From NCBI GenBank assembly GCA_025526935.1, contig JAHLKD010000040.1:310001-374000 (forward strand): a stretch of DNA of 64,000 nucleotides. Direction: 5' to 3'. Below the pieces are notes generated by a model. The model worked only from the letters and a program-made list of their open reading frames with translations. It ran no database searches and was not told where the DNA came from. The DNA is from Cladochytrium replicatum (taxonomy: Eukaryota > Chytridiomycota > Chytridiomycetes > Cladochytriales > Cladochytriaceae). Positions 1-64,000 of the stretch are shown here, piece by piece. The number at the start of each line of letters is the position of its first letter. Positions within the stretch are counted from its first letter, which is position 1. The translations under genes and the position numbers were made by a program.

Positions 1-830
1 CCATCCCCATTAGCGTCATCGATTCTATCAACTGTGAACAAAACCCTTCCATTTTCTGAACTGTCTGGCTGACTGCACACCCACACCAGAATGCCTATTG
101 ATGATCGAAATCACTTCCAAGAACTCCAAAGCTTACGTTTGGACTCCACCCTACGACACCGACATTCACTCTTCCAATACCCTTGCTTTTTGTTTCAACT
201 ATTGTTGATCCTGTAGCGCGCGTTCTTGTTGCTATGGACACGCGGTAGGTCGGCAACGACCGTTTCTAATCTCTCGAGTTACTTGCACAATTTCTTGTCG
301 TTCACTTGCACTTTATGAGAATCGAAATTGAGCCAGCCTTGATCGACCGTTTTCGCAGCTTTGCAACGACAGCGGCTCGTCATTCAACTTTCATGTTGGG
401 CGGAGAATATATGGATTTTGTGCTTTCATCAAATTTTTTGAACACTTCGAATTTTGTTGGACCAAACCCAAACAAAATTTGTTCGTCGGCGCTTCAGTTC
501 AATCCGCAGCTGTGGAAGGCTGCTTGTGCCAGTCCGTATCCCAGTTTTTTTAAAATGCCGCCATATCAAAATTGCATAGCCACCCAAATTTCTTGAGCAG
601 ACGGTCTGAACAAGTTCTTCCCTCTTGCTCCTCTCCGTCCAGTGAAACGGACATTTTTCCCTGAAGTAGGCGCGGACCGACAATGAGCCTCCTAAACTTG
701 GTCCCAACAGATTCCTCTGTGGTCGGTGCAGTGTTGCCTGGGACAATACAATCCCACCAGCGAATGCCGAACCGCCCTTCCCTTTCGGTTAACCCCCAAA
801 TCCCCCCAGTTCAGAACTCTTACGCGAGCA
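1..830. other. No recognisable gene
   Basis: I see no domain, RNA gene or repeat here. The longest open frame on the plus strand (306-596) has no recognisable motif and no clear splice context. The left edge may contain the end of a gene lying outside the window. Confidence 0.4.
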
Positions 831-1157
831 ATGGTCGCATCAAGCTCTCCTCTTGTTGATGTCGAGGGTGAAGTGGTCACCGACATGTTCTCAACCCAAC
901 TTGCTGCAGGTGACGAGATTGTCGACCCCACCGTCGCTCCGACCATAACGAATATAGACGCGGCAATCACGTCTCCCGAGCTTGAGCTTTTCAAGAATCT
1001 TTTTCGTGCAAGGGATATAGCCTTGGCTTCAGTCTGGGACCTTACTGAGCAATTGCGGTTGTTTGCGACCATTGCAGCGATCTCGCCCTTTTTGGTGGTA
1101 AACAAGGCAGCGTCCCTACTGCGACCGCTTTTACGTCCCCTGATGCTACCAGGGTAA
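831..1157 (+). CDS. Hypothetical protein, possible single exon
   Basis: An open frame with a plausible ATG at 831 gives about 108 residues. The composition looks protein-like: an acidic, Ser/Thr/Val-rich first half (SSPLVDVEGEVVTDMF) followed by an amphipathic helix-like second half (LELFKNLFRARDIALAS) and a Leu/Pro-rich end. I recognise no family. The minus strand across the same bases is also open (692-1189) but its translation is Ser/Arg-rich and looks like a shadow. It lies about 640 bases upstream of the V-ATPase a-subunit gene on the same strand. It may be a fragment of a longer spliced gene or chance. Confidence 0.3.
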   Translation: MVASSSPLVDVEGEVVTDMFSTQLAAGDEIVDPTVAPTITNIDAAITSPELELFKNLFRARDIALASVWDLTEQLRLFATIAAISPFLVVNKAASLLRPLLRPLMLPG

Positions 1158-1798
1158 GAATATGTCGTCTTCTCTGATTCTGATCTCATTTGAAATGGCC
1201 GTTGTGATTCTACTCTTTAAGGGAGGGCACCACTGAGTTCAGCCTCCGCCGAGGAAAGAAGTTCCGAAAGATTGTGCGAGACTGCATGCCTGATTATGAG
1301 ACACTTGAGATCTAAATTTTTCAATCCAGAATTCGAACTTTTCCGCGACAAGGACACCTTGATCTTCATTTGAAGTTGTGCCTATCCACCTTTTGTGCTC
1401 ATTCCTGTTCGAAAGCAAAGTTGAAGTAACTGTTTGTTTCATAAGTGTTTGCCGCTGTCGTGGTTCAATTTCACATATGCATAATGCTACTGGTAGCTGG
1501 TCAAAGTGACAAGCTGTCTGCAGGCGTTGACTCCATCCCTCCCCTTCCCACGCCCACTCACCAAGCCACGCACCACCCAACAGCAACTCGATTTGAATCT
1601 TGGAGGAGCAGCGACCCCAGAATTGAGCTATATTAGAGCAGAAACTTAACTATCCGGGGACCAGGTGAGCATGTTTTGGTAGCGATGATGATTATGTTCA
1701 TAATTGATTCAGTACATATCAGAATTTCCAGAATTTTAGCTAATCTTGGCAGAACACGTTCTGTTGTGCTGATTGGCCTGCCGAAATACTTAAAAGAA
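1158..1798. promoter_or_regulatory. Upstream region of the V-ATPase a gene
   Basis: No supported gene lies here. The frame of the first V-ATPase exon is open upstream to 1676, but the family N-terminus (a short Met-Ser-leader before FRAED) starts at 1799. The promoter and 5' leader should lie in this stretch; I see no strong TATA box. Confidence 0.4.
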
Positions 1799-4700
1799 AT
1801 GTCGCTGTTCAGAGCGGAAGACATCAGCCTGATCCAGCTGTACATCCCCCTGGAAATTGCCCAACCCACCGTTGCCGAGCTGGGCGAACTGGGCCAGGTC
1901 GAGTTTTTGGATGTGCGTAGGGTGGAATATCCGCTTGTAATGTACGGCTGATCTGTACTTATTTAAAGCTCAACCCGAACGTAAATGCCTTCCAACGAGC
2001 GTTTGTCGGGGAAATCCGTCGTCTAGATGAGATGGAGCGGAAGCTTCGTAAGCATCTGAGAGTTATAACACTTCAGCGTTGGTTGAGCTCGTCCTGCATA
2101 GGTTTCCTTGAGAACCAGATCGAGAAGACCGGGATTAAACCCAAGCCGCTAACAGGAAACCTGTACTACGGCCGTACCCGCACCCAGCAGGAGATCGATG
2201 ACTTGGAAGCAAGGTTGACTGAGCACGAGGCTCGCATCCAGCAGATGAACGAGTCGCAGGATACCCTCCAGAAACGTTACCTTGAGCTCTCCGAGCTTCG
2301 TCAGGTGCTTCGTGAGACCGCCGTCTTTTTCGAGCAGGTAGACGAATTGAAGTCGGTTCTGCAGCAGCTAGGTGACTTATTCTGATGGCAGGCTGAATCG
2401 AGGACCGATGATCCTCTTCTCGTAATTCAGCGTGAAGACTCGCACTTGCTTGCTGGGAATCCTAGCCCAGACCCAGAAGATGCCCAGGATCAGCGAGACA
2501 GTGGCCGCATTAACCTTGGGTATGGCCTCCCAAAAAAACCCCCCCATCTCTCAATGTCCTCAACACTTTATTTATAAAGCTTCGTTGCTGGTGTTGTCCC
2601 TCGCGCACGTATGGGTATCTTTGAGCGCATCCTCTTCCGTGCTCTCCGCGGCAACCTCTACATGAACTTTGCCGAGATCGACGAGCCCGTGACCGACCCT
2701 GGCACCGATGAAGTCGTCCAAAAGAACGTATTCATCATCTTTGCGCACGGTCGCGAGATCCTGCAAAAGATCCGGAAGATCTGCGAGAGCATGGGTGCGA
2801 CACTATATCCCGTCGACTCCCACCCGGAGAAGCGCCGTGAGGACGCCCTGGCTGTGATCTCGCGCATCGAGGATCTGAAGCACGTTCTCGACAGCACGCG
2901 CAACACGCGCCGGATGGAGCTTTCCAAAGTCGCCGAGAGCATTGAAGCGTGGGCCATGATGGTGAAGAAGGAGAAGGCGATCTATCATATCATGAACATG
3001 TTCAATTACGACCAGAACCGCAAGGCGCTGATTGCGGAGGGGTGGTGCCCGACTAACTCTATCAACTCGATCACGTACGCGCTACGTGGTGTGACCGTAC
3101 GTTACGGTTGTGAAGATGTGGTTTGCGGTTTGACTCATTTTGCATGTGTTTAGGAGCGCACGGGCTCAACGATCCCTCCAATCCTGAATGAGCTCCGTAC
3201 GAAGAAGACCAAGCCGACGTTCCACAGGACCAACAAGTTTACGGCTGGGTTCCAGGCTATTGTCGATGCGTACGGCGTCGCCACTTACCAGGAAGTCAAC
3301 CCGGGGTTGTTCACAATCATCAGTTTCCCATTCCTGTTTGCGCTCATGTTCGGTGATGTTGGACACGGGCTGCTGGTTACGGGAGCGCTGGTATATATCC
3401 TGTGGAAGGAGAAAGAGCTAAACGTTAAAAACGGAGGCGAGGTGAGTCTAGATATATAGATTCGAGCGATCACTTAATGTATGCGAACGTCGTTTGCGCT
3501 TGCTAAAAATCAGATGTAAGTTCATTTTGAGTATTTGATGGAAGTAAACCGCCTAATCTGATTTCTACTATTAGGTGGGACATGTTCTTTGGTGGGCGAT
3601 ACATGATCTTCTTGATGGCTCTGTTTTCGGTCTTTACGGGCTTGATCTACAACGATTTGTTCTCGAAGCCGTTGAACTGGTTCGGCACTGGGTACAAATT
3701 CCACACCGAGCACGATCATGAGATGCGAGTGGGTGAGAAGCTTTGGACCTATGCTGTGGGCATCGACCCTGTACGTCTCGTTCGATTATTCTCGCTTCCG
3801 ACATAAGATTCTGACCCGCTTTCACCTGTAGGCTTGGCAGTTGGCGGAGAACAAGCTCCTCTTCCTCAACTCGTACAAGATGAAGATGGGTATCATTTTT
3901 GGAGTGATGCAGGTTTGCCCATAGATGGAGGCAAGACAGCCTTCTGTTAGGCTCACAGTTGGTTTACAGATGATCTTTGGACTTACGATCCAGATCTTCA
4001 ACCACATCCACTTCAAGCAAGTACAGTACATATATGCCGAGACAATCCCACAGATTCTCTTCACGGTGTCGATCTTTGGGTACCTCGTCTTCATGATCTT
4101 GTACAAGTGGTCTGTCGACTGGCTCGCGGTCGGGCTGAACCCGCCCAGCTTGCTCAACACATTGATCTATATGTTCCTCGCTCCGGGCTCAGTTGCACCG
4201 TCTGAAGTGCTTTTCCCGGGACAGGTAAGACACCACAACCACACATACAATCCATGAGTTCATCGAATTCGTCTGCAGGCCGCACTCCAGGTATTCTTGG
4301 TTCTGCTCGCGTTGCTTTGCATCCCTTGGATGCTGTGTGCCAAGCCGTATCTGATCTGGAAGGAGTCGGTGCGTCATCGGCTTCAGGGGTACGACAATGT
4401 GCAGGGGAACCGAGACTCGTTGGACTCTGACCGGACCGGAGAGGTCACGCCACACAATGGGGACGGCGGCCACGGAGGTGAAGGAGGTGGTGGCGAAGGG
4501 CACGGGGAGCACGAGGAGTTTTCGGAGGTGGTGATCCATCAGGTGATCCACACGATCGAGTTTGTTCTCTCGTCGATCTCGCATACGGCGTCGTACTTGC
4601 GGCTCTGGGCGCTCTCGCTCGCGCACGCACGTGAGCTTAAGCAGCACATGGCTCGATCCGAACGACTTTCTGACGTTTTTTGTTGCAACTAGAGCTCTCG

Positions 4701-5032
4701 GAAGTTTTGTGGGACATGGTCCTTGCGAACGCGTTCACGATGAAAGGCGTCGGCGGCACGATCGCGTTGTACATTGCGTTCGGAGCGTGGTTCTATCTGA
4801 CTGTGTGCATCTTGATCGGAATGGAAGGGTTGTCGGCGTTCTTGCATGCGCTGCGATTGCATTGGTATATTGCTGGCTTTTTGAGGTGGTGGGTTTGGGG
4901 CCATGTATTGATTCAAAATTTGTTTCTTGTAGGGTCGAGTTCAACAGCAAGTTTTATGGAGGTGGTGGACGGGCGTTTATACCGTTTGCGTTTGCGGATT
5001 TCGTGGAGGCGAATGGTGGCCCGGCTGAGTAG
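1799..5032 (+). CDS. VPH1: V-type proton ATPase subunit a (V0 sector), 13 exons
   Basis: This is the large membrane subunit of the V-ATPase, which carries the half-channels for proton transfer and acidifies vacuole, Golgi and endosomes. Splicing at 1912/1969, 2047/2102, 2337/2392, 2519/2580, 3096/3154, 3441/3514, 3515/3575, 3770/3832, 3912/3970, 4224/4279, 4630/4693 and 4864/4933 gives 2520 nt, an uninterrupted 839-residue protein, the normal family length. Family motifs are present in order: [98 protein letters not shown], and [17 protein letters not shown] with the essential transmembrane Arg. The start at 1799 fits the family N-terminus. A Gly/His-rich insert follows GEVTPHNGD before the last membrane segments. 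One exon is only two bases long (separate entry). No frame break is seen. Confidence 0.96.
3514..3515 (+). other. 2-nt micro-exon (AT) in the V-ATPase a gene
   Basis: The exon ending at 3441 closes on a complete Glu codon (GGE) with a GTGAGT donor. The next long exon starts at 3575 with G-TGG-GAC, so two bases are missing from the frame. Between them CAG|AT|GTAAGT at 3511-3521 supplies exactly AT, giving Glu-Met-Trp-Asp. The family has E-M-(F/W) at this point before the GRY motif. The flanking introns (3442-3513 and 3516-3574) are 72 and 59 nt, normal for this window. Only with these two bases does the whole gene stay in frame. Confidence 0.8.
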
Positions 5033-5234
5033 AAATTTCGAGGGCGCAACAGTTCTTTTCATGGAAGAGGCGATTACTTTTTTAATTAATTACAGAAAGT
5101 TGAGCCCCCCCCCCCCCCCCCAACAAAAAAAAAAAAGGAAGAGAGTTCATGTCAAAACAGTTTGAATATACAGCACTAGTCAAAATGCGAAACTATCGGC
5201 AACTCGGTATGCAATTTGACTATCAAAGAGGCAA
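5033..5234. repeat. 3' region with poly-C/poly-A homopolymer run
   Basis: The stretch after the V-ATPase stop contains a run of C followed by a run of A around 5105-5136. It is a low-complexity tract, prone to length error in sequencing, and lies between the convergent ends of the V-ATPase gene and the minus-strand hypothetical gene. Confidence 0.6.
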
Positions 5235-6081
5235 TCAAAGGCGAGACAGAGGACTGCACATGCCTTCTAAAGGACCCACAGCAATGCACTGGAATTCGGC
5301 GTCGTGCTCGAATTCATTGGAGTCGGTGCAGCACTCCCGCTCAACCACGCATTCCTGATCAAGCTCCCGCACAGCACACTGTAACATCCAACCCCCATCG
5401 TCTGATTTTAGCACTCCAATAAAATCTTCTCGCGCAATCATGCCGTACGAAGTGAGAGACGAATCGATCCAACAAGTGTAAAGCCCAACGCACCTCTCCG
5501 CAGCTGTGATACGCAACCCACCGCTAAGATCCTTCGCCGATCCACGCTTTCGGCTCGATCCAGAGCCATAGGCCCACAGAACCAGCTCGCATTCAGTATT
5601 CAGTGGGAAGGGTGTGGTTTTCTTGGCCGTATCTGGGCCAACCATCGGGGTTGTGCCGAGTTGTTGCGCGTGGAGAGGTATTGGGAGATCAGCAGACGTC
5701 ACTGCGGAAATCGCGCGGACGAATTTGGCGCAGGCTGAAGGGGGAACTAAATCCGAACCCGGTGTTGTTTTGATGTTGAGCACGGCGGTCACGGTTTGCG
5801 CGCTAACGCCGCGGCGGTCAATGGGCCAAGCAGGAAAATCCTCGATCGCGAGATGCTGAAAGTGTCCGCCCTTGGTAGTCGTAGTAGGAGTACTTCCCCC
5901 CCGCATCGGTGGCGTGTGAGCGGTTGCTGAAGCCGCGGTATTCCGTGTTTCGAAGCACTGGGATACGGTCGCGGTGTTGCGGCTGGAAGACCGGCGCAGC
6001 TATCGAATGCAAATTGGATGTGTAGCCCGAACGCAAGGCTGCCGAGTTTGAGTTGGACGACGGAGCTTCCCAAAGTGCCAT
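5235..6081 (-). CDS. Hypothetical protein with a frame break in a G-run
   Basis: Two open frames on the minus strand overlap: 6081 down to 5818 (about 87 residues, starting MALWEAPSSNSNSAAL) and 5906 down to 5235 (about 220 residues, containing HLAIEDFPAWPIDRRG and YGMIAREDFIGVLKSDDGGW). Both look coding, and they meet at a run of seven G (seven C on the plus strand, 5896-5902). Loss of one G would join them into one protein of about 280 residues, so this is either a homopolymer length error, a real frameshift (pseudogene) or a splice I cannot place. The second part is rich in Cys near its end. I recognise no family. It converges on the V-ATPase gene. Confidence 0.5.
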
Positions 6082-7174
6082 TTGGACGCGGAGGCGCTCT
6101 TGATTTGAGAAAACACTACGATATTATATCGCAACCATTGACTTTAGAGGCGGACTCCTGCCCCAGTGATCCTAGTCTTCTGGCTGCGAGATAGTTTGGC
6201 TAAGGCTAAGGGTTAGAAATTGCGGTGAATCGATGGGGGCGCACGCGAGTGCAGAGGTGGAGTTGCCGAGCTCGTAGTAGAAAGGTTGGATTGCGACACA
6301 CTCGGGGCTGCTTGTGGCTACTTGGTTGGCGGCGTGTTGGCGCTGTAGTAGATATCTCGTTTGTAAGTAGGTGGAAGTTATTGCACAGAGGAGAAGTTCG
6401 GTGCTGAGAAACCTGAACATTCCAGCTTATCATTGTTTTGTTTGGGTTTGGTCTTCGATGGGTGGGGAAGGGAGAAAACTTGTGGCTACAATCTTGAATA
6501 ACGTTGTTGGAGGGCGAGGAAATGATACGTTGAATCGAGACATGGGGTCTTGTTTATCCGCCGAACGATGGAATGCTCCCAAGCTCAAGATCATGGCCCC
6601 CTGGCACCATCACATAATCCGAAGAATCGGAACTGAAAGCAACAGAGGATGGAAATCTTGGCCGGAGTCCCTCCACTAACGAGAGTCCGGGGAGCGCACG
6701 AAATTCCACGACGGCTTTAACAGCTCCAAAAGAGAGAAAGCACTCTATTTTCACTGCCGGTGATGCCACTACGATGGAGAGTGGACTAAAAGACAATGGA
6801 GCCCCAGTAGCCGCCTTTTTGTCCAAAAGCAGTGCAATCCAGGCTCTCAAAATTAGGTACGTTGTTCTTAACCGCTTGGAAAGATCAGTGCACAAAATCG
6901 CAAATGTAGGGGCTACGCGAGCCCATTCGTGGAAGTTCACTTTTTGGAACTGGACGTTTCGGAGAATCCATTCAAGGATGCCGGGGCAGTAGCTCTGCTG
7001 ACATCAAACTCAATGCAAGGGGTTTCTATGAAGGTCATTGCTGAAAGCGACATTTTGTCAGAAGATTCGACTCAACGTGTTGACTGAACATTAAAATGAC
7101 AAATGAAAGGAGTACGAAGATGGATGACGTTTGGAGAGAGAAGCCGGAGTTGCTGATCGTTCACTATTTTGCCT
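6082..7174. other. Unresolved stretch with weak minus-strand ORFs
   Basis: Minus-strand open frames at 6940-6554 (128 residues, ending in a Ser-rich stretch with SSDSSDYVMVPGG) and 6420-6172 (82 residues, hydrophobic start) look partly protein-like, but no family is recognised and no splice chain links them convincingly to each other or to the gene at 5235-6081. They could be exons of one unidentified or decayed gene downstream of B9D2. Confidence 0.3.
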
Positions 7175-7948
7175 CTAGCTGGTGACTTTTGCAACTTTTG
7201 GAGGGAGAAACGCAACTCCATGCTTATCAAAGTTTCGTACAATGACGTTCAGATCGAGATAGACCTTTCCCATTGTTTCTGTGGATAATCTGAAGCGATC
7301 GGTCGGCGTGTGGATGATGTCAAGATTTCTGAGGTGGGGTGTCGCTCCAAGGAAGAAGGCTTTGGTTGGATATCATGAGACGGTGGCCCATATGTAATTG
7401 ATACGGCTTACTCACACCACATAGAATCCATGAACGAACCCACAGGCCGCCAAGTCACACAATCAACCCGATGTGATCCTGGAGACATTGGGACGTGAAC
7501 AAACCCGTAGCCATCTCCTTGGTTAATGAGGATCAAACGCCAGCATTTGATTTTTGAGGAATCACGCTTACATAATTCATTCCTCCCAAACATGTCCTGA
7601 TGGAACACTTGAAATTGGACTTTTGGCCAGTTCTGCATTGTATTTGTTGTGAAGTGGACATCTGGGGCGTTATGTTCGTAAAAGATGCTAGGTGTATTTG
7701 ACAGATACCCTTACCTATCGGATGATTCCACACCGTATATTTTGGGTCCTGCTTTTTTGGTTAACATGGACGGAGTGTGACTTTTTATTGGATCTTACAT
7801 GAGGAATGTCAACGTGAGTTTGCCCGTGACTGTCCCCTTCCACGAGTGTCCAGCCCTCTCCAGCAAGAATCGACCACTTGCAGCACAGCTCTGACGACGG
7901 GAAACCCGATGCGCCAACGATAGATCCATTCACGAAGAGTTCCGCCAT
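7175..7948 (-). CDS. B9D2: B9 domain-containing protein 2, cilium transition zone (B9D2/MKS10)
   Basis: B9D2 is a small B9-type C2-like protein of the MKS complex in the ciliary transition zone, where it helps gate entry of membrane proteins to the flagellum. Exons 7948-7799, 7748-7715, 7661-7572, 7514-7416 and 7359-7175 sum to 558 nt, an in-frame protein of 185 residues; the human protein is about 175. Motifs in order are [94 protein letters not shown] and the closing [11 protein letters not shown]. All introns are GT-AG and 33-61 nt or similar. It is divergent from the sugar-transporter gene, with 67 bp between start codons. Its presence argues for a lineage that still builds flagella. Confidence 0.93.
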
Positions 7949-8015
7949 AACGCGCTTGTTCTGCGACACGTGCCCCTCCTTCCTTATTGGCCAGATTAAT
8001 CAGTCTGATAATCAA
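7949..8015. promoter_or_regulatory. 67-bp divergent promoter, B9D2 / sugar transporter
   Basis: Only 67 bases separate the two start codons (7948 minus, 8016 plus), so both promoters must share or overlap this segment or extend into the opposite gene. No TATA box is visible. Confidence 0.5.
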
Positions 8016-9333
8016 ATGGCTTCGGGGAAAGACTTTCGACCCCCGGAAAAAGCACCGCAATTTTCTGCGGTGCTGCTGAAATGGGCGAGCTTGGGTTTCT
8101 TGGTCGTACAGGTAATGTTTATCTAGGTCAGCCTCAGTTCTATGTTTTCTAAACGTTCTCAATAGAATTCGGGGTTGGTAATTGCAATGCGATATTCCAG
8201 ACTATCGAGCGATCGCTACGAGCCCGCTACCGCCGTTCTCATCAGCGAAATTCTAAAATTTGTATTATCCATCATCATTTTCCGATTTTCTCAACCCCCG
8301 GTTGGTCTCAACCCCGAAGACAAGGAACGGCTCTCGCCAGTCGACATAAACGATTCCAACGACAAAAAAGATGACAATTCGACGAAAAGGCCAACATATC
8401 TCCGAGAGCTCGCTCGTTATTCTGCTTTGTCTGAGGATTGGAAGGTGGTCACGATTCCAGCGGTGGTCTACTACCTTCAGAACAATTTGCAGTACATCGC
8501 CATGTCACACCTTCAGGTCGCCACTTTCCAGGTGCTCTATCAGCTGAAAGTTCTGACCACGGCACTTTTTTCTGTGTGGCTACTTCGGAGACAGCTGTCC
8601 AGCACAAAATGGCTCGCGCTATTGCTGCTGGCGGGCGGTGTTGCATTCGTTCAGCTTTCCTTGTCCCAGGAGTCATCTCCGACAATGGAGGAAGGTTCAG
8701 CGCCAGATCATGCGGGTCATGTTGGAGCGGTTGACAACAATCTGTTCAATAACAACGACAACGAGCTGAACCTCCCAACACCGTGGTGGCATTTGGACAG
8801 CGTCGGTTCACGGTCATCACAGGCGCTAGGAGTCGTGGCGGTCGTGATTGCGTGTGTTCTGTCGGGATTTGCTGGTGTGTGGTTTGAAAAGTTGCTGAAG
8901 AAGTCAAAGGTTATCGTTCTTTTCGTTGTACCCTGCAATCTTTGGAGGTGATACTAAGTATGGCGAACAGCTTTTTGGCGTTGCTTACTGTTTTACCGCA
9001 GTGTGGTCGGCATATGGTCATGCACCTTCGTTTACGGAGTTTTTCAGGGGATACAACAGTTGGACATACGTTACGATTCTCTCGCAGGCGCTGGGAGGAC
9101 TTCTTGTGTCACTTGTTGTTCGGTGAGCTCAAAGTCGTTGACGCATCAGAACTATGTTGATCTTTGTCTTCAGTTTTGCAGACAACATTTTGAAGGGGTA
9201 TGCAACATCCGTCTCCATCATATTATCATGCATCGCATCGGTATACTTGTTTGACTTCCACCTAAGTCAGACATTTATCTTAGGGGTTGTACTCGTCTTG
9301 GCATCCACAGTCATGTACTCAACTGACAAATGA
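8016..9333 (+). CDS. Nucleotide-sugar transporter (SLC35A, UDP-galactose/CMP-sialate type), with internal lesion
   Basis: A Golgi nucleotide-sugar antiporter of about ten membrane helices. Exon 1 (8016-8111) and exon 2 (8166-8909) give KWASLGFLVVQ, NSGLVIAMRYSR, YEPATAVLISEILKF, YYLQNNLQYIAMSHL, TFQVLYQLKVLTTALFS and SGFAGVWFEKLLKK, all typical of SLC35A. The reading frame then changes: LSFFSLYPAIFGG, FFRGYNSWTYVTILSQALGG and, after an intron (9123-9173), FADNILKGYATSVSIILSC lie in another frame. The segment that should join them, with the family W-x-R-N-x-Q motif, cannot be found around 8890-8912. A short deletion with frameshift, or a missing small exon, is the simplest reading. The last residues are STVMYSTDK, stop at 9331. 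Substrate cannot be told from sequence. It may be a recent pseudogene or an assembly error. Confidence 0.8.
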
Positions 9334-9477
9334 TTTTGCACTGGGCACTCTGCAACTCTCACTTTTAGAATCTATGTTAAATATATCAATGGCTGACCCA
9401 AATCAACGATTGCGTTCAGAACATCGCGTACTGTGGTGCAGGAGGTTGTGCAGCCAAGTTTGACCGATAGCCTTTGC

Positions 9478-12240
9478 TCAGTCAGCCCTCATTGAGAGGT
9501 ACGGATAAAGGAGATCTGCATGCACTTTGCTCAAGTAGCTATCCTCCCCACCGACTGCCCCTTCTGCAGCCTTTGCACTTGTGTTTGCCGTTCGCGTGGA
9601 GTTGTCCGATGTACCATGATTGAGCAGTTACGCAGGTTCTCCGGTTTAACCACGAAAAGGGTTCCAATCTCATAAAGCATCTCGAAACGCTCGTTCAAGA
9701 TGAACTGTGGAGGGCCAATGGTCTGCTGGTAGTACACCAGATCGCTGCTCTATGACGAAAAGTAAGCACAAGCGAACAAATATCATAATTCTCGCTGTAC
9801 TTTGTAAGGATAAGTCCACCAGTAAGATTGACGCTGAACCTTTTCAGGTGTTCCAAAATCATGCTGATTTGCAGTTAGTCAGCCGAGAATGAGAGACGAC
9901 CATTATCCGCTTAGCTACCCATGGAAGGCTGGCCCGACTTCCGAGAAAAACACATTTTGTCCTTCACCACAAAGACATATCGAGGTAGCGCCATGAACTT
10001 TGCGCAAGAACTCATTTGGGAACATGGCTGTGATTTCAATGTCAGTTTCAGCTCAGTGACGCGGTTGAGAGCAAAGCTGAGTTGTGCTGGGCTGCAGGGA
10101 GGTTTCATCCTTTGGGTTTGAAATCGAGCTTCTTCTGTTTTGAAAGCAGTACCACAAGCCAGGAAACTGCCGCTGGATAATTGACTTGGCCACCATTCAG
10201 AGTCGAATGAACAAGTAATCATCGATATGCTTTTGAAGCAGCGTGTTGAGCCTTGGTCCGACGGCTGCTATAAATTCATTCTTAAAGCTTGACCATTTTC
10301 TCAGTGGACTGTCGGAGAGGTTCCAACCAAAGGCAACTGCAGAAATGTATATTCGCTCATCAGTAAGTGTTTAAAAGCAGTTCATCCCACCACAGCGTTC
10401 TTGAAGTGGATCTGGGAAAGCTGGAGGATCTCTGCCGAAAGTTGGATGAATGAAAGCATCAGGCTCCGCTTTTCTTTTCATTCAGAACTAAATCATCCAT
10501 GACTCTCGAATCAGTTGGGATTGAGACCAACAGCCATGAACAATTGAAGCTGAATCGACATAATTTTGAACATTACAGATCGAGAGCAACTTCCAGATAT
10601 TTGTTTCCTTCGGTGTTTAGGGGAACCATAAACAGCGCAGCTGCAATTTTCACTCTTTCGCCGCCGCAAGGTAGCTGAGGCCTTTCTGGAAAAGTTGAGC
10701 AGCAAGTTTCGTGGGAGTGCAGCTGAGCTGAGGGCTGGATTCGATGTTTTCAAACTCGGTGAGTTGGTCGGGCCGGTCGCTGGTGTACGAGGTGCTGCAG
10801 TCGGAGCTTTCTGACCACCCAGTGTTGGTTTCTGCCGCGATTCCTATAGCAAGGACGCTATTGTCAGCAATCCCAAATCGTTGCTCGATTCAAAATACTG
10901 ACCAGTTCGTCGGTATCTCTTCTGCAATGTAGCGATCAGCTTCCGCACGAAGAGGTCATCGAAAGATAGATCGAGCACGGTGGGCAATCCTCCGACTTTT
11001 TTGTTGGCTATCTTTCGAGCGCCGCTGCCGCTGTTGCGGAAGATGCGGACCCGGTTGTGGGGTGTCGTCGAATCGATGGAGATCAGCTAAAGCTTGGATA
11101 TCACGGTGTGTGACGAGGAAAATTTGCACAGAGAGGTGCTCTGGATCTCATCCTGAGGATTGACTCCAAATCCTGATTTTTTAGCTTTGTGTGGCAATTG
11201 CTGTTATCATGGACCGATTGTGCAAACACTCGATCGAGGAAGAGCTGAATAACAGAAACTGCGTTGAGAAAAACAACAGATATCACATCCCACTCTTGTG
11301 GCAATATCTTGGCAGAGGGAAGATAGCTAACTAACCCTAGGTGTCCCGTTGATTCGCTTTGCTTTGAGACATTTCAGACGAAACGATCGACCCGGGTTAT
11401 TTCATCACGCTGATTACAGTCGCTCAGATGGAAATAAATTGGTGCTGATTGACAACATATGCCCGCAACTGCTCCTGCCATTAAAATCGTAAAGGGTCTT
11501 GGCGTAGCACTGGGAAGGTTCTCAGTGGTGAGCCACAAAACTCGTAGTGTTACAGCACCTTCATGACAATCTTGTCGCTTTCGCGATAAGCAGCATCGAA
11601 TGCGTCCCATAATCTTTTTTCCAGTACTTCACGGTAAGACTCGGCGCTCGCCCTCGCTTGTGGAGAGAACCGATCATTCATCAAGTCGATCAGTCATGAC
11701 TTGTTCGAGTCACCCTCTCTGTTCCTGGAAAATCGACGTCCTTAGCAATCGCACTCAATCTTCGAGCTATGATCGCTGCCTGAGAAACAATGTTGGTGGA
11801 AACCCATCCTTCTCAGTTTCTGTTCACATTTTTACCTGTATTCGCTGTCTGGGCCACTGTTCATGATCTCATCGAGTCTGGATGTGTTCCCAGCGTTGAA
11901 GTCGATGTAACGTTGCGTCAAATCTTTTGCTTCGACTGCTCGGATCCTCTGTTTGTCGATTGTGTCAAGCTGTTCATCTAGCATAAGTTGGTTATAAAGG
12001 CTAGACCTATCATCCAGCGAAGAAGACCAACCGATTTTTGATTGCGATTTTGCGACTTTGGCGAGCGGTCCTTCAAGCGCCATGAACACGATTCCACATA
12101 CTATACTATCTTGCCCGAGCTATTAAGTTAGCTCAGACGACAAATGGATTTGTTGAGTTCTTGAGTCTTTCTCTTTCTTCCTTCGTCGGAAGCTCGAGCC
12201 TCATCCTCGAGGTCTTCAATTTTGGTTTGTACTGTTTTAC
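9478..12240 (-). pseudogene. SEC10: Relic of exocyst subunit Sec10 (EXOC5)
   Basis: Sec10 is a helical-rod subunit of the exocyst, which tethers secretory vesicles at the plasma membrane. Pieces of it run in order down the minus strand but in changing frames: DEARASDEGRKRKTQELNKS (about 12200), DKQRIRAVEAKDLTQRYIDF (about 11950), RRLSAIAKDVDFPGTE (about 11750), WDAFDAAYRESDKIVM (about 11590), TLYDFNGRSNCG, LFLDRVFAQS (about 11210), VKIAAALFMVPLNTEGN (about 10640), VLLSKQKKLDFKPK (about 10130), EHLKRFSVNLTGGLILTK (about 9830), FEMLYEIGTLFVVKPENLR (about 9670) and LLYPYLSMRAD, then TGA at 9480-9478. Several stops and frameshifts separate them, too many for introns alone, and the N-terminal part is missing. 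It meets the Chk1 relic head-to-head near 12.3 kb. Identity is from family memory, with high confidence from the collinear motif order. Confidence 0.85.
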
Positions 12241-12321
12241 TTCAAACATCTGGTTGCAGGGATGGTAATGATTGTGCACGTCACAGCCTTCATGGTTCAT
12301 TCACAATGACCTGCTGTTACA

Positions 12322-13867
12322 GGAATATCTTCACGCAAACGGCGTTGCACATCGCGATTCTACCGATACGGTTCACTTAAAGTTTTGTTTGTTGGATGTA
12401 GAATTTACTGCTTGACGACAGAGGTGAGAGAAGCTCGCCATCATTTATCCGTATTAATGCTAATGTTTGCTGTCGGGAAACCTGAACATTAATGACTCTG
12501 ACCTGGCAACAGCATTCATTCAAGGAGAAACAGAGCGCATTTTGTATACATCCTGCCACCCCCACATGCTACTCCTGAGGTGGTTGCTCATGTTTTTGTA
12601 CTGTTCGGCACTGATTGTCGTCGACATCCAAATTCAAGAGTATCGTGACCACCAGGTTGATATTTGGTCATCAGGGATCATTCTCTACATTACTGGCTGG
12701 GGGTATGTATTTTGGTTGAGCGTTGGACTTAGCACCTGCTAAACCATCCAACAGACACTCCTTGGGATGCCACGGTTGGCAGAACCTCAGTACAGCTATT
12801 GCTTTAGCATGATTCCACGAGGATTACCTACGAACCATGTTTTCAAGTGATCTTTCCGGGACGTCCCATCAGCTAGTTCTTCTCATCGCTCAAAGGTTGA
12901 AGTTTGGACAGCACAGATCTCGTCACTTAGATCATCAATCCGAGCCCACGAGATTGATATACATTGAAGATGATTAAACGAAGTGCTTATTTTGTGAAGT
13001 CCGTTTTGATTCCAGTTTGCTTGTCGACTACACACTGAGTGTACTTGTGCACATCGAACCCCATGCTATCAAATGGTGAGATATTTATTGCAATATCGGA
13101 TTTGACAGTTGCTCAATCGTTTCTCAGGACAATGTAACGATCTGGTCGGTTTAGCGACCAAGATAATGAATTAGCTCCAGAAAACCGGTGACTCTATCGA
13201 GCCGGAAGTGCTATATTTGAGCAACTTGCGCCAACTGCTCTGAAATGATCTTCCAGCATCTCATTTTCGCAACCTGAAACGATCAGAGTGAACGGGTACA
13301 GCCAATCCCAGCTTTACGGCGAACAGATTGGCTTCGAATCATTCTCGCAGCCGCAGCCATCTCACGGGGACTCAATGTTGTCACAGTCCCACAGGATGGT
13401 CCGACAGTCAAAGATAAAATGTTGACAGTTCAAGTAGCCTTCTGGTTTCTGCGATCTGTTGGCAAGCACCGCAAAAATGCGGTTCTATTCCAACGAGGAC
13501 TTGATTGTGATTGTCAAGGCAGTCACTTTGTTGATGCAGGAGTTTGCGGTGCAGTTCAAAGTGCATCCACATGGAACGAGAGTACGAGGGCTCCATTCAT
13601 TTATGAGCTATGTAGTTTGATCCAATTTTTCCGTTAACGTTCAGCACAGTGGGCAAGCGGAGGTGTCCGATGAACGGTGAAGTGCGCCTTCAGAAGCTGG
13701 GTGAATCCAGCAACCTTTTCACCATCGAGATAAACAAAGTATTTGGCAAATATGTTTTGTTCATGCATTCCTAAAGCAACTTCTAATTCAAGGGTGACCC
13801 TCTCGAGTTCAAAACGATTCTTCAAGGGGCTCTCAGGATGGTCACGTACATTTCAGTTTATCAGTAA
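12322..13867 (+). pseudogene. CHK1: Relic of checkpoint kinase Chk1
   Basis: Chk1 is the DNA-damage and replication checkpoint Ser/Thr kinase. The relic starts in the middle of the kinase domain with YLHANGVAHRD; the ATP-binding lobe is absent. The catalytic loop reads HRDSTDT instead of HRDxKPEN, so the catalytic Lys and Asn are lost, and the DFG position reads DSD (INDSDLATAF). Further on come VDIWSSGIILYI, TPWDATV and AEPQYSY in changing frames. The C-terminal regulatory part is still legible: SFSQPQPSHGDSMLSQ, FAVQFKVHPHGTR, GEVRLQKLGESSNLFTIE and KGDPLEF, ending at a stop at 13865. At least three frame changes are needed. It cannot encode an active kinase. A functional copy would be expected elsewhere in the genome. 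Confidence 0.85.
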
Positions 13868-14254
13868 CTTTATCGAAAATGTCATGTTTTGCGGGTGCGT
13901 TTGGAAGTCCAAACTCTGCAGGGTTATAAACAACCAGTGGTGCGAAAGAGATGATACATATTTTGCTTTCAAATCAGAACGTTCTTGTTTCAATACCGTG
14001 CACCGAACTGGAGCTCAATGGCAGAAATCCACAAATGTGTAACATTCCGGGCGGTTCGAAAAAAAAAATACAATGTAGATTGTAGGGGAATGCAAATTAT
14101 GAAAATAGAATGAAGCTAACAAATGGGGGACGTGAAAAGTCGGGGATAACTCAGGGGCGGCAATAAACAAAAAGTCAAAGATATGAATGAGAATACACTT
14201 TGGTTAGTCGGAGAATACACTTGGCAAAAATGGGAATCGACGGCGCCGCCCAGC
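13868..14254. other. No recognisable gene between Chk1 relic and Spg1
   Basis: A short A-rich tract lies near 14060 and AT-rich sequence follows. It should include the 3' untranslated part of the minus-strand GTPase gene. Nothing else is seen. Confidence 0.5.
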
Positions 14255-15198
14255 TCAGAATTCCAGAATTGGAGCGCCCACTTCGGCGATCTGTGGGATG
14301 GTGCATTTCAGGTCCAACGCCTTCGACAGCACAATCTTGAAAATCTTTTGAACATTGATGGAGTGTGAGGTGGAGCAGAAGATCAATGGCGCCCTCATCG
14401 CCTTTGCGTACTTCCTCGCCTGAAATAAGTGGTGTTGGGAAGGAAGAGCAATGAACATGATGAGGGCCATGTACCTGGTTTGTGATCTCCTCTTGCTCCT
14501 CAATCGAAAAGTTGACAAAGTGATCATATTTGGTCCCGACCAAGAATGGAATGGCAGCCTGAAAAAAAAGCAATTGATCAGTTTGTAAATGTTTGTTTTT
14601 CCGGTAGCAGTGGTGCAGACCTTGTTGAACCCGCGTGCTTGCCGGTACCATTCCTTGATGCTGTTCAGCGTCGACTTTCGAGACAAATCAAACATGAACA
14701 GAATAGCGACGGCATCATTGCAAACAAGTGGGAGCATATTGACGAATTCCCGTTGACCTGTTATGACACAGGTTAGGATTGAAATGGCTGCCATCCCGAC
14801 AGGTCGTTACCCCCAAGGTCCCAGATGGAGAAAGTGATTTCTGTGTTTTTCAGGCATACAGTCTTCTCCATAAAGTTGACACCTAATTCAAAGTCGCATT
14901 GCTGTCAGCAACTTTTGTCCATCACGAACGACCCTTCTGGATTTATACCTAGTGTCTGGATGTAATCCTCATCGAACGATCCCTCAACGTATTTCACCAT
15001 CAAGCTGGTCTTTCCAATCTGACTGTCGCCAACCATTCCAACCTTAAGTACCAAGCTAAGTTCGACATCCAAACCAAGAGGGTCAGAAAGTGTGCATCCA
15101 TTTAAAAATAAAATCGTTGGATTTATTTGTAAAGAAGGGACATACCTGTTTCTTCTGACCTCCCTGTGCATATCGGTTGGTGAGCTTGCTGAAGACAT
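14255..15198 (-). CDS. SPG1: Spg1/Tem1-type small GTPase (septation initiation/mitotic exit)
   Basis: This Ras-like GTPase acts at spindle poles at the top of the septation-initiation or mitotic-exit network. Exons 15198-15146, 15055-14949, 14882-14811, 14757-14621, 14558-14475 and 14419-14255 sum to 618 nt, a protein of 205 residues. The nucleotide-binding motifs are clear: P-loop [12 protein letters not shown]3 as WDLGGQ (the form typical of Spg1/Tem1 rather than DTAGQ), G4 GTKYD and G5 CSTS. Subfamily hallmarks are [44 protein letters not shown] and [18 protein letters not shown]. There is no C-terminal CAAX or double-Cys prenylation motif, as usual for the group. It is divergent from the FOP gene, 174 bp between starts. 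Frame and length are intact. Confidence 0.95.
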
Positions 15199-15372
15199 AG
15201 TAACTTTTGTGGATTGGGAGGAGCAAATAAGGAGGTGGATTGGTGGATTGTGCAGATTCAAGTTCAGAACAGTGTTCCGAGATCCCCCGCACCAGTATTC
15301 TTCAGCAATGCGTGTGTTTTATCGCCTTGCCAGTGTTCCCAAAAGTCGCGACACCGCGTTTGTGGCTATGCA
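15199..15372. promoter_or_regulatory. 174-bp divergent promoter, Spg1 / FOP
   Basis: The two start codons (15198 minus, 15373 plus) are separated by 174 bases, too little for two fully separate fungal promoters. The pair encodes a spindle-pole GTPase and a centriole protein, so shared cell-cycle control is plausible but inferred. Confidence 0.5.
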
Positions 15373-16774
15373 ATGAGTTCCATTTCTGGCCCAAATCAAC
15401 ACCCGGTGAAAGAACCCGCGGAGGACATCCAGGCACTGAAAGCACTCGTTGCGGATGCACTCGCTACTAGAGGAGTGCTCGCGAGGATAAAGGTAACCGC
15501 AGCTTATCGGGGAATTACAGTGTTGGTGCTTATCACGAAAAATTTTAATTACATCAAGGCCGAGCTGCGTGCATCGGTGTTCTTGGTGTTGCAAGAGTCG
15601 AAAACAGGTGCGAAGGTGTCACTACCACGCGAGAATCAAATAGCAAACCAATTACTTGACGAACAAGAAGGTGGGGCTGTCCAAGGTCGTTGGTGCGGGT
15701 GTTTGATGACTCAAAAGTGGTTCACTGTAGGACGGATCGCAGTGGAGCTTGTTCGTGATTTCTTGGATGCTTTCGAACTTAAGAGCACGCTGGCAGTGTT
15801 CGAGGCGGAAGTGGACCTGGTACGGAGTGTTTCAACACCAGCATTTTTTTTTGCTTAACTCTCACACCGGCCACTGCAGGCTCGGTTTGGGAAAGGGGAC
15901 TATGGGAGCATTGTGAATACGCTTGGAATCTCGGAATCACTCCGGCCGTCAAAGTCGTTGCTTACTCGGCTGGTGAACAGCGCGACACACAGAGGAAGCG
16001 GAAATTTGCCGAATGGATCGAAAAGTGAAGCGGTCCCAAATGGGAAGCAAAGTGAAGCTGTACCGAATGGAAAACCGATCGTAAATGGTTCAGTGACGGT
16101 CGCATCCACATCGCTACCACCACCCGCCGTGACAAAAAGTGGTTGGCATATCTGAAAAATCTTTACTGGCTGAAACTGATTTGTTTTATTCGCAGTGTCC
16201 AGTGTACTTCCTTCAATTTCTCCATCTACGCAGATGAAACCGCTTCAGCAAACCGATCCGCTTTATCAGATTTTGACGACGGGGGTGCCCAAACCCGCTG
16301 AAAGCCAGCCTTCTCCTTCGTTGCCGTCGGCAGACGATCGAGCCTTTGACTTGCTCTCACTGGGTCAAAAATTGCCACCTGTGTCTGAGGTCACGCCGAA
16401 CCCGTCTGAAGATGGACGAAGTGAGACGAGTGATGAGTTTGATTCCGGGTTGGCAGTTGACGCTGCGAAACAAGATAAGAGTGGATCATTGTATGACGAA
16501 GCGTATGTGTGATTTGTGCTGTGCTATCAGATATTGAATGTTTTCTTCAGGATTTCCGAAGATATTCAGGAGGTTGATGATGATGATGCGATCGGCTACG
16601 AAACAGAAGAACGCCAGGTTTGCCGATTGCATTGCTGTCCCGAATTATACTCACGCCATTTTTCAGACCGACCTTGAGAACACCAGCGATTGCACTGTTG
16701 ATTCGAAGGCGATATCAACTGCAGATCAGATGCGCCAGATTTCAAACTACATTGAAGAACTCATGCCAACATGA
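15373..16774 (+). CDS. CEP43: FOP/CEP43-like centriolar protein (LisH motif)
   Basis: FOP (FGFR1OP, CEP43) is a centriole and basal-body component needed for ciliogenesis and microtubule anchoring. Exons 15373-15492, 15559-15670, 15731-15819, 15880-16138, 16196-16502, 16551-16617 and 16667-16774 total 1062 nt, 353 residues, all in frame. The N-terminal dimerisation/LisH region reads TRGVLARIKAELRASVFLVL, then GRIAVELVRDFLDAFELKST and LAVFEAE, matching the order in animal FOP. The middle is a low-complexity, Pro/Ser-rich linker with a short internal repeat (SEAVPNGK twice). An acidic stretch EVDDDDAIGYETEE precedes the C-terminal helix QMRQISNYIEELM, the counterpart of the FOP end. With B9D2 it supports a flagellated organism. 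Confidence 0.88.
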
Positions 16775-17308
16775 GAAATTGCAAAAAAAAATTCTCTTCA
16801 CAATCTCTGAGCACAACCTCATTTTACTACAGATTCTCAGACGTGGTCATAGATGTAACTTATATTAAAAAAGAACGCTATCCCCATTTTGCTTTCGTGT
16901 GAAATCGAGACACAACCACTGAATATGGGATCAGGAAGCGCCGCATTTTGTCTTTGTTGTTAAATGCCTAAAATATGACCTTGCTTCTTTTTGGTAGAAT
17001 GTATTTGTGCTAGCTCTGTCCGCTGTAGATAATATGATTGGAGCTGTGTGAGCTCCATGGGGAATTCGGAACATTAACCCCATTGTTAATGTTGGGTCCC
17101 GCTCGGAGGTGCTAAATTGTACCTGGCAATGCAATCAGATGATGCAACTTCCAGAACGATTTCGAAATTTCATATTATTACTATTAATAATACTCAACTC
17201 AAAAATGACGTTACGAATGTCATCAACCCCGCCCCAAATCCATTTTCGCGTCCTTTAAAAGCGCGTTTTCGTGTGCAGTTTCTCCGCTCACCAATAACCA
17301 GATCAAGC
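16775..17308. promoter_or_regulatory. Intergenic region upstream of oxidoreductase copy 1
   Basis: AT-rich, no gene seen. A TTTAAAA element near 17253, about 55 bases before the start codon, could serve as a weak TATA box. The last 35 or so bases before the ATG resemble the leader of the second oxidoreductase copy. Confidence 0.4.
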
Positions 17309-18337
17309 ATGTCATCTCACAAAGCAGCCGTCATCCCTGCGAAAGAAGCAAAGCACGTCATCGAGGACGTCCCCACTCCCTCTCCTGGTTCTAAAGAGGT
17401 TCTGATCAAAGTCGAAGTGGCCGCGACCAACCCAGTGGACTGGAAGATTGGCAAATACGGTGTCTTCATTTCTGGATTCCCTTACATTCTCGGTGTGGAT
17501 GGTGCCGGCATTGTCGTAGAAACAGGCTCAGAAGTTACGCGACTGAAGAAGGGCGACCGCGTTGCGGTGTATTCGGACATCTTTGACAAGCGCTACAACA
17601 CATACCAGGAGTACGCGCTTGCCAATCCAGATATCGCATTCCGCGTTCCTGAGAACATCTCGTTCGAACAGGGCTCGACGATCCCGCTCGGATTCTTCAC
17701 TGCCGTGGACTTGTTGTACCTTACACTCAACCTACCTCTTCCTGACCCGAAAGCCTCTCGATCTACCCCGTTGAAACCTGACGCGGAGACAGTCCTGGTC
17801 TGGGGCGCCGCGTCTTCGGTTGGACAATATGCCGTCCAGCTCGCCAGGCTCTCCGGCTTACGCGTCGTCGCGACTGCCTCTGCCCACAACTTTGACCTTA
17901 TTCGATCCCTCGGCGCATCGGAAGTGTTTGACTACAAAGACGCCGACGTCGTCGCAAAGATTAAAGCCGTCGCACCGAAACTGCGGTACGGTGCTGACGC
18001 CGTCGGAGGCGCGGACAAGGTTGCAGAAGCGATCGGACCCGATGGCGGAGAGGTATCTACAGCGCTCCATGCGCCTCCGAGCCCACGTCCTGAGGTCAAG
18101 ATTTTGGGCGTGTTTGCTGGTAAGGTGCACAATAACGACGGGAAGAATGAGCACGCCGCACAGGTCGCGCAGACACTCGTGAACTACACGGAGGAGTGGC
18201 TCAAGACTGGTGATATCACGCCCAACAAGACTCTGGTTGTGCCCGGCGGGTTGAGTGGAGTTGACGAAGGGTGGGCTTTGAACTCAAAAGGTGTTTCCGG
18301 AGTGAAGGTTGTCCACATTATTCACTCTCACTCATGA
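17309..18337 (+). CDS. Zinc-less MDR oxidoreductase (enoyl/quinone reductase, ToxD-like), copy 1
   Basis: An NAD(P)H-dependent medium-chain dehydrogenase/reductase of the zinc-binding-lacking group often annotated as ToxD-like or trans-enoyl reductase. The 342-residue protein is intron-less. It has the GroES-like N-terminal domain (AATNPVDWKIGKYG, PYILGVDGAGIVVETG, KKGDRVAVYS) and a Rossmann domain with the nucleotide-binding stretch VWGAASSVGQYAVQLAR followed by GASEVFDYKD. Catalytic zinc ligands of alcohol dehydrogenases are absent. The ATG at 17309 is chosen because copy 2 has the equivalent Met; the frame is open further upstream without family similarity. The natural substrate is unknown. 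It is the first of a tandem set. Confidence 0.9.
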   Translation: MSSHKAAVIPAKEAKHVIEDVPTPSPGSKEVLIKVEVAATNPVDWKIGKYGVFISGFPYILGVDGAGIVVETGSEVTRLKKGDRVAVYSDIFDKRYNTYQEYALANPDIAFRVPENISFEQGSTIPLGFFTAVDLLYLTLNLPLPDPKASRSTPLKPDAETVLVWGAASSVGQYAVQLARLSGLRVVATASAHNFDLIRSLGASEVFDYKDADVVAKIKAVAPKLRYGADAVGGADKVAEAIGPDGGEVSTALHAPPSPRPEVKILGVFAGKVHNNDGKNEHAAQVAQTLVNYTEEWLKTGDITPNKTLVVPGGLSGVDEGWALNSKGVSGVKVVHIIHSHS

Positions 18338-18531
18338 GGAGTTTTATAATAGCATCGCGTGTGTGTACAACGATCATAGATGACCCTCGTCCGTCCCTTC
18401 CCTCTTTGCTGAGTGCTGAGTATTTTATCAACGTTGACCAATAACACAATAATGTGATAAAAAATTCTGCCCACAAATCTATAAAAATGGCACTACTCCC
18501 AGTTTCTCCGCTCACCATAGCCAGATCAAGC
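18338..18531. promoter_or_regulatory. Promoter of oxidoreductase copy 2 with TATA-like element
   Basis: A TATAAAA element lies at 18480-18486, just ahead of an in-frame ATG at 18487. The bases before the chosen start (18532) repeat the leader of copy 1 (TTTCTCCGCTCACCA...CAGATCAAGCATG), so the duplication unit included the 5' leader. Confidence 0.55.
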
Positions 18532-19560
18532 ATGCCATCTCACAAAGCAGCCGTCATCCCTGCGAAAGAAGTAAAGAACGTCATCGAGGACGTGCCCACT
18601 CCCACTCCCGGTCCCCAAGAGGTTCTGATCAAAATCGAAGTTGCCGCGACCAACCCCGTGGACTGGAAGGCCGGTAAATACGGCGTCTTTATTCCTGGAT
18701 TCCCATACATTCTTGGTGTTGATGGCGCCGGCATTGTCTTCGAAACTGGCGCGGGTGTCACACGCGTTAAGAAGGGAGACCGGGTTGCAGTGTTCTCCAC
18801 CATTGTCGACAAGCGATACAACACATACCAGGAGTACGCACTAGCGAACCCAGAAGTCGCATTCAGGATCCCGGAAAACATCTCGTTCGAACAGGGATCG
18901 ACAGTACCGTTGGGATTCTTCACTGGCGTGGACCTATTGTACCTTGCCCTAGGCTTCCCTCTTCCCGACGCAAAAGCTTCACGATTTACGCCGTTGAAGC
19001 CTGACGCTGAGACCGTATTGGTATGGGGCGCTGCGAGCTCGGTCGGACAGTACACTGTACAGCTCGCGAGGCTCTCCAATCTACGTGTGGTCGCCACAGC
19101 TTCGGCGCACAACTTTGACCTCATCCGATCCCTCGGTGCGTCCGAAGTGTTTGATTACAAAGATCCCGATGTAATCGCAAAGATCAAAGCCGTCGCGCCG
19201 AACCTGCAGTACGGAATTGACACGGTCGATTTGGACGGGAGCTCGGACAAGATTGTACAATCGATCGGACCTGATGGCGGCGAAGTGTCAACTGCACTTT
19301 CGGCTCGTCCGAGCGCGCGTCCCGAGGTCAAGATCACAAGTGTGTTTGCTGGTAAGGTGCACAACCTTGACGGCAAGAATGCGCATGCTGCACAGGTCGG
19401 GCAAGCTTTGGTCAACTTCGCGGAGGAGTGGCTCAAGACCGGTGAGATCGTGCCGAACAAGACATTGGTGGTGCCCGGTGGGTTGAGTGGAATCGACGAG
19501 GGATGGGCTTTGAATTCCAAGGGCGTTTCAGCTGTCAAGGTGGTCCATATCTTAGGTTGA
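18532..19560 (+). CDS. Zinc-less MDR oxidoreductase, copy 2 (tandem paralogue)
   Basis: Same family and length (342 residues) as its upstream neighbour, with close sequence identity through both domains: AATNPVDWKAGKYG, YILGVDGAGIVFETG, KKGDRVAVFS, VWGAASSVGQYTVQLAR and GASEVFDYKDPDV. It is intron-less and intact. The C-terminal half differs slightly in length near DTVDLDGSSDK. An alternative start at 18487 would add 15 residues; the internal Met equivalent to copy 1 is preferred. The copies lie head-to-tail 194 bp apart, so a local tandem duplication is likely. Function as in copy 1: an NAD(P)H-dependent reductase of unknown substrate. Confidence 0.9.
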   Translation: MPSHKAAVIPAKEVKNVIEDVPTPTPGPQEVLIKIEVAATNPVDWKAGKYGVFIPGFPYILGVDGAGIVFETGAGVTRVKKGDRVAVFSTIVDKRYNTYQEYALANPEVAFRIPENISFEQGSTVPLGFFTGVDLLYLALGFPLPDAKASRFTPLKPDAETVLVWGAASSVGQYTVQLARLSNLRVVATASAHNFDLIRSLGASEVFDYKDPDVIAKIKAVAPNLQYGIDTVDLDGSSDKIVQSIGPDGGEVSTALSARPSARPEVKITSVFAGKVHNLDGKNAHAAQVGQALVNFAEEWLKTGEIVPNKTLVVPGGLSGIDEGWALNSKGVSAVKVVHILG

Positions 19561-20762
19561 AGTGAGACGGACCATTTGATATGTCCACTTCTACGTGATG
19601 CAGCTCATTGAACTCAATTAGTTTTCCCTTGATTGAAAAGAAACTCACCGTACCCACAAAGCGCTTAGTTTTCTCTCCACGATGGGACGCAAACCAAATT
19701 TTCTTCTGTAGCCAGCCAGCTTGATGGCCAGTGATTACATGCGTGCTAGGTGGCATCTACATTTGACATATTCACCCGAACTGCGTTTGAAGCCCCCACT
19801 CCGATTAGATCTGGATTGCGGTTACGGATGACGTTCGTTGTTGATGTTGCAGTCAAAAACGTTGCTTGTAAGTACGCCAGCACATTCTTTACGATCTATC
19901 CAACGCTTTTATTTTGATTGAAGAAGGTTCTCAGAGAGGCAACCTGAAAGACAGTACCTAGATTCATCGCTATGGACAGAAAAAGGGGTAAACTGTTCGT
20001 GTTCTCCTTAATATCCTTTCTCTCGTCGATGCAAATATTATAAAGGAATCAGGATGTCTGCCGGGAGCTCAATTGACATAGAGAACAATGCTGAAAAGCA
20101 CCAGGTAATCTCAGCGTCTTGCGCAACATACTCTGCCAATGAACATTTCGAGGCGGTCTAATGGTGAAAGTCAACTGGACGGACCCGAGCTTGTGCAGAT
20201 AGACTCTTCATAATTCATTTTTAGAGCCAATTGGAGCTTTCATGTGATGGATTTTGTTTGCGAAAGATCAAAGATTCCGGTGATGCAGCCCAAATGGAGA
20301 GATAGTGCTATGGACAGACTGCCAGTAATAGTATGAATGTGCACTTGAAAGTCCTCGATTTTAACCCTAGACTTGAGCTGTGTTTGTTGAACTCCTTGAA
20401 CTATGCGAGCAAGAATTGATATTTGCACGTATGCAACTAGCGGACTGAGATGGAGGAGCTACGGATAACGCGAGCGAGAACGGGCATTGGCGGACATATT
20501 GAGTGGAGTTGGATTGCAATTGGTACGTTGTCATATTCCACTTCCGCGATCGTTGAAAGGTGGAAGGGAAAATGACCTTCAATAGATTTGTGCAAGGAGA
20601 CTAAACAAGAATGGCGATCGCTGGGTGACAAAAACAAAGATTGACGGCCGGTTTACAAACTCTGTGCCGAACTTGAAAAACCCAATCAATATTTACAAAT
20701 ACAAATCGAGAAATACCTCATTTAAAGCCTGTTTTTTGCAGTATTTGATCGAATCCCAAACA
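19561..20762. other. No recognisable gene
   Basis: About 1.2 kb without a supported gene. Short minus-strand frames at 20637-20437 (with VEYDNVPIAIQLHSICPPM) and 20428-20240 read a little like protein and could be exon remnants, but no family was recognised and no splice chain is convincing. Confidence 0.4.
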
Positions 20763-21352
20763 TTTCGACACACAAAGCGACTGCCATTTCAGCGAGGACA
20801 TTCCCACAGCCTCTCCAAATGCCAACCAGATCCTCATCAAAGTTGAGGCGGCCGCGACTAATCCAGCTGACTGGAAGATTGGCAAGTACGGCATCTTCAT
20901 CTCGGGATTCCCATTCATCCTCGACCTCGACGGTACCAGCACTGTCGTCGAAACTAGCGTAAACGTCACCTATGTGAAGAAGGGAGATCGGGTCGCCGTG
21001 TTCTCGACACTCTGTGACAAGCAGACAAACATGTACCAGGAATGAGTGCTCGCGAACCCCGAGATCGCTTTCTGGATCCCCGAAAACATCTCGTAGGAGC
21101 AAGGCTCCACTATCCGATTGGGATTCTATACTGCGCTGGATCTGCTGTATCTCTGCCTTGATCTCCCCCTTCCGAATGTGAATGGCGTCACGATCGAGTC
21201 CGCGGAAGGCTGACGCTGAGACCGTGTTGGTCTGAGGTGCTGCATCGTCGCTTGAACAGTACACGGAAGGTTTGGATAACTTATTCCTAAAAAACGTCGC
21301 TATCATCACATATAACCTTACTACAGCATCTGCGCAGGTTAATGACTTCGGT
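20763..21352 (+). pseudogene. Third MDR oxidoreductase copy, decayed
   Basis: The sequence aligns by eye with copies 1 and 2 from their N-terminus (frame giving VEAAATNPADWKIGKYGIFI) to about the start of the Rossmann domain. Disabling changes are visible: a stop in the QEYALANP segment (CAGGAATGAGTG), a TAG in place of the Phe codon in ENISFEQG, and frame changes before the nucleotide-binding region, where VWGAASSVGQY is TGA-interrupted. The start codon and promoter similarity are lost. Similarity fades after the ATASAHNFDL-equivalent near 21345, where an inverted repeat begins. It is a third member of the tandem array that has died. Confidence 0.85.
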
Positions 21353-21520
21353 AGGCTTAGATGGGCACTCAACCTCGTTGATGCTCAGATGCATTCTTTC
21401 AAGCTTTGCTCAAACAACATCGAAACCTTCCAACGTCATTAGCGCAGGTGCTGTAGTAAGGTTATGTGATGATAGGGAAGTTTTTTAGGAATGAAAGCCT
21501 GCGGATTGTCCAAATCTTCG
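21265..21520. repeat. Inverted repeat of about 80 bp, partly made of oxidoreductase relic
   Basis: The left arm (21265-21344) contains CCTAAAAAAC, TATCATCACAT and ACCTTACTACAGCA; the right arm (21435-21520) holds the same strings as reverse complement (TGCTGTAGTAAGGT, ATGTGATGATA, GTTTTTTAGG). A spacer of about 90 bp separates them. The left arm is also the last legible part of the third oxidoreductase copy, so the right arm is an inverted duplicate of it, or both are arms of a small insertion element. Confidence 0.7.
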
Positions 21521-21849
21521 TCGAGGGGGTTCTTAGAGAAGCCAGGATTTATGAAACATGAATCAATAAAACAATCAGAAACACAAGCAAGTCAACACTA
21601 CGGCAAAATAGAGGTTTCGGGAAGTCAACGAGAAGTCAGAGAGTTAATACGAGAAGGGACGTCATGGTGCATTTCAGTCAGCGCTTTAGCTTGTTTAAAG
21701 GTCACCGTCTGGGATGAACCAATATCTTTTCTCTTTGCTGTTCCAGTTCGAGCAATACCTCATCGGTGATTACACTCAGGATATCATAAAACAAACAGGG
21801 GATTAAAACTACTGAAAACATGAAAGACAAACATTAAACAACCGCTTCC
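21521..21849. other. No recognisable gene
   Basis: AT-rich sequence between the inverted repeat and the ANKRD13-like stop codon. It should contain the 3' untranslated region of that minus-strand gene. A plus-strand frame starting in the right arm at 21491 has no family features. Confidence 0.45.
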
Positions 21850-24148
21850 TTATTTGACGGGCAAGAACTTTTGGAAAGTGTCATACGATGGTACCGCAGC
21901 AGCTGCAGCAGCAGCCTGCTCCTCCTTCGCATGCTCGATCTCGCTTCCCAATACTTCACCAGGTCTGTACCCATCCTTCTCTCCGGGAACATAAAACAAG
22001 TCCACCCCATCCTCGACAACGACTGTCCCTGCCGCCTCGCCACCCATCAACTTGACCGGCGCAACAGCTTCCCTCCAACCCTTTACGCTCTCCCTCGTCT
22101 TCACGTTCTCGTCTTCGAACGCCCTCGCGACATCCTCGCCGACCTTCACATTCCCGACGCGCGTTAGAGCCGAGATCGGGAGCATGCCGATCGGAATCTC
22201 GAATTGTACTGGGAACCCTGGTGGCAGCTGCACGTTGAAGAATTCTCTCAGGCTTCGCACGTGGGCGTTGGACGACATGCCCAGGAGGTCCAGCAACGGC
22301 ATCATGTCAGCGATTGAGATGGGGAAGTCGGTGGATTGGATCGGTGGTAAGGGATTGTAGTTGTTCAGCGGGTCAGTGAAATTGGGCGCATCGGACCAGG
22401 ATGGCGAGAGGGTCGAGTCGAATTGCTCCGAGGAGGTGGTTGCGGCTGTGGCGATGGCGGCGGATTCGGCGTAGACGTCGTACATCCAGAGCGTGCCGCG
22501 GAACTTGCGCTGGTGTTGGCGGAGGATCATGGGGCGGCCGAGGTGGAGGAAGGAGGTGTCGACGAAGGACGGGTCGAAATATTCAGAGTAGGTTGTGCTT
22601 GGGGGTGGTGGGGGGTCGAGGGTCGGGCGGAAGGATTGGAGGTCGTTGAAGGCTTTGCGGGCGTCGGCGGATTCGTCCATGATGCTGCCAGCGTCGCTGC
22701 TGGACTCTTCAGAGGCGGTGTCGGGGAATGGGACGCCTTCGGTTGGGGTTGCGCCAGCTTCAGGTAACGGAGTACTTGCGCGGGAACGTTTTGGGCTGCT
22801 CGTTGTGAGAGGAGGTTTCGGACTGCTTGCTCTCTCACGCTCTGCAGCGACGGCGTTGCTGTGCTGGATGTATGCTGCCCGCGCGTTCTGATAGAGGGAA
22901 CCGCCGACGTCCATGACCTTTGAGGAGAGAGCAAAAATACTCCCGCGTATACCTTTCTCGCGGACCTGGTCGCGGATGGTGTCTCTGATATTTTCCAGTG
23001 ACACCTTCTCCCTGATGGCTTTGATGTTGTCGAGCGAAAAGACGTCGACGGATTTGAGTGATGCCATCGGGGGTTTCGGCTCGGCTTCGAGATGTTCGAG
23101 ACGAGTTTGTTGAGTTGTATCGAAGGATTTGATATTCCACACTGCAGTCGGATAGTTCCCTATGGGCTCGTTGCGGTCGATCTTAAAGCTCCAGAAGCCA
23201 GTCTGAGATCGGATCACACTGAGCGACGAGAAATCTATATCCATTTGCCCGTTGATACGAGTGTTCAGGGCAACGGAAATCTCCTCGTCGATATCGTTTT
23301 CGGAGATCGAAAAGTCGCGTGGGTAGAGCTGCTGAACAAGCTTTCGTTGGTGATCGCAAATTACAAGCTTTGGACCTGAATAGTGTGAGAACACCGATAG
23401 ATTTGCAATGAACGATGTCATTTACGTACCATCAACCTCCTCTATGAAGATGATCGAGATGTCACCACGAACCCAAGATAGACGCTCGAAGCCAACGAGA
23501 GATGTATCAATGCGCACCGAAGTACCCTAAAATGGCGCTTCAGTTTCTTTAGATGGCAAAAATCTACGTTCATTGCTATACCCTTTTGTAAATTTTGTAT
23601 GTATCTGAAGGGCACAAGCGAGACACAAACGGAACCCAGCTCTGGAACTGCCAGTGCATCTCAACGTAGAAATCGGTCAAGTTCTCAGATAGCTGCTGCA
23701 GCAATCGTGTCCCCTGCATGTGGAACCACTTTGCCAGCTCTTTTCTCCTCGCCACAAAAACCGCTCTCATAACATCACGGTCTCCATAACTAGTTGCCTC
23801 CTGGAACGGACTCCATCCCTTGGCGTTCACAACAAGTGTCGACGCGCCGTGGGCAATCAAGATATCGATACATTCAGGGTGGTTGAGCTGGATAGCGAGG
23901 GTGAGGGGGGTTTGGCCTCTACACAGAGAGTTTGTCTGGGGGTGCTGTGCCGGATGTGGGAAGAGTTCGAGAAGTGCAAGCAAACGGGCGTGGTCGTTCT
24001 TGAAGACAAGACGATGAAGGATGTGGGGTGTTTCACCGACGGAAGCGATGTCTTGGGCACACAGCGGGTCGTAAAGCTCTTGCGGATCGTCAAAGGTATG
24101 GACAGAGGGTATCGAGTCCAGTTCCGGAGAGTTTTGATCGGGATTCAT
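21850..24148 (-). CDS. ANKRD13-like protein (ankyrin repeats + GPCR-chaperone domain)
   Basis: ANKRD13 proteins bind ubiquitinated membrane cargo on endosomes or act as chaperones of membrane receptors. Exons 24148-23582, 23526-23430 and 23375-21850 total 2190 nt, a 729-residue protein in frame. The N-terminus has about three ankyrin units (PHILHRLVFKND, GQTPLTLAIQLNHPECIDIL, GWSPFQEATSYGDRDVM). Then come the family signatures FYVEMHWQFQSWVPFVSRLC, PSDTYKIYKRGTSVRIDTSL and GFERLSWVRGDISIIF. The long last exon carries a Ser/Pro/Glu-rich linker (about residues 410-490), FRGTLWMYDVYAE, MMPLLDLLGMSSNAHV and LPPGFPVQFEIPIGMLPISA, all typical. An Ala run near the C-terminus (EEQAAAAAAAVPSYD) lies where animal proteins have ubiquitin-interacting motifs; I cannot confirm such motifs here. 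Confidence 0.9.
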
Positions 24149-24515
24149 TGATGGAAATTACTAGCAACGAATATGTCAAAGCCACTGAAAAGTGGGACTG
24201 GCGAAATATTCGAATGAAGGTCAAGAGGGACTCTTCGCATTACAACAATTACACAAACGAATCAGCATAGGCCAAATCGTTCTTTAATGTAACAAACACG
24301 AAAACCTAACCAACGCACCAGATATCATGCCCTACTCAGGTGGGATCAAACAGCCAGCCAGCGGCAAACCGGGGAGCGACTTCATTACTGAACTCTGGCA
24401 AACTGGCATAAATTGGCCTCCAAAAATTTCGTCATCACTTCACAAAATTTCCATGTGCTGAGCGTATAAAGGGGAAGATCCTTAGTCACCAATCCAAGTT
24501 TTGTAGTCGCTGGAA
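24149..24515. promoter_or_regulatory. Divergent intergenic region with TATA box for the peroxygenase
   Basis: A TATAAA at 24465-24470 lies 46-51 bases upstream of the peroxygenase ATG, a good distance for a fungal core promoter. The ANKRD13-like gene starts at 24148 in the opposite direction. No other gene is seen. Confidence 0.6.
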
Positions 24516-25334
24516 ATGAAGCACAACATCGCTATCACCGCTGTCACGCTTACGCTCATCGCTGCTTCGAGCCCCTTTGCGGCCGTCCAAGCTTTCCCAC
24601 AGTCAGCATCTGCTGGCAAAAACCTGCCTTCTCCTTTCAAAGCTGCCATCGGCTCCGACCCATCAAACTCATCTCCCTGCCCTCTCGTCAACGCCCTCGC
24701 GAACCATGGCATCCTCGCCAAGAAAGATCTCACTGCCACTGCCATCACCAAGGCAGCAATGACCGTGGGCGCAGACTTTGCCATCTCGTCTATCTTTGGT
24801 GTCGGCGCAGAGGCGCTGACAAGCAACACCACCCGGGGACTCACGCCCGTAGTCCTCGACCTTGTGCAGCTCGGAAAGCACAACGGCATAGAGCATGACG
24901 CGTCGCTAACGCGCTCTGATGCTGTGATCGGCGACTCGTTCCACCTCAACAAGACCCTTTACGCGCAGTTCAAATCGTTCTCATCCGATCCGGCAAAGAA
25001 ATACATGTCGTTTGACGACGTGGGCGAGTACCGTCTCGCACGCGAGGCCGACTCAAGGGCGCGAAACCCAAACTTTAAGTTTGGCCTCCAGCAGCAGTTC
25101 CTCGCCTACGCAGAGTCATCGCTTCTGCTGCTCTTCCTTGCGGATCCCAGCGACAAGGAGAAGCGCATCCGGCTCGACTGGGCGGACGTCTTGTTCCTCG
25201 AGGAGAGGCTGCCGTTTGAGCTCGGATGGTCGATCCGCTCGCTTAAGATTGGCGACATTTTCGGAAAGGCGCTCCAGCTTAAGGTTAGGAACGGCTACGA
25301 AGCCGTCCTCGGCTCGATCTTTGACCAAGATTAA
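24516..25334 (+). CDS. Secreted heme-thiolate peroxidase (chloroperoxidase/unspecific peroxygenase family)
   Basis: This family uses hydrogen peroxide and a Cys-ligated heme to halogenate or oxygenate organic compounds outside the cell. The 272-residue intron-less protein has the length of short peroxygenases. A signal peptide is clear (about residues 1-26, ending AAVQA). The proximal heme ligand is Cys55 in SPCPLVNALANHG, matching the family PCP motif. The cation/distal motif EHD is at residues 126-128 (GIEHDASLTRSD), where many members have EGD or EHD. A conserved later segment reads EYRLAREADSRARNPNFKF. Two or more Asn-x-Ser/Thr sites are present (NTTRG, NKTL). There is a TATA box upstream. 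No break is seen. The substrate is unknown. Confidence 0.9.
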   Translation: MKHNIAITAVTLTLIAASSPFAAVQAFPQSASAGKNLPSPFKAAIGSDPSNSSPCPLVNALANHGILAKKDLTATAITKAAMTVGADFAISSIFGVGAEALTSNTTRGLTPVVLDLVQLGKHNGIEHDASLTRSDAVIGDSFHLNKTLYAQFKSFSSDPAKKYMSFDDVGEYRLAREADSRARNPNFKFGLQQQFLAYAESSLLLLFLADPSDKEKRIRLDWADVLFLEERLPFELGWSIRSLKIGDIFGKALQLKVRNGYEAVLGSIFDQD

Positions 25335-25628
25335 ACCGGATACCGTGGATCTTTAAGCTACATGGACAGAATTTGATCGTTGGTTTCACACAATTTGCTT
25401 TGCTTCACATATATTTGGTCGCTAATAGATCATACTACATCGATTCAATCAAACGAAAGCGTTTTACCATCCACTAGGAGAGTGATTAGAGTTCCCGGAC
25501 ACCTTCATTACCCGCACACAACTTCAACAATGCCGTGTTTCAGTGAGAGGAATGTTTCTTTTGTTACATATTACAAATAAATATATCCATCTACTTCCGC
25601 AAGTTCACCGCAATCACAGATAGATCCA
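25335..25628. other. Intergenic, convergent 3' ends
   Basis: Short AT-rich stretch between the peroxygenase stop and the YEATS-gene stop. AATAAATA-type sequence near 25575 could serve as a polyadenylation signal. Confidence 0.4.
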
Positions 25629-26543
25629 TTAGGATGCCTTGACTGCCGCTTCCACTTCCTTCAGCTCCTGTTGCAGCCGGGCAATCATGGCTTTGTGGGC
25701 TTCGATCTCTTTGAGCACCAACGCTTGGGTATCAACTAGTTTCTTAAGCTCATCTTGTTCCGCTTGGGCGGCTTCAAACAATGTAAAGTGAGAATTCAAA
25801 ATGATGTGAGCGCTTGTGAAGTTAAGCCTACTGAATTGATGATTTGCTTTCTTCGGAAGCGGGAGTTGTGGATTCGCCATTAGAACTTCGTACATGAGCT
25901 CCGTGGGCTCGTTAAAAACCTGTCGCGCAATCACAAAGTTAATCGGCTGCATTCAAGATACCGTTTGAAGACTTACAATGTCCTCGTAAACCTCGGCCAC
26001 AACCGGCTTCTTCGGAGCACTAGGCAAAGCTGGACTCTGTGGATGCATAGCAGCAGGGTCTCCATCGGGAGGAAAGAGAGTGAGCATATGATAGAGCTGG
26101 ATGGCCTTTTCGTTTGGATCGACGAATGTAATTCGGATCTGAATCTCGAATTGACCCCAACCAGTTTCCCATACTTCGAACGGGTGCTTTTCAATCACTG
26201 AAAATACCGAATCCCTTGTAAGCATTTATCGAAACTTATACAAGTATATGACAAATGGGAAGCGTTGGTACCTCTGGCGGGGTTTACAAAACTTTCGTGA
26301 AGCTTGAACTGCACTTTTTTGATCATGTACGAGAGGTCCTCTCCATGGACACCTCGGACGTATACGCACCACTTGTGTGTGTGCTGAGGGTCTGGAGCGA
26401 CATCCTTCTTTGTGAGAGGGGCAGCCGAGTTTCCGAAAATAATAGCTCTCTCCAGCACAACACCCTGTCAAGACAAACGTAAGTGCAGACTAGCTGCGAC
26501 ATATTCTTCTCACCTTTTTGCGCACAGCAGCCGGGGGGGCCAT
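25629..26543 (-). CDS. YAF9: YEATS-domain protein, Yaf9/GAS41 type
   Basis: Yaf9/GAS41 is a reader of acylated histone H3 shared by the SWR1 and NuA4 chromatin complexes. Exons 26543-26514 (MAPPAAVRKK), 26464-26272, 26197-25977 and 25919-25629 keep frame and give about 244 residues; a further short intron inside the last exon (near HQFS) is possible. YEATS motifs in order are GVVLERAIIFGNSA, HTHKWCVYVRG, DLSYMIKKVQFKLHESFVNP, ARVIEKHPFEVWETGWGQFE, and IRITFVDPNEKAIQLYHMLTLF. The aromatic cage-forming WETGWG segment is present. The C-terminus is a coiled coil (AEQDELKKLVDTQALVLKEI), as in the family. It is divergent from the TM9SF gene, 142 bp between starts. Confidence 0.92.
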
Positions 26544-26685
26544 CACTATTTTTTTCCGAAGACTTTTTGAATTCAAACTTCGCGCGTCGCGGGTCGAAAG
26601 AGTCCCATAGTCAAAGTCTCCCAACATTCCTCGGAAGCTTTTGCCTTTGCTCGCCTGAAGATACGATACCTTTTCAAACATTGAA
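26544..26685. promoter_or_regulatory. 142-bp divergent promoter, YEATS gene / TM9SF
   Basis: The start codons at 26543 (minus) and 26686 (plus) lie 142 bases apart. No TATA box is obvious. Confidence 0.4.
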
Positions 26686-28978
26686 ATGCTGAACGTGCTG
26701 CTGCCACTCGCGGCGATCGCCTCATCTGCTGCTGCCTTCTACCTGCCAGGTGTTGCTCCGCACGATTTCGTAGAAGGTGCCAGCGTAAACCTCGACGTAA
26801 ATGCTCTCACATCGGCAGATACTTTGTTCCCCTACGATCAGTATCACCCGCGACTCCACTTCTGCACGCCCGAAGGTGGTGCAGTGAACAAGGCTGAATC
26901 GCTGGGAAGCATATTGTTTGGAGACAGGCTCTACAATTCCAGGTTTGAGGTTCGCAAATTGTGGCTCTTTCACGAACTACGCATGTGATGACAGTCTATT
27001 TTTTAAACAGCTGAAGATGAAGAAGGACGTCGATTGTCAGGTCTTGTGCGAGGAGGCAATTCCTGGAGACGATGCCAAGTTTATCAACCAACGCATTCGA
27101 GAAGAGTACAATTTCAACTGGTACGTCGAACGAGAATCCAAAGCCGAAATTAGGAGTAATGGGGTTTCGCAGGTTTGTCGATGGACTCCCAGCTGCCCAG
27201 ATGGCTCAGTCCACAAAGACAAACGAGACGTTTTACAGTATCGGATTCTCTCTTGGCGAGCTGACACAGGTAAGAGTTGAATGAGTGGTTTGAGTGAGTA
27301 TTTTCACAATCTATTTTGTGACTCAAAAGGACGACAAACCGGTCCTCAACAACCACTACACCCTCCAAATCGACTACCACACGGTGGACAATGTCAATTT
27401 CCGTGTCGTTGGGTTCATCGTCTGGCCTTACAGTATCGCTGATGGAAGCTGCAACATGAACGCTGCACCGCTCTACCTCGACGAATCGAAGCCTACCACC
27501 GTCAAATACACATACCGCGTGCGCTGGAATGTAGGGAACATTTTTGTTAAGAACCGCAAAGATGGTTTACAATTTATTGGTCTAGTTCTCAACTGTGCCG
27601 TGGGGTACTCGCTGGGACTCGTACTTAAAGATGATTGACCCGCAAATCCATTGGTTTAGGTATAAAACTCATCACATCCAAATTTCGAATAGCTTAAATA
27701 CCTACCAATTTATTCCTGCAGCATCATCAATTCCATTGTGATTGTGTTCATGCTCACCGGAATGATCGCGATGATCCTCTTGCGCGCGTTGCACAAGGAT
27801 ATCTCTCGATACAACGCGTTTACCGAAGAGGATGGAGGAATGGAAGATTTCGGGTGGAAGCTGGTGCACGCTGATGTGTTTAGACCTCCTGTTCACCGCA
27901 TGTTCCTGGCCGTCTTTGTTGGAAACGGTGCTCAGCTGTTCCTCATGGCAGTTGCCACTCTCGGTACGTGTCCAAATAAAGGGAGAGCGAATGAACATGA
28001 AATTGATGGAGAATTCCTTAAAGTGTTTGCGGCACTCGGTTTCCTTTCACCCTCGAGTCGCGGCTCACTCGGCACGGTCACCTTGATCTTCTACGTCTTT
28101 TTCGGTTTCGCGGCAGGTTACGTGTCCGCCCGCCTTTACAAGATGATGCAGGGTGAATACTGGCGTCGCAACGTTTTCCTCACAGCCTTCATCGTCCCCG
28201 GCTTCGCATTCGGCACGTTCCTGGTCCTCAACTTTTTCCTCATCGGCGCACAGTCCTCTGCAGCCGTGCCGTTCTCGACCATGTTTGCGCTGATCTCGAT
28301 GTGGTTCCTTGTGTCTGCGCCGCTGTGCATTGCGGGAGCGTACTTTGGCTTCAAGCACCCAACGATCGAGAACCCGGTCAAGACGAACCAGATCCCGAGG
28401 CAGATCCCGACGCAGCCGTTGTATCTGAACAGGTGGATTGCAGCGCTGATCGGTGGGATCTTGCCGTTTGGAGCGATATTCATCGAGCTGTTCTTTATCA
28501 TGAACAGTATTTGGATGCACAAGTTTTATGTAAGGAGATGTTTTGGGAGTTGTTGGGGAGACTCACAATGGCGGTGTTATTTTCCCAGTACGTGTTTGGA
28601 TTCTTGACACTGGTGTTTTCAATTCTGGTCGTCACCTGTGCTGAAGTCTCGATTCTGATGTGCTACTTCCACCTGTGCTCTGAGGTATGTCTTTAATGTG
28701 TTCCAATGTTTAGGTCTTCTGAGAATAATTTTTTGTAGGACTACTACTGGTCGTGGAGAGCGTTCCTCACATCTGGTGCATCAGGCTTCTACGTGTTCCT
28801 CTACAGTGTCCTGTACTACTACCGCAAACTGCACATCCACAGCTTCCCAAGCGCGGCGCTGTACTTTGGGTGGTCTATCGTGATGAGCGTGCTGTTCAGC
28901 ATTTTGACGGGATCGTTTGGATACATTGCGTGCTTGATGTTTGTGCGAAAGATCTTTGGCGCGATCAAGGTGGATTAA
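26686..28978 (+). CDS. Transmembrane 9 superfamily (nonaspanin/EMP70) protein
   Basis: TM9SF proteins are nine-helix Golgi/endosomal proteins involved in membrane-protein sorting and adhesion. The N-terminal signal peptide (about 18 residues, MLNVLLPLAAIASSAAA) is followed by FYLPGVAPHDFVEGASV, the usual mature start. The luminal domain is spread over several small exons (FCTPEGGAVNKAESLGSILF, CQVLCEEAIPGDDAKF, NHYTLQIDYHT). The last luminal exons read TVPWGTRWDSYLKM and DPQIHWF joined to SIINSIVIVFMLTGMIAMIL. The membrane region has GWKLVHADVFRPP, GTLVFAALGFLSP-type sequence, GYVSARLYKMM, IPRQIPTQPLYLNRW, GGILPFGAIFIELFFI, SWRAFLTSGASGFYVFLYS and the C-terminal FGAIKVD, close to the family KxD/E sorting end. 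All junctions are GT-AG. It appears intact. Confidence 0.93.
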
Positions 28979-29177
28979 AGCGAGTGAAGTGGGGGGATTT
29001 GATGTCATCAAACCCCTCATTTCTCTGTTCGTCGAGCCTCTTTAAGGTCATTTCGTTGTTTTGGAATTCATTGTGGATTTGAGATTATTGGAGGGTGTTT
29101 ACTATTTAATGTTTTAACAAAGGATAATTGTTCTGGTCCAGCACATTGCCTGCTTCACTCGCTTTACGTTTATTGAG

Positions 29178-32100
29178 CTATTGTTTGACAGCACCCATAC
29201 GGTGCAACTCATCCCAGAAAGCTTTGTAAGCTCTATGCGGCACCTGCATCACCAGCGCGAACACAATCACCCCAACAAGATCGATAAACCCCGTCGCAGC
29301 AGCCTGAAACATCCACTTTGGCGCAAACACGCTCCACACCATCAAGTGCCGTCTGAACACACCAGCGAACACTGTCGACACCGTCACGACCGCACCCTGC
29401 ACGATCCCGGCCCACACCGTCCACTGCCTGGCCAATTCCGCCGCACACCTCACCTCACTCGACCCGTTCCCACCGCCTACGACCCAGAACGGGCGATTCC
29501 AGAAGATGAGGAGCGGGATATAGATTGCGCAGAGGAGTTGGGAGGGGAATGTGGACAGGAGAACGTTGAGAGGCGAGAGCAGCCAGGAGACTTTGTCGAG
29601 GCCGATGAAGGCGAGTTCCCATTGGATGGAGGTAAGTGTGAACTGGTGGCCGGTTGCGAAGAAGAGGCGCTGGGCGAGGAGGGAGGTGTAGGTCGCGGAG
29701 AGGAAGAGGAGGGAGAGGGAGGGTGTTGTAGAGATGATAACGGAGGGAAGTGAAGGGGTGGAGACGGCGGGCACGGGTTCTGTTGGAGTAGGTGTCGTGG
29801 TGTCAGCTGGCAATTCGGATTTCGAGGGTTGCTTCTCGGATTGTTGTTGTTGCAGGATGCGTCGTCTGATTGTCTCGCCGATGTTGATGGGCGTGCTTGG
29901 TTTCAAAGCTGCCTTTCGCTCTGAGAGTTCATGTTTCACCTGTACTCTCCGCTCCTCAAGGCGTAGCTCAGTAAACAGATCGAGGGCGAGCACGAGCTGC
30001 ACAAACAAGAGCGAAAACGCTAGTGCGCCCATGGGTTTTTGGAAGATCGCGAGGATGGCGTAACAGATGATGAAGAACACAAAGTAAGAAGAACTGAGGG
30101 TGTTGGCGACACCGGTGAGGAGGAGTGCTCTTCTGTTCTGTGAAGGGTCGCGGTCTGAGGGTCCGACGACGCGGAGACCAATGTTGAGGGGGTTTGACGA
30201 CCACGCTGTGAGACTGACCACGCTTAGTGCTAAGAAAAGGATCCTGGCCCACCACACCTTAACGCGAACGAGGTATGTGAGGTCCCCAACGAGGATGTTG
30301 TGGCCTTCCAAAGAGTCCAAGGCCCAGTAAATCCAGCCTGCACAGAGAACGACGGGAGAGATGAAAGTGGCGACCAGCTTCCCTGTTGACGTGTAGCTTT
30401 CGATGTCCTTGAGTGCTCGACGTGACACGAGGGCGGCCATGGGGATCGCGAAGACGAGAATCATGGTGACGAACAGACTCGCATAGGTTTTGTTTGGCGA
30501 TGCGTTGTACGTGGGAACGCAGAATGGTGCCATTTCTTGACGGCACACCGTCGACATCTGTGTGAGTCGATTCAAAACGATAAGGATGACGGAGATAATG
30601 AGCACACGGAGTCGGGGACGACGCCCTTGCTTTTTCGAGGATGATGATTCTTTGTCGTTCTCGATTGGGATGGCGACGTGGGGGGGAAATGTCAAGAGAC
30701 CTCGGATAAGGTTGAGGAAGCCAAAGGTTTGGAGAATGAAGACAGTAGTCCGTTCTTCCCAGATCGTGTAGCTGTCTGATGCGGGTGATGTTGCGTGGAG
30801 TACAAGAAGAAGGATTCCGGTTCCCCAATTCCAAGCATTTTGGATATTGGTAACCTCCCATTGACCTCTGAGAAAGCTTTTGAGAAACTCCAACGATTTC
30901 GAGTGAGAAGTGATTGGTGATACTCTCACCACCCACACAAGGAAAGATATCGCAAATCCAACAGCACAGAAAAACAATGCCTCGTGGACACGAGTAAAGG
31001 CAGAATCGATTGAGCGGCAAAGCGATCTAACGATCGAGCCGAATAATCCAGTGATCCCAAGTGTTGCGCCGAATCCCGCGAATTGCAAGAAGCTCAATAC
31101 CGGCACCTCTTCGATACGTGCCCAAGTGCTCGATGTGACGAGAGCAACCGACAAAACCAAACTAAGCGCGAGTACAACAACGCCAGCTCCCATTAACACG
31201 AGATCGAACTGTGCCCACACCCTTCGAGCTTTTGCCAAAGTAGTTCTGGTGAAGTAAATGTAAGCGGCACCAGCTCGAGCGAATTTCTCAAGTATCGTGT
31301 TGTCCAGTTCAGCGTCGCCAATGAGTCTGGTTTCCAGGTCTGTAAACGCTTGTTCCGATATCGCGTCAGCCTCTTTAAGTAGTTTCTCGAGGACATCCAT
31401 CTCGAACTCGGATGAGCCCCGCTGTTCGGAGTACTCTATCGTGTATCGGTGCAATTGGTATGCATTGATGCGAAGGGCTTTCACTACGTTTACAATTGGA
31501 GAGTCGGACCAAATTCGAGTATTATGGGATATCGGTGGAAGCCAAAAGAGCTCGGGAATGATTGTTCCGAGGTTCCCATGTGGAATGGGAATACCAAGTA
31601 GGAGTGACATGGTTGGAACCAAGTCGATCTGTGCGACAGTGCGATGATTTCCCAGCTTTCCTGAAAATGTGTCACTCAAATAAACTGCTGGTTCGCTTGT
31701 ATCGACATCCTCCAACTTCTTCTCGACCATTTCGAGGAAGACGTCTAATCTCTGACGCTCAGAGCCTTCGTGTCCGCTCCACAATGGCTTCTTGCTGTAC
31801 ATGAAGAGGCCACTATTGACCTCATCTTCGCTGTCACCTCCATGATTGCCCTGTGGATCCATGCCGTGGTCACCAACAACCATGAGGAGCGTGTCATCGT
31901 CGATGGCATCGATGATGTCAGATAGGACGGTATTCATTTGACGAAGCTTGGCAGACATGGCCGGATGGTCAGGGCCCCACGTATGTCCGCAATGATCTAC
32001 GCCGAGGAAATGGGCAATCAAAAAGCTCCAACGATCTTCTGGCTTGTCGCTCTTTGATTTCTCGAGGAATGGGAAGATGTGCTTGATGCAGCCATCGTCA

Positions 32101-32912
32101 ACGGTGTCGAGGTCTTTCACGTCCAGAGACGGATAGGGAAAGCTGATGTTCATAGATTGCTGGAATACGCCAACCCAAGTATCGTCGCCCATGAACACCA
32201 CCGGGCGAAGTAGAGCGTTGAGTTGATCGACAATGTTGTCCTCGTTAATCGCGGATCCACCGAAATTGCTTCCCATATCTACAAATGTCGGCAAAGTTCC
32301 TGTCGTCAACCCCTTGATTCTCTGCAGTGTAGTTGTCGGCGGATCTGCACGAGCACGAAAGAGGAGCGAGTTTGCAGGCTGGTTTTTCACAAGGTCACGA
32401 AATATGGGGAGTTTGTTGATAAAGTGTGGGACGATGTTGGGATCGTCCACAACATCAAAATGAGCTTGGGATGTCGCGTTTGCCTTCTCCGCAAGATCAT
32501 CGTTCCAGACCGTAAAATCGTACCGCAATGCATCGATCAGCACAAAAACAGCTTTGGAATATCGTGCTGGGAACCAGCACTCATTTCGGTCGGAATAGAA
32601 CTGTGTGCCATTTGCAAAACCCTCTGGGCCAGGAGGATTCAAGCATGTGCTTGTGCTGTTGAGCTCATTCCTGGAGAGCAAGAACCCGCTGCCAAACAAG
32701 TACAATCCAATGATGTGGTAGGCGAACAAAGCGACCGCAATTGTCACAGCTGGAGCATAGACGGTGGGACTTCTCTTCAGCGCAGCGATGCTGAATTGGC
32801 CAACCGTGTTTGTTCCACTCAGAAACACTTCGGGAGCTTCTTCTTCCGCAGATGGCGCTGGGACCTTTGTTCTTTTAGTTTTTGTTTTGAAACCGACGGC
32901 GGGACCCTTCAA
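29178..32912 (-). CDS. GPI13: GPI ethanolamine phosphate transferase 3 (PIG-O/Gpi13)
   Basis: PIG-O/Gpi13 adds the ethanolamine phosphate to the third mannose of the GPI precursor in the ER, through which proteins are attached. The single exon encodes 1244 residues, longer than the usual 1000-1100. The alkaline-phosphatase-like catalytic domain is luminal, after a first helix (about residues 52-72). Metal and nucleophile motifs are AVFVLIDALRYDF (Asp127), RADPPTTTLQRIKGLTTG, LGVDHCGHTWGPDHPAM, and VGDHGMDPQGNHGGDSEDE. PTMSLLLGIPIPHGNLGTII closes the domain. About a dozen membrane helices follow. A Gln/Ser/Pro-rich insert (about residues 1030-1085) accounts for part of the extra length. It lies tail-to-tail with TM9SF (200 bp) and head-to-head with SMC2. 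Lack of introns contrasts with the neighbours. Confidence 0.93.
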   Translation of the reverse strand: MKGPAVGFKTKTKRTKVPAPSAEEEAPEVFLSGTNTVGQFSIAALKRSPTVYAPAVTIAVALFAYHIIGLYLFGSGFLLSRNELNSTSTCLNPPGPEGFANGTQFYSDRNECWFPARYSKAVFVLIDALRYDFTVWNDDLAEKANATSQAHFDVVDDPNIVPHFINKLPIFRDLVKNQPANSLLFRARADPPTTTLQRIKGLTTGTLPTFVDMGSNFGGSAINEDNIVDQLNALLRPVVFMGDDTWVGVFQQSMNISFPYPSLDVKDLDTVDDGCIKHIFPFLEKSKSDKPEDRWSFLIAHFLGVDHCGHTWGPDHPAMSAKLRQMNTVLSDIIDAIDDDTLLMVVGDHGMDPQGNHGGDSEDEVNSGLFMYSKKPLWSGHEGSERQRLDVFLEMVEKKLEDVDTSEPAVYLSDTFSGKLGNHRTVAQIDLVPTMSLLLGIPIPHGNLGTIIPELFWLPPISHNTRIWSDSPIVNVVKALRINAYQLHRYTIEYSEQRGSSEFEMDVLEKLLKEADAISEQAFTDLETRLIGDAELDNTILEKFARAGAAYIYFTRTTLAKARRVWAQFDLVLMGAGVVVLALSLVLSVALVTSSTWARIEEVPVLSFLQFAGFGATLGITGLFGSIVRSLCRSIDSAFTRVHEALFFCAVGFAISFLVWVVRVSPITSHSKSLEFLKSFLRGQWEVTNIQNAWNWGTGILLLVLHATSPASDSYTIWEERTTVFILQTFGFLNLIRGLLTFPPHVAIPIENDKESSSSKKQGRRPRLRVLIISVILIVLNRLTQMSTVCRQEMAPFCVPTYNASPNKTYASLFVTMILVFAIPMAALVSRRALKDIESYTSTGKLVATFISPVVLCAGWIYWALDSLEGHNILVGDLTYLVRVKVWWARILFLALSVVSLTAWSSNPLNIGLRVVGPSDRDPSQNRRALLLTGVANTLSSSYFVFFIICYAILAIFQKPMGALAFSLLFVQLVLALDLFTELRLEERRVQVKHELSERKAALKPSTPINIGETIRRRILQQQQSEKQPSKSELPADTTTPTPTEPVPAVSTPSLPSVIISTTPSLSLLFLSATYTSLLAQRLFFATGHQFTLTSIQWELAFIGLDKVSWLLSPLNVLLSTFPSQLLCAIYIPLLIFWNRPFWVVGGGNGSSEVRCAAELARQWTVWAGIVQGAVVTVSTVFAGVFRRHLMVWSVFAPKWMFQAAATGFIDLVGVIVFALVMQVPHRAYKAFWDELHRMGAVKQ

Positions 32913-33305
32913 ATTCTGAACGCTTTGTGAATTGCGCGGTTCCGGTCTAACACTGAAGGATCAGCTAAGGGTAATTGTGCTTTTCATTCCGTCCGTCCAC
33001 CTCGTCCGCTCAGAATCGGGCATTCTGCTCAGATCGTGCAATCAAAAACGGCGAATGCACAGCAGGTCTATGCCACACTTCAGCAGCCACGAACAAAAGC
33101 ACGGACAAAAAGGACACTAGGAAGGTCACAAAAGCTTTACCTGGCATACCTCTCGGACAACAGATAGAATAATGGTACATTTTATTTTTTAGAATATTCA
33201 TTTAATTTTTCAAACTCAAATGCTGCGCCATTTCCATTTGGGCCGGATTAGGAAACACCCAGACCCCCAGACCAAATCACCAGCGTTGAGACAGTGCCGC
33301 CTTAG
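32913..33305. promoter_or_regulatory. Divergent intergenic region, PIG-O / SMC2
   Basis: About 390 bp separate the PIG-O start from the proposed first base of the SMC2 start codon. The right part is AT-rich. No TATA box or other gene is evident. Confidence 0.4.
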
Positions 33306-36300
33306 AGTGAGTAGAACAAACAGGAAATTACCATACATCGCTGGTTGATTATTACTTTAATCCAATTAATCATGGTCTTGCAGTGCACATCAAAGAAGTC
33401 ATCATCGATGGGTTCAAATCCTATGCTCAGAAGACTGTCGTGTCGGGATGGGATCCGAGCTTCAATGCGATCACCGGACTTAATGGCTCCGGAAAGTCGA
33501 ACGTGCTAGATGCCATTTGTTTTGTTCTTGGAATCAAGGCCTTGTCGAACGTGAGTGTCGTCGCAATGTTCCACATCCACCGTTTAATATGCTGACTGGA
33601 ATTTTAAGCTTCGAGCGGCAAATCTTCAGGAACTCGTATACAAGAAGGGGCAGGCGGGCGTAGACACTGCGACTGTCGCAATCGTGTTCGACAACAGTGA
33701 AAAGCAAAACTCTCCACCCGGATACGTGAACGATCGCGAGATCACCGTGCAGCGTCAAGTAAGAAGACGTTAAACACCGATATTCAAATTTGCTGATTCT
33801 CATTCACACCATTGATAGTATCAAGTTGGGGGGAAGAACAAATACTTCATAAACGGAAAGACAATGAAGGAGGAGGATGTCGCGAACCTATTCCAGTCCG
33901 TCCAGCTCAACGTCAACAACCCTCACTTCTTGATAATGCAGGGACGTATCACAAAGGTGCTTAACATGAAGCCGACAGAGATTCTTGCCATGATCGAGGA
34001 AGCAGCTGGCACGAGGATGTACGAGGAGAAGAAGGGAAAGGCGGTCAAAACGATGCTAAGCAAAGATAAAAAGATGGAGGAAATTACAGAGGTATCCCGT
34101 CTATGAAAATGCAAGAGTGATTACTGATTGCTAATGAACCTTCTCAAACTTAGATGCTGGAGAAAGATATTGAACCAAAGCTGGAACAGCTGAGAGAGCA
34201 AAAGAAAAATTTTCTGGAAATGCGGCAAATTGAGGGTGATGTAGATCGAGTCATGCGACTTGTGGTGGCATATGATTACAAGAAAGCAGAGGTTTGCTTA
34301 GAGTAGTTGTCTATCTGATCAAACCTCAATCTTCGTATAAGGACTTTCTGGAAAAATCACAAGAGAAGTCAGAGGTTGCAAAAGAGAAGATCCAAACACT
34401 GCGAGGCCAGGTCCGACAGTACGAAGCAGATTTAAAAAGTTTTGAAAAACGGCTTGAGAAAATAGCGGAAGGACGACGGAAGGTGTGCTTTTACTAGTGT
34501 TTTGACGTACTATGTAACTGATCAGCTGAAATAATAGGAAGGGGGAAAATACACAGAACTCGATGCTCTTGTCCAAGATTTGTCGAAACAGGTTGTTCGA
34601 ATCAAGACAAAGCAGACCCTTCAAAAATCAGCAATAGATGAAGAACAGAGTAAACTTACTGCAAAGAAAACACTACTTGCTGAGGTATGTTACTTTAGTT
34701 GAAGTATTTGGGAAGCTCAGGTTCTCTCCAGTTACAAGGTCACTATGCACAGCTCACTGCAAAGAAAGAAGAATCCTTGAAACAGAATGGAATCTTCAAA
34801 GTTGAGCATGAACAGGCAGAGGCTGATATAAAGTTGCAAGAGGACTTGTTGTCTACTCTCTTGACAGGAATGTCAGCTTCAGCAAGCAATAATGCCAGCT
34901 ATATGGACCAACTTAAAGGTGACAATATCTTTCTATTCCTATTGGTCTGTACAACCTGAGATATGTTCATTTTAGATGCTCAACAAAGGTTGGCAAAATC
35001 GCAAAATGAGCAGAAACAATCAGTGATGAAGATCAAACATGCCAAATCAGAGATGCAGAGGTTCACTCCTAAAGCAAGAGTTGCTGAAGAAGAAAATGCA
35101 GAGTTACTTTTGAACCTAAAAAAGAAAGTGCAGCAGATTGAGCAACTTAAGGTAGCCGTGTGAATGTGACTTAACCTTTCTATTTCTAATTACGTTGACC
35201 AGATAAATGTTGCAAAATTCAACTGGGATGAAGAGGAGGAGAAGAAACTTTCTGAAGAGAAATCTCAAATGCAGTCTGAAGTTTCAGCCCTAAGAGAGGT
35301 AACATTAAAAATTCATTTGACTTAGGAGGTTTTCTAAATTTACTACAGAAAGTCGAGTCACTGCAGACAAAGCTCATTTCAGTTTTGTTTGAATATAGAG
35401 ATCCAGTGCCCTCTTTTGACCGTGGGAAAGTTAAGGGGCTTGTAGCAAATCTTGTAGACATTCCTAAGGAGAATGAGAGCCGATATTTAGCTGTTGAAAC
35501 TTGTGCTGGCGGTCGTCTCTACAATGTGAGCCCATTTCTTCCACTTGTTAAAAACTGTAGCATCTCAAATGTTGAAAAGGTTGTGATCACTGATGAAGTT
35601 GTAGGGAAACAGCTTATTGAACATGGAGGACTTAAGAATCGAGTAACCTTCATTCCTCTAAACAAGATCAGACCAAATGTGATGAATTCAGATGTGAGAC
35701 TTGAATGAAGACATATCAAGCAAGACGCTGGAACTAACTCAAAATTTCAGTGTCTGGGATATGCAAAGGAGATCTCATCTGGAAAAGCTGAGCTTGCACT
35801 CAACGTTATACAGTATGACCAGTCAGTGCAGAATGCAATGAAGTTTGTTTTTGGGAACACTTTGATCTGTGAAGGTAAGCTACCATTCAGTGTATATTTG
35901 CAAAGTTGTGAATATTGACATCCTCGAATAGATGAGAATACAGCAAAGAATGTCACTTTCAATAAAGACATTCGAACCCGTTCAGTTACATTAGATGGTG
36001 ATACATATGACCCTTCTGGCCAGCTCTCGGGAGGATCAAGATCACAATCAAGTGGGATTCTCAAACTGATGAAAGAACTGAAGATTATCAGCAAAGAGCT
36101 TGAAAAGAAAGAGGCAGTTTTGGGAGATGTCTTGCACCGCTGGGAGCTGAGCAGTAACCGAGCACGATCATACTTCCAAACAAGGCAACAGCTGGATATT
36201 GTAGAGCATGAGTACGGTTCACTGCAGAGACAGCTGGAAAGTAATCACAGTTCAAAGGTAAGAATGAGTAAGACTATTTCCTTGTATTCTTTATATCCTA

Positions 36301-38053
36301 TTATATAGATTCTGGAAGAAGTTGCACAGCTTGAAGAAACAATTGAGCAGGAAGAGAAAAATCATGTCGAACAGCAGGAGTTGGAGAAAAAGCTGAATGA
36401 AATGATAAAGAAATTACAGAGAGATATTGAGGAATTGTCAGACCACAGAGAAGAGAAAATAGAATCATTGAAGGTATACCTATACAAGCGGTAATGTTTA
36501 TGCTAAACTCTCAAATTGTGTAGAAAGAGCTGGCTGCAAAGAAGAGGGCATGGGAAAAGGGAAAGCCAAAGTTTGAGCAACTGCGACACAAATTAGCTGT
36601 TGCTGATGAGGAAATGTGTATGTATCTCAGCTGATTTCTCACTCTTATTAATGTTATATTATTTATTAGCCCAGATGCAGCGAGACATCAAGGAAACTGA
36701 AGCTGAAATCATTGACATATCTCAATCAGTTGAAGATCTTGCGAAACAGGCTGAATTAATTAGGAGTGAATTAATTGCAGCTGAAGTATGCACAGAGTTA
36801 ACTCTGATTAGAGTTTTCTAATTAAAGTCTTATCAAGAACGAGCACAAATATGCTTTGGAGGATTTACAGAAAGAGCAATCAAAGTATTCTCGGTTTGAC
36901 AATCAATCTCAACAGCTTGAAGAGGAGCGAAAGGAGAGATTACAGCTAGTTGAAGACATCAAGCTTGACATCCAGGCAACTGAACATCAGATTGAACAAT
37001 ACAAGTTTGAATATGCTGAAGCAAAGTCACGCCTCGCTGCACTTGTTAAGGAACATAGCTGGATATTGGCAAAACAACAGTAGGACGTGTTTAGTACAGT
37101 AAAGGATTATCAGACTGATGGTTTCCTTTTTCAAAAGAGATTTTGGAAAGCCAGGGACTCCGTTTGAATTTGAAATTGACAAAATTCATGATGCTCGTAA
37201 AGCACTGAATCAAATGCAGGATAGGAAGAAAATTTTAGAGAAAGTAGTTAATCGTGAAGTAATGGAGTCAATTGAGAGGTATTTTTCATTAGTGACTTTA
37301 TGAAGACATTGCAAACTATGTTTACAGGCTAGAAAAACAGGAAAAAGAGCTGAAGCAGATGTTTAATACTGTCAAAAAGGATAAGAAGAAGATAGAAGGA
37401 ACTATGGATAGGCTTGACAACTTCAAGCAAGAGAAACTAAGGCAAACATTTTTGAAGGTCAATAAGTAAGTTATCATTGCATTTTCTTCTGTTTTTAATA
37501 GTTGCCATTGACAGTGATTTTGGATTGATCTTCTCTGATCTGTTACCTGGGAATACGGTCAAACTCCAAACGCTTGAAGGCAAGACCATTCAGGATGGTT
37601 TTGAAATCAAAGTTTGTATTGGAGGAGTGTGGAAGCACAGCCTAACAGAATTGAGCGGTGGACAACGGTTTGTGCCAAAAAATATTTCTTAATTTTTCTC
37701 TAATTGATATGCCAGGTCTCTTATCGCGCTGTCATTGATTCTTGCGTTACTTCAAGTGAAGCCAGCCCCTATGTACATCTTGGATGAAGTTGATGCAGCA
37801 CTTGACTTGTCACATACTCAAAACATTGGGCACCTTTTCAGAACACGCTTCAAGGGCTCTCAATTTATCGTAGTGTCACTGAAAGAAGGGATGTTCAACA
37901 ATGCAAATGTTCTCTTTAGGGCAAAGTTGAGAGATGGAGTATCAACTATTGAGGTGAGGGCAGCATGTCCCAAGTATTTCCTTCTTTTCATTTACAAACC
38001 TATTTCTTACTCAGAGGACTGCAGAGCGAAAGAGAGCAAGAACAGAGAACTGA
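33306..38053 (+). CDS. SMC2: Condensin subunit SMC2, many introns
   Basis: SMC2 is one of the two ATPase arms of condensin, which compacts mitotic chromosomes. The protein begins [15 protein letters not shown]; the ATG seems split by an intron (A at 33306, TG at 33384-33385). The head carries Walker [19 protein letters not shown], then [15 protein letters not shown] and [33 protein letters not shown]. Long coiled coils flank a hinge with [12 protein letters not shown] and [18 protein letters not shown]. The C-terminal head has [15 protein letters not shown] in the arm, [33 protein letters not shown], the signature [17 protein letters not shown], Walker [21 protein letters not shown] and [13 protein letters not shown]. 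The end is [12 protein letters not shown]. Roughly twenty GT-AG introns of 45-80 nt interrupt it, and its codons are AT-richer than those of nearby genes. No frame break was noticed. Confidence 0.95.
33307..33383 (+). other. Intron apparently splitting the SMC2 start codon
   Basis: SMC2 must start M-H-I-K, but position 33383-33385 reads GTG CAC ATC. A GTGAGT donor at 33307 preceded by A (33306) and a TTGCAG acceptor ending at 33383 join A to TG, making ATG CAC ATC. The only nearby unspliced ATG (33372) is in another frame. Confidence 0.65.
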
Positions 38054-38472
38054 TATTTACTATCCAAAAAGCTGTTCATTCATTTGTAATATATTGAATA
38101 TCTTTACAGATGCTCCTTCTTTGGCTGTCCATTGTAGTATCAGGATGCTCCAGTTGTAGGTCTAGCTGTCTCATTATTTGGTTTAGCTTAAATTTTTGTC
38201 CTCTACTGGAATGATACCGGAATCACACAATATCATCAGGCGAGATGAAAGGGCATGTGTATGCTTACCATCCATGATTGATCTTTGGACTGCCTGTTAA
38301 AAACCAAGGGCTTCTCCTGGCAGCGGTAGGGCGTCTTTAGCTGTACTGTAGCTAGCACAACAGCTCCAGGTTCCGTCTCTTGGCCCAGTACCTGTTCTCC
38401 CAGGTGTGTATATGCCTAATACTCCGACAGGCTGCACACTACACCCAAGTTGGTCAGGCAACCAGGGAATGC
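38054..38472. other. No recognisable gene downstream of SMC2
   Basis: The SMC2 3' region. Nothing coding is supported. The right part leads into the minisatellite. Confidence 0.45.
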
Positions 38473-38637
38473 TGTGGTCAAAGACATTGGTCACATCAAC
38501 TCCTATATTCAAGTGAACAGTGCGTGTGGGCATACCTGTGGTCAAAGACATTGGTCACATCAACTCCTATATTCAAGTGAACAGTGCGTGTGGGCATACC
38601 TGTGGTCAAAGACATTGGTCACATCAACTCAAAGGAC
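38473..38637 (+). repeat. Minisatellite, 64-bp unit, about 2.6 copies
   Basis: The unit begins TGTGGTCAAAGACATTGGTC at 38473, 38537 and 38601, a period of exactly 64 bases, with near-identical sequence. The third copy stops after CATCAACTC. The unit is not a multiple of three, so open frames across it rotate through all frames and are unlikely to be coding. Confidence 0.85.
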
Positions 38638-40051
<1,414 letters not shown>

Positions 40052-40345
40052 CTGACTTTAAACATAGAAATATGAGACTGTTGAATTGGTTCGTTTATTT
40101 TCTTGAAAGTGCACAAATGAGAACGGTTCTGACTGTGACGGTGTGTCCTAATTATGCAGGATATCCGCTTTCCATCTGCAAATAACATTGCTTGTCCAGC
40201 TTGTCTGCTCATGCACAAAGAAATGGGGTCGGAAAATGTCAACTATGCACAGAATAAGGCTTTATAGAGACACCATGACTTTAGCCATGATTGGCAATAT
40301 TCAAAACTACAATACAAGCATCGAAACAAGTAAGATGGAATTGCA
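40052..40345. other. No recognisable gene
   Basis: Sequence upstream of the WDR5-like relic. A minus-strand frame (about 40242-40052) with FSDPISL might be the remnant of the preceding WD40 blade, but it is too degraded to call. Confidence 0.3.
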
Positions 40346-42412
40346 TCAGTTGACCGTAGAACTCTGATGTGTGAACTTTCCAGTTGTGATTGCACGATTC
40401 ATCTTAAGAAAAACAGCGAATGCCCTGACCTAAACAAATAAAATAGAAAGAAAATGCTAAAGCAGCTGAATATGAAATCGTGCGGTGCTCCTACCATAGT
40501 TATAAATGTTTCTTGAAGCACGTTGATTTCAGTTATTCTGCTTCTGCCATCCATGGTCTTCTTTTCCAGCACCGAAAAGTCGAGTTTCGTGAGCTGTCTG
40601 CAGAAGTAAGAAAACAATAAGCCGGAAAATCTCGAGTTTTATCTTGAATGCTTTCCTTGTAGCTCTCGAAAGATAAATTAGTGGGCGAACAGTAAAGCAT
40701 GCTAGTAGGACCGTCACAGTTAACCCAGCAGCACTCAGAACCGTGGCAATGACGATTGCGCGAAAATGAAGCTGATCGACAACTCCAAATATTCCTTTGT
40801 AAGGAATCGCAACCACAGCAATCCAGTTGGTTCCGAATTCTGTCAAGAGATGTGCTCGCACCAAATAGAGAGCAGATGATCCCTGTGAATCAATGCCGTA
40901 GAGCGTCATTGTTGTTCTTTCGAGAGAACTCGATTGGGTTTCGAATTGACTGGACTGTTGGGCCGACTGTTGCATTGCGGACACTAACGATGATATCGTC
41001 AAGTCAGTGGTTGAGTTTGCCACGAACTGTTATAAAATGATCAGTTAGAAACAGTCAAAAATGTGTAGATGACCGTACTCTAGAGTTCCCATCCGCAATA
41101 GCCGCTGCGTTATCTGCTGTAACCAGCAAGCCGCTGTCTTTCTCAAAAAGAAATATCCGTGTTCCATTTGCAAAAGTGGATGAGAGAGCTTCAATAAATT
41201 TTGAAAAGCTAGTCTGGACTTCTATCGAGATAGCACAACCGAAGGACGGTATGACACCTAACGTTCTGTCATGATCATTTGGATAGTAGTATCCAAGGTG
41301 GGTGAATTGCCATAGCAATGTGCCTTGTACATCCATATCTAACAAGATCAATTTTAAGAAGTGCTGTGTAGTGACGAGTGTTTTTGCGTACAAGAAGTTG
41401 CTTCCCACGACGAGCTGTAATTCGTTGGCGGTGCAAAAGGGAGTATCGTCAGAATAGGTGGACCGGGCGGGCCATTGTCGTTCCATGGAGTAAAGGCATA
41501 CTTCCATCCAATGCTATCGTCCATGAACGCAACCATGGTTATCCCCGTGATTTTGTACACCCCGATTTGCGGAGGTGGGGTGTTCGTGAAGAACTTGCGA
41601 TTAGGATTGATAACACCTTTCAAATGCTCAATATAGGTACTGCCAGACAATTTTTTGCATGTAGGTCCAAACCTGTAAAGTTCTCGGTCGCCCCACAGAA
41701 AACTCCATTGTGAATTGGTTGGGTTCTCATTGCGTTGACAACTTCTCTGAAGGCATCCGTTCGGTTTCGCATGATCACCGGAACCTCAGTTGTGGTCAGC
41801 GCACGAACTATGTCAGGGTTTCGCAGGACTATATTCAAAGCTGCATCCGAAACAGCCAGCACTCCGATTGTTGAAGTGATGACTTGCTCCATGATTAACT
41901 GAGCCAGGATCATCGGTGTCAGAAGCATTATTGAAGCAAAAGTCGATTGATTACCCCTAAGTTCTGTTCACCTATAATGGATATTGAATTAGTTGTAGTA
42001 AGTGAAATAAGGACCCATGTCTGTCATTTGTTGATTTGTTGGATTAGTTATGGTGTTAAGCACGATGGTTGAAACTTACAGGAAGGCAGATCCCCAGTAA
42101 GGGAATGGCAAACACGAATATCAACGGAACGAGCAGAGGAACGTTGATTTTCATCAAAGCATGATTTGGTCTGTCCAAGCTCCCTGCTTCCTCCACCGAT
42201 ACGTAAGGCGCTACCTGTTCCGACCGCTTTCGCATGCTCTGTGATCCCGAACTTCATGGAAAAATAAGGGTTATGAGAAATCGTGGCACTTTCCTCCGGT
42301 ACATGTTAGCATACTGTCCTCCCAAGATCCCTGATGAGGAAGCTCCTTTTCCTACCGTCTCATGATTCTCAGTTGGTACTGGATAAGCGTTTCTACTGAT
42401 TGCCGGCAACAT
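40346..42412 (-). CDS. dCache-type sensor receptor without effector domain, copy A
   Basis: This looks like a membrane sensor of the dCache family, as found in fungal nucleotide-cyclase receptors. The proposed start (42412, MLPAISRNAYPVP) leads after an intron to SMRKRSEQVAPYVSVEEAGS and a first membrane helix NVPLLVPLIFVFAIPLLGIC. The extracellular part reads ILAQLIMEQVITSTIGVLAV, GVFCGATENFTG, TPPPQIGVYKITGI, LWQFTHLGYYYP, and IFLFEKDSGLLVTADNAAAI, a Cache-like sequence. The second helix is VIATVLSAAGLTVTVLLACF, followed by a HAMP-like RPLIYLSRATRKAFK and KFDFSVLEKKTMDGRSRITE, INVLQETFITM and VRAFAVFLKMNRAI. It stops at 40346 after GKFTHQSSTVN. No cyclase, kinase or other output domain is present. 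About eight introns are needed; exon limits are approximate. A close paralogue lies upstream. Confidence 0.6.
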
Positions 42413-42593
42413 GGTTACCCAAGATCCAATCGGCTCTATTCACAAGGTTCACTTCAAACAACCCTGTTTCTACAAATCACCAACGAATCAAATAAGATGC
42501 CCATCCGTTCCCAGAAATCAATCAACCAATCACGTCAATTTATTTGATTCTTGTGTTTTCCGATGGTCGAGCAGTGACTCCCACATGAGATAA

Positions 42594-44563
42594 CTATTTG
42601 GGGACCGAATCCTTAATTGTGAACTTTCCTGTAGCAATTGCTCGATTGATCTTTAAATACACCGCGAACGCTCTCACCTTGGAAACGATGAGGTCTGCAC
42701 ATTCGAAATGTCTTAAAGCTCGTACCATTGTCATGAACGTATCCTGTACCACATTGATTTCGGTTATCCGGCTCCAGCCATCCACAGTCTCCCCCTCCAA
42801 CAACGAAAAATCAAACTTTGTAAGCCGCCTAATTTAGAGAAGAAGAATCAGCCGAAATCTAACGTAATCATCTTGATTGTTTTCCTTGTCACCCTCGAGA
42901 GGGCTGTGAGGGGTCGCACGGTGAAGTATGAAAGAAACAACGTGAGTGTCAGCCGAACCACACCTAAAACAGCGGCGCTGATAATGGTCCGAACGCGAAC
43001 GAGATCGACAGTGCCGAAAAACCCATCATAAGGAATCGCAACGACTGCTACCCAGTTGGCCTCCATCACGCTCAATAGATCCGCACGGACTAGGAACAGT
43101 TCTAGCGACCCTGCCACATAGCCGTATAGCATCATTGTTGGAGAGTCGAAAATTGTGGGTGAAACAAAACCGTCTGTTCCATTCGTATTGGAATATTGTT
43201 GCATGGCTACGACTAGCGACGAAATGGTGGAATCCGTTGTAGTGTTTGCCTGAAACTACGTGAAGGGATGAGCAACTCATCATGGAGAAACAATTTCAAG
43301 GAAGGTAATACTCTTATCTCGCCATCGGCTATGGCAGTTGCATTGTCTGCTGTGACCAGCAGGCCAGTAATTTGCTCGAACAAAAAGATTCGCGTCCCAT
43401 CGGCGAAGGCATGTGAGAGAGCTTCAATATATTTTGAGAAGCTGGTTTGGATCTCGATGATGATCCCGCAATAGAAAGACGGCATCACACCTGAAAGTCG
43501 ATCTTGCTTCGTGGGATAATGGTAGAGGAGGTGGATGAACTGCCAGAAGACTGCGTTGGTAAATCTGCTGTGAACGTGTTTATAATGTTGCGTACAGTAT
43601 GTAGCGTCCCACGAGGCGTTGAACTTCGTTAAGGGAGACCTCGAGATCGGCTGAAGCCTGGATGGACCCGGTCCATAACTGTCCCATATAGTCACATTGT
43701 ACTTCCAGCCAGTAGTGTCGTCCACGAAGACAACTGATGTGTCTCCTACGATATCGTATACACCGATTTGAGGTGGTGGGGTGCTTGAAAGTACTTCCGA
43801 TTTGAACTGATGTCGCCTTTTCAAATTATTAAGGGCATGTGAGGGCTTCAAATTGTCGCTAGCTCACCTGTGACATTCTCGGTCGCAGAACAGATCAGAC
43901 CATTTTGGACTGGCTGAGCTCTCAATGCATTGACGAGTTCTCTGAATGCGTCGGTTTGGTTTCCAGTAAAACCGGGCTGAACAATGAGGTCATAGCGCGA
44001 ATAACATCGCTGTTATACATGACCATAGTCAAACAGCGTGGGCGACAGTGAGTACTTTGACGGTGGAAGCGGTGACTTGCTCCATGATTATCTGCGCTAA
44101 TGTATAGACGTTCAAATAGGTCATTACATGATCAGCAATTACGACGGATCCGCTGACCATCGTGCGTACCTTCAAGTTCTGCTCTCCTATCATGGAAATG
44201 GAATCGGTGGTGGCAGCTGTGATGATCACATACGACTAGGCTGTATTAATGTGTTTTTGAGTTGCCTTCCCGAAATCTTGACCATACCGGAATTCCAATG
44301 CCCAGAAGAGGAATGGCGAAAACTAGTGCCAGCGGTACAAGCAAAGACAATCTGAATGGCATCCGTTCATGCTCGGCTGTTTGATCTGATCTCCCCGCCT
44401 CCTCAACGGATTTGTAAGGGGATGTTCTAACGGATCCTTTTTGCGAGCGCGAGCTTTTTCACCCCTCAGCTAATTTCATCATTCATCCGGTTTTGCAGGA
44501 CGTGACTTACCCATCAACGATTCTCAGTGGATGCGGATAAGGATAGGTTCGTCCAATGTCCAT
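42594..44563 (-). pseudogene. dCache-type receptor, copy B, with frame breaks
   Basis: Paralogue of the adjacent gene in the same orientation, 182 bp away. It has the same parts: first exon MDIGRTYPYPHPLRIVD, SPYKSVEEAGRSDQ, helix LSLLVPLALVFAIPLLGI, IIMEQVTASTVKVLTV, ICSATENVTG, TPPPQIGVYDIVGDTSVV, FWQFIHLLYHYP, IFLFEQITGLLVTADNATAI, second membrane helix and RPLTALSRVTRKTIK. It ends KFDFSLLEGETVDGWSRITE, INVVQDTFMTM, VRAFAVYLKINRAI, then GKFTIKDSVPK and stop. At least three indel-type frame changes relative to copy A lie in the N-terminal sensor half (near 44040, 43965 and 43805). It is probably a pseudogene; the C-terminal half is still open. Like copy A it has no output domain. Confidence 0.55.
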
Positions 44564-44849
44564 GATCGCCCTCAGATTCGTAAAGAAGTCAGTCGGATTG
44601 ATAAAAGAGCGATCGGCCACTTCTGTTAGGTCAGTCTTAATTAATTAGAAAAATATTTGACGCTAAGCAACACTATCAGAAAAAGAGCAGCCAAAACACC
44701 ACCACTTCCAGGCTGCAACACAAAACGGTAAAACACGGGTACACAACTCAGGTCGCAATAAAAAACGTTCAAAGAAATCAAAAAGCAATAAAAAATAACG
44801 CAAACAATCTTGCCAAGGTCAGACCGGCATGTCAACACAGGAAATGTTA
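44564..44849. other. Intergenic
   Basis: The minus strand directly upstream of copy B is open and protein-like (SFINPTDFFTNLRAI) back to a stop at about 44640, but it has no ATG and no family match. The rest is AT-rich and should hold the 3' end of the PH-domain gene. Confidence 0.35.
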
Positions 44850-46238
44850 TCAATATTCGTCATAATAGTGTCTACCGCGCTCCATGCTCTTCCTGCGGTT
44901 CACGGCACCTCCGTTCTTCGCTAGTGATTGTCGCCTTGGAGGTCCAGCCGCGGCGTACATATCGTCCACGTCCAAGCTGACAAGGTTAAAGGCCCCGCCG
45001 GAGCTCTTCGACCTCGGTCCTCGCCGGCCACTTCGAGCGCTGTTTCGTGACATGCGGGAAGCCGTTTCCCACTTGTCGTCGTCGACGGTGGAGCGCCTAG
45101 ATGGACCGCTTGCGCGAGCCGCGATGACTGCGTCAGTTGAACTCATGAGGTTGTCAAGCAATCCTCCAGAGGTGGTGGAACGACGACGCGTTGTGGCTGT
45201 GGAACGGAGCGAGGGTGCACCTGCCGATGGACGGCGACGGAGTGGACGCTCGTAGTCATCGTAGTAGCGATCGTAGTCGTAGTCGTCTTCATTGGCAGCA
45301 TGGCGGCGGGGGTAAGGGTCTTCTTCGAGATCATCGTAGTACGAGTCACGTTGGGCGGGCGGGCCACGGGAAAGAGAACCGCGGGAGTCGGTGCGCTGAG
45401 GAGTGGGTTTGGTGTACTCTCCTTCGTAGTCATCGCGGCGGGAGCGCTGAGACGGACCACGAGAGAGAGAGCGCGGACGAGGGCCGTTCTGATATCCTTG
45501 GACGCTGCGCTCACGGAGGACGCCTTTGTGAGGAGCAGGGGTTGTGGAAAGTGGAAGAGGAGCCTCGTGTACATGGCGAGCAATGTCAAGCGCGTTACGG
45601 ATGGCGACACTCCACTCTTGATAATCGATAGAAGAGTCAGCGGAGAAGCGAAGCTCGGCTTTAGTGGTCAGGACGTTGAAGTGGCAGGCAACTGCGAGGT
45701 AGTCCTCATCCAAGATGGCCTCCACTTCAGAGAAGTGCACAAAGAGTCTGTTTCCACTCCCAATGATCAACAAAGGGGTTCCTGGTGATACAGTAATATG
45801 TTAGAACACTGCGATATTGAAAAGATCCAGTTGAATCGCTCAAGATCAAAGCATTGACCTTTTATGATCCATCCACATTTAGTACTCACCAGAAACAGCC
45901 GCTAGTGCAATCTGCCCGAGCACTTTGAGTCCCTCTTCCTTCGCAGCCTTTCCTTCACCCGCAAGCGACTTCCCGGCGTCCTGAGCAATCAGCTCATCAT
46001 GCACAGCCTGGATATCAGCGGTAGAGGTCGGATGGACGAGGGCAACATAGCGCCGAGCGGTGCGTACAGTCGGGAACCGCTTGTGGGTCAGGTAGCCTTT
46101 CTTGAGGAAGCAAGAAGTTTTCACGGCCGGCGCGGATTGAGCCGCTGACACAGTAATATTCGCATCCGTTTCCGTCGTGAGGATGGCAGCGCCAGCGGGG
46201 TGGGTTTCTATGGATGTGGAGTAGCGTTCGCTGGTCAT
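44850..46238 (-). CDS. PH-domain protein with Arg/Ser/Tyr-rich tail
   Basis: Two exons, about 46238-45889 and 45782-44850, with a GTGAGT donor. The protein starts MTSERYSTSIETHPAG and contains one pleckstrin-homology-like domain: SCFLKKGYLTHKRFPTVRT, then ARRYVALVHP, an acidic/Lys helical insert, TPLLIIGSGNRLFVHFSEVE, YLAVACHFNVLTTKAELRF and the closing helix YQEWSVAIRNALDIARHV with its conserved Trp. Such domains bind phosphoinositides or proteins; no specific ligand can be inferred. The remaining 200 or so residues are low complexity: RS-like (RPRSLSRGPSQRSRR), Tyr/Asp-rich (DDYDYDRYYDDYE) and basic to the end. I know no close named homologue. A (CAGCAA)n tract lies just upstream of its start. 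Confidence 0.75.
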
Positions 46239-46285
46239 GTCCGTGTGTGGTAGCTGATATCAGTTAATGAGTAAGTGAAACCATG

Positions 46286-46291
46286 GATTCA

Positions 46292-46336
<45 letters not shown>

Positions 46337-46352
46337 GAAAGCAACAGCAACA
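46286..46352 (+). repeat. (CAGCAA)n microsatellite
   Basis: About nine CAGCAA hexamers, with one GAAAGC interruption, lie about 50 bp upstream of the PH-domain gene start. Frames through it give poly-Ser/Asn, poly-Ala/Thr or, on the minus strand, poly-Leu; none looks like a real gene. Confidence 0.85.
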
Positions 46353-46616
46353 AGCACACTCTCCTCCAGTGCCTCCGCTCACGCATGCACGCTCTCGTTA
46401 GAGTATATAGGGTCTTTGCTACCTGGATTGGCGTGCCAGAAGTTGACAGGACGCGCACAGGCGCAGCAGGAGGCGCGTTTTGGATATAAATAGGCGTGGG
46501 AAAGGGACATATGCGGAAAGAAAGAATTCCTACACGTTTGTCAATAATGAACAGTCAATTAGTGTGAGAGTGTGGTCATTTTATTGAAGTTTTCAAAACT
46601 ACTGTCATGAGCTCCT
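46353..46616. promoter_or_regulatory. Intergenic, PH-domain promoter side / NAC-beta 3' end
   Basis: Contains the likely distal promoter of the PH-domain gene. No gene is seen. Confidence 0.4.
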
Positions 46617-47214
46617 TCATTCATCAGCAGCCTCGATAGCAGCCTCCTCGAAGCTAAAATCACAAATCAAAGCCGTCAGAAATTTAGAATTCGGCGTCTG
46701 ATTTCGATATAACGCACTTTTCAACCAAAGCCGGCACATCGTCATCGTCGCCGCCTGCACCGCCATCTTTTGCGGCGAGGCTCTGCTGGTGGTGGAGCTG
46801 GTAGCTCTCAGCGAGCTTGCGGAGGGAGTTCAAAGAGTCCGGGCCGAGCTGGTTGAGAATCCCGGGGACGAGCTCGGTGAGCTCCTTTGTCTCACCAACA
46901 CCGTAGATCACAAACGTGTTGGCCTGGATGGATGCATGAACTTGGGATAGAAAATTCTTAATTTCGCCAGAACACATTCAATGTCTGCACTAACCCTTAG
47001 GGGCGGAGAAGTGGATGACCTGGCCGTCGGTGCGGAACATGTTGACCTCCTCGATCTGGGAGATCGGCTGGACATTGAGGCGCTTCAACGTCGACTGGAG
47101 CTTCTTGTCGTCCGAGCCAGACGCCTTGTGAACCTTCTTCACCTTCCTTCGGGGAGTTCCCTTGCCTCCGATGCGCACTGACTGCTGAAGTTTTGCAAGC
47201 TTGTCGGGGTTCAT
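46617..47214 (-). CDS. EGD1: Nascent polypeptide-associated complex subunit beta (BTF3/EGD1)
   Basis: NAC-beta anchors the NAC heterodimer at the ribosomal exit tunnel, where it shields nascent chains. The start at 47214 gives [20 protein letters not shown] followed by [20 protein letters not shown], the ribosome-binding RRKxKK motif. The NAC domain continues [27 protein letters not shown] and, after an intron, [20 protein letters not shown], then [21 protein letters not shown] second intron with a GTGCGT donor leads to the last exon [12 protein letters not shown]. The order, length (about 160 residues) and C-terminus match the family. No oddity was noticed. Confidence 0.95.
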
Positions 47215-47912
47215 GGCTGGCTGAAAATTAGGGTCAGCCAGTCTCCAAAAACCCAGTCCAGCGCTCCCCAAAAATCTGTCCCACACGAGCCCAGCCATGG
47301 CACAAAGAAAAAATATTCGAAGTCGAAGGCCATCGAAACACGAAGATGATACAATTGCTGCGAGCAGGATCTTGTCCCAGCGCGTCCAACACAGCAGAGT
47401 CGAAATTCGTAGCTGTGACACATTCCACCAAATCTAACGAAGAGTTTCAAACACGAAACACTTTTCAGTGTCCGCATTGCAAACTCCTTCGTGTAAACTA
47501 AAGTTGCTGAAAGCCAAAAAAAGCGACTGTGTGTGAAGAAGGGCATTGTTTCTGGAAAACCCGATCGTCCATTTCGTCAACTTCACAGCGAGGCGAATTT
47601 GGATTTCGTCACGTATAAACTGTTCCGAACCATTCTTGTGGACTGTGGTGCCTCGGATACATTTCTCAGAGGTATTATTTGTTCCGAATAAGTCCAACCG
47701 TTATCCATAATCTATTCCAAGCTTGTCTCGCCCTCCCTCGCCAGTAGCGGTGCTTCCTTTACCTTCTGTGTGCAGTTTTCTTCAGCTGGCTGTGGCAAAG
47801 TGCTGCAAGCCACTACACCACGCCACTGCTTTCCCACGCTTCTATACCAAAAACATGTATTTTTATCACATTGAGGATCAGCTCACTTCAAAAAACAACA
47901 TTGAATTCACCA
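47215..47912. other. Intergenic; NAC-beta upstream region
   Basis: The upstream (promoter and leader) region of NAC-beta and the 3' side of the mannose-6-phosphate isomerase gene. Minus-strand frames between 47230 and 47700 have no family features. No other gene or RNA was recognised. Confidence 0.4.
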
Positions 47913-49372
47913 TCAAACAGTGCAGAATGCACGGTACAGAATCAGCCCGCTAGAACCAGACCGCACCGTGACTGGTAACCCCGCGCCAACAAAGAAGATG
48001 AAGCCCACCTTCGCAGGAACAGAATGATGATCACCCTCCGCAGTGACATACTCAATCTTGCCATCCGCGCCATCGGTAACAATGATCACGCTCGGACCGT
48101 CGATCCCCGGCACAGTTTCGTGCGCACGAGGTGGAAGTTCGGTTTTGAGGATAGAAAACTCTTCGATCGGGGGGTCGTAGAGACACGTGTGGGGGAGGTC
48201 CATGTAGGGATCTCCGAGAAGGACTTGCGCGTCTGGTGGCCCGTGGTTGTAAGTAAGCATGCGAACGAGGGTGTCGATGTCTTTGAATTTCGGCGTGAGT
48301 CCCGATCGAACGACGTTATCACTTGCTGCCATGCACTCCACACAGTCTGTGAAAAAAATTATAAAAATGTATGCCAGAGACAGTGTGGCCGAAGTAAGCA
48401 ACAAGTACCTCCGGAAAGGTATGCATGTGGCTCGTTCGCCGCAAGGAAAATCGACTCTCCTGGGCTGAGTCGGACATAGTTCAATAGGAACGCACAGAAT
48501 GTTCCAATATCGTTGGGAAACTGCTGGTCCAGTCTTAACACAAGCTCCTCAAGCGAACCTTCCAGTGCGCCTGCAGCCTCTTTGCTCAGCCGGACAACAA
48601 GTGCGCGTACTTGCTCAGTAATTGCATCCTCCTTGTTGACCATCAATGCTTCAAATACTCGCTTCAAAGCACCCTTGTTTGACTCAAGCGATCCAAAATC
48701 GGACTTATCCCCTGTCTCTTCGACCTGTGCGTTGAATGCTTCAACAACCGCAGGTGTGATGAGAGCTGCGAACTCCGGGAACTCGGCAAGGTTAGATTTG
48801 ATTTCTTTGAGTGGTTTGAACCCAATGAAAGCTTCGAATGGTGTTAGCGCAATCGCCTTAGAAAATAAATTAGGAGCTTCAGGAAAGAAAGTTTCATCCT
48901 TTGTACTCTACCATCTCGGGTTTATGGTTTGGATCCTTGTAGATCCGGGGGAATTTCTCATGGAGTTCCTTCCCTAGTGTCTTATCCGGATGTGCCTGAA
49001 TGGACAGCGCCTTCCGGATAGAGAGCACTTTGAACAGGAACGGCAGATCTCCGTCGAACTTTGCGTACACTTCTTCGCTTAGGTTTGCAGGAGTCATGAT
49101 GGATTTCAGTGGTCGCGAACCAGGCTGGTTTGTCGTTGTGTCGAACAGAAAGCTCTGGCCAGAAGGATGGGTCCCCATCCACAACTGTGAATTGGATTTG
49201 TTAGCTTTCAAGCATGCACCGTTGAAAAAAGGCAGCACACCTCCGCATACGGTGCATCATTGCTGAGGGATACACCGGGGGTTGGTTTTGACAGTTCAAA
49301 CACCTTGCTTGATGATCCAACCTTTCCCCAGTCGTACGACTGCGTTGCGCCGGAGATGCGGTGGAGCGACAT
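47913..49372 (-). CDS. PMI40: Mannose-6-phosphate isomerase, type I
   Basis: This zinc enzyme interconverts fructose-6-phosphate and mannose-6-phosphate, feeding GDP-mannose for glycosylation, cell wall and GPI anchors. The start at 49372 gives MSLHRISGATQSYDWGKVG, the family N-terminus (QxYDWGK). Zinc-site motifs are visible: SIQAHPDKTLGKELH (Gln and His), NHKPEM (Glu) and AANEPHAYLSGDCVECMAAS (His). LWMGTHPSGQS, PFLFKVLSIRKALSIQAHPD, FEAFIGFKPL and DNVVRSGLTPKFKD are also typical. There are about four introns of about 55 nt. The C-terminal jelly-roll part ends ILYRAFCTV. It appears intact. With PIG-O it links to GPI and glycan supply. Confidence 0.94.
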
Positions 49373-49631
49373 TCTGAATGCAGAGGGACCTGAAGGGACA
49401 CTGCCACAGAAGTGAATTTTAGAGAAACCAAAAATGTATTTTTAGTGATTGTTTCTTTTTGTGCATAGCAATACAATTCGAGGAGGAGGATGGCAAGTCC
49501 TGATCTCGGTGACTTAAGTGGTCTCCAATGGTGTTTGAAGTGCGAGCTACTCTGCCCAATTGGTCAAGTCCTCCTTCAAAATGCGCACATCAGGGGGATC
49601 TTCATAGAAACTGGATGGTGGAGATAGAACT
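49373..49631. other. Short intergenic region
   Basis: Between the isomerase start and the stop of the P60 gene, both minus strand. It should hold the isomerase promoter. Nothing else is seen. Confidence 0.4.
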
Positions 49632-51207
49632 TTAGAAGAACGCCGCGTAGGTTCGAATCTGGCTGACGGAGCGATAGTTCATGCTCAGGTACTTGGGCAC
49701 ACCATCAGAACCCATCGAGACGACCTTGCTAGCCGATTGGGTCGAACCTTTCTTCACCAAAATGACCACATGGGCGGGATCTTCATAGAACACCAGATCG
49801 CCGATCTGGGCGGTATCGAACGACACAGCCTTGCCGTGATCCTTCATCGTGCCAGTGTATCCGGCAGACCAGCTCTGTCCATTCAACGAATCTATTCCAA
49901 AGAGACATTCACGTTTGTTGTGTAATTGAAAATTTGATCACTTGCACTTACCAGCACCATCGCCGAATGCGCTCCAGTACAACCATGTCGTGAAAGAACT
50001 ACAATCGGCCACGGGTGGGTTGGTTACATACGGGCAGCGCCGGCCAGTAATTCCAGACCACCTCTGGTTACCTTGGCTGTAGTCCACAGCGATTCCCGAG
50101 TTGTGGGTCTTAATAACAAACAATCCGAGCGATTACCGGAAAATCATAAACCAGAGTTTGCTCCATTTACCCAGATGGCCGCATCGGCTAACGCGGCTCT
50201 CGTCTTTGCAATTCCGCAAAACGAGCTGCCGGATCCACCGCCACCACCGGAAGTAGGACGGCAGCATTTGATGGAATCACCGGAGCTGGGACAGTACCCA
50301 GACACGTATCCTCCAGCACAAGACGTGCTGGTGGTTTGGCATTTACCTCCGATATCCAGACACTCGTCATCTTGTATGATCCCGCCGGATCCCGGTGTGC
50401 TGTTAATCCAGTGAGAAAGAATGGAGTGAGAAGATTTTTCTTTTACGTACCAGCACTTTACATTATCGCCTGTCGATGGGCAGAGACCCGTCACGTAGCT
50501 CCCGGAGCAGGAACGCGACGTCAGCTGGCATTTTCCACCCGCGGAAGTGCACTGGGAGTCTTGCTTGATAGAAGGGCAGCACTTGATGGAGTCTCCGGAA
50601 GAGGGGCAGTATCCGGTGAGGAATCCAGCCGCGCAAGAGGTTGAGGTGGCCTGGCAGACTCCGCCGACGTTGGTACACTGGGAGTCTTGAGTTACACCTC
50701 CGCCAGACACCGACGGGCTGGGAAGATTGCCAGTGAGTCCATAACTGAAGAGGATGAAGATAGCGATGATCCATACCAGCACTTCACATTGTTGCCCGAG
50801 CTGGGGCAGTAACCGCTCAAGAAACCTGCAGAGCAAGCTTTGGAAGTCAAGATGCAACTGCCTCCAACTTCTCGGCACTTCTCGTCCTGAATGATCCCAT
50901 CACCAGATGAAGGGACGCTACAAATTGCACATCTGTTAGTGTATATTCGACACCTGAATAATGAAAGCAAAACTCACCAGCACTTGATCGAGTTGCCAGA
51001 CGACGGACAGTAGTTGGTGAGGTACGATCCACCAGAACAGCTGATCGAAGTGTCCTAAACAGGCGTGAGCGAAGGACTACTGATGATGGCCTCACACATA
51101 TGGCGTACCTGGCAAGTGCCGCCAACATTCTTGCATTCGGGATCTTGGGTCGCGGCAAAGGCGATTGAAACAACGGACACGATCCCGACAAAGGTTGAAA
51201 TCCTCAT
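49632..51207 (-). CDS. Secreted NlpC/P60-type cell-wall hydrolase with five Cys-rich repeats
   Basis: Predicted secreted cysteine peptidase of the NlpC/P60 group, which cleaves bacterial peptidoglycan stem peptides. The start at 51207 opens a signal peptide (MRISTFVGIVSVVSIAFAA). Five copies follow of a small Cys-rich module with the pattern C-x5-G-x-C-x4-S-x2-C-...-C-P-S-S/T-G-x3-K-C, e.g. DPECKNVGGTCQ, DEKCREVGGSCILTSKAC, DSQCTNVGGVCQATSTSC, DSQCTSAGGKCQLTSRSC and DDECLDIGGKCQTTSTSC. A Gly/Ser linker leads to the catalytic domain: HNSGIAVDYSQGNQRW, the Cys nucleophile in ADCSSFTTWLYW, and the His in YEDPAHVVILVKK. It ends YRSVSQIRTYAAFF. Exons are joined by about seven short GT-AG introns. 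The modules may bind cell-wall polymers; that is inference. The introns argue it is a settled fungal gene even if the catalytic domain was once acquired from bacteria. Confidence 0.85.
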
Positions 51208-51711
51208 TTTTGATGCCCATCGAGGACAGGAGATCCCAACATTTAAAGCGCTCGTATGGGCACACCAAATGCTTCAAAAATGCTGTCTTTGATTCTTTTC
51301 ATCAGATTAATGCGTTCCACCTGCAGACAAACAAAACTTGTTTCTTTGATAACCGTGCCATCGGTCTCCATGAGGAAATTTGACCTGAGCAAGGAGAAAG
51401 GGGTCACATCAAAAACATCGGCATTGCTAGTTTGCACAGATCCCAGTCTGAGCAGAGTACAGATTGAGAGATCACGGCCAATTCACCAGCAAACATTGAA
51501 CTTGTTTCCTGGGGACTGTGGCCGAACAGCCTTTCTTCTCTTTTAGCCCCACATCATCATTTCCAAGCCCTAGGGCATCGCTCATCTTGTTATGTCTATG
51601 CAATAAACAGTCCCTTCCTCATCAAGCGGTACCTATGTATTTTTGCTGTTTTCTGGGATGAAGTGTGGCGTCGTTGCAGATCACATCAGAAAACTTTCGT
51701 GGCAACAAACC
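51208..51711. promoter_or_regulatory. Divergent intergenic region, P60 hydrolase / EF-G2
   Basis: About 500 bp between divergent starts. Several open frames occur (51256-51546) but without family features. No TATA box is clear. Confidence 0.4.
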
Positions 51712-54700
51712 ATGCTGGGAGTTCTACGGCGCGCGGCATTGGCTCGGGATGGCTGTCCGTTATTGTCCCAAGCTCAATCAAAGCAATGCAAACGCTTTCG
51801 CTTTGCGCTGTTATCAGCATGCCCCGTCTCACATCGGCAAATTACATTTCGAATGTATTCCGCACTTGCTGGTGCGAACCTGAACTTCGACTCAATTATT
51901 ATGATATCCTAATATAAGAAGCTGATTGATTTTTGTGCATGTAGGAGGAGAAGTTCCCATCAACATGATCCGGAATATCGGAATCATTGCACACATTGAT
52001 GCTGGCAAGACGACAACGACCGAACGTATACTCTATTACGCCGGCTACACAGATAAGATTGGTGGTGAGTACCCGTTTGCATTATTGATCATATGTTTGT
52101 CAATCTTAAACAATTATCTTCAGACGTCGATACTGGATCCACAGTCACGGACTACTTGCCAGAGGAGCGCGCTCGTGGGATCACAATTACATCCGCATGC
52201 ATTCCAATTCAATGGAAAGAGCACCGCATTAACATTATCGACACACCCGGCCACGTTGATTTCAGCGTCGAAGTCCATCGCACTCTCCGAGTCCTTGACG
52301 GAGCCGTTGTGGTTCTTGACGGCGTAGCTGGTGTTGAAGCGCAGACAGAGAACGTGTGGACGCATGCGGATAGACTTGGGCTCTCGCGGATCGTGTTTGT
52401 CAACAAAATGGACCGCGAGGGTTCGAGTCTTGGACGTGCCATTCGTGCGATCGAGGCGAGGCTGTTGGCCCGGTCTGCAAAAAGGAGAAAAGCTATTGTG
52501 TGTCAGTGGCCGGTGGTTCTAGATGGAACGAGCAGGGTCAGCGGGCTTGGGAGTGGTGGACCGGGGCTGGTGGGGATAGTGGATCTGCTGACGATGGAGG
52601 TTATGCAGTGGAAGGGTGACAGCGGCAATGTGGTTTCGCGAACCCCTCTCGAAGAATTTATTGTCGAGAACGGATCCAAAGACCAGAAGACGAAACTTGA
52701 ATGTGAGAGGCTGAAGGGAGAATGTGTTTCTGCTCGTGCTGCCTTGGTCGAAGCTCTCACGGAAGTTGATGATGAGATTTTGGAAATCGTTTTGGAAGTT
52801 GGGGATGATCAGGGAAAAGTCACATCTAAGCAGCTCTCCGCCGCACTTCGGAGGGTTACACTCGCTGGAACTGGTGTTCCTGTGTTCCTTGGAGCCGCGT
52901 TTCGAAACATTGGTGTACAACCATTGTTGAACGCTGTAGTCGATTATCTCCCAAGCCCTGCCGACGTCACCCCTGCCGCCGGAGTCCTAAGCGACGGCAA
53001 GCGTGTGGAGACTCGCTGGGATGAAGCAACACTTCGGGCGTTAGCATTTAAAGTCATCCATGACCAAAAGCGTGGTCCGCTTGTGTTTGTACGTGTCTAC
53101 TCTGGTAAACCGCGAGAATTTCAACTCATTGTATAACTGCTTACTCACAATGAGTAGGATCACTTGAAAGAAATGCTATCCTCAACACTACACAAAGCCA
53201 ACCTGAACGTGCCACAAAGCTTCTCCAAATGTATGCTGACGACTACGAGGAAATCCCGCGATTGACAGCAGGGAACATAGCCGCTGTCTCTGGTTTACGA
53301 TTCACTTACACCGGCGACACTCTAATCGCACCCACGAGCACAAAGCGGCACGATGTTAACAATACTCTTCAGCTCTCACCAATTGCGATCCCGCCACCGG
53401 TCTTCATGTGTGGACTGCGTACCAAAGGTGGTGGACGTAGCGCTGAGCGTGCCTTGCAAGACGCACTTCAGATGCTTGTGCGTGAAGATCCGAGTGTGCG
53501 TGTGGGGGTGAACGAGGAGACTGGGCAGACGGTTATGAGTGGGCTTGGAGAGCTGCATCTTGAGATCGCGGCAGGACGATTAAAGAATGGGTTCAAAGTG
53601 GATGTTGAAGTTGGAAAGCTACAGATCAGCTACCGCGAGACGCTGCAGCCACCATTTTTGCGTGTTGCCACTGGACAAGCGGTGGATGAAGATGAGCACG
53701 ATGATGACGATGAAGGGGTAAAACAAGACACTGAGCAGCAAGATGGTGCTGATCAAGAGCAAAAGAGTGGAACGAAGCCGGTGGAAGTAATGGGGGAGCA
53801 GGTTCTTGAAGGGGTCTACAGTTACAGCAAAGATGCGGAAGGAAAGGCTCACGTTGCGGAAGTCACCCTCCGTGTTGAATGTGTGAACAATTTGGATGAC
53901 CTTGGAGGAGATGGGCTGATTCGTTTCAAGCGCACAGAACTAGCAGAGAAAGATGACGGAGACGCCGCAGCTGATCTTAGTGGATTTGATGATGGGAACA
54001 TAGTTGTGATTGCGGTGAAGAACACTGGAAATGTGGGTGTTGGGGGTGGCGAAACATCACCAGGGAAGCTTGCGGTTGCTGGTAAGGCTCCAACACAGGG
54101 GAAGGCTCGCGGAGCGAAGCAAGGAGAAACAGCGCCCAATCAAGAACCGACTCCAGTGCAAAACGATCCTGTTGCATGGGATGCCGCACGTGACGGCATC
54201 CGAGCGGCCCTTCAGCGAGGGCCATTGGCTGGATACCCGGTCACCAACCTAAAAGTCGTGTGCACCAAGATTCGAAATCCTCACGGTGCAACGTTACGAG
54301 TCCACCCTGATGCAGTGAGGGTTGCCGCCGAACGCGCTCTTCGAGGAATCATGAAGCGGCAGCTGCGTTATCAGACATGGGCTGGATCTGCAGGTCGTAA
54401 ATATGAAGTGGTGAAACTTCTTGAACCGGTGATGGATGTTCAAGTCCTTGTTCCCGATAAGTTTGTTGGAGTTGTGACTAGAGATATGGGTGGCCAACGA
54501 CGAGGTCAGATTGTCGGGCTGGATGGGAGTGGCGGGGAGGAGGATGGAGGCTCTACAGCGGTTGACGAGAATGATGAGGAGAACCCAGAGTTTGTGAAGC
54601 GGACCGTTCATGCCCGCGTTCCACTTGCGGAGATGATTGGATACTCAAACTCACTGAGAGGGCTTACAGCTGGTTCTGGTGATTTTGCGATGAAGCTGCA

Positions 54701-54764
54701 AGGGTACGGTGTAGTGCAAGGGGACAGGATGCGCGACATTCTCCGTGATGCCCGAGAGCAATAA
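51712..54764 (+). CDS. MEF2: Mitochondrial ribosome-releasing factor EF-G2 (GFM2/MEF2)
   Basis: EF-G2 is the mitochondrial translational GTPase that splits ribosomes with the recycling factor after termination. Exons 51712-51871, 51945-52064, 52124-53104 and 53158-54764 total 2868 nt, a 955-residue protein in frame. The N-terminus ([14 protein letters not shown]...) is basic and fits a mitochondrial presequence; an earlier in-frame ATG at 51658 is possible. G motifs are [32 protein letters not shown] and NKMD. Domains II-V follow ([75 protein letters not shown]). Two low-complexity inserts are unusual: an acidic one ([20 protein letters not shown]) and a Gly/Gln/Ala-rich one ([20 protein letters not shown]), both in the C-terminal half. 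The stop overlaps an AATAAA. Confidence 0.93.
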
Positions 54765-54854
54765 AGAACAACTCGGTATTAGAGTTTCAATATTCAGTTC
54801 CCACGCTGAAGTGTTCACACACGCCACTCGAATTCACATATCTCAGGAGTCAAA

Positions 54855-56423
54855 ATGTCCATCAAAGCAGCGCTGCACAACGAAAAAGAAGTGCTGGGGG
54901 CACTGGAGAGTGTACGGGACGACAAGGTATCGTTGTATTGGAAACACATCGAATACAAAACGGACCAATCATGACATGCAGAACGAAACAAACTGGGTCG
55001 TGTTGACCCACCACAACGACGATCCAAACTCGCTGTGAGTTTAACCTCTCTCGAAACAAAACTATATCAATATCTCTGAGATTTGATCGGGAAATCCCTT
55101 ACTGAACTGATTCTTGACCTTTCCAAGTGAACTTCAGGCTACCGGCTCGAATGGTTTTGCAGGGCTTCAAGCTGCACTTACTGCGGACAAAGTTCAGTAT
55201 GGTCTTTTGCGGATCACCACGCGCGTGGATCTCAGGTATGTCGATGATTGCGGAACAAAGGGATGCACGATCTCATCCCAATTTGTTTCTTCAAAGCGTG
55301 ACTGTCAAGTTTATCTATGTTTATGTACACACGTTGGACCATTTGTCCTTAATTAATCGGTCTCATTTCGCTTCTTGATTGCAGAATCTTGGTGAAAAGG
55401 TTTCATTTGTCAAGAAAGGTCGATTCGGGATTGTCAAAGGTGATGCAACGCGGTACTTTACTCCGTACCACGTAGATATAGAGATCTCGAGCCCCGATGA
55501 GCTTATTGAGGAGGAGATTATTAAGAAGGTCCAAGATGCTGCTGGTAGGAATCAACCTTGTACACACTTCCAATATGGTTGACTGACGCTTGATTAGGGA
55601 CTGCGGAGCATCTCATTGAAAACACTGAGGGTCGACAGGAGCGCGGGTACACTGCGCGCATGCAGCACAGCACCAACCCACCTTCAGGCGGTCGATCATC
55701 TCCCACAAAGGTGGCATCAACCGGTGTCTCCCCTACTTCTGGAGATGTCTCTGCATCTCCTGCTACAGTTAGCATTGCGGATCGGATGTCCAATTTAGCG
55801 GTGGCGTCTGCACAATCATCATCGCCGAAACCAGCGGTTTCTGCGGCAGCGTCTCACAAACCGATGGTTAGTATGCAGAGTTCGGGAGTCACGATCGATC
55901 CACAGCTCCTCGAGGCTGTCAAGGACGTTCGTAATGACAAAAGCAGCACAAAATGGTGAGAACCACATATACAACCTAATAACTTTTGAAGTGTTGACTC
56001 TCTTATGAAGGGTGCTTGGTACATATCGAGATGGCAACATCTCAAACCCTGTGGTGCTTGTCGCAACTGGACCGGGATCCGTAGAGGACCTTAAGGCAAA
56101 GCTTTCCGATGGCCAGATTGCATACGCTCTCATCCGTGTCACGGATATGATCGACGGACACCCAACCATCAAGTTTGCTCTTGTAACCTGGATAGGAGGA
56201 TCCGTTTCGAGTATGTATTTCACTTGTGATAACGACCGTGGTCACTTATGCAATTTGGACAGTCATGAAGAAAGCCAAGATTGCAACGCACAAAGGAGGG
56301 GTCTCAGAAGCTTTCACACCATTCCACGTCGACCTGACGGTGTCCGTCGACAGTGAGTTGAGCGATGAAATCGTGCTTTCAAAAGTTCAGGCGATGTCGG
56401 GATCGAAGAGCTTTGTCAAGTGA
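54855..56423 (+). CDS. Actin-binding protein with two ADF-H domains (coactosin-like)
   Basis: Coactosin-type ADF-homology domains bind F-actin. The start at 54855 gives MSIKAALHNEKEVLGALESV, then NETNWVVLTHHNDDPNSL and LQATGSNGFAGLQAALTADK, VQYGLLRITTRVD: the first domain, ending with KVSFVKKGRFGIVKGDATRY and FTPYHVDIEISSPDE. A linker rich in Ser/Pro/Ala (about residues 160-240) follows. The second domain has LLEAVKDVRNDKSSTKWVLG, DGQIAYALIRVTDMIDGH, IKFALVTWIGGSVS, and MKKAKIATHKGGV, then AFTPFHVDLTVSVDSELSDE. The KFALVTWIG...KKAK...HK pattern is that of coactosin rather than twinfilin or cofilin. The C-terminus lies at 56423. There are about six introns. The joint of the first domain around 55230-55385 was not placed exactly. 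Confidence 0.85.
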
Positions 56424-56633
56424 TTAACATATTGCTTATGCGTGATTCACGGACATTTTTGTGACGGGCAAATCGAGTTTCCAGTAGAGCGAGGATTTTC
56501 TATTTCGAAATGTTTTCAGATTGCTCAATCAAATAAAGAGTTGCATCCATTCCTTTGGAAATGGAACAAATTCTCACAAGCAGCAATACGTACAAAAATT
56601 ACAGATAATTAAGCAGAGAAGAGAAACTATCCA
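56424..56633. other. Convergent 3' intergenic region
   Basis: Between the ADF-H gene stop and the sirtuin stop. AATAAA-like sequence near 56530 may serve polyadenylation. Nothing else is seen. Confidence 0.4.
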
Positions 56634-59226
56634 TCACTGGCCACCTGCAATCGGTTTGCGACCCTTCCTACGTCCTACTTCCGCGTCTTTCGCTATCGCC
56701 AGCGCTGCATTTCTTGCCGCCCCGCGCACCATTCTCCCACCTTCGACCACCACTCCGCACTGGGTGTTTGCAACAACCTTTGGCACTGGAGTTGGCGATG
56801 GCACACTCTTCTTTGGCGAATCGACATTACAGTGTTTCGACGCCACGTTCACTTTCCTTCTCTTTGTTTGGGTCTTCGGGGCTTTGTTGGTTGCAATAGA
56901 AGACGAAGCACTCGGTCTTCGCTTTGTACTGCTGGCGGTACTGCAAGAGCTGGATATGGAGACGTCCGCCACGTTAAGATCAACTTCGTAGTCGTCATCA
57001 TCGAAATTGTTCGTTGCAGATGTGTTTGAAATCCAAGCTAGCACGTTGCTTGAATCCCACGCTTCTGCGTCAAGCCCACAAGATGGAGGGGTGCTCGAAG
57101 TTGTTTCGAATTCTTGGGTCACATTTATTGGTTCTAGTGTGATCGTTTCGATGGATCTGGGTGTTTGAACTGGATGTGTCGAAGCAGACCGAGACGTGGA
57201 CATGGAAAGCGAGGATGAAGGGCGTGTGGTTTGCGGTGTGGTTGATGTCGGGGTTGTTCGGCTTGGGTATCTTGACAATGCTTGCGAATATCCAATGATA
57301 TTTCGTCCGTTTGACTGATTTGAAGGGGTAACGCTTGGGTTCAGATGATCAGCAAAGGCATGTTCTGGACTCGGTGACGGTATTTTGCTTGAATTGCGTC
57401 TCGATGTAGTATCAGCTGCACAGGCTCTGGTCCTGGCTGCTGAAGTTGGGGTCCGAGGAGTTGCATTTTCTACAGAGATTTGATTGAGAATACTCATAAT
57501 ACCAAAATAGACCTATTCAAACCTTGGTTCGCAAGTTGTTTCCAAGATCGAGGAAACTCTGCACTTCTGATATCATCATTTGCGTCCACAATTTGTGGCG
57601 GTTCATCATCGCACTTCTTTGGTGGAGCGTGTAATGTCTTGGTAGATGACGAAGTTGTAGATACCACTTTCTTCTTCATCTTAAAGATATCAGAAATCTT
57701 GACGGTTCCGTTTGCTCGCTCTTGCTTGGGCCCGGTGGTGCGCGAGGCGACAGATCTGCCACCTTTTGTCGCACCATGCTTCCAATCTGAACATTCCGCC
57801 GCTGAAACTGTCCTCTGAAGGTTGGGAACTACAATTTGAATCCGTTCGGCCGAGTGCGGACTTGGTTTGGTAGGCGTCGCCGGCATTGGTGAGCTGACGA
57901 CTTCTGGCATTGATTTTCTTTGGCTGCTCGACCCAGCTTTCTCCATCCGCAACTTCGCCTCAAGCTCGACCGAGCCCGTTTTGCTCCCAACAGAAGGTAA
58001 GGCGGTAGCACTAACAGACTTCCTCCCTTTCTGGCTTGCTCGAACACTCGCAACCTCATCCAGCCGTGCGACTTCCATCTCAATTAGTTTCACCGCATCA
58101 TCACTGTCAGCCCTGATGTGAACGTCAAACACGTCGTCCCATTCAGAATGTGCCGCAAGTTCGGTTTGATTGATGAGAATGATGCGGGGACGCTTATTGT
58201 CGCCAAAAACAGCGGAGCGTTTACTGGGGTGGTTTGCTGGATCCGATTCAGAAGAAAGAGGATTCATGGGTGTTGTGGAGTACGAATCGCGAATGCAGCG
58301 CGCAAGATCCTTTACCAGTCGCTTGATGCCAAAAACCTTTAGAGAAGTCCCCATCACGATTAGGAAATCCGGCTTTCGTTTCATGTCGAAGGAAGCTGCA
58401 TCAGCGATTTGATCCCCTTGGACAGATCAGCATAGGGGTGAGAATTTCTCCAACGAAATTTCAGCCAACACACCTTTTGGATGGTGTTCGTTGTAGAGTA
58501 CTACATTGGGTCGGAGTGTGCCGACAGGAAGGTTACGCTTTCCCAGCGCTGTGCGAACTTGATCAGCGTCAGAACACCTCGGGCAAGGAGGAGCCGTCCC
58601 GAATTTGAAGTATTTGTCGTTCCAGGCTTCCGAAAATGCAAACAATCTGGCACACATTGTGCAAACGACGTTTTTGAGATCTCCGTGAAGCTGCACAATA
58701 CGCGCTCTCTTGTCCAGAGTGAGATCGGAAGAGAGATGGAGTGATGATTCCAGGCAGTCGATGTTCTGAGTGTAGCACCGAAGCAACTGGCTACGTTGGT
58801 CGAGCATTTTCAAGAAGTGGTGCGAGCGAGTTGGCGTTGCCTTGGCGACCAAATCTTTCAGCTCCCCCATGAAGGAGTAGAATATCGGGATTGATGCCGG
58901 GTCCTTGAAAAGCCGAGCGTCAAACAAATCTTGGCCCGTCACAACAGTGGATGGATAACGTTCTTTTATTTGGCTGAACAGGCCATCCTTAGAGCGGAAG
59001 TCCTAAGCATAGAGTTGTAAGGAAAAGATGATCCTTCCCCGCCAGTACTCACAGGAATTCCGGCAGCGACCGAGATACCAGCTCCGGTGACAACAACGCA
59101 CCGCTTCGACTTCCTCAGCGAGGCAGCAACGTTCTTGATGAGTTCAAGAGTCTCCGCTGCATCTCTCGCCGTGGTGTCGAGTGCCCCGTCGTTGTCCTTC
59201 AAGTTTCGCAGGTCGGCGAGGATCAT
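56634..59226 (-). CDS. Sirtuin deacetylase, Hst3/Hst4-like, with long C-terminal tail
   Basis: An NAD-dependent deacetylase; fungal Hst3/Hst4 act on histone H3 K56. Starting from MILADLRNLKDND at 59226 the Rossmann part reads CVVVTGAGISVAAGIP joined across an intron to DFRSKDGLF. Then come the NAD pocket YTQNIDCLE, catalytic His in VQLHGDLKNVVC, and the zinc ribbon with CTMC and CPRC pairs. NVVLYNEHHPKG, FLIVMGTSLKVFGIKRLVKD and PRIILINQTE complete the domain. The tail of more than 450 residues is Ser/Pro/Lys-rich; after a likely 54-nt intron with a GTTTGA donor (around 57480-57535) it continues to a basic end (KDAEVGRRKGRKPIAG) at 56634. An additional first exon upstream of 59226 is possible. 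Assignment of the tail to the same gene rests on the frame at that intron. Confidence 0.88.
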
Positions 59227-60336
59227 TGGGTCGTGGCTGGGAATATGGCCTGGATCACAGAAAATATGAGATAAAAAAAGTTACTTGAAGATCATCGTTG
59301 AAAACAGAGATATGTGTGTTGAATCGGAGTCGATCGAGCATCGATCTACTAGGGAGCGAATATGGGATATGAAAACAAAACAAGGTGCGATACCAAAAGG
59401 CCCTGGCCACGGAACAACTAACTTGAACCTCGATATATCTTTGAACTTGGTCAAAATTCGAGCCGATTACCGCTTCCACTCCTTACCTAAAGCTGCAGTG
59501 CTTCTCCGAAATGCCGCAAATCATTAAGTCTCTTTTCCCAATATCTCAAAATTTGCTGGAATGGGCATCTAATGGCCAGAGACAACACTGGGGTGGTCAG
59601 AATTCATGCTTTAGTTCATGGTTTGGCTGGTTTTCTGTGTGTCTTGATGGATACATTGTCAGTTCTTGTTTCAAGTTGTCGATCTCAGTACAGTAAGATC
59701 AACCACGAGAGTGACCATTACAGAATGGCACTTCCCTCTTAGAATATTGATTTTCAGCTGATTATAGTTGACATATTGTCATTTTGAAGTTATATAAAAG
59801 TGTCCACACACTGATGGTTTCAGGAAGACTGCATCTGTCTTCATGAAAATGTAATTAAGTCCCGAGCTCTCCCTCCAGGCAAGTGGGCACTCACTCCCAC
59901 CGTATCACCATCTTATCTTGCTAACTTTCCAGTTTTGTAGAATGTTCTCTGACAAACAAAGATATGAGTCGCACTGCCCAGAATTTACGGCTGTATGGAA
60001 AGTGTTTCTTCTTTCACCAACATGAGAAACAGTCAAAGAATGATTTACTCAACCGAAGCCTCACTGGCAGAATTTCCCAGCCAGCTGATGGTTCGAGATC
60101 AAGCGTATCGACGAGACACCGGCAGAGGGAAAAGAGGAAAAATACAGAGTATTGTGAGGTAGAGCGCTGTCAGCGCTGTAAGAAGCAGAAGATAGTGTAG
60201 AACGTTACTGTGAATTGGCGTAGTTGGAGTGGGTATACTCTGTTCGAACATGATTGAGTAGAATCTTGAGACTCATACACGCCTTTCAATCAGCCGCATA
60301 CTCTTATATAGTTGGCTTGATTACTAAACTTAAGGT
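59227..60336. other. No recognisable gene
   Basis: Sirtuin upstream region and about 1 kb of sequence without a supported gene. Plus-strand frames at 59285-59527 and 59964-60200 show no family; the latter is Lys/Arg-rich. Confidence 0.4.
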
Positions 60337-60465
60337 TTGGCGAGTCCAGGTTGGTTCCGGGTTTTGGTTAAGACCTGCATTAAACCCTTTATGTCGGGTC
60401 ATGTCCAGGCACCCGCTGGGTCACTGACGGGTACAAAGGGAATGCCTGGACCCGAAGACACCTTT
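60337..60465. repeat. GGGTC-rich repeat block, copy 1
   Basis: Sequence with repeated GGGTC/GACCC words (CCGGGTTTTGG, GTCGGGTCATG, GGGTCACTGACGGGTACAAAG). It aligns by eye with the block at 62820-62960. Differences between the two are mainly C/T and G/A, many at CpG in the other copy. Confidence 0.75.
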
Positions 60466-60496
60466 GTAAAGATGAACAAAAAAATCCACTGAAAAA

Positions 60497-61336
60497 TCAC
60501 AAGTTGATAGGTGGAACAGACCAAATCAGCTTCCGTATCTGGTTCATATCGTCACAGTCCCATCCACCACTGGTTACGCCCTTTGCCAACCCAGTCCTGA
60601 TAAACCGATTGATGTCATCATTTGAAAGCATGAAATCCTTGGCTAAACCTGTCTTCCAAGGTTTCCAATCCACCTCAGGGAGCGTTATGGACAACAGATG
60701 CCGGATGTATGCTGTCCAGAACCTTAGCCACTCAGAAGGATATGCATCCACTAATGCCCTGAACATGCGATAGATAGTGGCAGACGTACTTAGCGAATTA
60801 TTGTGCCGTATCCAGTTTCCGAGCAAAATGTGCACCCTAAGAAGAGTAAGGCTGCTCCGAGAACTGCTACTTGAAGTTGATATTCGGCTTGAGCGGTCGT
60901 CTGATTCAACAAATATGGGCCGTAAAAACTCATTTCGGGAGAGGACTTCGTAGTTTACATTGACGTACTTGATTGCTGGTGGAAGAGACGGCAATTTAAG
61001 GTCATAAATAACCTCATTGATCTTATGCATCTGGAAGCAGATACCCTGGATGACCTCTTTCACCAAAAGGATAGCCGTACGACGATGCTGCTGCAGGCTA
61101 AGCAATGCAAGGGAACTCGTTGGAGAACTGGTTCGATGTACCTTCGGAATTCTACCAATCCCCTTGATAGCCGACGATATGCTTATTGGGCCGCCTGTTG
61201 ATGTTGGCGCCGCAGGTGCTGCAGCTTCTGAATGACCAGCCTGTCGTTTCAGAGCAGCAAGCTCTCCCTCCAGGGCAGTCACATGTAATTTCCATTGTGA
61301 AATCTCCTTGGAAGCTGCCTGCTTCTCCCTTTCCAT
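60497..61336 (-). CDS. Unknown coiled-coil protein, duplicated locus, copy 1
   Basis: A 280-residue open frame from the first ATG at 61336 (MEREKQAASKEISQWKLHVT) to 60497 (LIWSVPPINL). The N-terminal 30-40 residues are heptad-like and probably a coiled coil; next is an Ala/Pro/Ser linker; then RTAILLVKEVIQGICFQMHK, PPAIKYVNVNYEVLSRNEFL and a Ser-rich stretch (ISTSSSSSRSSLTLL). The C-terminal half is helical-looking (ATIYRMFRALVDAYPSEWLR, SNDDINRFIRTGLAKGV). I recognise no family. A close copy lies at 63.1-64.0 kb. In that copy the frame is open further upstream, so copy 1 seems N-terminally truncated, with a stop (TAA) just before the similarity begins. Whether it is expressed or mobile is unknown. 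Confidence 0.55.
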   Translation of the reverse strand: MEREKQAASKEISQWKLHVTALEGELAALKRQAGHSEAAAPAAPTSTGGPISISSAIKGIGRIPKVHRTSSPTSSLALLSLQQHRRTAILLVKEVIQGICFQMHKINEVIYDLKLPSLPPAIKYVNVNYEVLSRNEFLRPIFVESDDRSSRISTSSSSSRSSLTLLRVHILLGNWIRHNNSLSTSATIYRMFRALVDAYPSEWLRFWTAYIRHLLSITLPEVDWKPWKTGLAKDFMLSNDDINRFIRTGLAKGVTSGGWDCDDMNQIRKLIWSVPPINL

Positions 61337-62195
61337 TGCAGCGGACACTTTCTCAACTTATTAACGGTACTTCAGTAATCTCTATCAGGTACAGCTAACC
61401 TCTCCACAAATACTACTAGCAATAGGATTCTGTCCACCCAGACACATTCTCAACTCATTGATGGTACTTCAGTAGGGTTTGGAGTTCCTTGTTCTGGCTT
61501 TTCAAGTGTAGATAAGCGTTGGTCTAAGACAAGAACTTACTGTTCAATTGTTTGCTGAAGAGTACGTTGCTGAATTGTATCCTGAGTGGTTTGTTGATGA
61601 ACTGAGTTGTCAGGTACTGGAATATTGCTGTCGTCCATGGGTGAAGTCATGACTGAGCAGGGTCTGCCACCAGTCAAATTGTTTATTTGATTTGTCAAAT
61701 TTTATTTGCACTTATTTGCACGAGTCAAATCGAGGGGAGCTCCCTGATTTGCTCAAATGTGGTTTGAGCAAACAGGGGTGCCAATGTGTCAAATACAAAT
61801 GGTACCTAGACCATGGCGACGAACAGAACTTGTAGCATGTCTGACGGCTGCATCCATCACTGAATGAAAGATCAGAGCTTCTATCTAATTACAAACACAA
61901 CTTTTAACTATTGTGATGAACAGAATCTCGGTCTTCGCTGTGGTCTCTGGTAAACCTGATTTAAAGTTATATTCTTGAACAATCTAAATATAATATTATA
62001 ATTATTTTCAGCATATTGATTCTTTGAATATCTTCATAATATGTATTTATTTCCAACCGATACATATTACCTGCTGGTGCAAAATTAAAATACAAGTATT
62101 AAACATCTGTTTCCTCCTTTTTTTAGTACATATCTTTTGATGATAAAATGCATAACAAAAATAGGTTTTTATATATTTTTGAACGATATTATTTG
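61337..62195. other. AT-rich intergenic region with small repeats and a hairpin
   Basis: A 33-bp direct repeat (TTCTCAACTTATTAACGGTAC-type and TTCTCAACTCATTGATGGTAC-type) lies at about 61346-61378 and 61441-61473. An inverted repeat at 61742-61777 (CCCTGATTTGCTCAAA / TTTGAGCAAACAGGG, 5-base loop) could form a hairpin. Many CAAAT words occur between 61670 and 61800. No gene is seen. Confidence 0.5.
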
Positions 62196-62470
62196 TTTAT
62201 TTTGCGCACACAATGCATAACAATAAAAAACACCCAAAGAGCCTTACAAGATGGTCATGGACCAGCACATAGTGAAGAGCGTGCATCATAAGGAAAATCA
62301 AGAAAGCAAAACAGAGGAAGTATTTTTTTTAACAATATTATTATTTATTTTGCACACACAATGCATAACAATAAAAAACACCCAAAGTGCCTTACAAGAT
62401 GGTCATGGACCAGCACATAGGGAAAAGCACGCAGCATAAGGAAAAGCAACAAAGCAAAACAGAGAATGTA
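62196..62470 (+). repeat. Tandem duplication, 148-bp period
   Basis: Two copies of a segment starting TTTGCGCACACAATGCATAAC (62201) and TTTGCACACACAATGCATAAC (62349), running through GCCTTACAAGATGGTCATGG and AGCAAAACAGAG. Spacing is 148 bases. A minor insertion of T-rich sequence separates them. No coding potential is evident. Confidence 0.8.
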
Positions 62471-62819
62471 AAGTCAAACCTGTGGACCCGTCAGATACTG
62501 CTAAGGTGACAAGAAAACAGGTGAGTAATAAATAATGAAGAAAGAAACCGTTAAAGATCCACAAATGCAGGGCCAAAGAAGGAATCTGGAGGAGAAACTT
62601 CTAATGGCAGACCCATACAGTGAAGCCAAATCTTATGGAGACAACAAAAAACTAGATACCACGGTGCAAGATTCGCTGAGCTGGCAATGCAAAGTGGACA
62701 AAGGCTATCAATTGCAACGTCAAGCGGAAGTTGTTAAACAGGAACAGGAACAGGAGGCAACATAGGTCAAGACGCAAACATTCTGAAACATGAGATCTAG
62801 AGAGAGATTCACGATGAAT
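62471..62819. other. No supported gene
   Basis: A 76-residue plus-strand frame (62535-62765) is Lys/Gln/Glu-rich and ends in EQEQEAT; it has no family match and no conserved context. Confidence 0.35.
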
Positions 62820-62995
62820 TAAGGTTCGGCGGGTCCGTGTCGGGTCCGGGTTTCAGTGGTGACCCGCATCAAACCCTTTGGGTCGGGTCATGTTTGTCTG
62901 GGGACCCGCCGGGTCACTGACGGGTACAAAGGGAATACCCGGACCCGAAGTGGTTGAAACCCGTACCCGACCCTGACCCGCCGGGTTTTTGCTGC
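62820..62995. repeat. GGGTC-rich repeat block, copy 2
   Basis: Dense GGGTC/GACCC words (GGCGGGTCCGTGTCGGGTCC, GACCCGCCGGGTCACTGACG, ACCCGTACCCGACCCTGACC). This copy keeps CpG at sites where copy 1 (60337-60465) has TpG or CpA. It precedes copy 2 of the unknown coiled-coil gene, in the same arrangement as copy 1. Confidence 0.75.
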
Positions 62996-63119
62996 CCAGG
63001 AGAGAATTGATTGAACTTTGAGTTAGACCACGGATATTTACATGAACACTTTGTGTCTGTGTGGACAGTGTGTTATTTAGAAACACTATCGTAAAAAGAA
63101 ACAAAACTCCACTGAACAA

Positions 63120-64000
63120 TCACAAGTTGATAGGTGGAACAGCCCAAATCAGCTTCTGTATCTGGTTCATATCGTCAGAGTCCCATCCACCACTGGTTAC
63201 GTCCTTCGCCAACCCAGTCCTGATGAACCGATCGATGTCGTCATTTGAAAGCATGATATCTTTGGCTAAACCTGTCTTCCAAGGTTTCCAATCCACCTCA
63301 GGGAGCGTTATGGATGAAAGATGCCCGATGCCGTCCAGAACCTTAGCCACTCAGAAGGATATGCATCCACTAATGCCCTGAACATGCGATAGATAGTGGC
63401 AGACGTACTTAGCGAATTATTGTGCCGTATCCAGTTTCCGAGCAAAATGTGCACCCTAAGAAGAGTCAGGCCTCTCCGAGCACTGCTACTTGAAGTTGAT
63501 ATTCGGCTTGAGCGGTCGTCTGATTCAACAAATATGGGCCGTAAGAACTCATTTCGGGAGAGGACTTCGTTGTTAATGTTGACGTACTTGATTGCTGGTG
63601 GAAGAGACGGCAATTTAAGGTCATAAATAACCGCATTGATCTTATTATGCATCTGGAAGCAGATACCCTGGATGACCTCTTTCACCAAAAGGATAGCCGT
63701 ACGATGGTGCTGCTGCAGGCTAAGCGATGCAAGGGAACTCGTTGGAGAACTGGTTCGATGTACCTTCAGAATTCTACCAATCCCCTTGATAGCCGACGAT
63801 ATGCTTATTGGGCCGCCTGTTGATGTTGGCGCCGCAGGTGCTGCAGCTTCTGAATGACCAGCCTGTCGTTTCAGAGCAGCAAGCTCTCCCTCCAGGGCGG
63901 TCACACGTGATTTCCATTGTGAAATCTCCTGGGAAGTCGCCTGCTTCTCCCTTTCCATTGCAGCGTTGATCTCCCTGAATCTTGCTAGCTCTTCGTGCTC
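63120..64000 (-). pseudogene. Unknown coiled-coil protein, copy 2, frameshifted and cut by the window end
   Basis: Near-identical to the gene at 60497-61336 in the same orientation. The frame is open from the window edge (EHEELARFREINAAMEREKQ) to about 63330, where four bases are missing relative to copy 1 (ATGCCCGATGCCGTCC against ATGCCGGATGTATGCTGTCC). The frame then ends at FWTASGIFHP and stop (63308). The downstream part (LPEVDWKPWKTGLAKDIML...LIWAVPPINL) survives in another frame to 63120. Because it lacks the TAA that precedes copy 1, it shows that the original protein had more N-terminal sequence. The 5' end is outside the window. Confidence 0.6.

Follow-up and report, generated by a model that had tools for sequence, protein, structure and literature searches.

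A two-nucleotide exon predicted in a V-ATPase a-subunit gene of Cladochytrium replicatum

The window, i.e. the 64,000-nucleotide stretch of the Cladochytrium replicatum genome analyzed here, harbors on its forward strand a Vph1-like gene for the a subunit of the V-ATPase (1799-5032), which is assigned by a match to PF01496 above the Pfam cut-off. The gene is modelled with 13 exons that amount to 2520 nt of coding sequence including the stop codon and encode 839 residues. Exon 6 (3154-3441), of which 3160-3441 corresponds to Pfam profile positions 335-425, ends in phase 0 with GGC GAG at 3441. It is followed by intron 6 (3442-3513; 72 nt, phase 0, position 454.0 when given as residue and phase), which opens with GTGAGT and closes with CAG at 3511-3513. 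The next two bases, AT at 3514-3515, represent the putative exon 7, before GTAAGT (3516-3521) opens intron 7 (3516-3574; 59 nt, phase 2, position 454.2), which ends in TTAG. Exon 8 (3575-3770; profile positions 429-501) starts with a single G ahead of TGG GAC ATG TTC TTT GGT GGG CGA TAC, and this G would complete codon 455 as ATG (Met) together with AT. Since AT stands between CAG and GTAAGT, AG does not directly precede GT, which sets the locus apart from a zero-length recursive splice site.

The total of 2520 nt and 839 residues is reached only if AT is counted as an exon. Upon joining of 3441 straight to 3575, the frame shifts and 454 native residues are followed by 48 foreign ones, with a stop after residue 502. 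The sequence-only reading from which this analysis departed had proposed the same 13 exons and the same coding length, introns of 72 and 59 nt, the motif CAG-AT-GTAAGT at 3511-3521 between exon ends at 3441 and 3575, and a failing frame without AT; the recomputed gene model reproduced all of this to the base. A different last donor at 4886, which would yield 2541 nt and 846 residues, was ruled out by comparison with the paralogues described below; the donor lies at 4865, in agreement with 839 residues. Shortly downstream of the stop codon, a run of 17 C (5105-5121) is found that precedes an A run by a few bases, a context in which length errors are likely.

The splice sites around AT were judged against a reference set of 35 introns from three related genes, namely all ten other introns of the window gene as well as 13 of 17 and 12 of 16 from two paralogues elsewhere in the genome (contigs C15 and C13; L009 and L010). 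The eight of the 43 modelled introns that were left out come from regions of poor alignment or from the vicinity of the divergent C-terminus; there, the aligner also introduced one spurious 4-nt exon (C15) and ignored a stop codon (C13). Because the gene models permit GT-AG introns only, their uniform GT-AG ends elsewhere are no test of non-canonical ends. Length, site-score and shuffle figures refer to this corrected set, apart from the scores given below for the 3452-3519 exon and for the stwintron junctions, which include one misplaced reference intron. The reference introns measure 49-73 nt (median 57), into which introns 6 and 7 fit with 72 and 59 nt, while the 133 nt between exons 6 and 8, taken as one intron, would lie 13 standard deviations beyond them. 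All four sites fall inside the reference range: the donor of intron 6 outscores 28 of the 35 reference donors and its acceptor 15 of 35 acceptors, with corresponding values of 20 and 29 for intron 7. The strongest two sites are the outer pair, i.e. the donor at 3442 (8.7 bits) and the acceptor at 3574 (8.5 bits), and hence direct joining of 3441 to 3575 could compete with inclusion of AT.

The branch sites are less uniform. The fungal branch-site consensus is YTRAY, and such a site lies within the tested range in only 20 of the 35 reference introns. Intron 7 contains two candidates, CTAAT and CTGAT, 18 and 13 nt from its end. The candidate in intron 6, TTAAT at 3474-3478, is not followed by any AG before the CAG acceptor, and its A is located 36 nt from the intron end, compared with 8-24 nt in most of the reference introns in which a site of this kind occurs. 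The T that ends the exon directly ahead of the second donor counts against the AT exon, as only 2 of 35 reference introns share it; this tally and that of the branch distances include one misplaced reference intron.

The outer sites could also belong to one long intron if the assembly had lost two bases or gained one beside the boundary of exon 8. The true gene would then contain a single 133-nt intron at this place. We consider such an error very unlikely. All remaining junctions of the gene are in frame, the site is not a homopolymer, and the locus was found as a single copy and thus gives no sign of a collapsed repeat. Moreover, an assembly error leaves unexplained both the strong CAG-AT-GTAAGT motif, matched in only 22 of the 20,000 shuffles described below, and the split of the intervening sequence into 72 and 59 nt.

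Frame restoration as such is not a stringent argument. Within 3442-3574, four stop-free AG...GT exons restore the frame, AT being the only one of them whose two flanking introns reach 35 nt or more. When the intron was shuffled 20,000 times with preserved dinucleotides (6 bases fixed at its start and 15 at its end, introns of at least 45 nt, exon of at most 60 nt), a frame-restoring AG...GT exon of any site strength arose 10,385 times and one of 2 nt 2,779 times. With sites as strong as those observed, these numbers dropped to 65 for any frame-restoring exon and 22 for a 2-nt exon, of which AT itself accounted for 2. AG and GT dinucleotides are thus common in the shuffles and strong sites rare, so that the case rests on site strength. 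On the two strands of the 64-kb window taken together, the motif YAGNNGTRAGT occurs once, exactly at the AT exon. A single occurrence in a sequence of this length is ordinary, given a chance mean of 1.52 and at least one copy in 81 of 100 shuffles; what matters is its location.

When one- and two-intron canonical models over 3397-3668 were enumerated, including nested ones and two-step introns of 35-120 nt, the AT model achieved a total of 31.5 bits with a weakest site of 6.3, followed by a runner-up with 23.8 in total that has a weakest site of 0.7 and loses six residues (one misplaced reference intron is included in this scoring). The micro-exon interpretation of the sequence-only reading is supported, as the enumerated alternatives come with weaker sites, abnormal intron lengths or a worse protein. 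Among these alternatives is a longer exon at 3452-3519, which would be preceded by a donor at 3376. It is open in frame and trails the AT model by only 2 points in spliced alignment to the paralogues, but scores of -1.7 for the donor and 0.75 for the acceptor speak against it, as does the deletion of the residues up to 3441, and with yeast Vph1 even the best model without intron 7 scores 33 points below the AT model. Similarly, direct joining of 3441 to 3575 could be accommodated by +1 ribosomal frameshifting, which would, however, drop one residue and finds no other support here. Both variants appear exceedingly improbable. That the 68 nt of 3452-3519 inside the intron pair are open in a usable frame by chance is of practical relevance, as a gene predictor could wrongly take them as an exon.

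The chief competitor of the AT exon is a reading as stwintrons, i.e. nested introns that are removed in two steps and are known in fungi, where use of the outer sites leads to a +1 frameshift (PMC9024468). In the [D1,2] or [A2,3] form, introns overlapping at an AGT would here be excised to give Glu-Trp without Met. The frame error agrees with this scheme, since splicing at the outer sites only would retain a surplus G, and exon 8 begins with the G that the double [D1,2]/[A2,3] form needs behind the last acceptor. In addition, AGT is present at 3519, 3530 and 3543; a fourth one, at 3445, would imply an intron of 5 nt. None of the three usable copies, however, conforms to the canonical junction of HAG and U-R-W-G-Y (PMC9024468, which allows other donors as well). 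In the [D1,2] form, the scores of the internal acceptor and the external donor are -0.5/3.1, -0.7/0.7 and 1.7/3.1 at 3519, 3530 and 3543, respectively, compared with 6.3/7.6 for the AT exon, and the internal introns would span 79-103 nt, in the last case combined with a 31-nt external intron. For [A2,3], the internal donors reach 1.5, 2.2 and 5.5 bits. The latter, at 3544, is the best single stwintron site and implies an internal intron of 31 nt within an external one of 103 nt. As stwintron removal would furthermore omit a residue that is found in the aligned homologues, at a cost of 6.8 Pfam bits, we regard this scenario as very unlikely.

The homologues likewise favor the AT exon. A spliced aligner with free choice of GT-AG introns of 35-200 nt was run at three intron penalties with four homologous proteins, i.e. 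yeast Vph1 (6m0r), a 7u8o chain and the two in-genome paralogues. It selected the AT exon with all four at every penalty. Relative to it, the best competitor that lacks intron 7 falls short by 33 points with yeast Vph1, by 20 with the 7u8o chain and by 2 with each paralogue; the choice of the AT model thus depends little on the paralogues and largely on the sequences from outside this genome. With AT included, the protein aligns to yeast Vph1 without a gap at this site. Position 455 is occupied by Met in the window gene and in the 7u8o chain, by Ile in yeast Vph1 and by Thr in both paralogues. The Pfam score is 292.3 bits with Met, 292.0 with Val, 290.8 with Arg and 285.5 if the residue is absent. 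The type of residue thus appears only mildly informative, and what is conserved is the presence of a residue. Accordingly, of the conserved Glu-Met pair that had been assumed at this position, the residue itself is borne out by the homologues, but a strong conservation of Met is not. The same figures bear on a single non-canonical intron, either of GA-AG type from 3444 (giving Val) or of GT-TT type to 3572 (giving Arg). Val is nearly equivalent to Met for the profile, but such an intron would measure 131 nt, and the GTGAGT at 3442 ranks above 28 of 35 reference donors. It is therefore hardly to be expected.

Based on the frame, the strength of the sites and the homologues, positions 3514-3515 are probably a constitutive two-nucleotide exon, to which we assign a probability of about 0.86, and we infer that AT is included in the mature mRNA. 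Probably, the U2 spliceosome recognizes intron 6 (72 nt) and intron 7 (59 nt) as two units, each by pairing across the intron, and excises them one after the other, whereby AT would combine with the next G to a Met codon and the frame would be kept. Sequential removal is suggested by the size of the exon, as two bases are too few to be occupied by acceptor and donor factors at the same time. Either order would work, since the acceptor score of intron 6 and the donor score of intron 7 are unchanged by which intron goes first. The remark of the sequence-only reading that exons of two bases are difficult for exon-definition models is a fair point. The puzzle becomes smaller, though, in a gene family with introns of 49-73 nt, where pairing across the intron would be natural and would ask nothing of the exon, so that ordinary sequential removal could suffice. 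Intron-spanning pairing is indeed stated as the mode for short introns in PMC12403724, which refers to Ascomycota. Given that no other sites are as strong as the outer two, inclusion of AT might alternatively be regulated, with the 2-nt exon switching one of the three V-ATPase a subunits on or off. Altered order or rate of splicing could then lead to skipping of AT, a stop after residue 502 and destruction of this isoform. Such a role has a small probability.

Some light on the origin of the constitutive exon is shed by the two paralogues. Ten of the twelve intron positions of the window gene recur in both with residue and phase unchanged, including 454.0, where each paralogue carries one ordinary phase-0 intron (60 and 50 nt). 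The position 454.2 of intron 7 is absent from both, which have no intron two bases downstream of 454.0. Intron 143.0 of the window gene lies in a gapped stretch of the alignment, with paralogue introns placed nearby, though uncertainly. As 454.0 is common to the three paralogues, the upstream donor is old and the copy-specific event concerns the second intron, which could have been gained two bases downstream in the window copy or lost from the other copies. An interval of 133 nt that equals two ordinary introns plus two bases fits a whole-intron gain better than a cryptic exon within a long intron. A loss-and-rescue route, as proposed for Fusarium (PMC12940212), may represent another origin. 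In the 50.5-Mb genome, only the locus itself matches 3436-3580 in a search that skips very common words, and hence the second intron is not a detectable introner. The C15 and C13 paralogues are closely alike, and both contain introns at 287.0, 318.0 and 711.0 that are absent from the window gene.

For a wider view, the window and 200 kb of contig C1 (264 kb in total) were scanned blindly on both strands for exons of 1-9 nt. A coding-potential filter was dropped, as it had removed all candidates including the V-ATPase exon. The scan returned eight distinct candidates, a number that does not estimate their frequency in the genome, since of the seven others only one, in a presumably POP4-like gene, was taken to a clear outcome. 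The V-ATPase exon ranked best by the combined score of its four sites, and an 8-nt candidate at 49.5 kb surpassed it in the scores of its own two sites. The candidate in the POP4-like gene, one of two others of 2 nt, proved false, as its frame stays open up to one ordinary intron. Elsewhere in the window, an 8-nt candidate (8166-8173) ahead of a nucleotide-sugar transporter frame (8175-8951; PF04142) looked wrong because this family, as we assume, has further residues at that place. Two adjoining same-strand frames at 17117-18337 and 18454-19560 both contain zinc-type alcohol dehydrogenase domains (PF08240, PF00107) and are perhaps a tandem duplicate. On the reverse strand, a single 1244-codon frame (29181-32912) matches GPI ethanolamine phosphate transferases (PF01663, PF19316), which is long for a genome whose V-ATPase gene has 12 introns. 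Chitin synthase N-terminal domains and radial-spoke proteins together mark zoosporic fungi, and the 50.5-Mb genome contains both (seven matches to the fungal chitin synthase N-terminal domain and a radial-spoke protein), in keeping with the chytrid suspected from the letters of the window.

Exons of this size class have published precedents. The closest is a 1-nt exon in the CYP621A P450 genes of Fusarium (Nelson and Syed 2026, PMC12940212), where the apparent intron has 139 nt at a median of 56. As in C. replicatum, with 133 nt at a median of 57, this is a fungal nuclear gene in which a tiny exon restores the phase at a conserved protein motif. The two cases differ in exon length (2 nt instead of 1), gene and lineage, and 20 orthologues plus RNA reads stand behind the Fusarium exon. 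The same paper reports that nearly all CYP621A gene models are wrong at the 1-nt exon site and that exons of 2-5 bp are known in plants and animals. Gene predictors would be likely to overlook the AT exon, and the annotated V-ATPase subunit would then be truncated or altered.

Other fungal examples include 3-nt exons in lipS of Dactylellina (PMC5639578) and a 20-nt micro-exon in Xlr2 of Trichoderma, which is regulated by glucose (PMC11121469). These are likewise very small, albeit longer than AT, and in the case of Xlr2 regulated. A paper that names a 2-nt exon in a fungus was not found in the openly licensed literature, among the matches listed. PMC7725694, tried as a precedent, was discarded, as the phrase in question belongs to a table on deletions. 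In the sago palm, the shortest annotated exon has 2 bp, yet it is located in an uncharacterised gene of an annotation with a shortest intron of 5 bp and is unvalidated (PMC8760474). If confirmed, the AT exon would be the first natural case of a 2-nt exon to be reported from a fungus, as far as the literature was searched, and apparently in a flagellated lineage.

Plant 1-nt exons are well supported for APC11 (PMC4674806) and VPS55 (PMC8831610). Like AT, these ultra-short exons are needed for the frame, but they occur in plants, are conserved and were verified by RT-PCR. Guo and Liu attributed the splicing of the APC11 exon to intron definition with sequential removal, which agrees with the mechanism proposed here, and an artificial 2-nt version was spliced in Arabidopsis protoplasts and mis-spliced in rice (PMC4674806). 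With the fungal [D1,2]/[A2,3] stwintrons, the locus shares two short back-to-back introns, sequential removal as proposed here, and a +1 frameshift upon joining of the outer sites (PMC9024468, PMC12403724). In contrast to stwintrons, whose members share one G and are removed without any base being retained, two bases are predicted to be kept and the canonical junction motif is absent. If confirmed, AT would fill a series of intron spacings that comprises stwintrons (-1), recursive sites (0) and 1-nt exons, and would indicate that short-intron genomes tolerate such intron pairs. Taken together, the AT exon is very likely a real and good new example of a rare exon class with published precedents.
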